Shown here piece by piece: positions 1-64,000 of a stretch of DNA of 64,000 bases. The stretch spans positions 496,001 through 560,000 of the forward strand of contig CP072660.1 of NCBI GenBank assembly GCA_029637525.1, in the 5' to 3' direction. Origin of the DNA: Desulfurococcaceae archaeon MEX13E-LK6-19. GTDB taxonomy: Archaea; Thermoproteota; Thermoprotei_A; Sulfolobales; Desulfurococcaceae. The translations under genes and the position numbers were made by a program. How positions within the stretch are numbered: the stretch's first letter is position 1; every line of letters starts with the position of its first letter. A model generated the notes under the pieces. That model did not search any database. It saw only the letters and a list, made by a program, of their open reading frames with translations, and was not told where the DNA came from.

Positions 1-423
1 GACCCTGATCTAAATGCTCGTATTGTAGCTTTCAGAATAGTTAGGGCGCTAGAGAAAGAGATACCTTATCGTAGAATTGCTTTAGCCATGTTGAGAAGGA
101 TAATGGCGGCTGGTGCTGTGGGAGCAGAAATAGTTATAAGCGGTAAACTTAGATCCGAAAGAGCTCGTTATGAGAAACTTAAGGCAGGAAGAATTTATAA
201 AGCTGGTGATCATGTCGAGTACATTGTTGATAGAGCTGTTGCCAAAGCTCTACTGAAGAGAGGTGTTTATGGAGTAGAAGTTATTATCGTAAAACCAGGT
301 CTACGCCCGTCAGATTATGTTGCAATACGTGAGCTTAAACCGGAAGAACTTGAAGAACTTCGTCCTCAACCAGTTGAAACTCCTGTAGAAAAGAAGGAGG
401 AGGTTGGGCAAAGTGAAGCCTGA
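1..423 (+). CDS. rps3: 30S ribosomal protein S3, C-terminal part
   Basis: The frame is open from the first base and ends at TGA 421-423, so the gene begins upstream of the window. The visible 140 residues match the C-terminal half of archaeal S3, which lines the mRNA entry channel of the small subunit. A conserved basic segment with [10 protein letters not shown] and a [13 protein letters not shown] strand is followed by a Glu/Pro/Lys-rich tail typical of archaeal S3. It overlaps or abuts L29, as expected in the S10-like operon. Identification is secure; only the N-terminal KH domain is missing because of the window edge. Confidence 0.95.
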
Positions 424-637
424 TGATATAAGGAAGATGCCTCCAGAAGAACGTATTAAGAAACTAAATGAACTTAGACTAGAACTACTAAAACTTAGAA
501 TGCAGTCACGAGTGGGGACACTAACTAATACGGCAAGAATAAGAAACATTAGAAGAGATATAGCTAGAATACTGACAATAATGAGAGAAGAAGAACTAGC
601 TAAAGAAAAAGAGAAACAGAAGAAACGTGAAAAATAA
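413..637 (+). CDS. rpl29: 50S ribosomal protein L29
   Basis: Small two-helix protein of the large subunit, sited near the exit tunnel where it helps dock SRP and chaperones. The 74 residues contain the family pattern [10 protein letters not shown] followed by a basic helix and a Lys/Glu tail. A TTG at 404 is in frame, but the strong ribosome binding site GGAGGAGG at 396-403 lies nine bases before GTG 413, so 413 is preferred. The start overlaps the end of S3, implying translational coupling. Confidence 0.88.
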
Positions 638-700
638 CCCAAAGACGCTGGCTGCGGTTTATTAACTACTTTAGTATAATTCCCGTTATGGGTAGTATTT

Positions 701-982
701 TTGAAACATACGAGAAAGAACATATTTTATCATGAATTAATAGGATTAAATATACATGTACTCGAACATACAGATCCTTCTTTAGTTTGCGTTAGAGGCA
801 TTATAGTTGACGAGACTCAAAAGACTCTTCTCATACAGACTATTGAAGGGAAGAGGAAAAGAGTTTTAAAGGAACATGGTGTTTACGAGATACAGCTTCC
901 AACAGGTGAGAAAGTAGTTATAAGGGGGTATCAGATTTTAGGTAGACCGGAGGATAGGTTGAAGAATATAGTGAAAAAATAG
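701..982 (+). CDS. rnp1: Ribonuclease P protein component 1 (Rpp29/Pop4)
   Basis: Protein subunit of RNase P, which removes 5' leaders from pre-tRNAs. The 93-residue protein shows the Rpp29 Sm-like barrel pattern: a GLNIHVLEHTDPSLVCVRGIIVDETQKTL segment in pieces, then the LPTGEKVVIRG strand and a C-terminal basic helix. Its place between L29 and S17 is the standard archaeal one. The start is TTG 701; no ATG or GTG is available in frame close by. The usual aIF1 (SUI1) gene sometimes found here is absent. Confidence 0.88.
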   Translation: MKHTRKNIFYHELIGLNIHVLEHTDPSLVCVRGIIVDETQKTLLIQTIEGKRKRVLKEHGVYEIQLPTGEKVVIRGYQILGRPEDRLKNIVKK

Positions 983-1001
983 TAGATGAGAGGAATGAGT
1001 C

Positions 1002-1355
1002 ATGGCTACAAGGAATATTGGTATACCGGGAATTAAGCCACCGGAAAAAGAGTGTAATGACCCTAAGTGTCCATGGCATGGTCATATTAAAGTACGTGGG
1101 ACTATACTGACAGGTGTTGTTGTTAGCGCCAAGATGCAGAGAACTGTTGTCGTTAGGCATGATTACCTGCATTATGTGAAGAAGTATAAGAGATATGAGA
1201 AACGTCACAAGAAAATACATGCACATAATCCCCCTTGTATAAATGCTAAAGAAGGAGATGTCGTCATTATTGGTGAGACCAGGCCTTTAGCTAAAACAGT
1301 TGCTTTTGTAGTCCTTGGTGTTGTTGAAAGGAAAAGTAGTGAAGGTGGTAGGTGA
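1002..1355 (+). CDS. rps17: 30S ribosomal protein S17
   Basis: OB-fold protein that binds 16S rRNA early in small-subunit assembly. The 117 residues carry the archaeal N-terminal extension with two cysteines ([10 protein letters not shown]) and the S17 core [31 protein letters not shown] in segments. The archaeal extension makes it longer than bacterial S17. The stop TGA 1353-1355 overlaps the ATG of L14 by one base, so the two are translationally coupled. Confidence 0.95.
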
Positions 1356-1777
1356 TGCCCAAGAAAGGACGTGGAAAACCAGCTATAGCTAGGAGAAGAA
1401 TCAATACAGGGCTTCAAGTAGGTTCTTATGTTACTGTTGCTGATAATAGTGGAGCAAAAGAAGTTATGATTATTGGTGTACCGGGGTATAAGGGTAGACT
1501 AAGGAGAATACCGCCAGCTGGCGTAGGAGATCTTGTTGTAGTTACTGTTAAGAAAGGTACACCTGAGATGAGAAAACAGATCTTCAAAGCCGTTATTGTG
1601 AGGCAAAAAAGACCTTATAGAAGACCAGATGGTACATGGGTTTCCTTTGAAGACAACGCAGTTGTCATAGTTACTCCAGAAGGAACTCCAAAAGGTAGTG
1701 AGATACGTGGACCGATAGCTAAAGAAGCTGCTGAGAGATGGCCTCAGATTGCGAGTATTGCGACAATAATTGTTTGA
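1355..1777 (+). CDS. rpl14: 50S ribosomal protein L14
   Basis: Large-subunit protein at the subunit interface that makes bridge contacts with 16S rRNA and with factors. The 140 residues include the diagnostic [15 protein letters not shown] and [11 protein letters not shown] segments and the [11 protein letters not shown]-terminus typical of archaeal L14. A GTG at 1352 is directly upstream in frame, but ATG 1355, overlapping the S17 stop, is the better start. Confidence 0.95.
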
Positions 1778-1796
1778 ATTTAGGAGGTGGAATAGA

Positions 1797-2240
1797 ATGG
1801 TATTAACTACTTCATCAAAACCGAGTAAACAGAGAAAAGCATTCTTTAATGCACCACTCCACATAAGGCATAAATTCTTTAACGCTCCTCTATCGCCTGA
1901 GCTTAGGGAAAAATATGGTGTAAAACGACTGCCTGTAAGAAAAGGAGATGTAGTAAGAATTATGAGAGGAGATTTTGCCGGTCATGAAGGCAAGGTTGTA
2001 GAAGTAGACCTCAAGCGTATAAGGATCTACGTTGAAGGGGCACAGATTAAGAAGGCTGACGGTACACCTGTTTACTACCCTATTCATCCATCCAAGGTAA
2101 TGATTGTAAAGCTTGACTTAAGTGATCCAAGGAGAAGAGACATTATAGAAAGGAGGAAAAAGACTATAAAAGAGGAATTAAGTGAAGGTGAAAAAGCACA
2201 GAGTAGTAGGGAGGAAGCTGAAGAAAAAGAGAGTAAGTAA
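1797..2240 (+). CDS. rpl24: 50S ribosomal protein L24
   Basis: KOW-domain protein that starts large-subunit assembly. The KOW motif [21 protein letters not shown] lies around residues 45-65 and is followed by a Lys/Glu-rich tail. An in-frame TTG at 1770 would add nine residues, but AGGAGGTGG at 1782-1790 lies seven bases before ATG 1797, which therefore decides the start. Length of 147 residues is normal for a crenarchaeal L24 with a charged tail. Confidence 0.93.
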
Positions 2241-2252
2241 TAGGTGATAGCA

Positions 2253-3011
2253 ATGGCTAGAATGGGTGGAAAAAGGCATTTAAAAGCACTAGCGGCACCA
2301 AGATTCTGGCCTATACTTAGAAAAGAATACAAATGGGCAGTAAAACCATCCCCAGGCCCTCACCCAATAAGCCGCTCGATACCCTTACTTATTATCGTAA
2401 GAGACATACTGAAGTATGCCAAGACAGCTAGAGAAGCAAGAAGGCTTATTGCTGAAGGACACTTTAAAGTTGATGGGAGAGTCAGGAAGAACTACAAGTA
2501 CCCAGTCGGTCTTATGGATGTACTCGAGGTTGTAGATACAGGAGAGACATATAGAATGGTTCCAGTACCAGTTAAGGTCATGAGGTTATTGCCTATAGAG
2601 AAAGAAGAAGCTACGTTCAAGCTCTGTCGTATTGAGAACAAGACCACAGTGAAAGGAGGACATATACAGTTAAACCTACATGATGGAAGGAACCATCTTA
2701 TACGTGTTGCTGACCCTACAAATCCTGTTGAAGACGTGTATGATACTCTTGGTACAGTAAAACTAGCTATACCAAACCAGGAGATTCTCGATTATGTACC
2801 ATTGAAAGAAGGTGTGATAGCAATAATTGCAGGAGGACGTAACGTTGGTCGTGTAGGCAGAATAGTCTCCATAAAGAAGGGTATAAGGAGATTTAGAAGT
2901 ATAGTTACGCTTGAAGACAAGAATGGTAATAAGTTCCAGACAAGCCTCGATTACGTATTCCCTATAGGTGTTGAAGAACCCTTAATTAAACTCCCTGAGG
3001 GTGCATGGTAA
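2253..3011 (+). CDS. rps4e: 30S ribosomal protein S4e
   Basis: Archaeal/eukaryotic small-subunit protein with S4-type RNA binding, central and KOW-like domains. It begins [20 protein letters not shown] in the family-typical way, has the [18 protein letters not shown]4-like segment near residues 60-80, and a [17 protein letters not shown]-like segment near residue 195. ATG 2253 is chosen over GTG 2244 because family members start at this methionine. The stop overlaps the L5 start codon. Confidence 0.95.
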
Positions 3012-3574
3012 TGCCGCTACATGACTACGTGAGTAACGTTGATGAGATCATAGAAAAATGGAATAAGCAACCAATGCTTAAACCTAGGATAGCCAAGGTT
3101 ACAGTCAATATTAGTGTTGGAGCAGCAACAGAAAGATTACCCAAAGCAATAATGGTTCTTGAGGAACTTACTGGACAGAAACCTGTGCCACGTAGAGCAA
3201 AAAGGACAATAAAAGATTTCGGTATTAGAAAAGGAGAGAATATAGCTGCAATTGTAACGCTTAGAAAAGAGAAAGCAATAGAATTCCTTAGAAAAGCATT
3301 TGAAGCTGTAGGATACAGGCTTAAGGCATCAAGTTTTGATGAGTTTGGCAACGTATCTTTTGGTATAAAAGAGCATATAATGATACCTGGAATGAAGTAT
3401 GATCCTGAAGTAGGTATATTCGGTATGGATATAGCTATCACGTTCGAGAGACCTGGATTCAGAGTTCTCCGTAGAAGAAGATGTAGAAAACGTAGTATTC
3501 CACGTAGGCATAGGGTTACAAAGGAAGAAGCAATGGTTTATTTGAATAAAGAATTCGGTGTAGAAATAGATTAG
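3011..3574 (+). CDS. rpl5: 50S ribosomal protein L5
   Basis: Large-subunit protein that binds 5S rRNA and contacts P-site tRNA. The 187 residues include [16 protein letters not shown], the [19 protein letters not shown] segment and the [11 protein letters not shown] loop of archaeal L5. The start ATG 3011 shares its A with the S4e stop; GAGGG at 2997-3001 is well placed for it. An ATG at 3005 is in frame but less likely. Confidence 0.94.
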
Positions 3575-3587
3575 GAGGCGTATGCTT

Positions 3588-3752
3588 ATGGGCAAGTATA
3601 GACCACCTAAAAAACACAAGTTCGGGAAAGGATCGAGAAAATGTATTAGATGTGGTTCCCGAGACGCGGTAATCCAGAAATATGGTCTCTATTTGTGTAG
3701 ACAGTGTTTTCGTGAGTTAGCCCCGGCTCTAGGCTTTAAGAAATATAACTAG
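3588..3752 (+). CDS. rps14: 30S ribosomal protein S14, zinc-ribbon type
   Basis: A 54-residue gene found by reading the gap between L5 and S8. It encodes [18 protein letters not shown] followed by two CxxC pairs (CIRC and CRQC), the zinc-ribbon signature of C+ S14 proteins, and ends ALGFKKYN. S14 helps build the head of the small subunit. AGGAGGCG at 3573-3580 is seven bases before ATG 3588; an upstream ATG at 3582 is only one base from it and so is unlikely. L5-S14-S8 is the expected archaeal order. Confidence 0.95.
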
Positions 3753-3799
3753 GTTTTCCTATTCCCATGCCCTAGGACAGAGAGTAGGGTGAGACAAAG

Positions 3800-4201
3800 A
3801 TGGTCATGCTGGACACGCTCGCTAATGCGTTGGCGACCATATGGAATGCTGAAATGAGGGCGAAACCGGAAGCCCTGATTTGGCCTGCATCCAAGCTGAT
3901 AATAAACGTACTTAGGGTTATGCAAAGAGAAGGTTACATTGGAGAATTTGAATACATAGATGATGGTCGTTGGGGCAAAATTAAGGTCCAGCTACTTGGC
4001 AGGATCAATAAAACCGGTGTCATTAAACCTAGATTGCCAGTAAAATATGTCGATCTAGAGAAAATGCCCCACTGGCTTAGAAGATATTTGCCTTCAAGAG
4101 ATATAGGGATTCTAATAATATCAACACCCTATGGCGTCATGTCGCATAGAGAAGCTCTTGCAAAGAGAACTGGCGGGATACTATTGGCATACGTGTACTA
4201 A
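3800..4201 (+). CDS. rps8: 30S ribosomal protein S8
   Basis: Small-subunit primary assembly protein binding helix 21 of 16S rRNA. The 133 residues begin [20 protein letters not shown] and end with the canonical [19 protein letters not shown] loop and GGILLAYVY terminus. The start is ATG 3800, with another ATG two codons later. It lies between S14 and L6 as in the spc operon. Confidence 0.95.
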
Positions 4202-4214
4202 AGAGGTGAATACA

Positions 4215-4772
4215 ATGGCTAAGGCAGTACATGTTGTTGAGACTGTAGAGATACCAGAGGGCGTGACAGTCGATATTAATGGTATGAAGGTTAAGGTTAG
4301 TGGACCCAAGGGTGTTCTCGAAAGAGATTTTTCGCATGCACGAGGTATTTTGTTACGTAAAGAAAATAATGAAGTTATTGTAGAGGCCTATTTTGCGTCG
4401 CGAAGAGAAAAAGCGCTTGTTGGAACAATAGCAGCACATATAAGGAACATGATTAAAGGAGTTACCAAAGGTTTCAGATACAAGCTCAAGATAATATTCT
4501 CACACTTCCCAATATCTGTAGAGGTTGACGAAGCGAACAAAATTGTTAGGATTAAGAACTTCCTGGGTGAAAAAGCCGACAGAATAGCAAAGATTATTGG
4601 TGATGATGTGAAGGTACGTGTTGAAGGAGAAGATGTTATTGTTGAAGGTATTGATATAGAGCATGTTGGACAAACTGCTGCCAATATAGAGCTTGCTACA
4701 AAAGTCAAAGATAAAGACCGTAGGATATTCGCTGATGGAATATATATTTATGATTGGGGTGAAGAAGAATGA
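4215..4772 (+). CDS. rpl6: 50S ribosomal protein L6
   Basis: Large-subunit protein with two related domains, sited near the sarcin-ricin loop. The 185 residues begin MAKAVHVVETVEIPEGVTVD and contain VKVSGPKGVLERDF and the RRIFADGIYIYD terminus typical of archaeal L6. The frame stays open upstream to 4131, but ATG 4215, preceded by GAGGTGA at 4203-4209, matches the family N-terminus. The stop region overlaps L32e (ATGA). Confidence 0.94.
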   Translation: MAKAVHVVETVEIPEGVTVDINGMKVKVSGPKGVLERDFSHARGILLRKENNEVIVEAYFASRREKALVGTIAAHIRNMIKGVTKGFRYKLKIIFSHFPISVEVDEANKIVRIKNFLGEKADRIAKIIGDDVKVRVEGEDVIVEGIDIEHVGQTAANIELATKVKDKDRRIFADGIYIYDWGEEE

Positions 4773-5167
4773 GTGAATCAGGCAGATTATCTCGTTTACT
4801 TGAGTTGAGAAGGAAACTTAAGTCAAAGAAACCTGATTTCTATAGGCATTTATGGTGGAAGAAACCAAAATTTGCAAATGATCCAAAGTGGAGGAAACCT
4901 AAAGGTAATGATAATAAAATGAGGCTTAAGCTGAAAGGATACCCGCCGATGGTTGAGATAGGTTATCGGGGACCAGCTGAAGTAAGGGGGCTTCATCCAA
5001 CTGGATTAGAGCCTGTTGTAGTTAATAGTGTTAGCCAACTCAATGATCTTGATCCGAATAAGCATATAATATATATTGCCTCCACTGTTGGTTTGAAGAA
5101 GAGAATTGAAATAGAAACAGCAGCAAGAGAGCGTGGATTCAAACTGGCTAATCCCATAAGGAGGTGA
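4769..5167 (+). CDS. rpl32e: 50S ribosomal protein L32e
   Basis: Archaeal/eukaryotic large-subunit protein. The 132 residues contain the characteristic [30 protein letters not shown] and [18 protein letters not shown] segments. The ATG overlaps the TGA of L6 by four bases, and the stop is followed at once by the L19e ribosome binding site. Confidence 0.95.
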
Positions 5168-5172
5168 GTAAC

Positions 5173-5631
5173 ATGCCCGACTTGACAACCCAGAAAAGAT
5201 TAGCCGCAGAAATCCTGGGTGTGGGTGTATCGAGAATATGGATTGACCCCGAGAGAATTGATGATGTTGCCGAGGCTATTACACGGGAAGACATCAAAAG
5301 GCTTATACACGATGGTGTGATAAAGGTAAAACCTATTCATGGCAACTCAAGGGCAAGATGGAAAGTACGTCATGAACAAAGGAAGAAGGGACGTAGAAGA
5401 GGCCATGGACGCAGGAAGGGAGACGCTACTGCCCGTCATGATAGGAAAGAGGATTGGATGAACAGGATTAGGAAGATAAGACGATTCCTGCGTTACCTAA
5501 GAGACCATAACATGATTGATAGGAGAACTTATAGGAGACTCTACAGGTTAGCTAAAGGAGGCGTTTTCAAGAGTCTGGCAAGCCTTAAACACTATCTCAA
5601 AGAACACGAGATCCTAAAAGAGGTAAGGTGA
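5173..5631 (+). CDS. rpl19e: 50S ribosomal protein L19e
   Basis: Archaeal/eukaryotic large-subunit protein with a long helical hairpin near the exit tunnel. The 152 residues begin [20 protein letters not shown] and contain the basic stretch [20 protein letters not shown] typical of L19e, then a helical C-terminal half. GTG 5164 is in frame, but GGAGGTGA at 5160-5167 is correctly spaced from ATG 5173. Confidence 0.95.
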
Positions 5632-5636
5632 AGTAA

Positions 5637-6260
5637 ATGGCTAGGGGGCCAACATACAAGGTACCTAGAAGAAGGCGGCGTGAAGGAAAAACCAATTACT
5701 ATAAGAGATACAGAATGATACTTTCAGGCCACTTGAGATTCGTTGTAAGGAAGACGTTAAAGCATGTAATAGTACAGGTAATTAAAGCAGCGCCTCAAGG
5801 CGATATAACGATAGCGGCTGCACATAGCAGGGAGCTTGTGAAGAAGTATGGGTGGAAGGCTGGTTTAGGTAATACTCCTGCAGCATACTTGACAGGATTG
5901 CTTGCGGCTTTGCGAGCGAAAAAAGCTGGTGTAACTTATGCAGTTCCCGATATAGGTTTGCATGCCCCGACGAAAGGCGCGAAAGTATTTGCTGCAATAA
6001 AAGCAGCTAATGATGTTGGGTTAAAGGTACCGGTTTCAGACGAAGTTGTACCTTCAGAGGATAGAATTCGTGGTGTCCACATAGCTCTTTGGGCTAAGAA
6101 ACTCAAGGAAGAATCCCCCGAACTGTTTGAGAAAAGATTTTCTCTCTATTTACAGAGAGGTTTTGATCCAGAGAATATTCCTGAGCATTTCGAGGAAGTT
6201 AAAAACAAGATTATAAACGACTATAAAGATGTTCTGGAGAAAGGGGGTGAAGGAGAATGA
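5637..6260 (+). CDS. rpl18: 50S ribosomal protein L18
   Basis: 5S rRNA-binding protein (L18p/L5e). The 207 residues begin [20 protein letters not shown] and contain the [16 protein letters not shown] and [21 protein letters not shown] segments of the archaeal family. It overlaps the next gene, S5, by four bases, as is usual in the spc operon. Confidence 0.95.
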
Positions 6261-6898
6261 GTATGAGTGCTGTAGATAGAGCTGCTATCGAGGAATGGGT
6301 TCCTAGGACACGTGTTGGACGTATGGTGAAGGAAGGAAAGATAACGAGTCTCAAGGAGATATTTGATAGAAATCTCCCGCTTCTCGAGCCCGAAATTGTT
6401 GATTACCTTCTTCCCGATTTGAAGTATGAGAGACTAGATGTATCTATTGTCCAGAAAGTGACTGACGCTGGTAGGGTTTCTAAGTTCAGGGTTGTCGTAG
6501 TTGTTGGTAATGGAGATGGATTTGTTGGTGTAGGTTCTGGGAAAGCGAGGCAATACTTGGTTGCTTTACAGAAAGCGATTAGAAATGCTAAACTGAATAT
6601 AACGCCAGTGAGGAGAGGTTGTGGAAGCTGGGAGTGTGGTTGCGGTAGACCACACAGTGTCCCATTTACTATTCAAGGGAAAGCCGGTAGTGTTAGAGTT
6701 ATTCTTAAGCCAGCTCCTCTTGGCACGGGTCTAGTTGCTGGTGATGTTGCTAAGAAAGTTCTTAGAATGGCCGGTATCAAGGATGTTTGGACTGAGACCT
6801 ATGGAGAGACTAGAACAACCTACAACTTCGCGATGGCTGTACTTGATGCTCTGAGGAACACCTATAAGTTCGTTACACCCTATGATTGGAGGAAGTAA
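6257..6898 (+). CDS. rps5: 30S ribosomal protein S5
   Basis: Small-subunit protein involved in decoding fidelity and mRNA unwinding. The 213 residues include the double-stranded RNA-binding segment [20 protein letters not shown] and the family-typical [19 protein letters not shown] loop, followed by the [17 protein letters not shown] domain. The start overlaps the L18 stop by four bases. Confidence 0.96.
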
Positions 6899-6903
6899 AT
6901 ACT

Positions 6904-7401
6904 ATGGGTGAAGGTGTGCCGGAAATGCCTTTATATGCCATAATAAGGATTAGGGGAAGAGTTGACGTACCTCCTGATATAGAGTATACATTGAAATTAT
7001 TGAGGCTTCACAAGAAATATCATGCTGTGTTATATCCATCAGACTTACCCGGTATACAGGGAATGCTACAAAAAATAAAAGACTGGGCAACATGGGGAGA
7101 GATTGATAGAGAGACATTAATCGAGCTTCTACGTAAACGAGGTAGAATCATAGGCGATAAACCATTGACAGATGAGTTTGTAGAGAAAAAACTAGCAATC
7201 AAAGGTGGGATAGAGGGACTAGCCGACGCTCTTCTCAAAGGCGAAGTAAAGTATCATAAGCTAAAGTTTGTGAAACCTGTCTTTAGACTACATCCTCCTA
7301 GGGGAGGATTTAAAGGTAGTATAAAGAAGCCTTTTAATGATGGTGGCGAGTTAGGGTATAGAGGACAAGCAATAAATGAATTGATAAAGAAAATGCTCTA
7401 A
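6904..7401 (+). CDS. rpl30: 50S ribosomal protein L30
   Basis: Large-subunit protein (L30p/L7e family). The 165 residues begin MGEGVPEMPLYAIIRIRGRV and contain DIEYTLKLLRLHKKYHAVLY, the classic L30 core; the archaeal C-terminal extension includes FRLHPPRGGFKGSIKKPF. ATG 6904 follows a GGAGG at 6888-6892 that lies within the end of S5; a TTG at 6886 is in frame but improbable. Confidence 0.94.
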   Translation: MGEGVPEMPLYAIIRIRGRVDVPPDIEYTLKLLRLHKKYHAVLYPSDLPGIQGMLQKIKDWATWGEIDRETLIELLRKRGRIIGDKPLTDEFVEKKLAIKGGIEGLADALLKGEVKYHKLKFVKPVFRLHPPRGGFKGSIKKPFNDGGELGYRGQAINELIKKML

Positions 7402-7412
7402 GGTGATGAGTT

Positions 7413-7868
7413 ATGGTCGTCAGGAGGAGGAAGAAATCAAGGAAACTTCGTGGCAGAACACGTACAATGGGATGGGGTAGAATAGGCCAGCACAGGAAAT
7501 CTGGTAGCAGAGGAGGCTTCGGTTTAGTTGGTTTCCACAAACATAAGTGGAGCTGGACAGTGAAATATGCGCCAAACTGGTTTGGTAAACATGGATTTAC
7601 TCAGCCTCCAGCAATAGTGGCTGAAATAAACGGTATCAATGTAGGTGTTCTCGACGAGATAGCTTATGAACTCGAGTCTAAAGGTATTGCAGAAAAAGAG
7701 AACGGTAAAATAGTGATTGATGTAACGAAACTAGGCTTCAACAAGGTGCTTGGTAGAGGACGTGTAACAAGACCGTTGAAAGTAATAACACCAGCTATAA
7801 CTGAAAGTGCTCGTAAGAAAATAGAAGAAGCTGGTGGTGAAGTAGTAGTTTTATCTGAAAGCGAGTGA
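7413..7868 (+). CDS. rpl15: 50S ribosomal protein L15
   Basis: Large-subunit assembly protein. The 151 residues carry the basic glycine-rich N-terminus [20 protein letters not shown] and the C-terminal Rossmann-like part ending [23 protein letters not shown] lies just before the start. It closes the ribosomal part of this transcription unit: the 152-base gap that follows carries T-rich stretches and a promoter for secY. Confidence 0.94.
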
Positions 7869-7960
7869 TAAGGTAATCTTGTTTTATCTAGACTAATACC
7901 AACTTGGGTAGGGTTTCCGTTTTTATCGAAAATTAATATAGCATTCAGCTTCTTAGCAAA

Positions 7961-7969
7961 ATATATAAT
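7961..7969 (+). promoter_or_regulatory. Putative TATA box for secY
   Basis: ATATATAAT lies 52 bases before the secY ATG in a 152-base intergenic gap that also has T-rich stretches after L15 (for example around 7881-7887 and 7919-7924). This suggests that secY can be transcribed separately from the ribosomal cluster. This is inferred from position and composition only. Confidence 0.45.
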
Positions 7970-8020
7970 CCTTACTCTGTAGGACTCTATTAGGCATCAG
8001 TGGCTGTGGGGAGCTAGCCA

Positions 8021-9442
8021 ATGGGTCTCTTGGATGCTATGGCGAAAATTGCCAACTATATACCCACTGTCGAGAAACCAGCTCAAAAACCAGGACTCTA
8101 TGAGCGTCTCTTCTGGACAGCTCTTGCTCTAGTAGCATATATTGTAATGGCTAACACGCCATTATACGGAATAGCTACAGCTGGACAAGGCCCTAATTTG
8201 CTCATGGTAGAAATAATATTTGCCTCGAATAGAGGTACATTAATGGAACTTGGTATAGGACCCATTGTAACAGCCGGTCTTATAATGCAGATTCTTGCAG
8301 GAGCTAAACTCATAGATATTGACTTGTCTAACCCCGAGGACCGTAAGAAGTTTACAGCAGCACAAAAGACCTTCGCGCTACTCCTAGCCCTATTCGAGTC
8401 AGTGATGTATGCAGCTGCCTGTAGATACTGGAGTTTCACCGGCAACCCGTTTACTGGCTGTGTCGCATCTGTATACCAGAGAGCTCTAGTGGCTATCCAG
8501 CTGTTTCTAGCAACATATTTCGTGATACTCTTGGACGAGATGATACAAAAAGGATGGGGTCTAGGAAGCGGTGTCAGTCTATTCATTCTTGCAGGCGTAT
8601 CGCAGCGTTTACTTTGGAAGCTATTAAGCCCCATTACAATAGGTGATGAACCAGTTGGTTTCATACCATACCTTGTTGTTGCTTTGTCAACAGGCAACCT
8701 AGGAAGCATAATAATGAGACCTAGTGGCCGCGGAGACTTAATAGGCTTAGTTGTTACATTAGTGATAATATTCATACTGATATATCTACAGGGCATGAAA
8801 GTAGAGATACCAGTTACTTCAGCGAGACTAAGAAGCATAAAGACACGTGTGCCTCTGAAATTCCTCTATGTAACAAACATACCGGTTCTACTAGTTGGTA
8901 TCCTGTACTCAGACATACTTGTATTCGCTACTTTGACAAGAACATACATGGGTCCGAGCTGGGTAGCAGATATACTAGCCAAGTATGATGAGAACGGTAG
9001 ACTCATAGGAGGTATTGCTTACTACTTATCACCACCAGGAAGTCTCTTAACAACACTATATGACCCTATAAAAGCAGTAGTCTATGCAGTTAGTGTTATT
9101 GGTTTAGCAGTGATCTTAGGTCTCATGTGGGTTGAGGTTTCAGGATTAAACGCAGCCTCCCAAGCAGAGCAGCTAATAAGCTCAGGGCTGGAAATCCCGG
9201 GTATACGTAGGAATCCGAAGATACTCGAGAGAATACTTGCTAAATATATAACACCTCTTACAATACTTAGCTCGATAATTGTTGCAGCAATTGCTGTGAC
9301 GGCTGATCTTCTTGGTGCCTATGGAACAGGTACTGGTATACTGTTGGCTGTAGGTATAGTCCAGCAGTACTACATGATGATAGCATACGAGAGAAGCCTT
9401 GAAGCATATCCTGCACTAAAGAGGCTCATTGGAGAGAAGTAG
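8021..9442 (+). CDS. secY: Preprotein translocase subunit SecY
   Basis: Channel-forming subunit of the Sec translocon (SecY/Sec61-alpha) in the cytoplasmic membrane. The 473 residues predict about ten membrane helices. Family signatures include NTPLYGI near residue 45, the LGIGPIVTAGLIMQ plug region and the GWGLGSGVSLFI segment, with a conserved ERSLEAYPALKRL terminus. SecE is encoded separately at 30671 beside Spt5. Length is normal for an archaeal SecY. Confidence 0.96.
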   Translation: MGLLDAMAKIANYIPTVEKPAQKPGLYERLFWTALALVAYIVMANTPLYGIATAGQGPNLLMVEIIFASNRGTLMELGIGPIVTAGLIMQILAGAKLIDIDLSNPEDRKKFTAAQKTFALLLALFESVMYAAACRYWSFTGNPFTGCVASVYQRALVAIQLFLATYFVILLDEMIQKGWGLGSGVSLFILAGVSQRLLWKLLSPITIGDEPVGFIPYLVVALSTGNLGSIIMRPSGRGDLIGLVVTLVIIFILIYLQGMKVEIPVTSARLRSIKTRVPLKFLYVTNIPVLLVGILYSDILVFATLTRTYMGPSWVADILAKYDENGRLIGGIAYYLSPPGSLLTTLYDPIKAVVYAVSVIGLAVILGLMWVEVSGLNAASQAEQLISSGLEIPGIRRNPKILERILAKYITPLTILSSIIVAAIAVTADLLGAYGTGTGILLAVGIVQQYYMMIAYERSLEAYPALKRLIGEK

Positions 9443-9460
9443 AAAGGGTAGACTATTGAA

Positions 9461-9904
9461 ATGGATTTAGTAATAGTAATCAGTATAGGGATAATCTTTT
9501 CTCTGGTAACAACATATGTTACTTATTTGATCTCTAAGAAGGAGTTTTTCGCCGAGGCCATAAGAGCGTATAGAGAACTGGCTGTAAGAGAAGTAGGTGA
9601 GGTTAAGGACAAGAGGAGTCTCAGACGTATAAGAAAAATTAGAAGCGAGCTGAAGAGAGTTAGAAGAAGACTGACAACTCTTTTCATAATAGGTGTTGTG
9701 CTTTTTACATCAATGTACATGTTATGTACTTCACTAATATACTACTTGTATCCTGGAATAGCAGGCTTCAAGAAAATACCCTTTGCAATACCCTTGTTTT
9801 CTCAAAAAATAAATGATGAATACTACACTCACGTAATAGTAATAGGATTCCTAGCCTTCATGACTCCATCGTATTTGTTTGCACGTATAATAAAATTCAG
9901 GTAA
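9461..9904 (+). CDS. DUF106 (EMC3/TMCO1/Oxa1-superfamily) membrane protein
   Basis: A 147-residue integral membrane protein with an N-terminal helix (residues 1-22), a long basic coiled region (KDKRSLRRIRKIRSELKRVR), and two or three further hydrophobic segments near residues 72-95 and 122-143. Size, topology and position directly after secY match the archaeal DUF106 family, which is related to YidC/Oxa1, Get1 and EMC3 and is thought to act in membrane protein insertion. The positively charged cytoplasmic coiled coil between helices 1 and 2 is the family hallmark. Function is inferred from family knowledge. Confidence 0.78.
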   Translation: MDLVIVISIGIIFSLVTTYVTYLISKKEFFAEAIRAYRELAVREVGEVKDKRSLRRIRKIRSELKRVRRRLTTLFIIGVVLFTSMYMLCTSLIYYLYPGIAGFKKIPFAIPLFSQKINDEYYTHVIVIGFLAFMTPSYLFARIIKFR

Positions 9905-10050
9905 TTAATAAACCAGAAATACTTGTCTATCATGCATTGAGATGTATGTGAATAAAATTTATAGTAGTCTTTGCTATGTCGATAAAATAGCTTAGATAAA
10001 GCCTCACGCAACCTATGAGATTCAAGTAAGATAAGGGAGGTTGTGAAGAT

Positions 10051-10320
10051 ATGCCTAGGCCTGGATTGAGGACACATTCGTACAGGAAAGTGTATAGGCG
10101 AACACCAGGTGGGAGAACAGTAATTCACTACGAGTACAGAAAACCAGGTATTGCCAAGTGTGCTATTTGCGGTAAACCATTAAATGGTGTACCACGCGCC
10201 AGACCTGTTGAGTTAAGAAATATGGCAAAAACAATGAAGAGGCCTGAGAGACCATATGGTGGATATTTGTGTCATAGGTGTCTAGCAAGATTGTTGAAAG
10301 AAGCGATTAGAACCACGTAA
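10051..10320 (+). CDS. rpl34e: 50S ribosomal protein L34e
   Basis: Archaeal/eukaryotic large-subunit protein of 89 residues. It begins [20 protein letters not shown] and carries two CxxC pairs (CAIC and CHRC) for a zinc site, with the family motif [25 protein letters not shown] precedes the ATG. The gene starts a small cluster L34e-cmk-L14e-cbf5 that is conserved in crenarchaea. Confidence 0.95.
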
Positions 10321-10367
10321 ACAGCCTAAGTTTTGTGCCAGAATTCTTTAATGTTGGTATAGTTTTC

Positions 10368-10376
10368 TATTTAAAC
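10368..10376 (+). promoter_or_regulatory. Putative TATA box for cmk
   Basis: TATTTAAAC is centred 23 bases before TTG 10395. With the usual archaeal spacing of 22-27 bases to the transcription start, the cmk mRNA would be leaderless or nearly so, which agrees with the absence of a ribosome binding site. Confidence 0.5.
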
Positions 10377-10394
10377 TAAGTTAGGTGTTCGTCT

Positions 10395-10928
10395 TTGGTT
10401 GTAATTGTTGTTAGTGGCCCGCCTGGTAGTGGGAAAACTACACAAGCAAAAATGATTGCCGAAAAACTTGGATTAAGATACCATTCTGCGGGCTCAATAT
10501 TTCGCGCTATAGCTAAAGAAAGGGGTATGTCACTCGAAGAATTGAGTATACTAGCGGCTAGGGATCCTAGTATTGATATAGAGATTGATAGAAAGAGTTA
10601 TGAAGAAGCTATTAAGGGTAATGTTGTGCTTGATGGGCATCTGACAGCTTGGATTGTAAAAGATGTTGCAGACATAAAAATTCTTGTGACAGCGCCATTA
10701 AAAGTACGTGTTAAGAGAATTGCGCTAAGAGATAACAAGAGTGTTATAGAAGCATTAAAGGAGACTATTGTAAGAGAGTACATGCAGTACAAGAGGTTCA
10801 TAGAATACTATGGAATAGATCCAACTGACTACAGGATATTTGATATTGTTGTAAACACGGAGAATTTAGGTCCCAACGAAACCTTTAGAGTTATAATGGA
10901 GTGTATAGAGAAAATTTTAAAGCATTAG
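10395..10928 (+). CDS. cmk: Cytidylate kinase
   Basis: Phosphorylates CMP/dCMP with ATP in pyrimidine nucleotide salvage. The 177 residues contain the P-loop GPPGSGKTT (residues 7-15), the substrate-binding YHSAGSIFRAIAKERG segment and the lid region RVKRIALRDNKS of the archaeal short-type Cmk family. It starts at TTG with a TATA box one transcript-start distance upstream. It sits between L34e and L14e as in other crenarchaea. Confidence 0.92.
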   Translation: MVVIVVSGPPGSGKTTQAKMIAEKLGLRYHSAGSIFRAIAKERGMSLEELSILAARDPSIDIEIDRKSYEEAIKGNVVLDGHLTAWIVKDVADIKILVTAPLKVRVKRIALRDNKSVIEALKETIVREYMQYKRFIEYYGIDPTDYRIFDIVVNTENLGPNETFRVIMECIEKILKH

Positions 10929-10974
10929 AGTACTGTTTACCTAACGCTGACAGTAGATGAAAGGGGTGTCTAGT

Positions 10975-11265
10975 ATGCCTGCCATAGAAGTAGGTAGAAT
11001 ATGTGTTAAACTAGCTGGACGTGAAGCTGGAAGGAAGTGTGTAATAGTTGATATAATTGACGACAATTTCGTTCTCATAACAGGTCCTAAGGAATTAACT
11101 GGTGTAAAAAGGAGGAGAGTTAATATAAAGCACATCGAGCCCTTGGATAAAGTGGTCAACATAAAGAAAGGTGCAAGCGATGAAGAAGTGCTAGAAGCAA
11201 TTAAAGCAGCGGGATTAGAGGAATTTATGAAAGAAAAAGTGAAACCCAAGTTATCTATAGTCTAG
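10975..11265 (+). CDS. rpl14e: 50S ribosomal protein L14e
   Basis: KOW-type archaeal/eukaryotic large-subunit protein of 96 residues: [20 protein letters not shown], then [17 protein letters not shown] and [14 protein letters not shown]. An in-frame upstream ATG at 10957 would add six residues, but AGGGGTG at 10960-10966 is spaced correctly for ATG 10975. Confidence 0.94.
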
Positions 11266-11382
11266 AATCCCAAATTACTGGATCAAGGCCTTTTATAGAA
11301 ATTGAATCACTTTATTAACTAATTTAGCTAGAAATTATTTTACCCAGTAACAACAAGATGATGTTATGAGGGATAATGGATC

Positions 11383-12464
11383 TTGAGTTCACGAGAGGGC
11401 ATCTTGTTTCTTGAAAAATTAATCAGATATGTTGGAGAAAAACCTGAATGGATAGTATTGCGTGAAGAAGAAACCGACCCCAATTATGGAGTTCTACCTT
11501 ACAAGAGGCCAATTGAGGAGCTTATAACTAATGGTGTCATAAACCTAGATAAACCACCCGGACCTACAAGCCATGAAGTTGTTGCCTGGATAAAGAAGAT
11601 GTTCGGGCTCAGAAAAGCGGGGCACGGAGGGACCCTCGAGCCCGCCTTCCAATGATTGGAGGCGGGCGGGGAAACCCTAAGGTTACCGGGGTTCTACCAG
11701 TAGCTCTTGAGAATGCTACGAAAGTTATTGGTAACGTTGTTCATACAACGAAGGAGTATGTTATGGTTGTTCAACTGCACTCAAGCGTTTCAGAGGAAAA
11801 ATTGCGAAATGTATTGAAGGAATTCATAGGCAAGATCTATCAGAGACCTCCACTTAGATCTAGTGTTAAAAGAACCATTAGAACGAGGACAATCTACTAT
11901 ATTGAATTAATTGAATACAATGGTAAGTATGCATTGATGAGAGTAGGGTGTGAAGCTGGAACGTATATGCGTAAACTAGCCCACGATATAGGGATACTCC
12001 TTGGCGTAGGCGCTCATATGAGGGAACTGAGGAGGACAAGAACAGGACCATTCAAAGAAGACTCTAGTCTAGTAAAGATGCAGGAGGTTTCAGAAGCTCT
12101 TTATCTATGGAAGAACAATAATGATGAGCGGTTGCTTAGAAAGATAATACTACCTGTGGAAGTAGCTACAGCACATCTCCCGAAAATCGTGATTAGAGAC
12201 ACAGCTGTTGACGCTATAGCGCATGGCGCAGATTTAGCTGTACCCGGTATAGTTAGGCTAACAAAGAATGTGAAAAAGGATTCAGTCGTGGCAATATATA
12301 CGCTCAAAGGAGAATTAGTTGCTTTAGGCAAAGCATTGTATAACGCTGAAGAAATAGCTAACATGAATAGAGGTATTGTAGTGAAAACAAAAAGAGTATA
12401 CATGAAGCCAGGTGTATACCCAGCTACTTGGAAGAAACGGGGGAAGAAGACAAGCGGTGATTAG
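11383..12464 (+). CDS. cbf5: rRNA/H-ACA pseudouridine synthase Cbf5, gene split by an archaeal intron
   Basis: Catalytic subunit of H/ACA RNPs, converting uridine to pseudouridine in rRNA and tRNA. Exon 1 (11383-11638) encodes the N-terminal part through GHGGTL; exon 2 (11674-12464) resumes with PKVTGVLPVALENATKV and continues into a PUA domain near the C-terminus. Unspliced, the frame hits TGA at 11653. Joining 11638 to 11674 yields GHGGTLDPKVTG with the catalytic Asp codon GAC rebuilt across the junction, giving 348 residues, the normal length. Start is TTG 11383. Crenarchaeal cbf5 genes are the classic example of archaeal mRNA introns. Confidence 0.93.
11639..11673 (+). other. 35-nt bulge-helix-bulge intron in cbf5
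   Basis: The RNA folds into a bulge-helix-bulge. Central helix: CCCU 11633-11636 with GGGG 11668-11671 (one G-U pair). 5' bulge: CGA 11637-11639, cut CG|A. 3' bulge: AAA 11672-11674, cut AA|A. Outer helix: AGGG 11628-11631 with CCCU 11675-11678, leaving A11632 unpaired. The intron body is a long hairpin in which GCCCGCC 11640-11646 pairs with GGCGGGC 11661-11667, topped by TCCAA/TTGGA. Excision by the splicing endonuclease at the canonical bulge positions restores the Cbf5 frame exactly. Confidence 0.9.
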
Positions 12465-13053
12465 TCACCATTACTTTTCTAGAAAACCCGGAAGCCCTGG
12501 TAAGAAGTACCTGTTGTCATTACACATACGTGGACTTACACTCGAATTCATAACTTATTCAAGCTTGTTTTCAGGGAAAGAAATAGATAAAGGAACAAAG
12601 CTTCTACTGGAATACATCAAGATCCCCCAAGAAGGCGTTGTGCTTGACATGGGTTGTGGATACGGGGTCATAGGTATTGTTTTAGCTAAAATTAATCCAA
12701 AACTAAAAGTATACATGGTCGACATAAATCCTCTGGCAGTAAAAACAGCGAAACAGAATGCTAAGATCAATAATGTCGAAAACAATGTTGTAATTCTTCA
12801 TGGAGATCTATATGAACCTGTTAAAGGAATGATGTTCGATGCTATATACTCTAACCCACCATTGTCTGCAGGGAAAAACGTGGTCGAAAAAATTATTGTT
12901 GAAGGCAAGAACCACCTAAAAGAAAATGGTTTCATGCAACTGGTTCTGGCAAAAGGAGGCGACTATTACGCAGAAATAGCTAGAAAGAAGTATTCAAGAA
13001 TTGAAATAGTGAGGAAACAAGGGTACACTATCCTAACAGCATACATGAAATAA
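12457..13053 (+). CDS. Class I SAM-dependent methyltransferase, RsmC-like
   Basis: A 198-residue protein with the Rossmann motif LDMGCGYGVIGIVLA near residue 60, an acidic strand end VYMVDINPLAV, and the catalytic YSNPPLSAG (NPPY-type) motif near residue 128. These mark N-methyltransferases acting on bases in RNA such as rRNA m2G enzymes (RsmC/RlmG-like). It opens with ISHHYFSRKPGSPGKK, as in archaeal relatives. The GTG start at 12457 overlaps the cbf5 stop by eight bases and follows a GGGGGAAG element, suggesting coupling to cbf5. Exact substrate is unknown. Confidence 0.8.
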   Translation: MISHHYFSRKPGSPGKKYLLSLHIRGLTLEFITYSSLFSGKEIDKGTKLLLEYIKIPQEGVVLDMGCGYGVIGIVLAKINPKLKVYMVDINPLAVKTAKQNAKINNVENNVVILHGDLYEPVKGMMFDAIYSNPPLSAGKNVVEKIIVEGKNHLKENGFMQLVLAKGGDYYAEIARKKYSRIEIVRKQGYTILTAYMK

Positions 13054-13089
13054 AATTATTAAATCCAAAACTATATTGATAATGGTAGA

Positions 13090-13176
13090 GCCGGGGTGCC
13101 CGAGCGGTCTAAGGGGCCGGCCTTGAGAGCCGGTGGGCGTTCGCCCGCGCGGGTTCGAATCCCGCCCCCGGCGCCA
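13090..13176 (+). tRNA. tRNA-Ser(TGA)
   Basis: Acceptor GCCGGGG 13090-13096 pairs with CCCCGGC 13166-13172; discriminator G, encoded CCA at 13174-13176. The anticodon loop CTTGAGA carries anticodon TGA. A long variable arm (GGGCGTTCGCCC) marks a type II serine tRNA. T-arm GCGGG-TTCGAAT-CCCGC is canonical. No intron. Confidence 0.95.
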
Positions 13177-13363
13177 ATAAAATTCCTTACCCAAATATCC
13201 TACTGTTTAGTCTTTGAAATTAAGACATTGATTCAAATTAATGCCTAGCTTCATGGGTTTATTATGTATTAATTTTTATTAGTATCATTGACGCTATAAG
13301 GTCTTATTAGATTAGTAGGTAGAATAATGTTGCTTAATTTTTTATTTCTACAACTTCAACTTC

Positions 13364-13372
13364 TATTTAAAG
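13364..13372 (+). promoter_or_regulatory. Putative TATA box of the GH130-like gene
   Basis: TATTTAAAG lies 26-34 bases before ATG 13398, a spacing that would give a leaderless or very short-leader mRNA. The rest of the 220-base gap from 13177 is AT-rich and shows no other clear feature. Confidence 0.4.
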
Positions 13373-13397
13373 CTAGGTGTAAGCTCGGGCGTTGTTT

Positions 13398-14501
13398 ATG
13401 GAGTCTGGACTTATGTTCAGATATCTTGATGATATAGCTACTTATAGTGGTTACATAGATTTTATCTTATCAATAATAAATGATGATGCATGTAAAAAAC
13501 TTGCTAAGAAGTTCCTAAAGCATAGGCAAGGCGTGACTATAAGGAGGAAAAAATGTCATAGCCCTACTGGACTGAGATTAATAGCCTACATTCTTCCGAG
13601 CTCATTAAGGGTCTTTACCTCTTTAGGTATTGAGATTCCTCTTCGTGTAGCTACTAATCCAGCCATTATGATTAGAGGGAATGACTTACGTATATATGCT
13701 AGAGTTGGATCAGTTGGTGGAGATTTTGATCATACTTTTATAGTCTACGCAGATGTCCCTATTAGTGAAGCTGAGGGATTGCTTAAGCTTAGTGCTAGAA
13801 CACTATTATACCCATTGTTACCTTATGAAAACGTTGAAGATCCAAGGGTTAGCGTTTCTAATACTGAAGAGTTATATCATGTTAGAGGATTTGATTCAGG
13901 CAAAGGTGCTGTGATAACATTCAAAGCTATACTAAACCAATCACTTAATCGTGTAGTATCACTGGAGCCTATAAGGTTTAGAGATAGAGAAGGAAACGAG
14001 TTTCTATTAAGAGACTATAGAGACACGTTCCCATTAAATGAGAAATATATAGTTGTAAGACCCTTCTTCCGAACCTTACATACGGGAGGGATATTCATTG
14101 GACCCTGTGATGGTGCAGTAGTAAGTTTTGAAGAGCTTAATCCTATACCTGAGTTGTTGCCACAGAGAGATGAGCATAAAACTGGGGGTAATGCCGTACT
14201 GAAGATTAGTAGTAATGAATTCTTACTTGTATACCATAGCGTTGACCATCATGGAGTATATTACACGTATGCTGCCACACTTTCAAAAGATGGCGAACTC
14301 CTCTCAATGACTAGAGATCCCATCATCACGCCGGGTCCAACGGATTATATAGGGCGAAGACCAGGAACAATCTTTGTATGCGGGTTAGCTAAGTATGGTA
14401 ACGAGATACTTATAGCTGCTGGTAAAGACGATGAAGCTATAGTAATATATGGTATTGATGAGAACGATATGTTTGAAAAATTAGAGTATATTAAAGGGTA
14501 A
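13398..14501 (+). CDS. GH130-type glycosidase/phosphorylase-like protein
   Basis: Soluble protein of about 367 residues resembling the five-bladed beta-propeller GH130 family (beta-mannoside phosphorylases and related enzymes). Visible features: ENVEDPRVS (the E-D-P-R blade motif), GGNAVLKISSNEFLLVYHSVDHHGVYYTYAATL, a TDYIGRRPGTIFVCGLAKYG segment and a terminal ILIAAGKDDEAIVIY strand, all as in GH130. A paralogue is encoded on the minus strand at 20688. Starts at TTG 13392, ATG 13398 or ATG 13413 are possible. Substrate is not predictable; mannosides are the commonest for the family. Confidence 0.68.
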   Translation: MESGLMFRYLDDIATYSGYIDFILSIINDDACKKLAKKFLKHRQGVTIRRKKCHSPTGLRLIAYILPSSLRVFTSLGIEIPLRVATNPAIMIRGNDLRIYARVGSVGGDFDHTFIVYADVPISEAEGLLKLSARTLLYPLLPYENVEDPRVSVSNTEELYHVRGFDSGKGAVITFKAILNQSLNRVVSLEPIRFRDREGNEFLLRDYRDTFPLNEKYIVVRPFFRTLHTGGIFIGPCDGAVVSFEELNPIPELLPQRDEHKTGGNAVLKISSNEFLLVYHSVDHHGVYYTYAATLSKDGELLSMTRDPIITPGPTDYIGRRPGTIFVCGLAKYGNEILIAAGKDDEAIVIYGIDENDMFEKLEYIKG

Positions 14502-14602
14502 GATTATTGTAGTGCGGATATTATTAACAATGCCATTCTTAGTTAATTAATGAAGCCTAGGGTATGCTTATATTCTTGCAGGCTTGAGTTTATGTTTCTG
14601 GG

Positions 14603-15472
14603 TTGAAGGTGATGGAGTATATAAATCAATTCTATGGAGTAGTATTAGCGTTACTGGCATCTGTTTTATGGAGTTTAAACCCTCCTATAATAAAGAAATT
14701 TGGTTACGGAATTTCATCAATAGCCCTAAATGCTATGAGAGCCTTTATGGCAATGCTTTTTCTAGTCATTATAGTAATTGTTTATGGTTTTAATGTCGTA
14801 TTTACGCCCATGGGGCTACTTTTCATTCTTGGATCAGCATTAATAGGGCCGGGTATAGGAGACATAATGTACATTAAATCAATAAGAGCTGTAGGAGCAG
14901 GAAGAGCTATAACTATTGGTTATACGTATGTTTTCGTAGCTCAAGCTCTTGCAGTAGTATTTTTAGGCGAAAAAATAACCGTGGGCTTGGTTATTGGTTC
15001 TTTTCTTGCGTTGTGTGGTATATATTTTGTATACCTTGAGGGCAATGACTTAGAGGTAAGTTATAGGAACCTATTAATGGCGCTAATACCCGCTATTGCA
15101 TGGGGTATAGGGAGTGTTGTGAATAAATATGCCTTATTTTACGCAGATCCAATATCATTGGGGTTTATTAGAGCTATTGTACTATCTCTTGTGCTATTAC
15201 CTTTCTCTAGTAGAGAAATAAAGAAGGGGGTTAAGTCGCGTAGAATAGTCCTCGTTGCACTGGTGACTGGTGGATTAGGATATGGTATAGGTATACCATT
15301 GTTTCTTAAAGCAGTGGATATTGTTGGAGTCTCTGTGACAGTTCTTGCGACAACTCTTACACCAGTTCTAGGACGCATATTAAGCGTCGTAATCGCTAAA
15401 GAAAAAATAGACTTGAAAGGAATTATTGGCACATCATTAGTCATATTAGGAATAGTTATCGGGGTACAATAG
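14603..15472 (+). CDS. EamA/DMT-superfamily permease
   Basis: A 289-residue membrane protein with about ten predicted helices in two homologous halves, the EamA (drug/metabolite transporter) architecture. The first half opens LALLASVLWSLNPPIIKKFG and the second LLMALIPAIAWGIGSVVNKYA, both matching the repeated W-[GS]-x-x-x-x-x-x-K pattern. Substrate unknown. TTG 14603 is the first start in frame; ATG 14612 is also possible. Transcribed with, but 100 bases after, the GH130-like gene, so export or uptake of a sugar or metabolite is plausible but unproven. Confidence 0.8.
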   Translation: MKVMEYINQFYGVVLALLASVLWSLNPPIIKKFGYGISSIALNAMRAFMAMLFLVIIVIVYGFNVVFTPMGLLFILGSALIGPGIGDIMYIKSIRAVGAGRAITIGYTYVFVAQALAVVFLGEKITVGLVIGSFLALCGIYFVYLEGNDLEVSYRNLLMALIPAIAWGIGSVVNKYALFYADPISLGFIRAIVLSLVLLPFSSREIKKGVKSRRIVLVALVTGGLGYGIGIPLFLKAVDIVGVSVTVLATTLTPVLGRILSVVIAKEKIDLKGIIGTSLVILGIVIGVQ

Positions 15473-15511
15473 ATCTTGATTAATCTTTCTACGTATGCTA
15501 TTTTTGCTACT

Positions 15512-16225
15512 TTATTGTGGTTTTCTAGCAAGTACGTAGTAGTTTTTGGTTGGTTTAAGGAGTTTTTTCGAAGGATAAAATATGCCCTTCTTTTCGATAA
15601 TGAATCCAACTGATTTTATTTCGTTAATTAACTCATTTAGTGTGAAAAGATAGTAATGTCTTCTATATGTTTTTCCCTTAGAGTATATTTTTTCGGCTTT
15701 TTTGATTATTTTTAGTATTTTAAGAATCTTCTTAAAGTAGTACTTTATTATGAATGGAATGAAGGCTAATTGTTTTAGTGCCCATACAGTTACAAGAATA
15801 AGTCCCTTATTTACGAGTACTCTATAAGCTTCTTTCAATGCTTGGTATCTATAGTTCCTTGATAAAATATGATGAATTACAGCTATGTATAAGGAAGCGT
15901 ACACTTTGTTATCCATTATTGGGAGTTGTATTGCGTCAGCAACTATCGGTAGCACACGATGCTTTTGATCAATTTCTCTATACATTTCTTGTACCATAAC
16001 CTGCGACAAATCTATTGCTATGATTCTTATTCTTTTTCTTTTTGACAAAAAATATTTGATATACTGACCTTTCCCACAACCAATATCTGCAATATAGATG
16101 TCATCATCGGGTATATGGTTTTCTACAAGAGATATTATTCGCCATGGTTTTCTCCTATAACATTTTGCTAATGTATCGTATGCTTTAATGGTCTCCATGG
16201 TAAGATCTTTTTCATCTAATCTCAA
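15512..16225 (-). CDS. Class I SAM methyltransferase, Trm9/ALKBH8-like
   Basis: A 237-residue methyltransferase with motif I IADIGCGKGQYIKYF, the acidic loop IIAIDLSQVMV, motif ADAIQLPIMDNKVYA and a post-I region ALYIAVIHHILS-like segment; the C-terminal KGKTYRRHYYLFTLNELINE resembles Trm9-type enzymes, which methylate wobble uridine side chains in tRNA. Trm9-like identity is suggested by YRRHYYLFT and LL motifs, but small-molecule methyltransferases cannot be excluded. Start is TTG 16225; ATG 16198 is an alternative. Confidence 0.65.
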   Translation of the reverse strand: MRLDEKDLTMETIKAYDTLAKCYRRKPWRIISLVENHIPDDDIYIADIGCGKGQYIKYFLSKRKRIRIIAIDLSQVMVQEMYREIDQKHRVLPIVADAIQLPIMDNKVYASLYIAVIHHILSRNYRYQALKEAYRVLVNKGLILVTVWALKQLAFIPFIIKYYFKKILKILKIIKKAEKIYSKGKTYRRHYYLFTLNELINEIKSVGFIIEKKGIFYPSKKLLKPTKNYYVLARKPQ

Positions 16226-16337
16226 TAATACTGCACCGTAGCGTCTGCCCTTCTTTTTAGTATTGCTTCAAAGTATAGTTTATGATTAAGCTAAGAATAT
16301 ATTGTTCTCTATCATTATCTCTTTATTGGTGAAAAAT

Positions 16338-16817
16338 ATGGGAGAGATTGAGGAGAGAATTGCTGAAAAAGGATTACCAGGTAAATTCGATTACCTAGAA
16401 CATCCTGCAGATGTTTATATTAGAGCCTATGGAAAAGACATAATCGAGTTATTTGAGAACTCTGGTCTCGCTCTATTCGAGACAATGGTTGATACAAGTA
16501 AAGTCGAACCATTGGTCGAAAAAGTCATTGAGACTGAAGGTTTTGATCTAGAGAATTTACTGTATCGCTGGCTAGAAGATCTTCTGACGTTATATTACTC
16601 CGAAAATCTCGTGTTCTCCGAAATAATAGTCAAGGAGATAGTTATCGAGAAAAAGAATGGTGACATATACTATAGACTTAGGGGATTATGCAAAGGAGAA
16701 CAATATAATCAAGAGAAGCATGAACCACGAGTCGAAGTTAAAGCTGTTACTTATCATTTAATGAAAATAGTTAAGGATGAAAACGAGTGGAGAGCCTATT
16801 TTGTACTGGATATATAA
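16338..16817 (+). CDS. Archease (RtcB ligase activator)
   Basis: The 159 residues match archease: KFDYLEHPADVYIRAYGKD with the conserved H-x-A-D metal-binding motif, a central FDLENLLYRWLEDLLTLYYSE helix and a C-terminal EVKAVTYHLMKI strand. Archease activates the RtcB ligase that joins exons cut by the tRNA-splicing endonuclease. This fits a genome segment with several intron-bearing tRNA genes and a spliced mRNA. ATG 16338 is preferred over the upstream in-frame 16302 because a GGTGA lies nearby and the family begins here. Its 3' end overlaps the archaemetzincin gene by 22 bases. Confidence 0.9.
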   Translation: MGEIEERIAEKGLPGKFDYLEHPADVYIRAYGKDIIELFENSGLALFETMVDTSKVEPLVEKVIETEGFDLENLLYRWLEDLLTLYYSENLVFSEIIVKEIVIEKKNGDIYYRLRGLCKGEQYNQEKHEPRVEVKAVTYHLMKIVKDENEWRAYFVLDI

Positions 16818-17368
16818 CTCTTGATCTTGGCTATACATTTATCACAGAAATATGCTGATTTTTCATCTACATCATATATAGTATTACTAAAGCTCATTAC
16901 ACAGCGTCTATTAGTACAGTGATTCAACCCTAGTACATGCCCTAGTTCATGAATTACTTCTTTAACAATTCGTTGGAGATATAGATTATAGTCATATTTC
17001 AAACTGTAAAAGGTGGGGTTTAACCTCTTTGTAAATACAATACAGATCTTAAGACTAGGTAGTGCTTCCCCAAAAATAAAGTTAAGACCTGGCTCATATC
17101 CATCTAAATAACCTATCCCGACTACAATGTATTCCTCAGTATACTCATGGAATAAACTATGTAGCCACTCGATAATACATGAACCAAGGTATTGCCGCCT
17201 ATCCCAATCAAAACACTTCATTGGCGGGTTTTCAACAGAAGGCCATATGAGTACTTCTACATTCTCTCCAAGACTTTTCGATAAAATAGTAGATACCTCA
17301 TCTTTTATGAAATCAATAAAATCAAGTATAAGTGGTCTCGTTAATGGCACGATGAGAAGCCGTAGCAT
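16796..17368 (-). CDS. amzA: Archaemetzincin, zinc metalloprotease
   Basis: The 190-residue protein has the extended zinc motif HELGHVLGLNHC (catalytic Glu, three His) and the downstream cysteine signature of archaemetzincins: CVM, then CDKC with conserved Cys residues binding a second zinc. Family members are small cytosolic proteases of unknown physiological substrate. An AAGGTG element directly upstream supports ATG 17368 over GTG 17374. Convergent overlap with archease at the 3' end. Confidence 0.9.
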   Translation of the reverse strand: MLRLLIVPLTRPLILDFIDFIKDEVSTILSKSLGENVEVLIWPSVENPPMKCFDWDRRQYLGSCIIEWLHSLFHEYTEEYIVVGIGYLDGYEPGLNFIFGEALPSLKICIVFTKRLNPTFYSLKYDYNLYLQRIVKEVIHELGHVLGLNHCTNRRCVMSFSNTIYDVDEKSAYFCDKCIAKIKSYISSTK

Positions 17369-17504
17369 AATCACACCTTAAAGGACTTGTTATCTTCCAC
17401 CTTGGTAGTATGATATTATTATGTTATTGTTGAGATAAGTAATTTACTATTACTGCTTCTAGCCTTCTATAATGGTGATTATTAAGTTTATGATTATGTA
17501 GAAA

Positions 17505-17612
17505 TGGTGCCGCCGGCGGGACTTGAACCCGCGACCACCCGGTCTTCAGCTTCGCCGGAGAGGGGAAACCCCCTCTTTCCTCGGGCGCTCTCCCGGGCTG
17601 AGCTACGGCGGC
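17505..17612 (-). tRNA. tRNA-Phe(GAA) with a noncanonical 31-nt intron after position 30
   Basis: Exon 1 is 17612-17582 and exon 2 is 17550-17505 (CCA encoded). Mature anticodon loop CTGAAGA gives GAA. The intron, 17581-17551, splits the anticodon stem between positions 30 and 31. The bulge-helix-bulge fits exactly: CGCC in exon 1 pairs with GGCG near the intron end, with 5' bulge CGA (CG|A) and 3' bulge AAG (AA|G). The intron forms a GAGGGG/CCCCTC hairpin. Acceptor GCCGCCG/CGGCGGC and T-arm GCGGG-TTCAAGT-CCCGC are perfect. Confidence 0.93.
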
Positions 17613-17718
17613 TCTTCAATTCTATTTCGGTGCTCTGGTGGTTTATTAACTTTAATATACTTTGTGTAAAAGAAATAATTTATGCTGGGAAAAGAGTTCA
17701 ACCAAGAGGTGTACGGTA

Positions 17719-18414
17719 ATGATGGTAGCTATTCTGGTTGGAGGATTCGGGAAAAGATTAAGACCGTATACTGAAGAGGTCCCTAAACCGCTTGTCCCTG
17801 TGGCGGGTAAGCCTATTCTTGAATGGCAGATTTTATGGTTAAAAAAGTATGGATTTGATGAATTTGTGTTGCTTGTCGGTTATAGAAAAGAAAAGATTAT
17901 TGAGTATATAGGAAGCGGGTCTAGGCTCGGTGTAAAAGTTACTTATGTTGTTGAAGATGAACCTCTTGGTACAGGTGGTGCGTTGAAAAACGCTGAACAT
18001 ATACTATCAAGAGAGGATGTATTCATAGCACTTAATGGAGATATAGTAACTAATCTTAACCCGCTAAAACTTGTTGAGACAGTGAAAAAAGCTGGATATG
18101 CTGCTGTACTAGCGGCAATACCCTTGCCTAGTCCCTATGGTGTTTTAGAAATAAGAGGAGATCGTATAGTAGGTTTTCATGAAAAACCAAAACTTTCTGA
18201 CTACTGGATTAATGCAGGAGTATACGCGATGACGCCTGAGGTCTTCAAGTATTTGCCTGAAAAAGGAGATATAGAGAGGACGGCGTTTCCAAAAATGGCT
18301 GAAGCAGGTAAGTTAGGAGCGGTAAAGTATACAGAAATATTCTGGAAGAGTATAGATACACATAAAGATCTTGAAGAAGCCAGTAGGGAGATACAGAAAC
18401 TTGGTGAGCTATAA
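17719..18414 (+). CDS. NDP-sugar pyrophosphorylase (sugar-1-phosphate nucleotidyltransferase)
   Basis: Transfers an NMP to a sugar 1-phosphate to make an activated sugar. The 231 residues have the nucleotidyl-transferase signature LVGGFGKRLRPYTEEVPKPLVPVAGKPILEW in segments, then EPLGTGGALKNAE, the metal-binding LNGDI and the FHEKPKLSDYWINAGVYA strand. There is no C-terminal beta-helix, so it is a short mannose-1-phosphate guanylyltransferase or glucose-1-phosphate thymidylyltransferase type. ATG 17719 follows AGAGGTG at 17705-17711. Neighbouring glycosyltransferase and GH130 genes favour a mannose donor pathway. Confidence 0.83.
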   Translation: MMVAILVGGFGKRLRPYTEEVPKPLVPVAGKPILEWQILWLKKYGFDEFVLLVGYRKEKIIEYIGSGSRLGVKVTYVVEDEPLGTGGALKNAEHILSREDVFIALNGDIVTNLNPLKLVETVKKAGYAAVLAAIPLPSPYGVLEIRGDRIVGFHEKPKLSDYWINAGVYAMTPEVFKYLPEKGDIERTAFPKMAEAGKLGAVKYTEIFWKSIDTHKDLEEASREIQKLGEL

Positions 18415-19399
18415 ACCATTATGGTATTATGTTCTAGATTTAGTGAAAAACAAGAAGATATATGTATCTAAGAATCGTTTACTCAGAAAGAATTTTTTCT
18501 ATGTAAATCCTCTCCAAGCATTACTAGTAGACATGCTTATTTACAGAGAAGGTTTGGGCATTGGTAAAATAAAAGGTAGAGTTATTATTGAAAAAGACTA
18601 TAATAATGAGAAAATAGTATTCCTTGGAAGAAAAGGAGAAGTGGAATCGGAAATTATTTACCCAGGCAAAGACGTGATATATGAGGATATAGAAAGAATT
18701 CTTCCTTCTAAACCATTGTTTTTAGTGTTGAATAGCTTATACCATGAGCATACTCTCAGTGATAGAAAAAGACTTGGACTGCAGCTAGGTCTAATGGTTA
18801 ATGTTGTTAGAAGATGGTTGTGGGATAGACACCTTGTTTTTGTTGACACTCCTCAAGAGCTAATTAGTGTGATAGAGAAACACGCTAAACCAAATAGAGT
18901 ACTGTATCTAACACGTCAAGAAGTCTGTAATATTATTAATGATACCAAACATGTAGTGGCTCTTGATCCTTATGCGGAGGAAGCTCTTAATGAAAAAGTA
19001 GTGTTAAATTCCTCTATATTCATTATAGGTGGTATAGTTGATCGAGATAAACCTTTGAAAAAAGCTACTACAAAATTAATTAATATGCTGGAGAAAGAAT
19101 GTAATCTTTCAATTAATTCTTATCACATAGAAATTGATGGTATTAAAATGGCTGTTCCCCATAGGCTTAATCGGGTTCTTGAAATATTATTAAAGGTTCT
19201 CATCGATAGAATGACTTTACGTGAAGCAGTTATCTCAGTTATGACGAATAGAGATATTGCTTGGTATATTGGTTTGATGTTAGTTAAGGGAGAAACTAAA
19301 TTAGATGAAATTATTGCTGAGATAGAACGTATTATTGGTAGAAAAATTAGTAGAGAAGTGATACATCGAGCAAAGCGTATTGCCGGGTTGGGAGTATAG
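18404..19399 (+). CDS. tRNA (purine-9-N1)-methyltransferase, Trm10 family
   Basis: SPOUT-class enzyme methylating N1 of A9 and/or G9 in tRNA. The 331 residues show the Trm10 core: HTLSDRKRLGLQLGLMVNVVRRWLWDRHLVF in parts, a knot region with VVALDPYAEEALNEKVVLN and FIIGGIVDRDKPLKKATTKL, followed by a helical C-terminal domain. The start overlaps the nucleotidyltransferase stop; TTG 18401 or GTG 18404 are both possible and neither has a strong ribosome binding site. Confidence 0.82.
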   Translation: MSYKPLWYYVLDLVKNKKIYVSKNRLLRKNFFYVNPLQALLVDMLIYREGLGIGKIKGRVIIEKDYNNEKIVFLGRKGEVESEIIYPGKDVIYEDIERILPSKPLFLVLNSLYHEHTLSDRKRLGLQLGLMVNVVRRWLWDRHLVFVDTPQELISVIEKHAKPNRVLYLTRQEVCNIINDTKHVVALDPYAEEALNEKVVLNSSIFIIGGIVDRDKPLKKATTKLINMLEKECNLSINSYHIEIDGIKMAVPHRLNRVLEILLKVLIDRMTLREAVISVMTNRDIAWYIGLMLVKGETKLDEIIAEIERIIGRKISREVIHRAKRIAGLGV

Positions 19400-19464
19400 T
19401 TCTTCTCATATTTTGGATCGAAGTAAGATTGATAAGCAGGATCTGGTATTCTGTATAACCGAGT

Positions 19465-19544
19465 CAGTATAGTGGCGCGGTTGTAGATACACCGAATACG
19501 TATCTCTATAGCTACTCGTTGCTTGTATATACGCCACTATACTG
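19465..19544 (+). repeat. 80-bp palindromic element with 13-bp perfect terminal inverted repeats
   Basis: CAGTATAGTGGCG at 19465-19477 is the exact reverse complement of CGCCACTATACTG at 19532-19544. The 54 bases between contain further complementary segments (AGATAC/GTATCT; CGG/CCG), so the element could form a cruciform in DNA or a multi-stem RNA. No target duplication or coding sequence is visible. It lies between the trm10 stop and the glycosyltransferase start; a TATA-like GTATATAC near 19525 overlaps its right arm. Confidence 0.7.
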
Positions 19545-19588
19545 GACCCTAGTTGGTAGAATAAATGATGCACGGGGAGGTGATGGTC

Positions 19589-20719
19589 ATGAAAATCGCG
19601 ATAATGGGTAGGTGGAACGCGACATGTGGTGTAAGTTTGCATGCTGAACTTATTGGTAGAAAGCTTATTGAGCTAGGTCATAAGATCGTAGTATTTGCAC
19701 CAACATTATCATCTGCAGACAAGGATTGGCATCATCGTCACATCGATGTTGAAGATGAGCCCTGGGTTCATAGAGTGTTTGAAGAAACCGATGAGTACAG
19801 TTATCCTTTTGGAGGGAAGATAAATGCTGTAGAGATCTTTAAGGAGGATTTTGATGTATTTATTGTCGAAGCTTATAACAGATTTCCTGTAGAAGAATTC
19901 AAAAAGATTGCAAAAAGAATTAGAAAAAGAGCCCCATTAATACTGATTACGCATCTAGGATATATAAGAGATACAGAGCCATTAATGGAAATTGAATGGG
20001 ATGCTATAGTAGTTTTCGACAAGAGATTTATAGATGAAATAATAAAGTTCTTTGGAGAAAAAATTGTTAGAAAAACTGTGATTATACCTTATCCATACGC
20101 CATAATTAATGACGTATTACCTCGAAGACCGGATTTTGCTAAAGGAAAGATTTTATTCATAACATATGGTAGACAACCTATTGTCGAATACTTGGATTAC
20201 ATTAGAGTTCTTAGAAAACTTAAGAAGAAATACGATTTCGTGTACTGGATCATAAGAAGTGATGGAAAAATACCTTTCAATGAGAAATGGATTATTCAAA
20301 CAGTTATGAGACCGGATATAAGGACTATATACAGTCTTGTAATGGGTGCAGATATCCATCTGCTACCAAAAGGAGAAACACGTGCAGTAGTGTTATCTTC
20401 AACACTAAATCAGATATTATATGCGGGTACACCAACTGTTGTTCCTGATACACGATATTTTGAATACATACAAGTTAATGGTGATGGTATAGGACCTGTT
20501 GTAAAATATCCTTTAGGTAATACTATAGACTTATATGAGAAGATAGTTGCACTAATCGAGAACGATGAATTAAGGGAATATGTTAGTAGGGAGGCTAAAA
20601 AACTTGCATTGAAATATAGTGATGAGGTTGTAGCAAAAATGTTCATAGAGCTCTTCAACGTGGTTCTCGAGAAACCGGCTAGTATTCCTAGTATATTCTA
20701 CCGTTATCGAGCTCACTAA
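19589..20719 (+). CDS. Glycosyltransferase, GT4-like (GT-B fold)
   Basis: A 376-residue GT-B type protein. The N-terminal domain starts MKIAIMGRWNATCGVSLHAELIGRKL, the usual glycine-rich GT4 opening; the C-terminal half has IVEYLDYIRVLRKLK, DIHLLPKGETRAVVLSSTLNQILYAGTPTVVPDT and a terminal helix, corresponding to the donor-binding domain. GGGGAGGTG at 19574-19582 supports ATG 19589. The next gene, GH130 on the other strand, overlaps its 3' end by 32 bases. Substrate is unknown; a mannosyl or glucosyl transferase is plausible. Confidence 0.75.
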   Translation: MKIAIMGRWNATCGVSLHAELIGRKLIELGHKIVVFAPTLSSADKDWHHRHIDVEDEPWVHRVFEETDEYSYPFGGKINAVEIFKEDFDVFIVEAYNRFPVEEFKKIAKRIRKRAPLILITHLGYIRDTEPLMEIEWDAIVVFDKRFIDEIIKFFGEKIVRKTVIIPYPYAIINDVLPRRPDFAKGKILFITYGRQPIVEYLDYIRVLRKLKKKYDFVYWIIRSDGKIPFNEKWIIQTVMRPDIRTIYSLVMGADIHLLPKGETRAVVLSSTLNQILYAGTPTVVPDTRYFEYIQVNGDGIGPVVKYPLGNTIDLYEKIVALIENDELREYVSREAKKLALKYSDEVVAKMFIELFNVVLEKPASIPSIFYRYRAH

Positions 20720-21776
20720 GGACTTCGTTGAGTGAAATTAGCGCTATTCCTACCATAAAGTCTCCAGCTCCATAGGTCATTACAATTGTGTTTTCATCTA
20801 TTTTCACTGATCCGCATGGGAAGATTGTTAGTGGTCTATCTCCAACTAATTCGTAAGGATGACGTGGCTCCATGATATACCTTGGTGTAACGGCTTCTAT
20901 AACTACTTCTTCTTTGGAAAGTCTGAGCAATAATGCGAATACTCTATAGACAACAAGATCGCTGTCAACGGCATGGACGAATACTATAGCACGGTCTTTA
21001 TCTATATTTATTGGGGGAGAAGCCCATCCTAATTTACTCTCGAAAGGCGAAGGCTCCAGAACTTCTATGGCACTCTCTATTTTGACTTCTTTTATTCCAG
21101 CACCATCGTGTGTAAGTTCATCCTTATCGATCTTACTGATAAAGAGAAAGAATTCGTCGTCGGAGAAGTGTGGTCTATGGAAAAGATAGAATTCCCCGTT
21201 GCCTGTTTTGTGTAGGAAGGCGTCTTTGTTACTTATTGTTTCTGGGAATTTTTCTTCTGATAGAACAAAGACGTATTTCTTTACCCATGTCTTTAATTCT
21301 TTGTTGTAAACAGCTGTTACAGGTAATGTTCTATTTTTATATACTCTTGGATTAAAGTAATTTATCGATCTACCTGTATATGTCATGAATAATTGTCCAT
21401 CAAGCTCATATACTCTGGGGTCTTCGGTACCCCATACATCATATTTTGTTGATGGATATATGACTATATCTCCAGTGTAGCGGTTTGTGTTGATATAGCC
21501 GTCAAATACATCGTCTAGAGGAACAGTTAATTCGGCTATATAGCTTACATACATGTAGTAGCCAAGTATGATCCTTACATATAGTTTGAGAGCATCAATC
21601 TCCTGTAAATACACTGCACCTGCATTAAAAGCGGATATAGGGTTTCCTATAGGGTAGTTGTGGAGAATAATTCTGTCAGGACTTATTACACCCATCCTTA
21701 TTGCCATATCGTTTGTAGCTGGTCTACGTATTTTTAATGCTTCCTCGAATCCATAGGCTCTAGAATACTGCCCCAT
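20688..21776 (-). CDS. GH130-family glycoside phosphorylase (beta-mannoside type)
   Basis: The 362-residue protein fits GH130 well: WGTEDPRVYELDGQLFMTYTG with the conserved E-D-P-R, HKTGNGEFYLFHRPHFSDDEFFLFIS, LGWASPPINIDKDRAIVFVHAVD, and DRPLTIFPCGSVKIDENTIVMTYGAGD, the fourth- and fifth-blade motifs. Such enzymes split beta-mannosides with phosphate to give mannose 1-phosphate, which a nearby sugar nucleotidyltransferase could use. GTGAGGT precedes the ATG. It is the better-conserved of two GH130-like genes in the window. Confidence 0.83.
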   Translation of the reverse strand: MGQYSRAYGFEEALKIRRPATNDMAIRMGVISPDRIILHNYPIGNPISAFNAGAVYLQEIDALKLYVRIILGYYMYVSYIAELTVPLDDVFDGYINTNRYTGDIVIYPSTKYDVWGTEDPRVYELDGQLFMTYTGRSINYFNPRVYKNRTLPVTAVYNKELKTWVKKYVFVLSEEKFPETISNKDAFLHKTGNGEFYLFHRPHFSDDEFFLFISKIDKDELTHDGAGIKEVKIESAIEVLEPSPFESKLGWASPPINIDKDRAIVFVHAVDSDLVVYRVFALLLRLSKEEVVIEAVTPRYIMEPRHPYELVGDRPLTIFPCGSVKIDENTIVMTYGAGDFMVGIALISLNEVLSELDNGRIY

Positions 21777-21864
21777 ATTGATTTAACCTCACACTTGATT
21801 ACTTGGATAGAAACTTAATTTTAGCAAGACGTGTATTGGTATTTGATAGTAGCCTAAATGAATA

Positions 21865-21931
21865 GGTGTCAGTATTTCCGGCTCTCATCATAACCACTTC
21901 CGGTTCAAGAGACCCTCTTTTCATCACTATC
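21865..21931 (-). ncRNA. Candidate C/D-box sRNA
   Basis: On the minus strand, in order: C box GTGATGA (21927-21921), a 12-nt spacer, a D'-like TTGA (21908-21905), C' box ATGATGA (21891-21885), a 12-nt guide and D box CTGA (21872-21869). A TATA-like TTTATAA on the same strand (21962-21956) is about 28 bases upstream of box C. Size, order and guide length fit archaeal 2'-O-methylation guide RNAs; the D' box is degenerate and the D'-C' spacer (13 nt) is long. Target not assigned. Confidence 0.55.
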
Positions 21932-22034
21932 ATTAATGAACTACAAGACTGTGGGTTATAAACCCAGTCCCAAAACGATAATGACGATTAAAAATAAAAC
22001 CTCACATACCCTCTAGAGTATAAACGAATAGGAT

Positions 22035-22113
22035 GCGGCGGTCGTCTAGCCTGGACTAGGACGCCGGCCCCCCAAGCCGGAGATCCCGGGTTCAAATCCC
22101 GGCCGCCGCACCA
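22035..22113 (+). tRNA. tRNA-Gly(CCC) with C at position 33
   Basis: Acceptor GCGGCGG/CCGCCGC, discriminator A and encoded CCA (22111-22113). Anticodon stem CCGGC/GCCGG closes the seven-base loop CCCCCAA, which puts CCC at 34-36 and C, not the near-universal U, at 33. T-arm CCGGG-TTCAAAT-CCCGG. No intron. Confidence 0.92.
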
Positions 22114-22306
22114 TAATATTACCCTTAAAGATCCTGTTGTGCGAAGTTAGTTTGAAGTATGTATTCACATAAGTTTAGTTCTTTCATGATTATTGTTTTG
22201 CCCACTGTAAAATTGTCTGATGGGTCTTGCCATAGTTTTAAGGAAAGAAGTATTTATGTGAGGATAAAAAGGGTATTGGAAAGATAGTATTATGGTGATT
22301 ATCTGT

Positions 22307-22600
22307 ATGTTATCTAAGAATCCACTAGATATCGCTTCCGGGAAAAAGCTTGACAAAGATAGTATAGCTCAAGCATTGAGACTTGCTATTATAGGAGAAC
22401 TTGATGCTATAAACTTGTATTTGCAACTAGCTAGTGCTGTAGATGACGCGGGTGTAAAGAAGGTATTAGAGGATATAGCAGAAGAAGAGAAAGTACATGT
22501 CGGCGAGCTTTTAGAACTTCTTAAGAAACTTGATGTCGAGCAGGCTGAAGCTTTAGAGAAAGGGACAAGAGAAGTTAAAGAGCTATTGACTAAGTGTTGA
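22307..22600 (+). CDS. Small ferritin-like diiron protein
   Basis: A 97-residue helical protein. Helix 1 ALRLAIIGELDAINLYLQLA and helix 2 VKKVLEDIAEEEKVHVGELLELLKKL supply an E and an E-x-x-H pair, the half-site of a four-helix ferritin-like diiron centre; two copies would assemble the full site, as in encapsulated-ferritin and related small rubrerythrin-like proteins. No encapsulin gene is near. ATG 22307 follows GGTGAT. The adjacent thioredoxin reductase on the other strand suggests an oxidative-stress or iron role, by context only. Confidence 0.7.
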   Translation: MLSKNPLDIASGKKLDKDSIAQALRLAIIGELDAINLYLQLASAVDDAGVKKVLEDIAEEEKVHVGELLELLKKLDVEQAEALEKGTREVKELLTKC

Positions 22601-22674
22601 AGTATAAAAACAGTCAATATATTGCGTCCGAGCTACTTTGCAAAATATTTTCAACAGAAGACCTATTGTGGAAA

Positions 22675-23664
22675 TTATTGTTTTTGTTTTATTTTTGTGA
22701 TGTATTTGAATGCAGCATCAGCTGCTTTTGCTCCATCGGCTGCGGCTGTTATAATTTGCTCAAATCTGTACTTACATTCTCCTCCTGCTGCATCGCCTGC
22801 TACGTATATTCCTGGAAGATTTGTGCTCATATCCGGTTTTACTTTTGCGAAACCATTTTCATCAACTTCGATTCCGATTTTTCTAAAGAAGTCAGTGGGT
22901 GGTTGAAGTCCTATTTCAATGAATATGCCGTCGACTTTGAGTATTTTTTCTTCGCCCGAGATAGTATTCTTGATCTTTATTGCTTCCACCTTATTCTCAC
23001 CAATGATCTCTGTAACAATGCTGTTTAGAAGGAATTCTATTCTAGGATTTGATTTTGCTTTCTCTACATACACAGGGAAAGCTCTGAACTCGCTTCTTCT
23101 ATGAATTAAATATACTTTTGAGGCTAGCTCAGCTAGATATAGGGCTGAAATTAATGCTGAGTTTCCGCCGCCAACTACAGCAACAGTTTTTCCTTTGAAT
23201 AAGGGTCCATCGCATGTAGCACAATATGAAACTCCTCTTCCAACAAGTTCCTTTTCACCCGGAACACCAAGTTTACGTTTCTCGCTTCCAATAGCTAGTA
23301 TTACTGCGTATCCACAGTATTTTCTTCCCATACGTGTTTCAACGCACCATAGATCGTTCTGTTTACTAACATTCGCAACTTCGTCGATGATTATTGGTAC
23401 ATTATATTTTCTCACGTGGGCAACAAATTTGTTGACTAGATCTTGCCCAGAGATCTCGGGTAAACCTATGTAGTCGTCTATAACTGTAGCTTCTGTAACT
23501 AAACCGCCAATAAGTTTCGTTATAACAACAGTTTTTAGTCCGTAACGTGCAGAGTAAAGAGCGGCTGTTAAACCAGCTGGTCCACCGCCAACAATTACGA
23601 CATCATACTTCTCTGATTCCCTGGATTCTATTGGAGTTCTTAATGGTGTTAGCTTGAATTTCAT
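22675..23664 (-). CDS. trxB: Thioredoxin reductase
   Basis: FAD/NAD(P)H-dependent reductase that reduces thioredoxin- or glutaredoxin-like proteins. The 329 residues contain the FAD motif VVIVGGGPAGLTAALYSARYG (residues 22-42), the redox-active CATC near residue 150, the NAD(P) motif VAVVGGGNSALISALYL and the terminal FAD-binding GIYVAGDAAGG. AAGGTG precedes the ATG. Length is typical. Divergent promoters are not obvious; the gene converges with the ferritin-like gene. Confidence 0.94.
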   Translation of the reverse strand: MKFKLTPLRTPIESRESEKYDVVIVGGGPAGLTAALYSARYGLKTVVITKLIGGLVTEATVIDDYIGLPEISGQDLVNKFVAHVRKYNVPIIIDEVANVSKQNDLWCVETRMGRKYCGYAVILAIGSEKRKLGVPGEKELVGRGVSYCATCDGPLFKGKTVAVVGGGNSALISALYLAELASKVYLIHRRSEFRAFPVYVEKAKSNPRIEFLLNSIVTEIIGENKVEAIKIKNTISGEEKILKVDGIFIEIGLQPPTDFFRKIGIEVDENGFAKVKPDMSTNLPGIYVAGDAAGGECKYRFEQIITAAADGAKAADAAFKYITKIKQKQ

Positions 23665-23780
23665 AATATTGCACCTTTTTGCTTATTCTCTTAAAGTTTT
23701 ATAAGTATTCAGTGTTGTACACACATAGTCTTTTAAGATACTTAATATAGAAGATGCGGCTCAAAGAATGAAAGAAAGCG

Positions 23781-24782
23781 TTATTGTATTTTGAGTACAG
23801 CTGATCCTTTTATTTCACCGTGTTTAAGGTCTTGCAAAGCCTTATTTGCGTCCTTAAGCGGGTATAAGTTTATTGTTGTTTTAACTTTTGCTTTTGCAGC
23901 CTCTTGAAGGAACTCTCTTACATCACTTCTCGTAACATTAGCTACACTCTTTATTTCTCTTTCAAGCCATAGAAGCTCATATTCTAGCCTCTCTATGGGA
24001 GTCATGTATATTCCTCCTAAAACAAGTCGTCCACCCTTATCAAGATTCTTTAATGCTTCTTTTACCACCCAACCTGCGGGGGCAAAGATTATTGCGGCAT
24101 CAAGTTTCTCAGGCGATCTATCAACAGGTGTTCCAGCCCATTTAGCCCCTAGTTCAAGTGCGTGTTCTTGTCTTTCTTTGGATCTCGTGAAGACATAGAC
24201 TTCGAGACCTTTATTTAGCGCTATTTGTATGATCATGTGGGCTGATGAGCCAAACCCGTATAGTCCTAGTTTACCTCCTTTCTCTAATAGTCCTGTTAGT
24301 TTTAATGCACGATATCCTATTGCTCCTCCACATAAAAGCGGGGCAGCATGATAATCATCATATTCAGGAGGTATTGGGTGAACAAACCCCTCCTTGGCAA
24401 CCATGTATTCAGCATAGCCCCCATCTACACTATATCCTGTAAATAATGCTTTATCGCAGAGATTCTCGAGTCCTTGTCTACAATACTTACACTTACCACA
24501 AGCCCAGTAAAGCCATGGTACACCTACTCTATCGCCTTTTTTCACTGTGGTAACGTTCTCACCAACCTCTTCCACAACACCTATAACCTGATGACCTGGT
24601 ATCAAGGGTAACTTAACTGGTTTAAGTTCGTTCTCGATAATGTGGAGATCTGTACGACAAACGCCACAGCATTTTACTCTTAAAAGAACCTCGTCTTCTT
24701 TAGGCTCAGGCTTTTCGACATCAGTATAAACAAGAGGATCTGACTCAATTGGCGCAGGTTTGTATAGTACAGCAGCTTTCAA
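23781..24782 (-). CDS. adh: Zinc-dependent alcohol dehydrogenase (MDR family)
   Basis: Medium-chain NAD(P)-dependent dehydrogenase of 333 residues. Visible: CCGVCRTDLH with a catalytic zinc Cys, GHQVIGVVEEVG, the structural zinc lobe CGKCKYCRQGLENLC with four Cys, and a Rossmann segment KLGLYGFGSSAHMIIQIAL. The motif order and CGVCRTDL resemble archaeal and bacterial alcohol dehydrogenases acting on small primary alcohols or aldehydes. Substrate not defined. A separate membrane protein gene starts divergently at 24888. Confidence 0.9.
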   Translation of the reverse strand: MKAAVLYKPAPIESDPLVYTDVEKPEPKEDEVLLRVKCCGVCRTDLHIIENELKPVKLPLIPGHQVIGVVEEVGENVTTVKKGDRVGVPWLYWACGKCKYCRQGLENLCDKALFTGYSVDGGYAEYMVAKEGFVHPIPPEYDDYHAAPLLCGGAIGYRALKLTGLLEKGGKLGLYGFGSSAHMIIQIALNKGLEVYVFTRSKERQEHALELGAKWAGTPVDRSPEKLDAAIIFAPAGWVVKEALKNLDKGGRLVLGGIYMTPIERLEYELLWLEREIKSVANVTRSDVREFLQEAAKAKVKTTINLYPLKDANKALQDLKHGEIKGSAVLKIQ

Positions 24783-24887
24783 ACAATATCCACCAGGAAA
24801 CTCTATTACTTAAACCCGGTATTTATCTGGTACTAGGATAGTGTAGTTAGACTACATTTACCCGGAGATCATGATAAGGTGAGAGTA

Positions 24888-25259
24888 ATGTATAATGAGG
24901 TTATTGGAACAATATATTTCCTTCAAAACATTATTGCTGTACTAATAATAGTACTGCTGATTGTCACTGGCTTAACGACTGGTAAGTATGTTAGAATAGT
25001 TTCTACTTCTATTCTTCTGGTAATACTCGTACTTCATTACTACATAATATCTATGGTATCGGGTATAGAAAACATAACAATTTATCCATTCGTAATAGTT
25101 GAAGGAAAGAATGGATATTATACTGTTACAATAGATTTTGGACAAGTTATTGTTGTTAGTTTAGCCTGGTTTTGGAGACGTGAAATATATGAGAAAATAA
25201 GTGTTGTTAAGAATAAAATCAAGGTGATGATTGAGATCCTCCGAGGCTTGATCTCTTAA
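24888..25259 (+). CDS. Small membrane protein of unknown function
   Basis: I do not recognise this 123-residue protein. It has three hydrophobic segments: residues 5-28 (IGTIYFLQNIIAVLIIVLLI), 33-57 (VRIVSTSILLVILVLHYYII) and about 78-93 around VVSLAWFWRR, and a basic C-terminal helix (YEKISVVKNKIKVMIEIL). AGGTGA at 24875-24880 supports ATG 24888 rather than GTG 24879. It ends 48 bases before a Glu tRNA gene. Coding status rests on an uninterrupted frame, a ribosome binding site and coherent topology. Confidence 0.6.
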   Translation: MYNEVIGTIYFLQNIIAVLIIVLLIVTGLTTGKYVRIVSTSILLVILVLHYYIISMVSGIENITIYPFVIVEGKNGYYTVTIDFGQVIVVSLAWFWRREIYEKISVVKNKIKVMIEILRGLIS

Positions 25260-25307
25260 TGGAAAACTATTAAAAACCTATCTAGGTATCATTCATAAAA
25301 GGCGGGA

Positions 25308-25382
25308 GCCGCCGTAGTATAGCCCGGCCAAGTATGCGGGCCTCTCGAGCCCGTGACCCGGGTTCAAATCCCGGCGGCGGCA
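25308..25382 (+). tRNA. tRNA-Glu(CTC)
   Basis: Acceptor GCCGCCG/CGGCGGC, discriminator A, CCA not encoded. Anticodon loop CTCTCGA gives CTC. T-arm CCGGG-TTCAAAT-CCCGG. No intron. A TTAAAA-containing A/T box lies about 35-40 bases upstream. Confidence 0.93.
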
Positions 25383-25436
25383 TAACCGCGCGGGCCCTGC
25401 TCTACCACCTTATTAAATTACTTATGGCTTCATGCT

Positions 25437-26117
25437 TTACACAGGATATATCCCTATCACTCTCTCATACGCTTCTATGATCCTTGAGACAACAACCCAT
25501 GTGTCAAGAGGTTTGGGGTATATAGCATAGACTTCGTCAGCTATATCATAGATTTCTCTACGAAAATCACCGTGGGGAAACCCTCCTATGCCGACAATAT
25601 AGTTTCCATCACTAATTTTCTTTGCAATTTTTTCTGGAGCCATGAGTGTACCTGTTTCACTTAGTAGTATTAGTTTTCTTCCAAGAGTATCTAAGAGATC
25701 TTGTATACTCATATCTTTTACATACATTAACGGTTGCGATTGATCCGGAGGGACTTTCCCTACTGTAAGCAATTGCTCCATTAAGCCGACAAATCTATTG
25801 TAGTTACGTGGTATTCTTACGTCTCTTCTAATGAATATAACATAGTCATTTAATGTATGGACGTATATTCTTAGTTTCCCCTCTAAGTTCAATGGCGAAC
25901 TAAGTGCATTAAGAAGAGAGATATGTACTATGTCGGGCCGCCCTCTTTTCTCTCTATTCTTTAAAGTCTTCATTGCATGGTAATGAATGCTTGTGTCTAA
26001 TAGTATCTCTCCTGGCTTCTTTCCTCTCCTACGTGCATTTTTTAGTACAGCGGGATGACCCCAGATTTCTTTTGGTACTAGTTCAAGCGAAGACTCTATT
26101 AGCACCATATACAGCAT
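25437..26117 (-). CDS. nep1: 16S rRNA pseudouridine N1-methyltransferase Nep1 (Emg1)
   Basis: SPOUT-class enzyme that methylates N1 of a hypermodified pseudouridine in helix 35 of 16S rRNA and assists small-subunit assembly. The 226 residues contain LLDTSIHYHAMKTLKNREKRGRPDIVHISLL in parts, IYVHTLNDYVI, RIPRNYNRFVGLMEQLL and the knot segment YIVGIGGFPHGDF, all diagnostic for Nep1. The gene ends 55 bases after tRNA-Glu on the opposite strand. Confidence 0.92.
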   Translation of the reverse strand: MLYMVLIESSLELVPKEIWGHPAVLKNARRRGKKPGEILLDTSIHYHAMKTLKNREKRGRPDIVHISLLNALSSPLNLEGKLRIYVHTLNDYVIFIRRDVRIPRNYNRFVGLMEQLLTVGKVPPDQSQPLMYVKDMSIQDLLDTLGRKLILLSETGTLMAPEKIAKKISDGNYIVGIGGFPHGDFRREIYDIADEVYAIYPKPLDTWVVVSRIIEAYERVIGIYPV

Positions 26118-26229
26118 CCCTTTTACACACCCAGGGAGAGGTTTCTTCGCAAAATGTTTTATGTTAGTTTACTATAAGTACACTATTAAGGGTGTTGATT
26201 ATTTTAGAAAGGGATTGGGGTAATTATTT

Positions 26230-26553
26230 TTGAGTAAACGAAAGCAGTTGCTTAAGGATCTTGCTATACAGCGTATGAAGCTACTCTATAGCATGGCTGT
26301 TGATATGGTTAGAAAAGGTGATTTGGAGTTAGCTAGAAGATATGTAGATATCATAGTGGCTATATCCTTGAGGACAAGAACGAGACCCCCTAAGAATATT
26401 AGGAGAGGATACTGTAGGAATTGTCATATACCTTTAGTACCCGGTTTAACAGCTAGAGTACGTATACAGAGCGAGGGTAAGGGAAGTAGAGTTGTGGTGA
26501 CTTGCCTGCTATGTGGATGGAAGAGAAGGTACATGATAAAAGCCCGTCGATAA
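26230..26553 (+). CDS. rnp4: Ribonuclease P protein component 4 (Rpp21/Rpr2)
   Basis: Zinc-ribbon subunit of archaeal RNase P. The 107 residues have an N-terminal helical pair (AIQRMKLLYSMAVDMVRKGD), the ISLRTRTRPPKNIRRGYCRNC segment and a second CLLC pair, giving the four-Cys zinc site. The start is TTG 26230. It opens the second large translation cluster of the window and is followed 14 bases later by the YhbY gene. Confidence 0.9.
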   Translation: MSKRKQLLKDLAIQRMKLLYSMAVDMVRKGDLELARRYVDIIVAISLRTRTRPPKNIRRGYCRNCHIPLVPGLTARVRIQSEGKGSRVVVTCLLCGWKRRYMIKARR

Positions 26554-26567
26554 AGGAATTAATTAAG

Positions 26568-26855
26568 ATGAAAAAAGCGTCAAGCAAGTGTGATGTAAAC
26601 ATAGGTAAGAAGGGTATAACTAAAGAAGTTATTGAAGAGATTAAGAAAAGACTTGAGCGTAATAAGGTAGTCAAGGTAAGAATACTCAAGTCAGCTCTTG
26701 TAGTAACAGGTCTTGATAGGCGTTCGTTGGCACGTGAAGTAGCTAATAGGGCTGGTGCACGTTTAGTGGAAGTGCGGGGTAGAACATTTATACTTGTAAA
26801 GCATGTTGGTAGAGGAGAGGATAATATAAAGTATAAAAGAAGGATAGAAGATTAA
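26568..26855 (+). CDS. YhbY/CRM-domain RNA-binding protein
   Basis: A 95-residue CRM domain (YhbY, CRS1 type) that binds pre-ribosomal RNA in bacteria and archaea. Visible: IGKKGITKEVIEEIKKRLERNKVVKVRI with the G-K-x-G loop, then RRSLAREVANRAGARLVEVRGRTFIL. The frame is open back to 26502 inside rnp4, but AAGGA at 26553-26557 and ATG 26568 place the start just after the rnp4 stop and give the family length. Confidence 0.84.
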   Translation: MKKASSKCDVNIGKKGITKEVIEEIKKRLERNKVVKVRILKSALVVTGLDRRSLAREVANRAGARLVEVRGRTFILVKHVGRGEDNIKYKRRIED

Positions 26856-26892
26856 CCCTAGCTTAGTGGATTAGTGAAAGGAGGGTGCTGGA

Positions 26893-27378
26893 ATGGTTAC
26901 AGCTCTCGAAGTACCTGCAGATATGCTGATAAAGAGGCTTGCAGAGTACCTAAAAGAGCATGTACCAGCAGTCAAGCCTCCAGTATGGGCTTACATGGTT
27001 AAGACTGGTGCCCATAAAGAAAAGCCTCCACAGGATCCAGACTGGTGGTATTATAGAGCCGCATCTATTCTAAGGAAGCTTTACAAGAGCGGTGAACCAA
27101 TTGGTATAGAGAGATTCAGGACTATATATGGTGGCAGAAAGAACTATGGTGTTGCACCAGAACATTTTGTTAAAGGAAGCGGTAGCATAGTAAGGAAGAT
27201 CCTTCAACAGCTTGAGAGAGCTAATCTTGTAAAGAAGATACCCGGCAAGGGAAGGACACTTACACCAGCTGGTAGAGCCTTGCTAGATAATCTAGCTTTC
27301 CAGATCATGAAAGAACTTGTCAAACAAAACCCTGAACTAGTAAAGTATCTGCCTCCAAGCCAGGTTAAGAAGAGGTGA
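26893..27378 (+). CDS. rps19e: 30S ribosomal protein S19e
   Basis: Archaeal/eukaryotic small-subunit protein with a winged-helix-like fold. The 161 residues contain [40 protein letters not shown] and [20 protein letters not shown] with [13 protein letters not shown], all family hallmarks. AAGGAGGGTG precedes the ATG. Confidence 0.96.
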
Positions 27379-27384
27379 GTATTT

Positions 27385-27714
27385 TTGTCTTACGATGAGG
27401 AGCTGGAGGCGATAAAACAAAGAAAGCTCATGGAGTTGCAGAGGAGACTACAAGAAGAAGAAAGAAGACGTCAGTTAAGATTACAGAAAGAAATGTTATT
27501 GAGATCTATTCTTACACCAAAAGCACGTGAACGTCTTGCCAATTTAAGACTTGTAAAACCTGAGCTAGCCGAGGCAATAGAGGATCAATTAATAGCCCTA
27601 GCCCAAAGCCGTAGGATAAATATACCTATAACAGATGATGTTTTAAAGGAGCTTCTTGCTAGCATATATGAGCAAACACATAGAGAGACGCGTATTAGGA
27701 TAAAAGAAAAGTAA
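27385..27714 (+). CDS. PDCD5/TFAR19-family DNA-binding protein
   Basis: A 109-residue helical protein. A basic, Glu/Arg-rich N-terminal helix (residues 5-45) leads into ILTPKARERLANLRLVKPELAEAIEDQLIALAQSRRI, the signature core of the PDCD5 family. Archaeal members bind DNA weakly and sit in a conserved cluster after S19e; their role is unknown. Start is TTG 27385, six bases after the S19e stop, with GAGGTGAG just upstream. Confidence 0.9.
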   Translation: MSYDEELEAIKQRKLMELQRRLQEEERRRQLRLQKEMLLRSILTPKARERLANLRLVKPELAEAIEDQLIALAQSRRINIPITDDVLKELLASIYEQTHRETRIRIKEK

Positions 27715-27738
27715 TGAAATAAAGAAAAGGTGATGCTG

Positions 27739-27894
27739 ATGGCACGCAATAAGCCTTTAGGAAAGAAACTCAGGCTCGCAGCCGCCTATAATAGTAACAA
27801 ACCTATACCCATATGGGTTACTGTAAAGACTAGGTTAAAAGTTAGAAGAGGGTTTAGGCTCAGACACTGGAGAAGAACAAAGTTAAAGGCCTAG
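27739..27894 (+). CDS. rpl39e: 50S ribosomal protein L39e
   Basis: A 51-residue basic protein lining the nascent-chain exit tunnel, found by reading the gap before L31e. It reads [20 protein letters not shown] followed by a [12 protein letters not shown] segment and ends [10 protein letters not shown], matching archaeal L39e over its whole length. AGGTGA at 27728-27733 is spaced correctly for ATG 27739 (an ATG at 27733 is too close). Confidence 0.95.
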
Positions 27895-27912
27895 GCATGG
27901 GGGTGCGTATAG

Positions 27913-28185
27913 TTGTCTGAGGAGAAGAGGGGAGAGACAAGAATCTATACCGTTCCCTTATATCGGGTGTACTGGGGACGTAGGAAGAATAGGGCTAAAC
28001 GTGCTGTCAGGTTGTTACGTGAATTTATTAAAAGGCATATAAAGAATGCTGAACGAGTCGTAATTGATAATGAAGTCAATATGTACATTTGGAGTAGAGG
28101 TATAGAGAAACCCCCTAGGAGAGTAAAAGTAGAAGTAGAGTATATTGATGAAGAGAAAACAGCTATTGTGAGGCTTGCTAAGTAG
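27913..28185 (+). CDS. rpl31e: 50S ribosomal protein L31e
   Basis: Archaeal/eukaryotic large-subunit protein near the tunnel exit. The 90 residues include RIYTVPLYRVYWGRRKNRAK, AVRLLREFIKRHIKNAERVVID and NMYIWSRGIEKPPRRVKVEV, all typical. It starts at TTG 27913 downstream of GGGGGTG and is followed after a 68-base gap by aIF6. Confidence 0.95.
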   Translation: MSEEKRGETRIYTVPLYRVYWGRRKNRAKRAVRLLREFIKRHIKNAERVVIDNEVNMYIWSRGIEKPPRRVKVEVEYIDEEKTAIVRLAK

Positions 28186-28253
28186 CCGTTGTCCCTCCTG
28201 ATGATATTCCTATTTTAACCCATATGTAGAAGTTGTTTTTGGCGGTAGGAAAA

Positions 28254-28934
28254 ATGGCATTAAACAGGCTCAGCATACTTGGGAACCCTAATATTGGTGT
28301 GTACGTGTTTGTAAACGATACAATAGCTATTGTTCCACCTGGTTTAACTGAGAATGAAAAGAAAATGATTATGGAGACACTTAATGTAGAGCTTCTTGAG
28401 ACAAAAATTGCTGGTACCATAATAAATGGTATAATGGTTGCTGGAAACAATAATGCCGTTATTGTTCCTAGAAACATTCTCGATGAAGAATTGGAGTATT
28501 TGTCTAGTACATTAAAGAAGTATGGGATAAATACTCATGTACTTGAATCAAGGCATACAGCATTAGGAAACATTATTCTAATGAATGATAAGGTATGCCT
28601 ATTATCTCCAAGTGTGGAAGAACATGAAGCGAAAAGAATAGAGGATATAGCTGGCGTTGAAGTTGTTAGAAAGACTATTATGGGGCTGAGTATACCGGGC
28701 TCGTTAGCTGTTATAACAAACAAGGGCGGTGTGATACACCCTGATGTGAGTGATGAAGAATTGTCTGAACTAGAGTCGCTTCTAGGATTTAGTCTTGAGA
28801 GAGCAACAGTTAACTCAGGAATACCTTTTATAAAGACAGGTTTAATAGCAAATAAGTACGGTGCTTTAGTAGGTGAGTTGACAACAGGACCCGAGATAAT
28901 GAGGATTCAAAGAGGTCTCGGGGTAGGTGATTAG
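28254..28934 (+). CDS. eif6: Translation initiation factor 6 (aIF6)
   Basis: Anti-association factor that binds L14 on the large subunit and blocks joining. The 226 residues show the five repeated propeller-like units of the family, including NPNIGVYVFVNDTIAIVPPG, AGNNNAVIVPRNILDEEL, GSLAVITNKGGVIHPDVSDEEL and the terminal KYGALVGELTTGPEIMRI. The frame extends 5' to a TTG at 28233, but ATG 28254 behind a TAGGA element fits the family start. Confidence 0.95.
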   Translation: MALNRLSILGNPNIGVYVFVNDTIAIVPPGLTENEKKMIMETLNVELLETKIAGTIINGIMVAGNNNAVIVPRNILDEELEYLSSTLKKYGINTHVLESRHTALGNIILMNDKVCLLSPSVEEHEAKRIEDIAGVEVVRKTIMGLSIPGSLAVITNKGGVIHPDVSDEELSELESLLGFSLERATVNSGIPFIKTGLIANKYGALVGELTTGPEIMRIQRGLGVGD

Positions 28935-28936
28935 CT

Positions 28937-29203
28937 ATGAGCCTTAGTGTAAAGATCTATAGAATTGAAGGATATATGTTGATAAGTCATGATAGGAATC
29001 CTACGTGGCAAAAATTCGTTAAAGAAGTAACAGCGGTAAAGGAAAGTGATGCGCTAGAAAAAGTATACTCTGAGTTGGGAAGCAACCATAAATTAAGGAG
29101 GAGACACATAAGGATAACTAGTGTGAAAGAGATAACACCAGATGAAGTCACAGATCCGGCAATCTTACAAATACTTAAACTAACGAGGTTTGTTAAACAA
29201 TGA
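28937..29203 (+). CDS. rplX: 50S ribosomal protein LX (L18Ae/L20e)
   Basis: Archaea-specific name for the eukaryotic L18A/eL20 protein. The 88 residues include the typical IYRIEGYMLISHDRNPTWQKFVKEV and SNHKLRRRHIRITSVKEI segments. It lies two bases after aIF6 and overlaps prefoldin alpha by four bases, matching the conserved aIF6-LX-pfdA-ftsY order. Confidence 0.93.
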   Translation: MSLSVKIYRIEGYMLISHDRNPTWQKFVKEVTAVKESDALEKVYSELGSNHKLRRRHIRITSVKEITPDEVTDPAILQILKLTRFVKQ

Positions 29204-29673
29204 GCAAAAAAACTAGTGAAGAAAAAAGGGAAATCGATGTAAATGCTCTACTTGCTAGAATTAATGAGTTAAGAGGATACATAGAGATACTTCAGAATCA
29301 AGTTAATACGCTGGCTCAGGAACTAAGTGAGCTACAACTAGCTCTTGCATCAATAAAAGGCTTAAGTGAAGTAACTGATGAAAGAGAAGCACTAATAGCT
29401 GTTGATAGGCTTGCTACAGTCTTTGTTCCCGCAAAAATAAGTGGTTCTTGGAGCAAAAACTTACTTGTAAACATCGGGAGAAACTATTATGTTAAAACAG
29501 ATAGTGCTACAGCCGAGAAAATTATTTCTAAAAGAATAGGTGCTTTACAGAATCTCATTAGAATGAGACAGCAAGAGCTTTCAAGAGCATTAAATGAGTA
29601 TAACTACTTGCAACAAATAATTGCTGCAGCATTCTATCAAGCCCAAGCGGTGTCTGAGCAACAGAAATCTTGA
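29200..29673 (+). CDS. pfdA: Prefoldin subunit alpha
   Basis: Chaperone subunit of the hexameric jellyfish-shaped prefoldin that passes unfolded proteins to the thermosome. The 157 residues have two long coiled-coil helices (about residues 12-55 and 110-150) with the beta-hairpin region VFVPAKISGSWSKNLLVNIGRNYYV between, the standard alpha-type arrangement. ATGA overlap with LX indicates coupling. Confidence 0.9.
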   Translation: MSKKTSEEKREIDVNALLARINELRGYIEILQNQVNTLAQELSELQLALASIKGLSEVTDEREALIAVDRLATVFVPAKISGSWSKNLLVNIGRNYYVKTDSATAEKIISKRIGALQNLIRMRQQELSRALNEYNYLQQIIAAAFYQAQAVSEQQKS

Positions 29674-29724
29674 AGGAAACATTTTTCTAGAATAGTAGCC
29701 TCTTGATTCTTCCCGGTATACAGT

Positions 29725-29758
29725 TTAAAGTAGTACGCTGGTTAAAGTAGTACGCTGG
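29725..29758 (+). repeat. Perfect 17-bp tandem duplication at the ftsY promoter
   Basis: TTAAAGTAGTACGCTGG occurs twice back to back at 29725-29741 and 29742-29758. Each copy contains a TTAAAG core like an archaeal TATA element (the first preceded by a T, TTTAAAG). The last base of the second copy is the first base of the GTG start codon of ftsY, so the duplication makes two candidate promoters directly at the start. Confidence 0.75.
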
Positions 29759-30651
29759 TGATTATATTGTTCAACAAACTGAAGAAAGCTATTTCATCGT
29801 TTATTAATAAAGCTGTAAAGGTTCTGTCATCAAAAAAAGAGTTAGAGGAGGCCATAGAAGAACTCAAGATCTCGTTAATAGAGAATGATGTTGCTTATGG
29901 TGTTGCGGAAGAACTTGCCGAAAAACTTATGAAGTATGTTGAAGAAGGCTCTATAAAAACAAGAAATGATCTTATCGAGTTCTTACGAGAAACCATTGTT
30001 GAGTTCTTCAAGAATGCTGGGGAACTAGATATAATTAGCGAGGCAAGGAAGTATAAGCCTTACAAAATAGTATTCCTTGGCGTTAATGGGGTAGGTAAAA
30101 CAACAACGATAGCCAAATTGGCTTTACTGTATAGAGAGAAGGGATTCAAGCCATTAATGGTTGCTGCTGACACATTTAGAGCTGGCGCCCAGGAGCAACT
30201 GAAAATTCATGGAGATAGACTTGGTATACCTGTTTTCATGGGCAAATATGGTGCCGATCCTGCAGCTATAGTTTTTGATGCATTACAGTATGCTGAGAAA
30301 AGAGGATATGATGTTGTACTTATTGATACAGCTGGGAGGATGCATACAGATATAGATCTTGTTGAGGAGCTCCGTAAAATTGTCAGAGTGGCAAAACCAC
30401 ATCGGAAAATACTTGTTGTAGATGCTTTAACAGGTAATGACGCTATTGAGCAAGCTAAAATGTTCGATGAAGCAGTTGGTGTTGATGGAGTTATTGTAAC
30501 AAAAGTTGATGCATATGAACAAGGAGGTGTTCCATTAAGTATAGTGTATGAGATAAAGAAACCAGTTATATTCATAGGTGTAGGCCAGGGATATAAAGAT
30601 ATAAAGCCTTTTAATATTAGGGAGTTTGTAGACAAGATATTGCCGCAATGA
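29758..30651 (+). CDS. ftsY: Signal recognition particle receptor FtsY
   Basis: GTPase that docks SRP-ribosome complexes at the membrane. The 297 residues have the N domain (residues 10-85), the P-loop GVNGVGKTTTIAKLA, DTFRAGAQEQL, DTAGR and TKVDAYEQGG motifs of the SRP GTPase G domain, and a C-terminal GVGQGYKDIKPFN. No acidic A domain is present, as usual in archaea. GTG 29758 or TTG 29767 may be used. Confidence 0.93.
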   Translation: MIILFNKLKKAISSFINKAVKVLSSKKELEEAIEELKISLIENDVAYGVAEELAEKLMKYVEEGSIKTRNDLIEFLRETIVEFFKNAGELDIISEARKYKPYKIVFLGVNGVGKTTTIAKLALLYREKGFKPLMVAADTFRAGAQEQLKIHGDRLGIPVFMGKYGADPAAIVFDALQYAEKRGYDVVLIDTAGRMHTDIDLVEELRKIVRVAKPHRKILVVDALTGNDAIEQAKMFDEAVGVDGVIVTKVDAYEQGGVPLSIVYEIKKPVIFIGVGQGYKDIKPFNIREFVDKILPQ

Positions 30652-30670
30652 ACTGTTGAGAGTGTATGAA

Positions 30671-30856
30671 ATGAATATCGAAGAGCTCTTCGAGGTTTGG
30701 CGAAAAATAATAATGCTCGCTAAGAAACCATCACGTGAAGAGTACTGGACTACAGCAAAAATGGTGTTCCTAGGACTTACTCTCGTCGGTGGAATAGCCT
30801 TCATAATTAGGGTTGCGTTTGTCCTCTTCCTATTCCCAACATACCAGACCAGCTAG
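30671..30856 (+). CDS. secE: Preprotein translocase subunit SecE
   Basis: A 61-residue single-span clamp of the SecY channel (Sec61-gamma type). The amphipathic helix VWRKIIMLAKKPSREEYWTT precedes the membrane span GLTLVGGIAFIIRVAFVLFLF. TTG 30656 in frame would add five residues; ATG 30671 fits family length. It lies directly before Spt5 in the common archaeal order. Confidence 0.92.
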   Translation: MNIEELFEVWRKIIMLAKKPSREEYWTTAKMVFLGLTLVGGIAFIIRVAFVLFLFPTYQTS

Positions 30857-30872
30857 AAAGGTGATTAACTAC

Positions 30873-31349
30873 ATGAGCAATATAGTAAAAAAGAAACCAT
30901 CAGTATACTATGCGGTGAGAACTACTGCTGGTAGGGAAATTGATGTCGCGTTAATTATGGAGAACCGTGCCCACCGTATGCGTGGAGAAATTGACGTCAG
31001 ATCTATAATTGTCCCACCTGAGATTAAAGGCTATGTTATCGTTGAGGCACCGGGTATCCATGTAGTTTACCCTCTTGTTAAAGAAATAAAGTATGTTAAA
31101 GGAAAAGCGCCGGGGATCATAAAAGCTGAAGAGATAGAGAAACTGGTTAAACCCAAGCCCGTCATAGAGATGGTTAAAGAAGGAGATATAGTTGAGGTTA
31201 TAGCTGGTCCCTTCCGCGGTATGAAAGCACGTGTTGTAAGTGTTGATAGGAACAAGAATGAGGTAGTGTTAAATATTTTAGAGGCGGAGTTCCCGTTACC
31301 AATTACAGTCCCAGCTGACTTCGTGAAACCAGTGAAATCAGGTGAGTAA
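30873..31349 (+). CDS. spt5: Transcription elongation factor Spt5 (NusG-like)
   Basis: Binds the RNA polymerase clamp and promotes processivity. The 158 residues consist of an NGN domain ([23 protein letters not shown] and [14 protein letters not shown]) and a KOW domain ([20 protein letters not shown]). The frame is open to 30813 within secE, but AAAGGTGA at 30858-30865 is correctly placed for ATG 30873. It overlaps nothing and precedes L11 by one base, a stable operon order. Confidence 0.93.
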
Positions 31350-31350
31350 T

Positions 31351-31863
31351 ATGGCGAAAAAATCGGTTAAGATACTTGTGGAGGGTGGCAAGGCAACTCC
31401 AGGGCCACCCATAGGCCCGACACTATCTCCACTGGGTGTTAACGTAGTAGAAGTGGTTAAGGCAATAAACGAAGCTACAAAACCTTTTGAAGGACTTACT
31501 GTGCCCGTGGAAATAATTGTTGATACCGAGACAAAGAAATTTGAAGTAAAAGTAGGTGTGCCTACTACAACGGCGTTACTACTTAAAGAAGTTGGTGCAA
31601 AACAGCCGCCAGGAGACCCTGCCCACCAGAAAATAGGTGATTTACCTATCGAGAAGATTATACGTATCGCCATAATGAAGAAAGAACAGCTTACAGCAAA
31701 AACTCTGAAGGCAGCTGTGAAAACAATACTTGGTACAGCTAGGAGTATAGGTATAACTGTTGATGGTAAAGATCCTAAGGAGGTCTCAAAACTTATAGAT
31801 GAAGGTGTTTATGATAGTGTTCTTGCAAAGTATGAAGAAGAATGGGAGAAAGAGGAAGAGTGA
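31351..31863 (+). CDS. rpl11: 50S ribosomal protein L11
   Basis: Stalk-base protein of the GTPase-associated centre. The 170 residues include [23 protein letters not shown] with the proline-rich tip, [21 protein letters not shown] and a terminal [19 protein letters not shown] rRNA-binding domain. AGGTGAG precedes ATG 31351; GTG 31342 overlaps Spt5 and is unlikely. Confidence 0.95.
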
Positions 31864-31878
31864 TGAGGTGAAAAATGT

Positions 31879-32529
31879 ATGCCCGTTGTTAGTAAGGAAC
31901 AACTTGTTGAGGCAATAAAGAAAGCTATTGAAACTAGTCCTAAACGTAATTTCAAGCAGAGTATTGAGATGATAATTGTACTTAGAGATGTTGATCCAAG
32001 GAGCCCGGAGGGGCGTATAAGAGAAACAATATTCTTGCCAAAGGGTATAAGCAAGGAAGTAAAGGTATGTGTTGTAGCTGACGGTGAAATGGTTGAGAAG
32101 GCGAAAGAGGCTGGAGCATACAGGGTAATAACAAAGAGCGAGCTTCAGTCTCTCGGCAAGAAAGAAGCCAAGAAGATAGCACAGGAATGTGACTGGGTTC
32201 TTGTTAGAACAGATTTAATGGCACAAGCAGGTAGAATACTTGGTCCAGCTCTTGGTCCTCGTGGTAAGATACCTGTACCAGTACCTCCAGCAGCCGACAT
32301 AAAAACAATCATTGAAAGGTATAAGAGGGCAGTATTCATAAGAACAAAGGATCAACCACAGATCATGTGTAGAATTGGTGCGGAGGATATGAACCCAGAT
32401 GACATCGCAGAGAATGCTTTATCAGTGCTTTCAGCAATAGAAGCAAAGCTGAGAACACCTACATACAATATAGCCAAGGTAATAGTGAAGACAACCATGG
32501 GTCCACCTATAGAAGTTAAAGCGGGGTAG
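31879..32529 (+). CDS. rpl1: 50S ribosomal protein L1
   Basis: L1-stalk protein that assists E-site tRNA release and, in some archaea, represses its own mRNA. The 216 residues contain the domain II segment GRILGPALGPRGKIPVPVPPAAD and the VRIGAEDMNPDDIAENA-like terminus. GAGGTGA lies just before the start. It is followed two codons later by L10. Confidence 0.95.
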   Translation: MPVVSKEQLVEAIKKAIETSPKRNFKQSIEMIIVLRDVDPRSPEGRIRETIFLPKGISKEVKVCVVADGEMVEKAKEAGAYRVITKSELQSLGKKEAKKIAQECDWVLVRTDLMAQAGRILGPALGPRGKIPVPVPPAADIKTIIERYKRAVFIRTKDQPQIMCRIGAEDMNPDDIAENALSVLSAIEAKLRTPTYNIAKVIVKTTMGPPIEVKAG

Positions 32530-32536
32530 AGTGGTA

Positions 32537-33559
32537 ATGGTATCTGCTGTCCAAGTAACTAGAGTTCCACGTGCAGAAAAAATTCCTGAATGGAAGATAA
32601 AAGAAGTTGAGACTCTCGTAAATCTGTTTAAGCAATACAAAGTGTTTGCACTAGCACATCTTGAAGGTCTTCCAACAGCACAGCTACAGCAAATCAAGAA
32701 GAAGCTTAGGAAGAAAGTATACTTTAGAGTATCAAAGAATACTTTGGTGAAAATTGCTCTTAAGAGAATTGGCATTGAGAACGAAGAATTATTCAATTTG
32801 CTTCAAGGACAAAACATACTGTTGTTTACCAACATGAATCCGTTTGAATTGGCCTTACTGCTTGAGAAACATAAGACCTATACATACTACAAGCCAGGAG
32901 ACATAGCTGACAAAGAAATTGTTGTACCTGCAGGAAACACTGGTTTATCTCCGGGTCCTATACTTAGTACCTTTAGCAAACTAAAAATCCCAATAAGAGT
33001 CCAAGGGAACAGTATTTGGATAGCTAAAGACGTTGTTGTAGCAAAACCTGGGGATAAGATATCTGAGGACCTAGCTAGTCTCTTGCAGAGGCTGGGAATT
33101 GCTCCTAAAGAAGTTAAAATAAAGATAAAAGCGGCTTTTGAAGACGGTCTTGTCATACCGGGAGACAAACTATTGCTTAACTTAGATGAGTATAAGAATA
33201 ACATCATTAATGCTTATCACAACGCCCTGAAGATAGGTGTTGAAATAGCATGGCCTGTACCTGAGGTATTAGAGTTAAGCCTCAAGAAAGCATATGTGAG
33301 AGCGATAGTACTAGCTGCTGAAGCAGGCTTCGTAACACCAGAGACCATAGAGTATGTACTAGCTAGGGCTGTCAGTAAAGCATTGGCATTAGCTAGTGTT
33401 GTTGCAGAAAAAGCTCCGGAGCTTGGACTTGAGGTAAAGAAGGAAGCCCCCAAGGAGGAGAAGAAAGAAGAGAAGAAGGAAGAGGAGAAAGAAGAGGAAG
33501 AAAAAGAGGAAGTTACTGAGGAGGACTTATCAGCAGGTCTTGGTGCACTATTTGGATAA
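32537..33559 (+). CDS. rpl10: 50S ribosomal protein L10 (stalk P0)
   Basis: Base of the ribosomal stalk that carries L12 dimers. The 340 residues show the rRNA-binding N domain (KKLRKKVYFRVSKNTLVKIALKR), the P0 segment GNTGLSPGPILSTFSKL and a charged C-terminal tail ending GLGALFG, nearly identical to the L12 tail. ATG 32537 is preferred over GTG 32531. A T-rich run (33561-33567) right after the stop and a new promoter indicate that L12 is transcribed separately. Confidence 0.95.
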   Translation: MVSAVQVTRVPRAEKIPEWKIKEVETLVNLFKQYKVFALAHLEGLPTAQLQQIKKKLRKKVYFRVSKNTLVKIALKRIGIENEELFNLLQGQNILLFTNMNPFELALLLEKHKTYTYYKPGDIADKEIVVPAGNTGLSPGPILSTFSKLKIPIRVQGNSIWIAKDVVVAKPGDKISEDLASLLQRLGIAPKEVKIKIKAAFEDGLVIPGDKLLLNLDEYKNNIINAYHNALKIGVEIAWPVPEVLELSLKKAYVRAIVLAAEAGFVTPETIEYVLARAVSKALALASVVAEKAPELGLEVKKEAPKEEKKEEKKEEEKEEEEKEEVTEEDLSAGLGALFG

Positions 33560-33591
33560 TTGTTTTTCCTACTCTTGCAATTATACATAAA

Positions 33592-33600
33592 AATTTAAAA
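33592..33600 (+). promoter_or_regulatory. Putative TATA box for rpl12
   Basis: AATTTAAAA lies 64-72 bases before the L12 start codon, in the 104-base gap after L10. With normal spacing transcription would begin near 33622-33625, leaving a roughly 40-base leader that contains the GAGGTGA ribosome binding site. Confidence 0.5.
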
Positions 33601-33663
33601 CACCCTATACCCCTAGTTTGAATCCACGAAGAGAAAGTTGACATAGAGACGAGGTGATGAGTC

Positions 33664-33990
33664 ATCGAGTACATATATGCCTCTCTACTACTACGTGAAG
33701 CTAAAAAGGAAATAAATGAAGAAAATATAAAGAAAATACTTGAAGCAGCTGGTATTCAAGTAGATGAGGTAAGAGTAAAAGCTCTAGTCGCAGCACTAAA
33801 GGAGATAGACATAGATAAAGTTCTAGAGACAGCTACACTACCATTAGCAGCACCTATGACTGGTGCTCCAGCTGCTGCACCAGCTGAAGAAAAGAAAGAA
33901 GAGAAGAAGGAAGAGGAGAAAGAAGAGGAAGAAAAGGAAGAGCTTAGCGAAGAAGACCTAGCGTCTGGTCTCGGTGCCCTCTTCGGCTAA
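33664..33990 (+). CDS. rpl12: 50S ribosomal protein L12 (P1/P2), apparent AUC start
   Basis: Acidic stalk protein that recruits translation factors. The 108-residue product reads (M)[19 protein letters not shown], has an alanine-rich hinge and ends SGLGALFG, matching archaeal L12 from its first residue. No ATG, GTG or TTG precedes it: upstream codons in frame are GTC 33661 and the stop TGA 33658-33660. The family's initiator Met aligns with ATC 33664, six bases after GAGGTGA 33651-33657. The nearest in-frame ATG is far inside the protein. So AUC is the likely start. Confidence 0.88.
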
Positions 33991-34007
33991 CACTGAGGGA
34001 CCATTCC

Positions 34008-36752
34008 TTGACAACAAGAGAAGAACCAGAATATTTTAGTGATTTTCTTAAATTCCATGGTTATCGTAGATATACTTGTCGTAAATGTGGAGAAAAGTTT
34101 TGGAGTCTCGTACCTAGAGAAACGTGTCCTGATAGGCCTTGTAGCAAATACGACTTTCTGATTAACGAGTACAAATCTGTTCCACGTTTATCACTAGATG
34201 AAGCTAGAAAGAAGTTCATAGATTTTTTTGAGCGCAACGGGCATGGATACGTAGATCCATATCCAGTACTTGCGCGATGGAGAAATGACCTATACTTAAC
34301 AATTGCTAGCATAATAGTATTTCAGCCTGCAGTTACTGAAGGAATTGCTGATCCCCCGTATAATCCATTAGTTATAGTTCAGCCAAGTATAAGGCTTGAA
34401 GATATTGATAACGTTGGTTTGACTTTTGGTAGACACCTAACATCATTCGAAATGGCAGCACATCATGCTTTTAATAAGCCAGAGAAACATATCTATTGGG
34501 TCAACGAGACACTAGAGTATGCTTTCAACTTCTTTACAAAAGAACTTGGAATACCTGCTGAGAGAATAGCGTTCAAAGAGTCTTGGTGGGAAGGCGGAGG
34601 AAACGCTGGGCCCTGTTTCGAAGTTCTTGTCGACGGATTAGAGCTTGCTACACTAGTCTTTATGAAATACAAGGTTATTGATGGAAAATATTTGCCAAAT
34701 AAACTCACGATAGTAGATACAGGCTATGGTGTTGAGCGTATAACATGGTTTACACAACAAACACCTACAGCATTCCATGCCATCTATGGAGATCTCGTCA
34801 AGAAGTTTGCTGACATATTAGGCGTGGAAGAACCTGAATATAATGTACTCAAGAATATAGCTTATTTGACAAGCGATATAGACATTAATTCTCTTGAGGA
34901 ACTCGAAGAAATCGTCAAGAAGAATGGTTATAGTGAGTATATCGAAAATATTCGTTCATCAATATTCCTTTACACGCTTCTTGACCACTTAAGGACATTA
35001 GGATTAATGCTTGGAGACGGTATTGTCCCATCTAATTCTGGTGAGGGATATCTAGCAAGACTAGTACTCAGGAGATCACTGAGAACATTGTATAATCTAG
35101 GTTTCAGAGAGGATGAGTTTAAGAAAATAATACTTGATTTAATGGAAGAAGAGATAAAATATTGGCGTAATCGATATGTTTACGATAAACTATACAGGAA
35201 TAGGGATTATATCCTCGATGTTATTGAGTACGAGACAAGTAAGTTTGTTGATACATTAAAACGAGGTTTAAGAATAGTAAAGAAACTACTTAAGAAAAAA
35301 CACATCTCTACAGAAGATCTTATCGAGGTATATGATTCTCACGGCATTCCCCCAGAAATAATATCATCTATTGCACGTGAGAGAGGCGTAGAAGTAAGAA
35401 TTCCCCCTGACTTCTATTCACTAATAGCTAAACGTCATGCTTCTCCAGGGAAACTTGTTAAAGAAAAAGAAGTAGAGTTACCCAAGGATGTTGTTGAGTG
35501 GGCAAGTAAATACCCTGAAACAAAAAGGATTTTCCATGAGGACCCGTATAGGCGTGAGACTACGGCTAAAGTACTTGGTGTTTACAAGAACTATGTTGTA
35601 GTAGACAACACGGTGTTCTATCCTAAGGCTGGAGGACAAGATAATGACCTTGGATATATGCTAATCAATGGTAAGTCTATTGAGATAAAGGCAGGATACA
35701 AAGTAGGTGATGTGATAGTACACGAGCTTGCTGATACGAGTGCTATAAAGCCTGGAGATGAGGTAAAGATCATTATTGACTGGGATAGAAGATATAAATT
35801 AATGAGGCATCATACGGCTACACATATAGTTCTTGCTGCAGCAAGAGCTGTTCTTGGAGACCATGTGTGGCAGGCTGGTGCCGAGAAAACTATTGAGAAA
35901 GGTAGACTGGATATAACTCATCACAAACCTCTTACAGCAGAAGAAATAAGGAAAATCGAGGAAATAGCGAATGCTATCATAGATAAACGTATAGGCATAA
36001 AGTTCCATACCTTAAAGAAATTTGAGGCTGAGAAGAAGTATGGACTAAGAATTTACCAAGGAGGAGCTATTGTTGCCGATAAGCTGAGAATTGTTGAGAT
36101 ACCGGGTTGGGATGCCGAGGCATGTTTTGGCACTCATCTAAGAAACACTGGTGAAGTAGGTGGATTAAAGATCATTAACGTCGAGAAGATACAAGATGGT
36201 GTGATAAGACTCGAATACGTTGCAGGTACTAGGGTTTCTGAATACGCTTATAGTCTTGAAAAAACAATAGAGGAAGTAGCATCGATCTTAAATACTAGCC
36301 CCAAGGAAGTCATTGTTAGCATCAAGAAGTTTATAGATACCTACAATAAGCAAAGAGAGCTTCTCAGAAAATACCGTTTGGTATTCAAGGAGAGTATTCT
36401 AGAAAAACTGAAAGAGGTCACTATGAGTATATGTGGAATTAATGTTGTAATTCTTAGGAAAGAGGTTGATGATGAAGAAGTTTACAGAGACATTATTACT
36501 AGTCTGGTTGAGAAGAACTACATAGTGATATATGATAATGGTAAGATTATCGAGATAGGATTGAATCCTGAGTTGTCGCGTGAGAAAGCTATTGATTTGA
36601 GGAAAATCGTTGAAGTACTTAAGGAGAAACACGGATTCAAAGGCGGTGGTAAAAGAGATCATGTAACGATAAGATATGTTGGTGATAGTAGTAAGGTTGT
36701 ATCGGAAATTCTTGATTTACTCAAGGAGATGATTAATTGCGTAGAGAAGTAA
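34008..36752 (+). CDS. alaS: Alanyl-tRNA synthetase
   Basis: Charges tRNA-Ala and edits misacylated Ser. The 914-residue archaeal-type enzyme has an N-terminal zinc-like module (CRKCGEKFWSLVPRETC), class II motifs with SLAFEMAAHHAF-like and GNAGPCFEVLVDGLELATLVFMKY segments, an editing domain with HHTATHIVLAAARAV, and a CFGTHLRNTGEVGGLKI editing-site motif, followed by a C-terminal dimerisation domain. TTG 34008 follows GAGGGA at the L12 stop, so it is likely transcribed with L12. Confidence 0.95.
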   Translation: MTTREEPEYFSDFLKFHGYRRYTCRKCGEKFWSLVPRETCPDRPCSKYDFLINEYKSVPRLSLDEARKKFIDFFERNGHGYVDPYPVLARWRNDLYLTIASIIVFQPAVTEGIADPPYNPLVIVQPSIRLEDIDNVGLTFGRHLTSFEMAAHHAFNKPEKHIYWVNETLEYAFNFFTKELGIPAERIAFKESWWEGGGNAGPCFEVLVDGLELATLVFMKYKVIDGKYLPNKLTIVDTGYGVERITWFTQQTPTAFHAIYGDLVKKFADILGVEEPEYNVLKNIAYLTSDIDINSLEELEEIVKKNGYSEYIENIRSSIFLYTLLDHLRTLGLMLGDGIVPSNSGEGYLARLVLRRSLRTLYNLGFREDEFKKIILDLMEEEIKYWRNRYVYDKLYRNRDYILDVIEYETSKFVDTLKRGLRIVKKLLKKKHISTEDLIEVYDSHGIPPEIISSIARERGVEVRIPPDFYSLIAKRHASPGKLVKEKEVELPKDVVEWASKYPETKRIFHEDPYRRETTAKVLGVYKNYVVVDNTVFYPKAGGQDNDLGYMLINGKSIEIKAGYKVGDVIVHELADTSAIKPGDEVKIIIDWDRRYKLMRHHTATHIVLAAARAVLGDHVWQAGAEKTIEKGRLDITHHKPLTAEEIRKIEEIANAIIDKRIGIKFHTLKKFEAEKKYGLRIYQGGAIVADKLRIVEIPGWDAEACFGTHLRNTGEVGGLKIINVEKIQDGVIRLEYVAGTRVSEYAYSLEKTIEEVASILNTSPKEVIVSIKKFIDTYNKQRELLRKYRLVFKESILEKLKEVTMSICGINVVILRKEVDDEEVYRDIITSLVEKNYIVIYDNGKIIEIGLNPELSREKAIDLRKIVEVLKEKHGFKGGGKRDHVTIRYVGDSSKVVSEILDLLKEMINCVEK

Positions 36753-37405
36753 TTGATGCAATACATGACTACAGGTTTTTACTTGACAGAGGATACCCTA
36801 TAAAAGCCGCTCTTGATGTCGTCTGTACCAGATATATGTTATCAAGGAAAGAAAGACTTCTTCTTTACCGTTGCGTACACAGTAGTGCTTTGGCGAGGAA
36901 AATTATACGTAAACAGAGTATCCCTCCTATGAAATCAAGAATTGTTGCCGATGGATTCAATATTTTGGCGACCCTATACACCGTATACTGTGGTGAAGAA
37001 GTCTATTTATGTGATGACGGTATAGTGAGAGATCTCTCTGGGCTACATAGTCGTGTTGCCCTATCAATAAACCAGGACTTACTCGACTCGCTTTTCACGG
37101 AAATTATCGAGGCAGTTAGCGGTAAAGAATATGAGCTAATTATTGTTCTCGACTACAATGTTAAGAAAAGCGGTGAAATAGCTTCACGTCTTCGAAGAAT
37201 TATTAAAGAAAATAAGCTCGATTGGGTTGTTCTAGTGGAGAGACAAGCTGATAAGAAAATACTTGAAAAAGCCTCTGAAGGCTACTGGGTTTCCTCGAGT
37301 GACATAGTAATACTTGAAAAAGCCACAAAAATATATGATCTAGCGGGTAGTATTGTTAGAGAAAAGTATCCTAGACAAGTAGTTAAAATACCCCTGGAGA
37401 ACTAG
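36737..37405 (+). CDS. DUF434-family conserved archaeal protein
   Basis: A 222-residue soluble protein overlapping the alaS 3' end by 16 bases, so probably co-transcribed. Two parts are visible: a helical N-terminal region and SRIVADGFNILATLYTVYCGEEVYLCDDGIVRDLSG, matching the DUF434 family signature, then a C-terminal alpha/beta region (ELIIVLDYNVKKSGEIASRL) like the linked DUF5616. Function is unknown; an alaS-linked position hints at a translation or RNA role. TTG 36737 start. Confidence 0.75.
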   Translation: MRREVIDAIHDYRFLLDRGYPIKAALDVVCTRYMLSRKERLLLYRCVHSSALARKIIRKQSIPPMKSRIVADGFNILATLYTVYCGEEVYLCDDGIVRDLSGLHSRVALSINQDLLDSLFTEIIEAVSGKEYELIIVLDYNVKKSGEIASRLRRIIKENKLDWVVLVERQADKKILEKASEGYWVSSSDIVILEKATKIYDLAGSIVREKYPRQVVKIPLEN

Positions 37406-38207
37406 ATTTAAAACCGCTTATAGTAAACCCTAATAGAGGAGAGAGGCGGGCCCGTCGCCTAGCCAGGATAGGGCGCCGGCCTTCTAAGCCGGTTGTCCGG
37501 GGTTCAAATCCCCGCGGGCCCGCCTCCCTCTTAATACCCTTCAATGCTTTTATAACATTGATATTATCGGTGATAACTATATCAACGCCTTTTCTAGATA
37601 GGTCTATTGCCTGTTCAAGCATGTTAACGGGCCATACTGCAATAAGAAACCCTTCTTTGCGGAGTTCTCTAATTAGTTTGTCGGTTAAAAAATCGATCCT
37701 AATTGATATACCATGGGCTCTGGCTTGTTTAAGTAACTGAGTTACATTCACAGGGTGTTCCTCTAGACTCAAAAGTACTTTAACTTCTTTCCAGTGTTCT
37801 GCAATATATTTAAGGTCGTCATGCCATTTTGACGTTAGAATAACTTTTTCTAGAGGGAACGAAACGGTTGTAATTATCTCTTTAATCTCATTAACTATTC
37901 CGGGCTTCTTTATATCAAGAATAACTCCTAACCCATGCTCACGGGCTAGATCTAGTGCTTCAATTAAAGTTAATGGTTTTCTCAAGTGTATTGTCTCAAG
38001 CATGTGGGCTAATTTTTCCCTGATAAGGATGGGTTTCTTGTATTGGTCTCTATGAGTTAAAATAATGTCTTTACCGTTTTTATCAACATCTACCTCAATA
38101 AGATCAGCACCCGATTTAATATATTTCTTGAACCAGTACCTAGTATTCCCTCTGTGTCCTGCAATCAATACCTTGAATGAGATGCCGTCAGGCAACAGTT
38201 TCACCAA
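37383..38207 (-). CDS. Glycerophosphodiester phosphodiesterase with a tRNA-antisense C-terminal extension
   Basis: Hydrolyses glycerophosphodiesters; TIM-barrel GDPD family. The first about 227 residues carry IAGHRGNTRYW with the catalytic HRG, GADLIEVDVDKNGKDIILTHRD (E-x-D metal site and second His), DIKKPG and the terminal VDIVITDN. The frame then has no stop and continues for about 47 codons antisense through tRNA-Arg(TCT) and into the 3' end of the DUF434 gene, producing AGPRGFEPRTTGLEGRRP and more, ending at TAA 37383. The tail has no family counterpart. Confidence 0.85.
   Translation of the reverse strand: MVKLLPDGISFKVLIAGHRGNTRYWFKKYIKSGADLIEVDVDKNGKDIILTHRDQYKKPILIREKLAHMLETIHLRKPLTLIEALDLAREHGLGVILDIKKPGIVNEIKEIITTVSFPLEKVILTSKWHDDLKYIAEHWKEVKVLLSLEEHPVNVTQLLKQARAHGISIRIDFLTDKLIRELRKEGFLIAVWPVNMLEQAIDLSRKGVDIVITDNINVIKALKGIKREAGPRGFEPRTTGLEGRRPILARRRARLSPLLGFTISGFKSSSPGVF
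37448..37522 (+). tRNA. tRNA-Arg(TCT)
   Basis: Acceptor GGGCCCG/CGGGCCC, discriminator G, CCA not encoded. Anticodon stem CCGGC/GCCGG with loop CTTCTAA gives TCT. T-arm CGGGG-TTCAAAT-CCCCG. No intron. It lies antisense within the open frame of the GDPD gene. Its body is nearly identical to tRNA-Arg(CCT) at 56510, apart from the intron and the anticodon. Confidence 0.94.
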
Positions 38208-38332
38208 ATCACTGTTATCTCAATTATATCTGTGCACTAACACCTACTAACCCAGAACACTCTCACCTTAAAAACACTTGTAGAGAAATGGGAAGGCAAT
38301 AAGAAGTCTATGAAATCGATAAGCTAGCTGTA

Positions 38333-39109
38333 TTATATGTGTGTATCACTGATATGAATATGCTCTTTTACTGGTATGGCAGCTGCTCCATAAATTCTTC
38401 TAGTATTTTCTAGTGTAAGAACTTCATCTGGTTTACCGATAATATAGATCTCTCTGTTCATTAGGATAACTGTTTTTGTATACTTAAGTAAGAGCATTGG
38501 GTCATGGCTTGATACTATTACAAGTTTGTTCTGCGAAAGACTACCAATTAGTTCTGCAAGCTCGGCTTTGCCTACAGGATCAACGGAAGCCAATGGTTCA
38601 TCCATTACCAAAATTTCAGGATCATGAATTAATGCACGCGCTATTAACACTCTTTGTCTTTGTCCTCCTGAAAGCTTCCAGAAACTCTTGAACCAAGCTT
38701 CTTTCGGAAGACCTACTTGTTCTAAAGTGTGTTTTATTAACTTCATGTTATCAAATGATACGAAAATACGTGGCCATCTCTTCTTATGAATTAGCAACGA
38801 ATTCTCAATGACCTCCCAAGCAGTTATTGGAAATACCTGTTTCTCTGAAGCCACTAGTTGTGGAACATAGCCCATGTATAGGCCGGCTTTTTCGGGTAAG
38901 CCTGTGACGTTAATTTCATTAACGTAAATGTTCCCGGATATAGGCTTAATTAAACCAAGTATTGTCCTCAATAATGTTGTTTTACCAGCCCCATTAGGTC
39001 CTAGAACCTGAATTAATCCAGGACCCCTCAATTCGAAACTCATATCCTTTATTACAATAGTATCACCGTATGCTACAGTAAGGTCTGATACTCTTAGCGA
39101 GACAGTCAT
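38333..39109 (-). CDS. Metal-type ABC transporter, ATP-binding protein
   Basis: The 258 residues contain Walker A GPNGAGKTTLLR, Q-loop YVPQL, signature LSGGQRQRVLIARALIHDP and Walker B ILVMDEPLASVDP; the D-loop SVDPVGKAEL and H-loop SSHDP follow. It resembles ZnuC/MntB components of cluster-9 Zn/Mn transporters. The start is ATG 39109 behind AGTGAGG; GTG 39133 is less likely. It is divergent from the substrate-binding protein and permease genes at 39188 and shares their control region. Confidence 0.88.
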   Translation of the reverse strand: MTVSLRVSDLTVAYGDTIVIKDMSFELRGPGLIQVLGPNGAGKTTLLRTILGLIKPISGNIYVNEINVTGLPEKAGLYMGYVPQLVASEKQVFPITAWEVIENSLLIHKKRWPRIFVSFDNMKLIKHTLEQVGLPKEAWFKSFWKLSGGQRQRVLIARALIHDPEILVMDEPLASVDPVGKAELAELIGSLSQNKLVIVSSHDPMLLLKYTKTVILMNREIYIIGKPDEVLTLENTRRIYGAAAIPVKEHIHISDTHI

Positions 39110-39187
39110 TTTAATACCATCCTCACTGTGCACACTCTAAATAAAATTTATAGGAAACTGTGCATAAATTCTTTGTGGGCGTAGAAA
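39110..39187. promoter_or_regulatory. Divergent control region with two ACTGTGCA repeats
   Basis: Between the ATPase gene (minus) and the substrate-binding protein gene (plus). ACTGTGCA occurs at 39125-39132 and 39157-39164, exactly 32 bases apart (about three helical turns), flanking an A/T core with a TATA-like element (AAATTTATAGG around 39144-39154) that fits the plus-strand gene. The repeats are candidate binding sites for a regulator such as the NikR-like protein encoded at 41107. Confidence 0.55.
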
Positions 39188-40234
39188 ATGCATAAGTACG
39201 GCTGTGCAACGATACTGCTGCTAATGCTGTCAATAGTAATGTCAGCTAATTTGATCACTGCTGGCAGTAATAATGATGATGGTTTACTTATTGTTGTTAC
39301 TTTCAGTAATCTCGTATATGATATCAAGCCCCTTCTATGTGAAGGAGATGAGATAGCATATATTGTTCCACCTGGAGTAGACCCCCATGAGTACCAGCTT
39401 AAACTTAGTGATGTAGAACTATTAAAGAAGGCAGACTTAATAATTTCAACAGCTCATGCACCATTCGAACTTGAGATAAAGAAGCGTTCCGACATTAATG
39501 CAACTATAATAGAGATACCCTTCATAGATAACATAACATTGCTAACAAACCCCATGACAGGCAACTATAACTATCACATGCCTATTTATGATCCAAGGAA
39601 CTATATTGTCTTCATAAATTATGTTGCAGAGAAACTCGCTCAATTACGTCCTGCGTGTAGAACACACTATCTTGTTAATGCGGCTAGAATTACTGGTAGA
39701 GTAATGGAACTAATGGAGTTCGTGAAAACATATGGTAATAAGACATTGAGTGCTGTTGGTGACAAACCGTTTGTACAGTATGGTGTTTCCTGGCTAGGTA
39801 TTGATATAAAGTACTTGCTTATTAGAGAGCATGAAGCTCCTGTTACAGCTCGTGACTACGAGAACGTATTGTCGATGATTAGTAATAGAGAAGTGGATTT
39901 AGTAGTAGTGTCAAGTCCTCCGGTTGACCAGTCTTCTCGTTATTTAATTGATCTTGCTGATAAGTATAATATTCCTGTGCTTTATGTGCCTGTACCGTTT
40001 TCCCAGTCAAGTTTTCTTGAGAAACTAGAGAATATTTCAAATCAATACGTGAAAATAAGAGTACTGTCTTCTCTAAATACTGAGCAACAATGTGAAGAAA
40101 TCATAGTACGGGAAAACACTATGGTATTCGAGCCTAGGATAGTTTTGGCTTTAACAATAGTAGTGGTCTCAGTGGTCATTAGTCTGCTTTATTACAAAAC
40201 CAAGAAAAGGTGGTTTGAATGGTTGAGAGAATAG
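39188..40234 (+). CDS. Zn/Mn-type ABC transporter substrate-binding protein, membrane-anchored
   Basis: The 348-residue protein has an N-terminal signal segment (CATILLLMLSIVMSANLITA), a ZnuA/PsaA-like domain with VPPGVDPHEYQLKLSDVELLKKADLIISTAHA, the conserved metal-ligand His in DPHEY and an ISTAHAPFE site, and a C-terminal membrane span (IVLALTIVVVSVVISLLYY) followed by basic residues. Anchoring by a C-terminal span is common in crenarchaea. It is the first gene of a plus-strand set with the permease and a NikR-like regulator. Confidence 0.83.
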   Translation: MHKYGCATILLLMLSIVMSANLITAGSNNDDGLLIVVTFSNLVYDIKPLLCEGDEIAYIVPPGVDPHEYQLKLSDVELLKKADLIISTAHAPFELEIKKRSDINATIIEIPFIDNITLLTNPMTGNYNYHMPIYDPRNYIVFINYVAEKLAQLRPACRTHYLVNAARITGRVMELMEFVKTYGNKTLSAVGDKPFVQYGVSWLGIDIKYLLIREHEAPVTARDYENVLSMISNREVDLVVVSSPPVDQSSRYLIDLADKYNIPVLYVPVPFSQSSFLEKLENISNQYVKIRVLSSLNTEQQCEEIIVRENTMVFEPRIVLALTIVVVSVVISLLYYKTKKRWFEWLRE

Positions 40235-41100
40235 GAACATTAGTTATTGTGAACTCCATAGTGGTGTTAATAGCCCTAGCTATTATCTTGTCAATATTCA
40301 TTGATCCGAGATGGGTTATAGTTATGGTTTCAGCGTCAATAACATTTGGCGTACTTGCACCTGTTGTTGCAGTGCGCCGCCTCTATTTTCTTGCAGGTGC
40401 TGTGCCCCACTCTGCTCTCCTAGCTGTGGTAATTGCGATACCGCTTGCTAGAATCCTTGGGCTCCTGGATGAGTATTTCTGGTCTATAATTATTGGAACA
40501 CTATTGATTTACTGTGTTGGCTACGCTATCTATCGTGGTGTAGATGCTGATACTGCTACAGCTGTTTTTGTTGCTTTAACAGCTTCGCTGAGTGTTATTG
40601 TACTCTACTATGTTCTAACAAGTTATCCTCTCCAAACTAGCATATGGGCATTCATAGTTGGTGATCCATTGCTTGTAAGCTGGAAGGATGTTTACATAGC
40701 ATTAACAGTATCAGTCATTGTGTTTATAGTTGTTGTATTAACCTATAGAGAACACGTTGTAATAGGTATTGATAAGGACTGTGTAAGACTTGCTGGAATA
40801 AAGGTTAAATTCTATGACTGGATTCTCTTTACAGTACTTGGAATAGCAACTATCACTATGCTTAAAATAATAGGGTTTGTGTTGGAACATGTGTTTATAC
40901 TTCTCCCTGCGGCCATAGCCACAACTAGTTCAGAAAGTTCTTTTAATGCATTCTTAGTAAGCTTGGCTGTAAGCATGTTTGCTGCTTTAACAGGACTATA
41001 CGTAACAGTGGTTACTGGGTTTGCACCAGCTGGTATCACCGGGCTTATGTTATTCTCGGTATATCTTGGAGTTCTTGTTATGAAAAAGATAAGGGGCTGA
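40219..41100 (+). CDS. Metal-type ABC transporter permease (ZnuB family)
   Basis: A 293-residue membrane protein with about eight hydrophobic segments and the ABC-3 family pattern: PVVAVRRLYFLAGAVPHSALLAV near residue 45, a DADTATAVFVALTAS segment and a terminal VTGFAPAGITGLMLFSVYL. It overlaps the substrate-binding protein gene by 16 bases, so the two are coupled. Zn2+, Mn2+ or another divalent metal is the likely cargo. Confidence 0.88.
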   Translation: MVERIGTLVIVNSIVVLIALAIILSIFIDPRWVIVMVSASITFGVLAPVVAVRRLYFLAGAVPHSALLAVVIAIPLARILGLLDEYFWSIIIGTLLIYCVGYAIYRGVDADTATAVFVALTASLSVIVLYYVLTSYPLQTSIWAFIVGDPLLVSWKDVYIALTVSVIVFIVVVLTYREHVVIGIDKDCVRLAGIKVKFYDWILFTVLGIATITMLKIIGFVLEHVFILLPAAIATTSSESSFNAFLVSLAVSMFAALTGLYVTVVTGFAPAGITGLMLFSVYLGVLVMKKIRG

Positions 41101-41106
41101 TGATTA

Positions 41107-41487
41107 ATGGCGAGTAAAAAAAGATTCGGGATATCATTGCCTTGTAATCTAGCTGATCAACTTGATCAGTTGGCAAAAATACTTGGAACAAACAGATCTG
41201 TTATTGTAAGAGAGGCTGTTAAAGAGTATATACATGATCACATGCACTACATGTACCCTCATACTTGTTGTGGAATAATTATAGTCACTGGCTCAATTGA
41301 CCATGAGAAACTATTCAATATACTTGAAGACTATCATGACATAATACACAGTTTTAATCATGTACATTTAGACGAGAAATGTATTGAAATAATATTTGTA
41401 AACGGAGATTCCAGAAAAATACAGGAGCTTCATAAAGTTCTTATGTCTATGCCGGGTTGTATGGCTAGGTATATTAGTGTACATTAA
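41107..41487 (+). CDS. NikR-like ribbon-helix-helix metal regulator
   Basis: A 126-residue regulator with an N-terminal ribbon-helix-helix domain (FGISLPCNLADQLDQLAKIL, NRSVIVREAVKEYI) and a C-terminal ACT-like domain. It shows the NikR metal ligands IDHEK and FNHVHLDEKC. In typical NikR the His-x-His and the Cys are separated by one more residue than here, so the site is slightly altered. Adjacency to the ABC transporter suggests it controls metal uptake, probably at the ACTGTGCA repeats. Which metal is not certain. Confidence 0.8.
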   Translation: MASKKRFGISLPCNLADQLDQLAKILGTNRSVIVREAVKEYIHDHMHYMYPHTCCGIIIVTGSIDHEKLFNILEDYHDIIHSFNHVHLDEKCIEIIFVNGDSRKIQELHKVLMSMPGCMARYISVH

Positions 41488-41534
41488 GTCATAAGAAGAC
41501 CCTACTGGCGACCCGAGTCCTTACATAAACTCTA

Positions 41535-41542
41535 TTTATATA
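41535..41542 (+). promoter_or_regulatory. Putative TATA box for trkH
   Basis: TTTATATA in a 146-base gap after the NikR-like gene. With normal spacing transcription would begin near 41563-41566, giving a leader of about 70 bases before TTG 41634 and its ribosome binding site AGGAGG. Confidence 0.45.
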
Positions 41543-41633
41543 CCTATTGTCTAATATGGTGTTAGTACTAGAGCTTAGTGGCAAATCTGGAGAGAATACT
41601 GAACTAGGTAACAGGTCAGGAGGATGACCATAA

Positions 41634-43070
41634 TTGAATTGGCGAGGTATTTTAAAGTCGTTGATGGGACTAAATGGTGTCCTAGGTATTTTGATGCTAA
41701 GTGTCCCGATTATAGATTTAATGACGGGGAGAGAAGTATCATACCCCTTTCTTATAGGTTCGCTTATATTCGTGTTGATGGGATTGTTTTCCGTGAAAAT
41801 CGAGGCGGAATCTCTATCTCTAATTGATGGATTAATGGTTGTGGCGCTTGCATGGCCTCTTATCTCGTTTGAAGGAGCAATAGTTCTTATGGCTACAATA
41901 AATATACCGTTAGTTGATGCTTGGTTCGAAAGTATAAGCGGTTTTACTGGGACTGGTTTCACTGTTCTTGAAGGACTTGATCATATGAAACCGTCTATAG
42001 TAACGTGGAGGAGTATAATGCAGTGGAGTGGTGAACTTGGTTTCGTTGTTTTCGCGATGGTTCTTCTCCCCTACTTCTATAGGATAAGTCGTGCTGCATA
42101 TGGTTTAGAGAGACCAGTTAAAATAGAAGCATCTTTCTACAAAACGGCTGTAAGTCTTATCAAGATATATGTCATACTAACGCTTGTCGCACTGATTTCA
42201 TATATTTATACTGGAATGAACTTTTATGAGGCGTTTAACCATGTACTCACTACTATAGCTACCGGAGGTATGTCAACGTATGATAAAGGGTACCAAGTAA
42301 TATTTGAGCGTGCACCATTAACGTATTTGCCTGTTATGGTGTTCATGTTTATTGGAGGTATGAACTTTTACTTGATAGCCAGAGTGTTTAAAGGAGATCT
42401 ACGTTCACTTCTTCAAAGCGAAGAGTTCAAGACCTATTATGTATCAATGATAGTTCTTGTTATCGCATTAACAGTGTCTTACGTTTTTACTGAAGGAATG
42501 GATGTTGGTAGAGCGGTTGTAGAGGCGCCTTTTAATCTCGTATCGGGTATGACTACTACAGGATTCAGTATAGGTAAACCGTTGAGCGAGTTAACTGATA
42601 CATCTAAGGCTATAATTGTTGCCTCAATGTTTTTAGGTGGCATGATGTTTTCTACGGCTGGAGGAATAAAAGCAATTAGACTGCTCATCATTCTGAAGAA
42701 ATTTAAAGACATGTTTGTGCGATCCATAGTATCCATACCCATAGGGCGTAGATTAACGATTGATGGTGCTCCTCTCCATGATGAAGATGTGATCCAAGCT
42801 TCATTGTTCATAATACTTCATACAGCAGCGGTATTTATTGGTGCAGTTCTACTTAGTTTCTATGGATACTCTTTTATTGATTCATTATTTGAAGCAACGT
42901 CTGCAGCAGGTTGTGTAGGTTTAAGTGTTGGTATAGTCTCACCTGTTGCTCCGCTTGGTGTAAAAATAATTATAATGATATTGATGATATTGGGAAGAAT
43001 AGAATATACACATCTAGTTCTCATATTTGCTCTCATTTATGGTAGAAAAATAATTAGAGCAGTACGATAA
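41634..43070 (+). CDS. trkH: Trk/Ktr-type potassium transporter, membrane subunit
   Basis: A 478-residue membrane protein with the four pore-loop repeats of the TrkH/KtrB superfamily: SISGFTGTGFTVLEGLD, TTIATGGMSTYDKGYQV, VSGMTTTGFSIGKPLSE and TSAAGCVGLSVGI, each holding a selectivity-type Gly. TTG 41634 follows AGGAGG at 41618-41623, 10 bases away. TrkA follows. Together they form a cation (K+) uptake or channel system gated by the RCK protein. Confidence 0.9.
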   Translation: MNWRGILKSLMGLNGVLGILMLSVPIIDLMTGREVSYPFLIGSLIFVLMGLFSVKIEAESLSLIDGLMVVALAWPLISFEGAIVLMATINIPLVDAWFESISGFTGTGFTVLEGLDHMKPSIVTWRSIMQWSGELGFVVFAMVLLPYFYRISRAAYGLERPVKIEASFYKTAVSLIKIYVILTLVALISYIYTGMNFYEAFNHVLTTIATGGMSTYDKGYQVIFERAPLTYLPVMVFMFIGGMNFYLIARVFKGDLRSLLQSEEFKTYYVSMIVLVIALTVSYVFTEGMDVGRAVVEAPFNLVSGMTTTGFSIGKPLSELTDTSKAIIVASMFLGGMMFSTAGGIKAIRLLIILKKFKDMFVRSIVSIPIGRRLTIDGAPLHDEDVIQASLFIILHTAAVFIGAVLLSFYGYSFIDSLFEATSAAGCVGLSVGIVSPVAPLGVKIIIMILMILGRIEYTHLVLIFALIYGRKIIRAVR

Positions 43071-43179
43071 AACATATGAATTAGTGGGATAGCAGAAAGC
43101 TAGGTTTTTATCTAGACTAAAACATTTAGTAGAGTAAAAGTGATGAACAGAAGAAACGTTAGTAATGGGGGTATTTGTA

Positions 43180-43824
43180 TTGCGTATACTGATTGTAGGC
43201 GGTGGGATGGTCGCTGAAGAACTACTTGAACGTCTTGACTTGAGGTCTAACGAGGTTTTTGTTGTTGAAAATAACCCTGAAAGAAGTAAGTCTTTGACAC
43301 AAAAATACGATATAACGGTAATCAATAGAGATGCAACAGACGTGTCATTATATACAAGCGAGATTAGAATGGATGAGATTGATGCAGTTATAGCATTAAC
43401 GGGTAAAGATGAGATTAATTTGTTTGTCTTGGCAATAGCAAAGATATATAACGTACCCATAAGAATGGCTAAGGTAACGAGTACTAGGTTAGCAGAGTTC
43501 CTTCAAAGTCTAGGTTTAGGTATACCTATATGTCAGCCTTCATTAGTTTCTACGATGATTTCTAACTATTTGAACTCTATTAGGGAACCTTGGCTTCTAG
43601 GTGTTGTTGGTGAACATAGGATATACTTGATAGCTCTTGCAGAAACTGATATAGCTGTTGGACAGAAAATATCCGAGCTAGGGTTGCCTGAGGATGTCCA
43701 TGTTGTACTTGTGTTTGATGGTTCAAGTATATATTTTCCAGGAGAAGAATTTGTATTAAAGCCCGGGTACCAGATACTTGTATTGTCTAAGACGAGTGAT
43801 GTAGTCAAGTACTTTAAGGGATAA
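43180..43824 (+). CDS. trkA: TrkA-type RCK regulatory protein
   Basis: The 214-residue protein has an RCK_N Rossmann domain (RILIVGGGMVAEELLERLDL, VVENNPERSKSLTQKYDITVINRDATD) and an RCK_C domain (YLIALAETDIAVGQKISELGLPEDVHVVLVF). It binds NAD(H)/ADP/ATP and gates TrkH. TTG 43180 fits the usual MRxLIVGGG start; ATG 43165 would add five residues. It ends seven bases before the MscS-like gene. Confidence 0.88.
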   Translation: MRILIVGGGMVAEELLERLDLRSNEVFVVENNPERSKSLTQKYDITVINRDATDVSLYTSEIRMDEIDAVIALTGKDEINLFVLAIAKIYNVPIRMAKVTSTRLAEFLQSLGLGIPICQPSLVSTMISNYLNSIREPWLLGVVGEHRIYLIALAETDIAVGQKISELGLPEDVHVVLVFDGSSIYFPGEEFVLKPGYQILVLSKTSDVVKYFKG

Positions 43825-43830
43825 AGGGCA

Positions 43831-44616
43831 ATGAACGGTATAGAAGCTATTACCATAGAGAAGTTGTTAACAGAATACTCTTGGTTCATAATAGTTCTTC
43901 TACTAATAGTTGTTGCAAGAATACTCCTTACAAGAATAGTCACGATACTTTTTGAGAGAGGAATATTTTCTATTGGAACAAAAGCAATGCTTACTAGAAT
44001 TATCGATACAATAATGATAATTGTAGTAATAATAGCGATATTACAAGTATTCCAAGCACCAATGGTCGGCTACTTAGTAATGGTGATATTTGCTGCGATG
44101 ATACTTATCCTATTCTTCTATGAAATAAGAGAATTCACTGCATATGTATCCCTGCAGCTACTCAGACATATTAAGGGAAGAAGTCTGGAAATACACCTCC
44201 CAGGGCACGGACAACCTGTTTATGGAAAAATAGTTTCAATGGATCCGATGTCCTCAATTATTGAGGACATCTATGGGAATAAATATTTTGTCGCGAACTC
44301 CATACTAGTTAATGCCATAGTTAAGGAAAAACATCCTAGTATACACATAAGGCTAACTCTGGCAAGAAAGGGTGGATTAACGCTAAAGGAACTTATCGAA
44401 AATATTGTCGGAATATTTGGATCAAGTGATCTACCTACTTTCAGGCTTCATGAAAGCCAGATTGAAATTGTGAAAGTCGAGGGTGATAGAGTAACTCTGG
44501 ATATATTTGTAACACCAATAACGATACCTGTAAGAGTATCTGATCTTGTGAAACTTGTTGAAATACTTAGCTATAGATTAAGAGATTACGAACCTTCAAT
44601 AGAGCTGTTCAGGTAA
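43831..44616 (+). CDS. MscS-like small-conductance channel domain protein
   Basis: The 261-residue protein has three N-terminal membrane segments (residues 15-40, 55-76, 82-105), then a soluble beta domain with HGQPVYGKIVSMDPMSSIIEDIYGNKYFVANSILVN, which resembles the MscS beta domain (G-x-V, T-x-I-x-x, G-x-x-x-x-I/V-x-N-S). A third region of about 90 residues is like the MscS alpha/beta domain. The typical pore helix pattern of MscS TM3 is not clear. Seven bases after trkA, so probably the same transcript and osmotic or ion-balance role. Confidence 0.65.
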   Translation: MNGIEAITIEKLLTEYSWFIIVLLLIVVARILLTRIVTILFERGIFSIGTKAMLTRIIDTIMIIVVIIAILQVFQAPMVGYLVMVIFAAMILILFFYEIREFTAYVSLQLLRHIKGRSLEIHLPGHGQPVYGKIVSMDPMSSIIEDIYGNKYFVANSILVNAIVKEKHPSIHIRLTLARKGGLTLKELIENIVGIFGSSDLPTFRLHESQIEIVKVEGDRVTLDIFVTPITIPVRVSDLVKLVEILSYRLRDYEPSIELFR

Positions 44617-44634
44617 AGTATGGAATAATTTTTA

Positions 44635-45912
44635 TTAAATCTTTACACCCCTCAAGTCAAAGAATGTTGCATTGGTTATCTTTGCTTTAATCCATTCTCC
44701 TTTCTTAAATCTTGTGATATTAGTTATAACAACTGGTGTGTAGTTATATAATCGTGCTGTAGGATGCGGAAGAGTATTTTCTACAAGAAGTACCCTAGCA
44801 GTACTGCCTATGTACTCACTATTCTTCTTTAGACCGATTTCCTCTATGAGTTTAAGCACTTGGAGTGAACGTCTTTTCTTTGTTTTCGTATCTATTTGGG
44901 GTAGTTTTGCAGCTAAAGTATTTGGTCTCACACTATACTGTGCTAAATGTACTCTTTCGGGCTCAATTTTCCTTAGTAATTCTATCGTTTGGAGAAAGTC
45001 ATCTTCAGTCTCGCCAGGATGTCCTACAATGATATCTGTTGCAATTGTTATTCCGGGTATTTTCCTCCTAAGGAAATTAACTATCTCTACAAATTCTTCT
45101 ACAGTATATCTTCTCCTCATAACTTTCAATACGTTATTGCTACCGCTTTGGACAGGTATATGCATGAACTTATAGACTTTGGGATGTCTGAGCACCTCAA
45201 CAATATCATCAACAATATTTCTTAGAGTATCAGGGTTTGTCATTCCTATTCTTATCATAAAGTCTCCTTTGATTTCTGTAATTCTTCTTACTAGTTCTGG
45301 CAGCATTTGTTTGCCATAAAGGTCTATTCCGTAGACGCTAGTGTCCTGGCCTGTGAGCTCTATCTCTAGAGCACCTTTCTCAATTAGGTTCTTGACTGTC
45401 TTTACGATAATATGTATTGGGTGGCTGACAACTCTTCTCCTAGCGTTTTTTACTATACAAAAACTACAATTACCCAAGCATCCTTCTTGTATAGGGATTA
45501 CCGCGATACTGTTTTCTAGCCATAACCCCACGCAGTTCCTATCTCTTTCTCCATCGAGAAGAATTGTTCTTTGCGGGGATTCTACGGCTATCCATATTCT
45601 TGATGCGTTTTGTGGAGATACAAGACTTGCTTCGGGAGCTATTTTTGCGACGAGATATGGTTGGGCCTTGGCCATACATCCTGCTACAATAAGTTTCTTG
45701 CCTGTTTTTAAGCAGTATTCTCTAAGCGAAGTTATTCTATTGATCATTTTTTGCTCGGTATCATATCTAACTGTACATGTATTAACTATAATTACATCGG
45801 CTTCTGTAACGTTATCGACTATACTATGACCTCTCTCTACCAATACGCTACGCATTATGTATGAATCTCCTTTATTTAATGCACAGCCATAAGTCTCTAT
45901 GTAGACTCTCAT
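44635..45912 (-). CDS. Radical SAM tRNA methylthiotransferase (MtaB/CDKAL1 type)
   Basis: Adds a methylthio group to t6A37 of tRNA. The 425 residues contain the N-terminal Fe-S cysteines in YGCALNKGD, VNTCTVRYDTEQ and AGCMAKAQ, the radical SAM CLGNCSFC motif, a GQDTSVYGIDLYG segment and a terminal TRAM domain. Archaeal MtaB proteins have this layout. ATG 45912 (MRVYIETYGC) is preferred over the in-frame 45933. Convergent with the MscS-like gene, with an 18-base gap. Confidence 0.9.
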   Translation of the reverse strand: MRVYIETYGCALNKGDSYIMRSVLVERGHSIVDNVTEADVIIVNTCTVRYDTEQKMINRITSLREYCLKTGKKLIVAGCMAKAQPYLVAKIAPEASLVSPQNASRIWIAVESPQRTILLDGERDRNCVGLWLENSIAVIPIQEGCLGNCSFCIVKNARRRVVSHPIHIIVKTVKNLIEKGALEIELTGQDTSVYGIDLYGKQMLPELVRRITEIKGDFMIRIGMTNPDTLRNIVDDIVEVLRHPKVYKFMHIPVQSGSNNVLKVMRRRYTVEEFVEIVNFLRRKIPGITIATDIIVGHPGETEDDFLQTIELLRKIEPERVHLAQYSVRPNTLAAKLPQIDTKTKKRRSLQVLKLIEEIGLKKNSEYIGSTARVLLVENTLPHPTARLYNYTPVVITNITRFKKGEWIKAKITNATFFDLRGVKI

Positions 45913-46005
45913 ATCTCTTGTACCGTAACACAAAATATGTAGTATAGCCCCTACTTAATTTTATCATAGGCGTAATGCTGCGTACAGAGTATATGGGTGT
46001 TATGC

Positions 46006-46434
46006 ATGGTTAAAAGCATTAAAGAATACAGCTACGAGGAATTACTTGACAGGGCGTTATCTCGTTTACCGAAAAAAGAAGTTAAGCCAGGTCATTTTGA
46101 GGTACCAAAAGCTGAGGTAATCAATGTTGGTAATAAAACTATCATAAGGAACTTTAAGTATATAACAGAATACCTTAATAGAGAACCAAAGCTGCTAACC
46201 AAATATTTTGTTAAAGAACTTGCTGTTCCTGGAACAATTGATGAAGCTGGGGCTCTAGTACTTCAAGGCAAGTTCTCGGCGATGATTATAAATAAGTTGA
46301 TCGAGAGATTCGTCAAACTATACGTTATATGCCCTACTTGTGGAAGCCATTACACAGAGCTTATAAGGGAAGGAAAAGTGTTTAAACTAAAATGCCTTGC
46401 TTGCGGTGCCGAGACTACACTGAAAGCTTTCTAA
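46006..46434 (+). CDS. eif2b: Translation initiation factor 2 subunit beta
   Basis: Beta subunit of aIF2, which delivers initiator tRNA. The 142 residues show the core HFEVPKAEVINVGNKTIIRNFKYI and the C-terminal zinc ribbon with CPTCGSHYTE and CLACGAETTL. GGGTG at 45995-45999 is six bases upstream of ATG 46006. It overlaps the CorA-like gene convergently by four bases. Confidence 0.95.
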   Translation: MVKSIKEYSYEELLDRALSRLPKKEVKPGHFEVPKAEVINVGNKTIIRNFKYITEYLNREPKLLTKYFVKELAVPGTIDEAGALVLQGKFSAMIINKLIERFVKLYVICPTCGSHYTELIREGKVFKLKCLACGAETTLKAF

Positions 46435-48113
46435 CGTCTAAACTTCTTTCTGAAAGCTCTTTTTAACAAGTATGTTCTACGTGGCTTATACCTAAAGATC
46501 TCTGATTTCCACTTGTAGTAGAAGAATATCGTGATCATAAGGATGAACAGTGTTGGAGCAAATGTGGCTATAGTTACTGGCCAGAAATTAGGCGATTTAC
46601 CTGTTGCAACGTAGTCAAAATACCATTGTACATATGAAAAGATGAAGAATGGAACACCAAAGATACCGAACAACATTGTCAATGCCATTTGCATTTTATT
46701 TATTTTGTCTTGGTAACGAGTCATTATCATATAGTTTAATGCGTCAAGTCTTCGTTCTACTCGTAGTATAAGTCTATTTATTTCCATTATTTTTGCAGCA
46801 TACTCATAGAGCTCCTTCATATCCTTATCTATAATGAAGTAACTATTTTCGGCTAGGTCAAGTATGTAGCTAAACTTTTCTTTAAGGTCAACTAGTTCAT
46901 CAAGATTACGTGGCTTCCTTAATGTTAGGTGTTCGATCACTCTTAATGACTGTCTAATATGGTTTAAAAGCTCGAATACAGTTAAATGCTTCAATCTTAG
47001 CCTATATCCTATTTCTGTTGGCCCCAAGTATTTTCTTGAAATAGCTATGATATGGGCGTTGGCTTCGGTAACGAGTACTGTAACGCGTGTTATGTTTTGT
47101 CTGTATTCCCGCTTACCTGTCTTACCTATATTGTCTAGTGGAACAAAATAGAATGATCTCTTTAATGTTTGTGTAAGTGTCTTCTTTGAAACTATTCTCC
47201 GTGTTCCATACATCATTGTGTATATTTGGGTGGAATAACTAGATAATGTGTCAATAATCTTTTTCTCTCCCTTGAGTATTTCGGTGAAAAGGACTGTATA
47301 ACTTATATCCCAGGGGTTTCTTAGATTACTTTCTAGCTCTGAAAGATCTTTAATCAGTTTCCCTGTTTTGTACTCGATTATAAGTTTCTTTATGAATATG
47401 CTATACATTTCCATTACTTCGCGGATAGTTGTACGTATGGTTATCTTTTTTCGTTCACTAAGCTCGCTTTCCCTGCCAATTTTCAGTTTAAGCCAAGCAT
47501 TGTAAATTATGGAAGGTATCTCTACAAGTACCTTGTCTACTTCTAATAAGTATCTTATTCTAATGACATCTCTTGAGGAAAGGGGTATATCGTATATTGG
47601 GATTATTATTGTGATAACGAATACGCCATTATGGTGTACAAAGAGCTCTACATAGCCCTTAATGTTTCCAAGCTTCTTTATAGAGGATTCTTTTTGTTCA
47701 CTGAATTTTATCGTAATATCTCCAAGATAGATCCTTGCGTAATCGATTTTGCTTAGATATTCGCCTGCGAAAACTAGTATATCAGAAAGTACTCTTTGTT
47801 TAATAAGGCTAGAGACATCGCTTGGTAATTCTCCGATAACTTTGGTATATGGTTTTACCCATACACCTATTCCACCCATTCTTTTCCATCCTTTTTCTTC
47901 AAAAGTCTTCATCATGGGAAGGGGTACTAGTATAAATGCTGCTACTGGTGCGTAATCTGCTAGAAAGTCAAGTATTTTTTCTGTTATTTTTATTGTGTCT
48001 ACCTCGCTTCCCGTATCAAAACTCGTTATGTAATAGAGGTCAAGATATTCTGTTGTTAGCACTTCTTTCTTTTTCTCTTGATGCTCAAGAGCCTCGAGCT
48101 TACTAGTAGTCAT
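46431..48113 (-). CDS. CorA-like membrane protein lacking a GMN motif
   Basis: A 560-residue protein that I cannot assign with confidence. It has a long N-terminal soluble region (about residues 1-470; alpha/beta then helical), and two C-terminal membrane helices (near MALTMLFGIFGVPFFIFSYV and FWPVTIATFAPTLFILMITIFFYYKW) followed by a basic tail. The preceding MTRYQDKINKMQMALTMLF has a CorA/ZntB-like helix topology, but the GMN selectivity motif between the helices is replaced by GVPFF... and a loop with FDYVATGKSP. Possibly a divergent 2-TM metal-ion channel. It starts at ATG 48113. Confidence 0.55.
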   Translation of the reverse strand: MTTSKLEALEHQEKKKEVLTTEYLDLYYITSFDTGSEVDTIKITEKILDFLADYAPVAAFILVPLPMMKTFEEKGWKRMGGIGVWVKPYTKVIGELPSDVSSLIKQRVLSDILVFAGEYLSKIDYARIYLGDITIKFSEQKESSIKKLGNIKGYVELFVHHNGVFVITIIIPIYDIPLSSRDVIRIRYLLEVDKVLVEIPSIIYNAWLKLKIGRESELSERKKITIRTTIREVMEMYSIFIKKLIIEYKTGKLIKDLSELESNLRNPWDISYTVLFTEILKGEKKIIDTLSSYSTQIYTMMYGTRRIVSKKTLTQTLKRSFYFVPLDNIGKTGKREYRQNITRVTVLVTEANAHIIAISRKYLGPTEIGYRLRLKHLTVFELLNHIRQSLRVIEHLTLRKPRNLDELVDLKEKFSYILDLAENSYFIIDKDMKELYEYAAKIMEINRLILRVERRLDALNYMIMTRYQDKINKMQMALTMLFGIFGVPFFIFSYVQWYFDYVATGKSPNFWPVTIATFAPTLFILMITIFFYYKWKSEIFRYKPRRTYLLKRAFRKKFRR

Positions 48114-48169
48114 TACGTATCACCATAAACCTACACAATTCTTTTCTACTCTACAATATATATCTTAAG

Positions 48170-48187
48170 CATCACAATATCGTGATG
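48170..48187. promoter_or_regulatory. Inverted repeat in a divergent intergenic region
   Basis: CATCAC 48170-48175 and GTGATG 48182-48187 are a perfect inverted repeat around AATATC. The site is about 60 bases upstream of the CorA-like gene (minus), beside a TATA-like AGATATATATTG on that strand. It may be an operator or just an upstream element. The rest of the 170-base gap shows no further feature. Confidence 0.3.
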
Positions 48188-48283
48188 ATAATGTAGCATT
48201 TGTATTTAAGAGAGGTTATTGCAAGATATACTATAGTAAGACCCAAAGACATAGTGTGATCATGTATAGGTGATGGATTAGTA

Positions 48284-48601
48284 ATGGTTGAAAAGGATGT
48301 AATGGTGTATGTTAAAGAGCATTGGTGGGGAACTGATCACGTAGTAGCGGTATGTGATATGAATTTATTGGGGAAGGTACTTGATAATAGAGGGGTAAAG
48401 TTCTTTGTAGACCCGGTTTTCTATGGCGGAGAACTAGTGAGTATCGAGAAGGCTATAGAGCTTATACGCAGATCTACTATAGCGAATCTTGTAGGGAAAA
48501 ACATTGTAGAAGCAGCTATTAATGAGGGTTTAGTTCATCCCGATGCTGTTATTGAAATTAATGGAGTCCCTCATGCACAAATAATAAAAGTTTTTGAGTA
48601 A
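48284..48601 (+). CDS. DUF424 conserved archaeal protein
   Basis: The 105-residue protein matches DUF424: MVYVKEHWWGTDHVVAVCDMNLLGKVLDN, then FFVDPVFYGGELVSIEKAIELI and a terminal HPDAVIEINGVPHAQIIKVFE. The family is archaeal and found near aIF2-beta and NMD3, suggesting a translation link; function is unknown. It begins a plus-strand cluster that continues with NMD3, aIF1A, RIO1 and a Dim2-like protein. Confidence 0.8.
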   Translation: MVEKDVMVYVKEHWWGTDHVVAVCDMNLLGKVLDNRGVKFFVDPVFYGGELVSIEKAIELIRRSTIANLVGKNIVEAAINEGLVHPDAVIEINGVPHAQIIKVFE

Positions 48602-48613
48602 GGTGCCGATGCT

Positions 48614-49684
48614 ATGAGATATTGTGTTAAATGCGGAAAGCTAGAAGAACCTGATAAACCACTTATTAACGGTCTTTGTCCCGATTGTTTCATCAAATAT
48701 AGGGGTGTGTTCAAGAAGACGCCAGTGCTAAACATAGTTATTTGTAGCAAATGTGGCATGTGGAGACATTCCGGGAAATGGCAAAGCTATTCTAGTTTAG
48801 AAGAAATAGTAGCACAATCACTTAACGCTGTATACAGGAAATTCGTAAATGATGGTATAGAATATTTGGAAGTTAACGATGTGCGGGGGATTCATAGGGC
48901 GACACGTGAGTATTATGAAGCACTTGTTGATTTGTCTATTCTATTTAAAGGGGGAGCTTATGCTACAACAACGAGTATTGTTAGGTTTAAAATAGAGAAA
49001 ATAGTATGCCCACGTTGTTTGCGTAAAGCGGGGAAAGCCTTCAATGCATTAGTTCAAGTGCGTAGTGAACGTGGTTTCTTAACTGAAAACGAGATTGATT
49101 ATGTTTATGACATTGTTGCTGAGGATGGTATTGCTGATGAAGTTATTGAAATTAATGAGAACAAGAACGGTATTGATATTAAGATATTGGATCCCGTTGT
49201 AGCGAAACGTATTGCCGCTATTATTAGTCGTGATAAAGGGGCAAAGGTTATAGAAACGTTTAAACTTAGAAAATACGATCCATCACGAGGGATAAAGCAA
49301 GGCATCACAACGATCTCGGTCAGGTTGCCAGATATATCTGAGGGAGACATTGTCCTATATAATGGTGAGCCAGGTATAGTTAAGAGATTTAGTGGGACAC
49401 GCATCATTATAGAAAAACTAGATGGGAGTGAAGTAAAGGTCTCCATGGAAGATTATTGGCGTGGTATAGTTAGTAAGCCTAAGGATCTGGTCATGGAGAA
49501 TGAGTACACGGTTGTAGGCTACGATAGTTCTTCAATATATCTTGTCGATAACGTTACGGGAGAATTCATAGAATACCCTAGATCAGCAAGTCTTTATAAC
49601 CTTAAACAGGGTGATAAAATGCGTGGATTTAGAATAGGGAACAGGCTTTATATTGTTAGAAGTACTGATCTAAAGGGTGGTTGA
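48614..49684 (+). CDS. NMD3-like ribosome-maturation protein
   Basis: Archaeal homologue of the Nmd3 large-subunit adaptor. The 356 residues carry zinc-binding Cys pairs CVKCG, CPDC, CSKCG and CPRC in the N-terminal 120 residues, then the domain RAIAAIISRDKGAKVIETFKLRKYDPSRG-like segment VVAKRIAAIISRDKGAKVIE and a C-terminal SH3/OB-like region. The gene overlaps the aIF1A start by one base. Confidence 0.88.
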   Translation: MRYCVKCGKLEEPDKPLINGLCPDCFIKYRGVFKKTPVLNIVICSKCGMWRHSGKWQSYSSLEEIVAQSLNAVYRKFVNDGIEYLEVNDVRGIHRATREYYEALVDLSILFKGGAYATTTSIVRFKIEKIVCPRCLRKAGKAFNALVQVRSERGFLTENEIDYVYDIVAEDGIADEVIEINENKNGIDIKILDPVVAKRIAAIISRDKGAKVIETFKLRKYDPSRGIKQGITTISVRLPDISEGDIVLYNGEPGIVKRFSGTRIIIEKLDGSEVKVSMEDYWRGIVSKPKDLVMENEYTVVGYDSSSIYLVDNVTGEFIEYPRSASLYNLKQGDKMRGFRIGNRLYIVRSTDLKGG

Positions 49685-50028
49685 TGGATTTGGCTAAGAA
49701 AAAGAAGAAACGAGGTATGGAGGAATCCCGTAAAGAACCCCCGTTGCCAGGTGAAGGAGAAGTATTATGTGGAGTCATAAGACTCGTTGGTGGTGATCAC
49801 CTAATCGTAAAGTGTCTTGATGGAGAAGAGAGAATGGTTAGAATTCCGGGTAGGATGAGGAGGAGAGTATGGATGCGTGAAGGAGATATCGTTCTTGTTG
49901 CACCGTGGGATTTCAATCCTAAGAAAGGAGATATTGTTTATAGGTATGATAGAGGCGAGGTAGCGAAACTCATTGAGAAAGGTGTGTTGCCAAAAGAATT
50001 CCTTGATGCGTTGAGTGAACTGATATGA
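49684..50028 (+). CDS. eif1a: Translation initiation factor 1A (aIF1A)
   Basis: OB-fold factor that scans with the small subunit and keeps initiation accurate. The 114 residues contain EVLCGVIRLVGGDHLIVKCLDGEERMVRIPGRMRRRVWMREGD in pieces, the standard eIF1A core. ATG 49684 overlaps the NMD3 stop TGA by one base. It overlaps RIO1 by four bases. Confidence 0.94.
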   Translation: MDLAKKKKKRGMEESRKEPPLPGEGEVLCGVIRLVGGDHLIVKCLDGEERMVRIPGRMRRRVWMREGDIVLVAPWDFNPKKGDIVYRYDRGEVAKLIEKGVLPKEFLDALSELI

Positions 50029-50837
50029 GTTATGATGATTTTTTAGATAAAAAATTCCGTGAACCCCGTGAGAAGAGAATTAAGGATAAAGATCTTTATG
50101 AGACTGTTGAAGAAGTTTTTGATACACGTACTGTTATGACTATTTATGAGCTTATGCGACGTCGTGTTATAAAACGAATGAATGGCGTTATAAGTACAGG
50201 TAAGGAGGCACGCGTATACCTAGCTTATTCTCCTCGAAACGAAGAATTAGCCGTCAAAATATATCTTACAGCCACCGCGGAGTTCAGAAGAGGTATAATG
50301 AAGTACATTATCGGTGATCCTAGGTTTTCATCTATACCTGGTGATACAAGAAAACTAATCTATCTTTGGACCCGTAAGGAATATCGTAATCTTAAGAAAA
50401 TGTATGATGCAGGCGTCAGTGTGCCCAAGCCTATTGCTGTGCTGAATAATGTTCTTGTCATGGAGTTTATGGGAAAGAATGGAGTAAGATATCCTCTTCT
50501 GAAGGAGGTATGGCAAGAACTTTCTAAAGAAGAGCTTAAGCATATTTTTGACCAGGTTATTGATAATATGGAGAAGATCGTGTGTAAAGCAGGATTAGTA
50601 CATGCAGATCTCTCGGAGTTCAATATAATGGTTAGAGATGATTTGAGTATAGTCATAATTGATGTGAGCCAAGCAGTTTCACTAGAGCACCCGAATGCTC
50701 CAGAGTTCTTGGATAGGGATATAAGGAATATTTACAGGTTCTTTTATGAGGAAGCGGGTCTGGATATACCGGGTCCCGAGATAATTGCATCGAGGATGAG
50801 AGAATGTCTAGCAGAGAAGAGAAAGGAAGACTTATAA
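50025..50837 (+). CDS. rio1: RIO1-type atypical serine kinase
   Basis: Kinase/ATPase acting late in small-subunit maturation. The 270 residues contain GVISTGKEARVYLAY (flexible P-loop), VKIY with the catalytic Lys, LVHADLSEFNIMV catalytic loop and IIDVSQAVSLEHPNA metal-binding DFG-like segment. The stop TAA overlaps the next ATG by one base. The N-terminal 45 residues resemble archaeal RIO1. Confidence 0.93.
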   Translation: MSYDDFLDKKFREPREKRIKDKDLYETVEEVFDTRTVMTIYELMRRRVIKRMNGVISTGKEARVYLAYSPRNEELAVKIYLTATAEFRRGIMKYIIGDPRFSSIPGDTRKLIYLWTRKEYRNLKKMYDAGVSVPKPIAVLNNVLVMEFMGKNGVRYPLLKEVWQELSKEELKHIFDQVIDNMEKIVCKAGLVHADLSEFNIMVRDDLSIVIIDVSQAVSLEHPNAPEFLDRDIRNIYRFFYEEAGLDIPGPEIIASRMRECLAEKRKEDL

Positions 50838-51406
50838 TGGGTGTGACAAGGCTTTACGAGAAGGTGCCCTTAGATAGAATAGGCGTACTGATCGGGCAAG
50901 GCGGTAAAGTTAAGGAAGAGATCATGCGGAGAACAAACACCATTATAACTGTCGACTCGAAGTCAGGCACTGTCATAATAGAGCCAGCATCCCCTTCAAC
51001 GACAGCGCTTCAGTTAATGAAAGCACGTGATATAGTACGAGCTATAGCTTATGGGTTTAGTCCTGAACGAGCGTTTAGGCTTCTTGATGAAGACCAGGTG
51101 CTTATAGTAATTGACTTGAAGCAGTATATAGGAGATCATCCGAACCATATACAAAGAATCAAAGGTAGGATCATAGGAGAGGATGGGAGAGCGAGGAGAA
51201 CTATTGAAGAGGTGACTGGCACTTATATCTCTGTTTACAAAACTTATGTCGCGATTATAGGTGATTTCGAGTCAGCTAATATAGCAAAAGAGTCCATTGA
51301 GATGCTTATCCAAGGAAGAAGACACGCTACTGTATACAGGTTCTTGGAGAGAGAAATGTTTATGGAAAAACGGAGACGTATGAGGGAATTATGGAAGAAA
51401 TATTAA
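50837..51406 (+). CDS. KH-domain protein, Dim2/Pno1-like
   Basis: Two-KH-domain protein that binds 16S rRNA near its 3' end and works with Nob1 in final trimming. The 189 residues include VPLDRIGVLIGQGGKVKEEIMRRTNT, with a GxxG-type loop, and a second KH with IKGRIIGEDGRARRTIEEVTGTYISVY. ATG 50837 overlaps the RIO1 stop. Nob1 is encoded 6.5 kb downstream. Confidence 0.88.
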   Translation: MGVTRLYEKVPLDRIGVLIGQGGKVKEEIMRRTNTIITVDSKSGTVIIEPASPSTTALQLMKARDIVRAIAYGFSPERAFRLLDEDQVLIVIDLKQYIGDHPNHIQRIKGRIIGEDGRARRTIEEVTGTYISVYKTYVAIIGDFESANIAKESIEMLIQGRRHATVYRFLEREMFMEKRRRMRELWKKY

Positions 51407-51423
51407 CGCGGAGAATAAGAAGG

Positions 51424-51447
51424 CCTCTCACGATGCGGGCCTTGTCA
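51424..51447 (+). terminator. Weak hairpin after the Dim2-like gene
   Basis: AAGGCC near 51420 and GGCCTT near 51436-51443 can pair across an 11-base loop shortly after the stop codon at 51406. Together with the 293-base gap to tRNA-Asn, which has no other gene-like feature, this may mark the 3' end of the DUF424-NMD3-aIF1A-RIO1-KH transcript. There is no strong T-run directly after it. Confidence 0.3.
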
Positions 51448-51699
51448 GCATATGCTATAGCTAAGCCATTCCACCCGGGTTCCCTCTTCATCGAGGCCTA
51501 GTATTTCATTAATTCCTAAGACCTATTTAAGAGTAGTAGAAGTTGTATGCTTTTACTCTAAAAACTATGCCATAAGATCTATATATTGACCCTGTTATGT
51601 CATCTCATCTATTATGTACTAAGATATGTTATGCTTGATAGTATGACAGATCTATGGATTTCGTGAAACATGAAGGTGTGTTAAAGAGATAAGAAGTAG

Positions 51700-51817
51700 C
51701 GCCGGGGCGGGGATTCGAACCCCGGGCCACCGGGTTTCTGCCTCCCGGTGGTGGGAACCAGGCTACCTCCGACTGCGGTTAACAGCCCGGCGCTCTACCT
51801 GGCTGAGCTACCCCGGC
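51700..51817 (-). tRNA. tRNA-Asn(GTT) with a canonical 37/38 intron
   Basis: Exon 1 is 51817-51780, intron 51779-51736 (44 nt) and exon 2 is 51735-51700; discriminator G, CCA not encoded. Loop CTGTTA|A gives anticodon GTT. The bulge-helix-bulge is exact: CTGT pairs with GCAG (one G-U), 5' bulge TAA (TA|A), 3' bulge AAA (AA|A), anticodon stem CCGGG/CCCGG outside. The intron has a CCTGG/CCGGG hairpin. Confidence 0.93.
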
Positions 51818-51988
51818 ACCAGTGATTAATCAATACATGTTGTCTTTTTATTTGTTTCTATTTTAGGTACTATTAGGTTAATTTAGCTATGGTGTATTAG
51901 ACTTTGATCGTACTTATGTTAACGAAGTCTATAATATTTTAGGTTCTTTAAGAGTATTTTTAATTAGCAATAGCATCCCTGGGTGTTG

Positions 51989-52942
51989 ATGGTGAAACTT
52001 GTTGACTTAAGTAAAATGTTTTCTGACATCGTGAAGAAGGCGTCAGAGAGTGTAGTAATGGTATCCACGATTATTCCATCGATAACAAGTCTATTTGTTG
52101 GCCGTGAGATTAGGGGTATTGGTTCAGGTTTTATTATTGATAAAAGACTTGTTGTAACTAATAGTCATGTAGTATATGGTGCTGACAGAGTTGCGGTACT
52201 ATTCTCTAATGGTAATAAATGCGGAGCTAGAATAATTGCAGTAGATCCCTATAGAGATTTAGCTTTACTTGAAACCGAAAGCGATACCCCTAAGCCTCTA
52301 AAATTGGGTGATTCCGATAAAATTAAGATCGGTGAAATAGTATTTGCTATAGGTAGTCCTCTTGGACTACCTGGTCCCACAGTTACTATGGGTGTTGTTA
52401 GTGCTGTTGGTAGAACTATTGTTGGTAAAAGCATCACTGGCGAAGATATTGTTTTAGAGGACCTAATACAAACTGATGCAGCAATAAATCCTGGTAATAG
52501 CGGAGGCCCCCTCATAAATGCCTCTGGTGAAGCAATAGGTATAACAACAGCAATAGTTCCTTTCGCGCAAGGGATAGGCTTCGCTATACCTATAAATACC
52601 GTGAAAAGATTCTTGTATTTTATCAAGAAATATGGCAGACCTATAAGAGCTTGGATAGGAGTTTATGTAACAAAAGTAACACCAGAGTTAGCCTCTGTAT
52701 ATGGTCTCCCTATTGATAAAGGCTTATTGGTGGTTAGAGTAGTACCGGGAAGCCCTGCATACAATGTTGGTATGAAGGAGGGTGACATAATAGTAAAAGT
52801 TAATGGTAAAAAGGTTGAGAAAGTAAGAGAGCTTAAGGAAATAATCGAAGACTCTATTGACAAAGGATATATTGTTCTAGAATTCATCAGAGGTACAGTA
52901 AAATACAAAATACGTGTACCTATAAGTGTTGAGGAACTTTAG
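51989..52942 (+). CDS. HtrA/Deg-type trypsin-like serine protease with PDZ domain
   Basis: A 317-residue protein with the catalytic triad His60 (LVVTNSHVV), Asp90 (DPYRDLALLE) and Ser171 (NPGNSGGPL), and a single PDZ domain in the last 100 residues (GLLVVRVVPGSPAYNVGMKEGDIIVKVNG). No signal peptide or membrane anchor is visible; the N-terminus is an amphipathic helix, so it appears cytoplasmic. GGGTG precedes ATG 51989, with GTG 51983 and TTG 51986 also in frame. Confidence 0.88.
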   Translation: MVKLVDLSKMFSDIVKKASESVVMVSTIIPSITSLFVGREIRGIGSGFIIDKRLVVTNSHVVYGADRVAVLFSNGNKCGARIIAVDPYRDLALLETESDTPKPLKLGDSDKIKIGEIVFAIGSPLGLPGPTVTMGVVSAVGRTIVGKSITGEDIVLEDLIQTDAAINPGNSGGPLINASGEAIGITTAIVPFAQGIGFAIPINTVKRFLYFIKKYGRPIRAWIGVYVTKVTPELASVYGLPIDKGLLVVRVVPGSPAYNVGMKEGDIIVKVNGKKVEKVRELKEIIEDSIDKGYIVLEFIRGTVKYKIRVPISVEEL

Positions 52943-52963
52943 GATTTTCAAGAAGGGCCATAA

Positions 52964-53038
52964 TGGGCCCGCGGGGATTTGAACCCCGGACCTCCGCCGC
53001 GTCAGGGCGGCGTCCTAACCAGGCTAGACGACGGGCCC
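52964..53038 (-). tRNA. tRNA-Val(GAC)
   Basis: Acceptor GGGCCCG/CGGGCCC, discriminator A, CCA not encoded. Anticodon stem CCGCC/GGCGG with loop CTGACGC gives GAC. T-arm CGGGG-TTCAAAT-CCCCG. No intron. Confidence 0.94.
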
Positions 53039-53090
53039 ACTTTGTGTTTGCAGCTCTGCTAGTCCAGTAACGATAATAGAAGAGATAGAG

Positions 53091-53099
53091 CTTTATAAG
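53091..53099 (-). promoter_or_regulatory. Putative TATA box for tRNA-Val
   Basis: On the minus strand CTTATAAAG lies 53-61 bases before the mature 5' end of tRNA-Val. With the usual spacing, transcription would start about 25-30 bases upstream of the tRNA, leaving a leader for RNase P removal. A similar CCTTATAAC box at 53705-53713 precedes tRNA-Trp by about the same distance. Confidence 0.45.
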
Positions 53100-53158
53100 G
53101 ATTATTTTTCAACAAGTAGTACATAGCGAAGTTATACTATATGAGGGTGTAGCTATTT

Positions 53159-53647
53159 ATGGAAATTGAATTTGAAAAAGATATTCTCAATATTAGAGAA
53201 TTTGTTGAAAAAGCTCTTCATTTAGAAAAGAAAGCATATAGTGACTACAAAGATACATTAATGAGGACAAGCAACAAATTTGTGTTAGAATCATTAATAA
53301 CTATTACGTTGGAGACGCTTATTCATAGAGAGATCTTTAGAGGATTACTCGAAGCACTCAATCTCTTCGTGAGAGAGCGTGACAAGTTACTTTACAAAGA
53401 GATAGAAAGAGGAAGCCAAGAAATAGAGCTACTCTATCAAGCAATAGTTAATCACTTAAACATAGAGAAAAATATGATAAAGATGCTCTCTGAGATTATT
53501 TCTTACATTAAAGAAATGAGTAATAAATATCCACGTTATAAAACCACATTAGAAATGATAGCATCAATACTTGATGCCATTCGTGAAAATGAAGAACATC
53601 ATCATGAAAAAATAGCTGAAATAATATCATTAATTAGGGTTAGATAA
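53159..53647 (+). CDS. Ferritin-like helical protein of unknown function
   Basis: A 162-residue all-helical protein. Four helices are visible, with carboxylate/histidine patterns in the ferritin-like style: FVEKALHLEKKAYSDY (helix 1), TLETLIHREIFRGLLEAL with E-x-x-x-H (helix 2), VNHLNIEKNMIKMLSEI (helix 3) and ENEEHHHEKIAEI with E-x-H-H-H-E (helix 4). A diiron four-helix bundle is plausible. GAGGGTG is about 10 bases before ATG 53159. Its neighbours are tRNAs, which gives no functional hint. Confidence 0.55.
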   Translation: MEIEFEKDILNIREFVEKALHLEKKAYSDYKDTLMRTSNKFVLESLITITLETLIHREIFRGLLEALNLFVRERDKLLYKEIERGSQEIELLYQAIVNHLNIEKNMIKMLSEIISYIKEMSNKYPRYKTTLEMIASILDAIRENEEHHHEKIAEIISLIRVR

Positions 53648-53764
53648 ATTATTGTAATCATGTAAAGTCGTATGGTTTTTCTGTGTAAGCCTAAACTAAA
53701 GAAACCTTATAACACCCCAACGCTTTAGAAAATAGATAGAGCCAAGTAGGCAATGACATCTGGT

Positions 53765-53927
53765 GGGCCCGTAGCTCAGCCAGGCAGAGCGGCGGACACC
53801 CCTCAGGGGGTTGGCCGAGGCTCCAGACCATACTACGGGTCTGAAGACCTTATGGGATGACTTAGGTCTGGAGAGTGTGCCGGGAGAGACCCGTAGGTCG
53901 GGGGTTCAAATCCCCCCGGGCCCACCA
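53765..53927 (+). tRNA. tRNA-Trp(CCA) with two introns
   Basis: Exon 1 53765-53795, intron 1 53796-53819 (24 nt, between positions 30 and 31), exon 2 53820-53826 (GCTCCAG, holding anticodon CCA at 53823-53825), intron 2 53827-53888 (62 nt, 37/38), exon 3 53889-53924, encoded CCA 53925-53927. Intron 1: CGGC/GCCG central helix, bulges GGA (GG|A) and AGG (AG|G). Intron 2: CTCC/GGAG central helix, bulges AGA (AG|A) on both sides. Mature acceptor GGGCCCG/CGGGCCC and T-arm GGGGG-TTCAAAT-CCCCC are perfect. A short intron-spanning frame here is not a gene. Confidence 0.93.
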
Positions 53928-54046
53928 TTTTGTAATTATTTTTACGGTGTAGCTCTACTGCTTTCTCTAAGACTAAAACTAGATTTAATAGGGTCTTTAC
54001 CTATATAGTCCTTGTTTGTATTCGTATTTTTTAAGAGGCGTAATTA

Positions 54047-54643
54047 ATGAGTAAAGTCTCTAAGGAAATAGGCTCAGCTGTAGTAGGCTTATCTTGTATT
54101 AAGTGTGTTGAAGAGCTCACAGCCTTGTTTTATAGAACTGTTGCTAAAGCATTTCCGAAGGAAATATCGTTAATACTTCTCTCTGTAAGTAATGTGTATC
54201 GCAATAATGCAATGTTGTTAAATTATTTCATAAATAACGTGATGAAACATGAGGTCAATTACTCTATTTGTTATCGTTCACAATTTATTATGAAATTAAA
54301 GGATCTTATTGATGAAATTAAGGAGAATATAAATAATATAGGTCTTGGTCATGCTGTAGGTATTGTTAAAGATTTTATTAGCTCAAAGAAAATTGATGAC
54401 AAGATATATTATGTAGAACTACTTGTACCAGCTCTCAATGGGGTTCTTCGTGTATTTTGGAGTGAGTACAATGTTATTAATAAACAAGAGTTTGAAATAT
54501 GGAGGAACATTTTTAGTGCAATAGCAGATATTGATAAACGATACAACGATATGTTAACCGAAATCCTTGCTAATATATATGTAAGCGAAGGTAATGGTCA
54601 TGCCGGAAAAGAAGATAATATTGATGGGCTACAGCTTCTTTGA
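54047..54643 (+). CDS. Helical protein of unknown function
   Basis: I do not recognise this 198-residue protein. It is mostly helical, with two long amphipathic stretches (residues 25-65 and 82-125) and an isolated CIKC pair at about residue 17. Its 3' end overlaps the C15 peptidase-like gene by 44 bases (shared positions 54600-54643), so the two are probably co-transcribed. No signal or membrane segment is visible. Gap 53928-54046 before it shows only AT-rich sequence. Confidence 0.5.
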   Translation: MSKVSKEIGSAVVGLSCIKCVEELTALFYRTVAKAFPKEISLILLSVSNVYRNNAMLLNYFINNVMKHEVNYSICYRSQFIMKLKDLIDEIKENINNIGLGHAVGIVKDFISSKKIDDKIYYVELLVPALNGVLRVFWSEYNVINKQEFEIWRNIFSAIADIDKRYNDMLTEILANIYVSEGNGHAGKEDNIDGLQLL

Positions 54644-55226
54644 TAAATACTACCTAAATCCTTCTGAAGAAATAGCAAAACTCCTCGATGGACAATCTAT
54701 TGAGGAATTCTCTATAAAAGGCATAGTATTGCCTGTTTCCGTTGAGAAGGTTAAGAAGGAAGTGCCTAGGATATTAATGAGCGAGAACGCTAGTATTGTT
54801 CTAGGATTAGGGTTATCTCCGATAATAGATAAACCAGTGATCGAGCTCTCCTTCGTGAATTTATTATACTTCACTCGACCTGACATTGATGGGATGACTT
54901 ATAAGTTTGAAAGTATAGTGGAGAATGCTCCTATGGTTTTATCTACAAATCTTCCATTTAAAGAGATTTGTGAAGAATGTGAGCACAAAGGAATAGGTGT
55001 AAGGCCTGGTGTTGGTATTGGAACATATCTCTGTAATATGCTTGGTTACTTAATTGCCTATTTTGCCCGCACGAAAAAATTCATAGGGGGATTCATACAT
55101 ATCCCTCCGCATACCGATCTAGCTATGAGGATAGGATTGCCTGTATCAGTCTCTCTACATGAAATCCTTGATTCGATCAAATGTGTTTTAAGAGCTACTG
55201 TAAAATATGTTAAAAGATATGGCTAA
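54600..55226 (+). CDS. Pyroglutamyl-peptidase I-like (peptidase C15) protein
   Basis: A 208-residue protein resembling peptidase C15. Segments match the catalytic triad: Glu in PVIELSFVNLLYF, Cys in GVGIGTYLCNMLGYLIAY and His in FIGGFIHIPPHTD. The pcp-type GLGLSP and YYLNPSEEIAKLL (NPS) motifs are also present. Bona fide Pcp cleaves N-terminal pyroglutamate, but the F-x-N-P-S region and glycine loop are divergent, so substrate may differ. ATG 54600 follows a GAAGGT; 54594 is also possible. Confidence 0.72.
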   Translation: MPEKKIILMGYSFFDKYYLNPSEEIAKLLDGQSIEEFSIKGIVLPVSVEKVKKEVPRILMSENASIVLGLGLSPIIDKPVIELSFVNLLYFTRPDIDGMTYKFESIVENAPMVLSTNLPFKEICEECEHKGIGVRPGVGIGTYLCNMLGYLIAYFARTKKFIGGFIHIPPHTDLAMRIGLPVSVSLHEILDSIKCVLRATVKYVKRYG

Positions 55227-55299
55227 GAATTTTTATGGTGAGTAAACGAAAAGTGTTTTATAGGAGGTACTTATTCTTGGATATAGAGGTGGCGATGTG

Positions 55300-55698
55300 A
55301 TGAGTAAGACGTATGCTACACTTGGTGAACTAAAGCCTGGTCATTTCATTATAATTGATGGAGAGCCATGTAAAATTGTTGAAATGAGTAAAGCTAAAAC
55401 AGGCAAGCACGGTAGTGCAAAAGCACATGTAGTTGCAATAAGCATCTTTACTGGAAACAAGAAGACTCTTGTAGCCCCTGTTGATCAGAGAGTAGAAGTG
55501 CCAATTATAGAGAAGAGAGTAGGACAAGTAATAGCTGACATGGGTAACTCTGTTCAGCTAATGGATATGGAGACTTTTGAGACATTTGAAGTAGAAAAAC
55601 CAGAAGACCCAGACCTTGCTGAGAAACTAAAGCCTGGCGTTGAAGTAGAGTATTGGGTTGTTCTAGGGAGAAGACTTATTGTTAGAACAAGAGGTTAG
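55300..55698 (+). CDS. eif5a: Translation initiation factor 5A (aIF5A)
   Basis: Helps ribosomes past difficult sequences. The 132 residues contain [20 protein letters not shown] with the hypusination Lys36 in TGKHG, then the OB-fold C-terminal domain ending in [16 protein letters not shown] lies upstream; ATG 55300 directly follows GTG 55297, also in frame. It overlaps the next methyltransferase by 20 bases. Confidence 0.95.
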
Positions 55699-56428
55699 GT
55701 TGTACAGTTCGGTTCAAACACCTTTATGCGTATTAGCCAATATTTTTAGGAAAAACTTCAACTCTATTGATAGGTTTACAAGGGCAGTTGCTTTCAAGGT
55801 TTTCATAGATTATACGAGGTTCCTTAAAGAGAATGAATTATGGAGAATTATTGATGAAATTACTGGCGGCCTAGGATACGAAAAAGAAAACATTGATTTG
55901 TTCCGTGTAATCCAAGTGGGATGTTTGATTTCTTGGGCAGAGAGGGTATCCCCTGGTGCACGAGTACTCGAAATAGGTACAGGTCTTGGACGGACAATGT
56001 ATTGTATTTTATCTACGGTCAATAATGTTGTATATTATAGTATCGATGCGTCTCCAATAATTTTATCAATAGCTCTTTATAGGAACCCATTTGAATTATT
56101 CACGAAAATTCTCTGGAAACATAATGTTCATCTAATACTAGGTGATGCTGTCTCAATTGTCGATATAATGTTAAAAACAGGAATCAAATTTGACCATATA
56201 ATACATGATGGTGGACCGAATCCCAAGAAAAACCCTAGACTATATAGTTTTGATTTCTTTAACAAATTAGTTAGTCTACTTAATGAGAATGGGAGGATAA
56301 GTATTTTCGGAGGAAGGGATCCCAGAACAGTTAGCAAAATATATGGAATACTCAGGGAAATTGGCGTCAAAGCAGAGACAATAAGTTATCCTGGGATAAA
56401 AATAAGGGTTATAAGAGGCGTTAAATAA
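55679..56428 (+). CDS. Class I SAM-dependent methyltransferase-like protein
   Basis: A 249-residue protein with motif [20 protein letters not shown] near residue 98, the acidic strand [10 protein letters not shown], a [16 protein letters not shown] segment and [24 protein letters not shown] near residue 180. The H-D-G-G-P-x-x-x-x-P pattern resembles spermidine-synthase-like/MnmC2-type folds; the substrate is unknown. Its TTG start overlaps the aIF5A stop by 20 bases. Confidence 0.65.
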
Positions 56429-56509
56429 TCGATGAAGAAAAACATAGTCCGTCTTCTTTAAAGAAATAAAGCTTATAATAGGTTGTTCAGACCAAGGAAT
56501 AGATAGAGC

Positions 56510-56607
56510 GGGCCCGTCGCCTAGCCAGGATAGGGCGCCGGCCTCCTAAGCAAGCCACGGGCTGCAGGGCGAGCCGGTTGTCCGGGGTTCAAATCCCCGC
56601 GGGCCCG
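56510..56607 (+). tRNA. tRNA-Arg(CCT) with a 37/38 intron
   Basis: Exon 1 56510-56548, intron 56549-56571 (23 nt), exon 2 56572-56607, discriminator G, CCA not encoded. Loop CTCCTA|A gives anticodon CCT. The bulges are UA|A and CG|A. The central helix (CTCC with AGGG) has one mismatch, so this is a relaxed bulge-helix-bulge. The intron has an AGCC/GGCT hairpin. A TATA-like CTTATAA lies 32-38 bases upstream. Apart from the intron and anticodon it matches tRNA-Arg(TCT) at 37448 nearly base for base. Confidence 0.92.
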
Positions 56608-56613
56608 CTTCTA

Positions 56614-56672
56614 CTTCTATGATGAAGCCGGACCCTATAGTGATTGATGAACGAGTTCGCTAGTGCTGAACT
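56614..56672 (+). ncRNA. Candidate C/D-box sRNA directly after tRNA-Arg(CCT)
   Basis: Only 11 bases after the tRNA lies C box ATGATGA (56619-56625), then C' TTGATGA (56644-56650) and D CTGA (56666-56669). A D'-like GTGA abuts C' at 56640-56643. Spacing to D is 15 nt, longer than the usual 12, and no closing stem is evident, so this is a moderate candidate. If real it could be cut from a common tRNA-sRNA transcript. Confidence 0.35.
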
Positions 56673-56722
56673 GCTTTATACTTATTTAGTTCAAGTAGGG
56701 TACTTTTCTCAAGGGTTGCATA

Positions 56723-57877
56723 TTGAGTATATCTATGGATCCTGCAATATACTCAGAGTTAACAAGAGTTTATGGTAGTTTGACTGAGAAACTACTATAC
56801 TTAATGAAAAAGCCTTGCAAACGACATTATCTTCGTGTAAATACGTTTGTTACTACTCGGGGTGAATTACTGGATATTCTCCGGGAAAAATATCCCGATT
56901 ACATTTTTGAACAGGATCCATATGTTGATGAAGCCATCTACATAGTCGTTAAGGGCCCGTACAAAATACCTCTTGTCGAGAAAAAAGTAGTAGTTGACTG
57001 GCGTGCAGCTGAAAGCATAATGCTTGGTGCAAACGTGTATGCCCCTGGTGTTATTGATTTTGATGATTTTACTGAAGGGGATGAAGTGAACATCATATCG
57101 CCTGGTGGCGATGTTGTTGCGTATGGTATTGCTAAAGTATCATCGGAGAAGTTAAGGTATATGAAGAAAGGAGTCGTGGTCGAAACTCTTGTTAGCGAGT
57201 ATAAATTACCTCCAATAGCAGATATGGATGAATATAAGAGGGGGATGTTTTATCCACAAAGTCTCCCCGCAATGCTTGTCTCTAAGATAGTTAATCCAAA
57301 GCCTGGCGAGACTGTTCTTGATTGTTGTGCGGCACCTGGTGGAAAAACAAGTCATCTCATACAATTAAGTAAAGGACTAGCCAGGATAATTGCTGTTGAT
57401 AGGAGCAGGCCTAAAATAAACAAACTTGTTGACACAATACATAGACTTAGATTGCCTCGCAACATACATGTAGTATTAGGGGATTCAAGGTACCTGCATG
57501 AAGATATGCCTTATTTAAAGCCTGACAAAATACTTATTGACCCTCCTTGTACAGGTCTCGGTTTTAGGCCAAAAATAACTATCAATAAAACGCAAAGAGA
57601 TATCATGAATAGTATTAGTTATCAAAAACAATTCATCAATATGGCTAAGCACGTACTTAGAAAAGGAGGATTATTAGTGTATTCCACATGCACTATAACT
57701 TTCAGTGAAAATGAAGGTATCGCCATGTATATAAGGAACATGGGTTTTGAGAATATTGAATTGGAACTTCCTTATTGTAGTAAGGTGTATATTGATGATA
57801 TTGTAGGGTATAGATTTGATCCGTTTACACATGATATGAACGGATATTTTATCACGGTTTTTCAGAAGACTTCTTAA
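56723..57877 (+). CDS. NSUN/RsmB-type tRNA or rRNA (cytosine-5) methyltransferase with PUA domain
   Basis: The 384 residues combine an N-terminal PUA domain (VVVDWRAAESIMLGANVYAPGV near residues 90-130) with an m5C methyltransferase core: VLDCCAAPGGKTSHLIQL, the aspartate in AVDRSRPKINKLV, IDPPCTGLGFRP (motif IV Cys) and LVYSTCTITFSENEG with the catalytic Cys in TCT. It resembles archaeal NSun6-like enzymes that act on tRNA. TTG 56723 or ATG 56735 starts it. It overlaps Nob1 convergently by 26 bases. Confidence 0.9.
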   Translation: MSISMDPAIYSELTRVYGSLTEKLLYLMKKPCKRHYLRVNTFVTTRGELLDILREKYPDYIFEQDPYVDEAIYIVVKGPYKIPLVEKKVVVDWRAAESIMLGANVYAPGVIDFDDFTEGDEVNIISPGGDVVAYGIAKVSSEKLRYMKKGVVVETLVSEYKLPPIADMDEYKRGMFYPQSLPAMLVSKIVNPKPGETVLDCCAAPGGKTSHLIQLSKGLARIIAVDRSRPKINKLVDTIHRLRLPRNIHVVLGDSRYLHEDMPYLKPDKILIDPPCTGLGFRPKITINKTQRDIMNSISYQKQFINMAKHVLRKGGLLVYSTCTITFSENEGIAMYIRNMGFENIELELPYCSKVYIDDIVGYRFDPFTHDMNGYFITVFQKTS

Positions 57878-58400
57878 CGCTTTTCTTCTTTAAAGGCGAA
57901 CCACAAATAGGACATTTGTCTTCTTTAAGATTTGAAGACGTATAGTAGCATGCAGGACAAAAGACAATGTACTTTCTAAGAGCATGTATTCCTCTGGTTC
58001 GTAGAGGTTTAAATGGTATACCCATGTGGAGCAATGTATTCTGTATAGAGTAGTCATCAGTTATTACAATGACTCTATTGTTGTTTGTTAAAAGCTCGTA
58101 CGCCAATGCTATAACATCAATATCTGTACTTGACAAACTATGGTGTTCACCTATTTTTGTAGCGACTTCTTGGACGTATCTTATGTATCTATCAGACGGT
58201 TTCTTCACGATTATCCTATTTAATATCATGGCTAGCTCAACAGATTCTCTTGTTTCTTTATCTCGTGCCTCATCTAGGACAGAAGGTGTTGTATATAGAA
58301 TTATATGGGACCCGTATACTTGGAGGGGATATTTGGCTAAGAACGCTGATGTATCAAGAACTAGGATTACCTTATTTGAATAATGTAATTCTTGATTCAA
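57852..58400 (-). CDS. nob1: Endoribonuclease Nob1 (PIN domain, rRNA 3'-end maturation)
   Basis: Cuts the 3' end of pre-16S rRNA. The 182 residues are a PIN domain with catalytic acidic residues in LDTSAFLAKY, PSVLDEARDKETRESVEL and STDIDVIALAYELL, and a C-terminal zinc ribbon (CPAC, CPIC). NAD kinase starts upstream on the same strand and its stop overlaps the Nob1 start by 29 bases. The Dim2-like KH protein, its partner, is at 50837. Confidence 0.92.
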   Translation of the reverse strand: MNQELHYSNKVILVLDTSAFLAKYPLQVYGSHIILYTTPSVLDEARDKETRESVELAMILNRIIVKKPSDRYIRYVQEVATKIGEHHSLSSTDIDVIALAYELLTNNNRVIVITDDYSIQNTLLHMGIPFKPLRTRGIHALRKYIVFCPACYYTSSNLKEDKCPICGSPLKKKSVKKSSEKP

Positions 58401-59217
58401 GTACTCTCTTCACCATATCGCGTCGTATTCCTACTCTGATTAGCCTTATGTAAATGTTCGGTTGCTGTACTTTAATTATGGTGTTTGGGGGTAAGGTGTC
58501 AATATTTATTCCGTCAATGTATATTTTTGTGTATCCATGTGGTTTTATGAATATTTTTGCAAACATGTGAAGGAATATGGGTTTGATGTTTAAATTGACT
58601 GGGTTTACAGGAGTCACAAGTATACCATAGATACGTGGCTCAATAATAGAGCCGCCTGCGGACAGGGCATACGCGGATGATCCTGTTGAGGTAGACAATA
58701 TTATACCATCGCCCTCGATATAAAATGATGTCTCGTTGTATGGGGTCAATATCTTTACTTCTGTTGTCAATACTCTACCGAAATCGTTGGTTAGAATGGT
58801 CACCTCATTTAACGCATAGTAATTTTTGTTACTAAATGTAACATTTATTTTCTCAACTTTATCTACAAAGAAGTTTCCTGTGATAAGTTTCTTCACTATT
58901 TCTTCGGGAGGAATTTTATCGAGATCTTCGTAGAATATTGTTCTTCTACCACATGGTACTGGTAGAACAAATGCAGGTCTATCACCTAAACACCATGATA
59001 TTCTTAATAACGTGCCGTCGCCGCCAATTGATATTATTAAATCATACTTGTCTAGTGATCCTGGCTTCACATCGTCAACCCATATTGATTCCACAGTTGA
59101 TTTAAAGAATTTCTTGAGTGTTTTATAGTACTTCTGTGCTAGTGATACACAGTGTCCAACAGGCTTGTACACTACTGCAATATTCTTGAAGAACAATTTC
59201 CTTTCCACCTTATACAA
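58372..59217 (-). CDS. nadK: NAD kinase
   Basis: Phosphorylates NAD to NADP. The 281 residues have the GGDGTLLR motif, the FVLPVPCGRRTIF loop, the NEVTIL strand and the ATP/NAD binding segment FYIEGDGIILSTSTGSSAYALSAGG, all typical of the NadK/PpnK family. It is likely co-transcribed with nob1. Confidence 0.93.
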   Translation of the reverse strand: MYKVERKLFFKNIAVVYKPVGHCVSLAQKYYKTLKKFFKSTVESIWVDDVKPGSLDKYDLIISIGGDGTLLRISWCLGDRPAFVLPVPCGRRTIFYEDLDKIPPEEIVKKLITGNFFVDKVEKINVTFSNKNYYALNEVTILTNDFGRVLTTEVKILTPYNETSFYIEGDGIILSTSTGSSAYALSAGGSIIEPRIYGILVTPVNPVNLNIKPIFLHMFAKIFIKPHGYTKIYIDGINIDTLPPNTIIKVQQPNIYIRLIRVGIRRDMVKRVLESRITLFK

Positions 59218-59297
59218 TTAATACCCTTGATAGGGAAAAATAGTTAGCGTTAAGAAAAAGAGTGTTCATCTTTGTTCAAGGTGATATAGTGGGCGTG

Positions 59298-60287
59298 ATG
59301 TGTGTTAAAATAGAGAAGAAGCTGGCTGAGAAGGCTAGAAGAATACTGAAGTCTCATAACCTCATTAACAAGAACTATAGTATATACCGTGAAGGAGATT
59401 ACGTCTTTATTCCTATTAGTGATGAAGAGGAAACTGTCTCGATATTAAGTAGAAATGGTGTTGAGGCAAGTGTTGTTGAGTGTAATCCTCCTCAAAAAGA
59501 GTATCTTCAGTTCTCAAGAATACCTTCTTATGACCTTGTAGACGATATTATAATAATTCGTGAGAAGGCTGTCAATGAATATGGTGATATTAATGAGTTA
59601 GTTAAATTGTTAACTTCTCTTCATCCTAAAGTGAAGGCGATATATGTTAAGGAATATACTGAATCGGTTTTTAGAGTTAGTAGACTCAAGCTTCTATGGG
59701 GTACTGATGTCGAAGAAGTTTTTGCAAAAGAATATGGGCTAAAATTCTTTGTGAAAATAAAAGACGTCTATTACAACCCTAGGCTCTCGACAGAGCATAG
59801 AAGACTCGCCGAATCTGTATCGGATGGAGAAGTTGTTTTTGATTTGTTTGCGGGGATAGGTGGTTTCTCTATACATATAGCTAGTCTCCATAAAGTGAAG
59901 ATTTACGCCAATGACATTAATCCCGTAGCTGTGTATTGTATGCTCAAGAACATTATGCTTAATAGGAAAATGCTTAAAGGAGAGATTATTGTATCTCTTG
60001 CTGATGCAAGGAAACTAATCAACTACATTAAACCGGGTTCTGCCGATAGGATAATAGCTAATTTACCACATGAAAGCCTGAAGTTTATTGACGTCTATAA
60101 TTATCTGTCTCGTGAGGGAACAGTTCTTCACATATATGTTCTTGGGAAGGAAGAAGACATGGAAGGCGTCATGACGCTTCTTGAATCAAGAGGATGGAGC
60201 GTAGAGTCTATCACTCCTGTTATTGATTATGCTCCTCATAAATTCATTTATCGAATCGATGCTGTTAAAAGAAATGACAAGAAATAA
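59298..60287 (+). CDS. trm5: tRNA (guanine-37-N1)-methyltransferase Trm5
   Basis: Methylates G37 next to the anticodon to prevent frameshifting. The 329 residues show KVKAIYVKEYTESVFRVSRLKLLWG, the Rossmann core FDLFAGIGGFSIHIASLHKV, acidic NDINPVAVYCMLKNI and IANLPHESLKFID (NLPH motif). The frame extends upstream to 59262 through GTG codons 59289 and 59295, and an AGGTGA at 59278-59283 could favour one of them over ATG 59298. Its 3' end overlaps a minus-strand gene by 102 bases. Confidence 0.9.
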   Translation: MCVKIEKKLAEKARRILKSHNLINKNYSIYREGDYVFIPISDEEETVSILSRNGVEASVVECNPPQKEYLQFSRIPSYDLVDDIIIIREKAVNEYGDINELVKLLTSLHPKVKAIYVKEYTESVFRVSRLKLLWGTDVEEVFAKEYGLKFFVKIKDVYYNPRLSTEHRRLAESVSDGEVVFDLFAGIGGFSIHIASLHKVKIYANDINPVAVYCMLKNIMLNRKMLKGEIIVSLADARKLINYIKPGSADRIIANLPHESLKFIDVYNYLSREGTVLHIYVLGKEEDMEGVMTLLESRGWSVESITPVIDYAPHKFIYRIDAVKRNDKK

Positions 60288-60719
60288 GGCGGTCAATTTA
60301 GCTCCTTTACGTAGATCATTTATTAAACGTCTATCAAGATCAATGGCTGCCTTACTTGCTTTAACCACAGCAGTAGCCGGATCTATATACATGCTCTTTC
60401 TAACGATAATCCTCCTGTCATCAGCGTACATAAGACTCTCATTCCCATGTCCTACAATGATCTCCAGGTTCTCATTAACTTTAAGAAAGATTATTACTAC
60501 CGAGAATCTATTTCTTACAAGTTTTTTGAAATCAGGATTGAAATCAGAGAGCGCCTTGTCTGCTTTAACACCTATTATGCAATCACCACGAGGAGTTAAA
60601 TAGGGATCTCTTGTAATCTCAAATGTTGTCTTGTGGCGAGCTGTGATGTTCTCATGCCCTTCTGCATTGACTACTTCGATCTCATGGCTAGTTTTTTCCA
60701 AGAATTCCTTGGATAACAT
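60186..60719 (-). CDS. DUF371 conserved archaeal protein
   Basis: The 177-residue protein contains EVVNAEGHENITARHKTTFEITRDPYLTPRGDCIIGVKADKALSD in parts, the DUF371 signature. Function unknown; archaeal members are near-universal. ATG 60719 follows a GGTGG element; 60764 in frame is unlikely. The last about 34 codons (after FLVISFNS) lie antisense to the 3' end of trm5 and look like a family-unlike extension. Confidence 0.78.
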   Translation of the reverse strand: MLSKEFLEKTSHEIEVVNAEGHENITARHKTTFEITRDPYLTPRGDCIIGVKADKALSDFNPDFKKLVRNRFSVVIIFLKVNENLEIIVGHGNESLMYADDRRIIVRKSMYIDPATAVVKASKAAIDLDRRLINDLRKGAKLTALFLVISFNSIDSINEFMRSIINNRSDRLYAPSS

Positions 60720-60791
60720 TGTTTTCCACCAATGAATCGCTATAGTAATTACTTGGTTTACCATTTATGTAGTATTTGGAGGAGCTGTAAA

Positions 60792-61475
60792 ATGTTATCT
60801 TTTGAAAAGGAGCGGAAAAAGCTTGTTGAAAAACTTGTTGAAGAAGGTGTTATTAGGAGTGAAAAAGTAAAGAAGGCGATGCTTGCTGTTCCGCGTGAGG
60901 AATTTGTACCTCCTAGTATGAGACAATGGGCTTATGTAGATCAACCTTTACCTATAGGGCATGGCCAAACTATTAGTGCACCACATATGGTAGCTTTAAT
61001 GACTGAACTTCTTGATCCACAGCCAGGTGATAAAGTACTTGAAATAGGTACAGGTTCTGGTTATCAAGCAGCTGTTTTAGCGGAAATTGTCGCTAAAAGC
61101 GATCCTAGTAGAAGGGGTCATGTATATTCTGTGGAGAGGATAAAGGAATTGGCTGAGTTTGCTAGAAGAAATCTTGCTCGGACAAGCTACATTAAGTATG
61201 TAACTATAATCGTTGGGGATGGAACCCTAGGTTACCCCAAGGAGGCGCCTTATGATAGAATTATAGTGACGGCAGCGGCCCCGGATATACCTGAGCCCTT
61301 GCTTCAACAGCTTAAGCCTGGCGGTAGAATGGTTATACCTGTTGGTGATACGAGTATCCAGAGGCTCTATATTGTTGATAAAAAACCTTCCGGGGAAATA
61401 AGCGTAAAAGAAGATATTTATTGTCTATTCGTCCCCTTGGTAGGAAAGTATGGATGGAATGAACGGTATTTCTAG
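60792..61475 (+). CDS. pcm: Protein-L-isoaspartate O-methyltransferase
   Basis: Repairs isoaspartyl damage in proteins. The 227 residues contain [35 protein letters not shown] with the catalytic region, [19 protein letters not shown] (SAM motif) and a typical terminal FVPLVG. GGAGC at 60779-60783 precedes ATG 60792. It overlaps fen1 by four bases tail to tail. Confidence 0.93.
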
Positions 61476-62524
61476 CCGAACCACGCTTCTAGCCCCATTT
61501 GTTTACTCTTAATGTGCTCTCTGTAAGCCTTCTTCAGCCTCTCTATAGCATTCTTTACTCTATCTATGGAGAAATCGTGTTCATGTACAAGAAACTCTAT
61601 AATATTCTTCTCATCTGGTTCGCGCCATTCTAGTTTATAGTCATCTGTTTTGGGTGGGTTAAGGAAGTATTCCCGGATCTTTAGTGGGTCTACGGGGAAG
61701 TATGCTCCGGGTATAACTTTGAGTGCTTTTTCGAGACTGCCATAGCTCTTGATGAGAGTGTATGCTTTCTTTGGACCTATACCTTTTACTCCTTCGGGAT
61801 TGTAGTCTGTACCTATGAGAATAGCGATGTCTACTAGCTGTTCTCGTGTTATTCCAAGTTTCTTCAATAATTTATCGAGCTCAATTATCTCTGGTTTTAT
61901 CTCTATATAAACGTCTTTACGTGGTAACTTCCTTCTCCCAGTTATGGTTAGGTTTCTTACAAGCCGGGGGCTTCCGAATAATAAGGAGTCGTAGTCCTGG
62001 CTTCCAACAGCCCATGTATCGCCTTTACTAGTCATGTAGGCTGCTTGTGCTTCTCCTTCAGCTGGTGCTTGAACCCATGGAATACCCATGTAGTCAAGCA
62101 GTCTTTTTGCATCGTTAACCATGTCTTCTGTTAGTTTAGATGACATCTGAGCATATCTCTTAGCAGCCTCGAGGTCTCCCTTCTTGAGGGCCTCTTCATA
62201 CTTTTTAACGGCTTCTTCTTTTACTCGTTTTCTTCTCTCGATCTCCATTTGTTTGATCTCTGGTGGTTTTCCATCGAACACGTATACGGGTTTAATACCG
62301 TTTTCCATGAGGTTTATTGTCCTATAGAACAAGCCACTTAAATGGCTGGTTATCCTACCACGGCTATCCATTAAAGGAGTACCATCTGGCTGTCTTATTG
62401 CAGCTAAAAACTGGTATAGTGCATTATATCCATCAATAGCTATGGCATTTCCTCTAAGCATTCTCAGATCTTCAACAACTACTTTTACTTCGTCGGGAAT
62501 AAGGTCTTTTAAGTTAACACCCAA
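61472..62524 (-). CDS. fen1: Flap endonuclease 1
   Basis: 5'-flap nuclease of DNA repair and Okazaki-fragment processing. The 350 residues have the N motif [18 protein letters not shown], the intermediate motif [31 protein letters not shown] with metal-binding acids, an H3TH region [20 protein letters not shown] and a terminal PCNA-binding box QMGLEAWFG. Typical length. Confidence 0.95.
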
Positions 62525-62576
62525 CCAGGGTCACCTATGAATTGTATGGGGTGGAGAAGAGTTTATTGTTAGCGGT

Positions 62577-62849
62577 TTAGATCTTGCCTTTTATAAAGTC
62601 TTCAGAAAACGTTATGTTTAAGTCTCTCCCAACTTTATTTACGATAATAAATCCTCTTAGCTCAAGAGTCATTATAATTTTATAGAGCTCACTTAACGAT
62701 ATATCATAGCCGTATTCCTCTTTAAGTATACGATACAATTCTCTATCAATAATTCTACCGCCATGTTTTGCTATTTCGTCTATGACAACCTTGTGTAATG
62801 GTCGTGGTCTCCATTGTGTACCTAGTTTACTCAATGCCCGTTCCCCCAT
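62577..62849 (-). CDS. Winged-helix-like small protein
   Basis: The 90-residue protein has RPRPLHKVVIDEIAKHGGRI, IDRELYRILKEEYGYDISLSELYKIIMTLELRGFI and a terminal VNKVGRDLNI wing-like hairpin, consistent with a small winged helix-turn-helix. It could be a transcriptional or replication-linked regulator; no partner is known to me. ATG 62849 follows GTG 62858 in frame. It lies between fen1 and the CDC48-like gene. Confidence 0.6.
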   Translation of the reverse strand: MGERALSKLGTQWRPRPLHKVVIDEIAKHGGRIIDRELYRILKEEYGYDISLSELYKIIMTLELRGFIIVNKVGRDLNITFSEDFIKGKI

Positions 62850-62925
62850 TTTTATCACGTTAATGCATTAAAGGAGAGGAGACATTGTGTACTAGAGATT
62901 ACGTGTAAAAACCATATAGCAAGAC

Positions 62926-64000
<1,075 letters not shown>

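Follow-up and report, generated by a model that had tools for sequence, protein, structure and literature searches.

An intron of the tRNA-Trp gene in Thermoproteota very probably acts as a box C/D-type guide for methylation of its own tRNA

The tRNA-Trp intron of Haloferax and Pyrococcus is a guide that targets C34 and U39 (PMC4090602, PMC7994747, PMC2584109); the same three papers trace the guides of Haloferax volcanii and Pyrococcus abyssi (sR50) to Clouet d'Orval 2001, Bortolin 2003 and Singh 2004. PMC2584109 puts the number of archaea with this arrangement at 29 or more, and its main text leaves them unnamed. We analysed the tRNA-Trp gene of the Desulfurococcaceae archaeon MEX13E-LK6-19, whose genome is a single contig of 1.91 Mb, within a window of 64,000 nucleotides (contig CP072660.1, positions 496,001 to 560,000); all coordinates given below are those of the window and refer to the + strand. 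With high confidence we read the second intron of this gene (intron 2) as the form that the dual-guide box C/D RNA of the tRNA-Trp intron takes in Thermoproteota, one that very probably guides methylation of its own tRNA, judging from sequence, conservation, covariation, box spacing and replacement guides. To our knowledge, the work on the intron guide published from 2001 to 2003 was confined to Euryarchaeota.

The tRNA-Trp(CCA) gene occupies positions 53765-53924 and contains two introns. Exon 1 (G1-G30, 53765-53795) supplies the acceptor, the D-arm and the 5' half of the anticodon stem. It is followed by intron 1, 24 nt inserted at 30/31 (53796-53819), which plays no part in the guide and is missing at loci L012, L019, L022 and others; relatives lacking it show GGCGG|GCTCCAG across the joint of exons 1 and 2. 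Exon 2 (G31-G37, 53820-53826) carries the anticodon CCA at 53823-53825, with the target C34 at 53823. Intron 2, the proposed box C/D-type guide, is 62 nt long and lies at the canonical site 37/38 (53827-53888). Its borders were set by relatives without intron 2, which read GCTCCAG^ACCCGTAGG, and these also gave the border of exon 3 (A38-A73, 53889-53924), which was otherwise delimited from the sequence. The 3' side of the splicing motif, GGAG plus the bulge AG^A (53883-53889), has CUCC at 53821-53824 as its partner, and GGAGNG^A is conserved at the 3' site of intron 2. With default settings ARAGORN did not recognise the two-intron gene (53765-53924), and a comparison of the gene with the curated Rfam families gave nothing above the gathering score, tRNA-like matches being sub-threshold only. 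In two relatives, L016 (G023) and L018 (G014), the intron at 30/31 is about 0.75 kb long; that of L016 (L016:943-1482) encodes a 179-aa LAGLIDADG protein (PF14528, E 1.3e-9), that is, a homing-endonuclease gene within a tRNA intron.

The original prediction held that intron 2 carries two perfect complements to its own exons, and both are exact. The first pairs CTCCAGACC (53821-53829) with GGTCTGGAG (53865-53873) over 9 bp (duplex 1). Its 5' strand CUCCAGACC comprises the anticodon loop and the first 3 nt of the intron, and its 3' strand GGUCUGGAG is the guide towards C34. The second pairs CTACGGGT (53833-53840) with ACCCGTAG (53889-53896) as described and is longer than first noted: CTACGGGTCT at 53833-53842 and AGACCCGTAG at 53887-53896 form 10 bp (duplex 2), with CUACGGGUCU as the guide strand and AG^ACCCGUAG, which runs across the 3' splice site and includes C39 (53890), as the target strand. 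Both duplexes span a junction, duplex 1 taking in three intron nucleotides and duplex 2 two, and both of these extensions covary. The two euryarchaeal duplexes, in the 2001 work of Clouet d'Orval, reportedly span exon-intron junctions as well. It had also been remarked that both helices formed at once would be a pseudoknot, and this is sound: in several relatives one of the strands joining duplexes 1 and 2 is 0-1 nt long and the other 2-3 nt. Within one molecule the two helices are therefore unlikely to coexist, and two antiparallel duplexes in one canonical particle would be a misfit.

Covariation in related genomes had been suggested as a check, and both complements of intron 2 turned out to be conserved in relatives and to covary strongly. 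A covariance model (R1) made of duplex 1 and the small stem, with duplex 2 left out, matched 132 of 214 genomes within the order and, in a sample of the phylum, 152 of 300, the latter matches apparently including Nitrososphaeria-like and Bathyarchaeia-like genomes. The order-wide consensus begins with CUCCAG-ext, a linker, CUAYGGGUC, NNNN, GA, CC..GG and GAUGA, and continues with 7 nt including ext', CUGGAG, a tail and GGAGNG^ACCCGUAG. In duplex 1, the 3 nt after CUCCAG pair with the 3 nt before CUGGAG in 104/111 instances (37 distinct introns), a number never reached in 20,000 permutations (maximum 81/111), and these intron-intron triplets switch jointly (AUC:GAU, UUC:GAA, UCA:UGA, AGC:GCU and others). 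In duplex 2, the two guide nucleotides that follow GGGU have the final two nucleotides of the intron as partners in 73/74 instances (37 introns; maximum 65/74 in 20,000 permutations). Compensatory changes were found in every helix among 98 model-aligned copies, with 192 double-change cells against 52 expected from shuffling and a covariation score of 0.272 against 0.086 for shuffled alignments, values reached in 0 of 500 shuffles; as for all covariation counts given here, the sequences are related and not independent, and the number of events is overstated. Slid-register controls on the same 98 copies collapsed. Duplex 2 is absent from the model, so the alignment cannot have imposed the covariation seen in it. 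Since the intron nucleotides beside the exons covary too, we conclude that both helices form in the unspliced precursor. Covariation by itself would also fit a structural role for the helices. A GGUC:GACC hairpin as the sole cause of conservation was rejected: its C is replaced by U, A or G in step with the final nucleotide of the intron, and GACC is constant.

Between the two guides the pattern NNGA-CC(n)GG-GAUGA is nearly invariant in the 98 copies, with stem and loop varying in length. It makes a textbook kink-turn with a C-stem, the 3-nt bulge GAU and tandem GA, and its letters give box D' (NNGA) and then box C' (GGAUGA). In the window, the degenerate box D' is AAGA (53844-53847), whose conserved GA letters occur in 98/98 and 97/98 copies. 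The C-stem CC-UUAU-GG follows at 53848-53855; it is paired in 99% of cells and its changes include CG to GC. Box C' is GAUGA at 53856-53860, made of the 3-nt bulge GAU and GA. The C'-like GGATGAC lies where it had been placed, GGATGA being conserved and AUGA present in 97-98 of the 98 copies, and the distance from box C' to CUGGAG is constant at 7 nt. The statement that the N+5 rule misses position 39 did not survive, as it had used the wrong box. The CTGA at 53841 is present where it was placed, but it is kept in only a few relatives and not conserved as a D box, and CUGA was therefore rejected as box D'. From the conserved D' NNGA, 3 nt further on, the fifth nucleotide upstream is G53839, which pairs with C53890, that is C39. 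The spacing GGGU-5 nt-GA is kept in 85 of 98 copies. As predicted from these elements, the C39 module is complete in the Desulfurococcaceae archaeon genome; the term remnant finds no support for it and is only a possibility for the C34 module.

For position 34 the same statement was partly right. In the window genome the expected box D site (53876-53879) reads UGUG and has no GA, and the nearest relatives also lack the box D GA, showing UGUG or GGAGUG with a minimal tail. Many other relatives do carry NNGA there: among the 29 with a long 3' tail, 15 have it at the N+5 offset for C34, and GA occurs at any other tested offset in at most one of these copies. This is good evidence for a putative box D for C34 in the NNGA-bearing lineages. 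In the window, the predicted C34 module has its duplex and no recognisable box D. That intron 2 has no complete C or D box was borne out, since D and D' are degenerate and no box C (RUGAUGA) was found before the first guide inside the intron. At loci L005, L033, L197, L198, L199 and L200 of the f2 family the anticodon-loop complement is lost or reduced; the same loci keep the kink-turn and most of them the C39 guide, from which it follows that the two guide arms are separable and evolve separately.

A box-C-like AUGA was found in the 5' leader of the gene (53753-53756), 8 nt before G1, at a fixed position and specific to tRNA-Trp. In its general form, (A/G/U)UG(A/C) and mostly GAUGA, the element ends 8 nt before G1 (9 in one clade). 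As (D)UGM it is present in 62 of 69 intron-bearing tRNA-Trp genes of the order and in 0 of 12 intron-less ones; for strict AUGA the numbers are 47/69 and 0/12 (Fisher p 8e-6, with relatedness ignored and the intron-less genes all from one family). Pyrolobus-like and Saccharolobus-like genomes with intron 2 lack the element. TATA-like boxes, located about 25-35 nt upstream of it, make its transcription probable. A general promoter or start-site element of tRNA genes is unlikely, since only 1 of 30 leaders of other tRNAs (five of these genomes) has it; its likeness to the archaeal (box-B-like) initiator may leave room for a promoter role. The leader AUGA could be the missing box C and restore the order C-D'-C'-D over the precursor. 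We put forward only tentatively, as a possible but rather doubtful arrangement, a split guide whose box C sits in the leader and whose D', C' and D boxes sit in the intron, the 5' half of the tRNA separating C from the first guide. If it existed, the entire pre-tRNA-Trp, still unprocessed, would serve as the active particle, and methylation would be forced ahead of 5' trimming and splicing. The 3' trailer shows no conserved GA, and a box D there that would partner the leader AUGA was rejected; pairing of the leader with the anticodon or the intron guide was not consistent and was rejected too. At several loci (L019, L006, L023, L010, L346) the last nucleotides of the leader are complementary to the 3' end of pre-tRNA-Trp (discriminator and trailer), lengthening the acceptor stem by 4-6 bp, and these pairs covary (GCUGAU:AUCAGC, GUAGU:ACUAC, GCAGU:ACUGC, UGAU:AUCA); UAAU:AUUA is a further covarying pair of this kind. 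As far as we found, the leader element has not been described before and is the novel part of the finding; specific to tRNA-Trp, it would be easy to test in Sulfolobus.

In the Acidilobaceae-like family f6 many genomes have a tRNA-Trp without intron 2. Three of these (G046, G047, G076) contain a stand-alone RNA that has the boxes C, D', C' and D, some of them degenerate, and a closing stem, and in which GUCUGGAGC stands directly before D and N+5 falls exactly on C34. A fourth stand-alone C/D RNA for C34 is present in G130, which retains intron 2 with a damaged duplex-1 extension (AAA against UCU). Having both an intron guide and a stand-alone RNA, G130 (L078/L340, L307) is a possible intermediate stage of replacement. 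Most other intron-less relatives gave no recognisable stand-alone guide in a pattern search with a sizeable chance background, most raw matches of such searches being chance. Lineages that lack the intron and have a stand-alone guide are natural experiments on the persistence of tRNA introns.

For protein binding, methylation and the order of events we infer the following. The D' (NNGA)/C' (GAUGA) kink-turn would recruit L7Ae and then Nop5 and fibrillarin; a fibrillarin gene is encoded in the host genome (E 6e-109). The stretch upstream of D' would pair with AG^ACCCGUAG and put C39 at N+5, and the stretch downstream of C' would pair with CUCCAG and the first intron nucleotides, presenting C34 for methylation. 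The splicing motif draws on exon bases that also belong to the two guide duplexes, and constrained prediction gave fold energies of -65.4 (S1), -62.0 (S2), -59.4 (splicing fold) and -67.0 kcal/mol (free); with shared bases and comparable predicted stability, guide duplexes and splicing motif must alternate. Each duplex requires a precursor that is still unspliced and is incompatible with the bulge-helix-bulge fold, so methylation would precede splicing and would either deal with the two sites in turn or take place between two precursor molecules. The likelier course is that the guide acts sequentially or on a second precursor, as reported for Haloferax. An intron of the same kind is present in G201 (locus L187; genome of 2,225,959 bp), which we take to be S. 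acidocaldarius DSM 639. The tRNA-Trp of S. acidocaldarius bears Cm34 by mass spectrometry, Cm39 does not appear for it in the text, and C34 and C39 of P. furiosus tRNA-Trp are listed as predicted targets (PMC7668247).

An intron with a bulge-helix-bulge motif must carry some complement to its exons, and the finding would be trivial if chance or this by-product of splicing accounted for it. The motif does require CUCC:GGAG, a 4-bp complement, but the splicing GGAG is a separate, second copy at 53883-53886, to which the 9-bp and 10-bp helices come in addition. When the intron was dinucleotide-shuffled 20,000 times, 53 shuffles gave a helix of 9 bp or more from exon 2 and 224 gave one of 8 bp or more to exon 3, the two never together; as the helices also covary, which refutes a chance origin, we give this explanation practically no credence. 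The complements might instead be structural: an alternative fold with a regulatory role would mask the anticodon arm and guide no methylation, with splicing delayed until a protein (e.g. L7Ae) rearranges the fold. The sharing of bases between guide duplexes and bulge-helix-bulge, the similar energies of the constrained folds and the several relatives without box D would all agree with such a role. It is nevertheless improbable, for it predicts neither the fixed 5-nt spacing from GGGU to GA, nor a D-box peak exactly at N+5 from C34, nor stand-alone C/D RNAs with a C34 guide after intron loss.

Closer to the dual-guide explanation, and in fact a version of it whose likelihood overlaps with that of the whole, is the idea that intron 2 is a former dual guide in which only the C39 arm now works, Cm34 being absent or supplied by a separate guide. 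UGUG in place of NNGA at the box D for C34 points in this direction, and several f2 genomes that lost duplex 1 and kept duplex 2 and the kink-turn indicate that the arms can decouple. Duplex 1, however, is perfect in the window (9 bp) and still covaries in close relatives without box D, which leaves this version somewhat unlikely, though with appreciable weight. Our preferred reading of intron 2 remains that of a dual guide for its own tRNA.

The resemblance to the haloarchaeal tRNA-Trp intron guide, raised in the original prediction, is upheld by conservation, covariation, the invariant kink-turn and the stand-alone replacement guides. A search for euryarchaeal counterparts via L085 and L094 gave chance matches only. 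The same arrangement with eroded boxes across Thermoproteota, including G201, suggests an ancient archaeal device. Intron 2 and the ordinary archaeal bulge-helix-bulge introns have the GGAG + AG^A 3' site and the CUCC helix in common; unlike intron 2, the latter usually measure 12-25 nt (PMC4090602) and carry neither exon complements nor a kink-turn. The stand-alone C34 C/D RNAs of intron-2-less relatives (L256, L265, L326) resemble it in the GUCUGGAGC guide with N+5 on C34, and differ in having genes of their own, a full set of C, D', C' and D boxes and a closing stem; they would act in trans on the mature-type sequence. With the euryarchaeal guide of Haloferax volcanii and Pyrococcus abyssi (sR50) intron 2 shares the gene, the canonical intron site, the targets 34 and 39, two guides flanking a D'/C' kink-turn in the order D', C', and the overlap with the splicing motif. 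By the published descriptions it differs in that D' is only NNGA, C' is GGAUGA within a stem-loop kink-turn, box D is absent or NNGA, and the intron is without a box C, the 5' leader having a box-C-like AUGA instead; furthermore, target 39 is C in the window tRNA-Trp and U in Haloferax. The principle of an intron guiding its own tRNA is already known, and intron 2 is a variant of the euryarchaeal tRNA-Trp intron guide.
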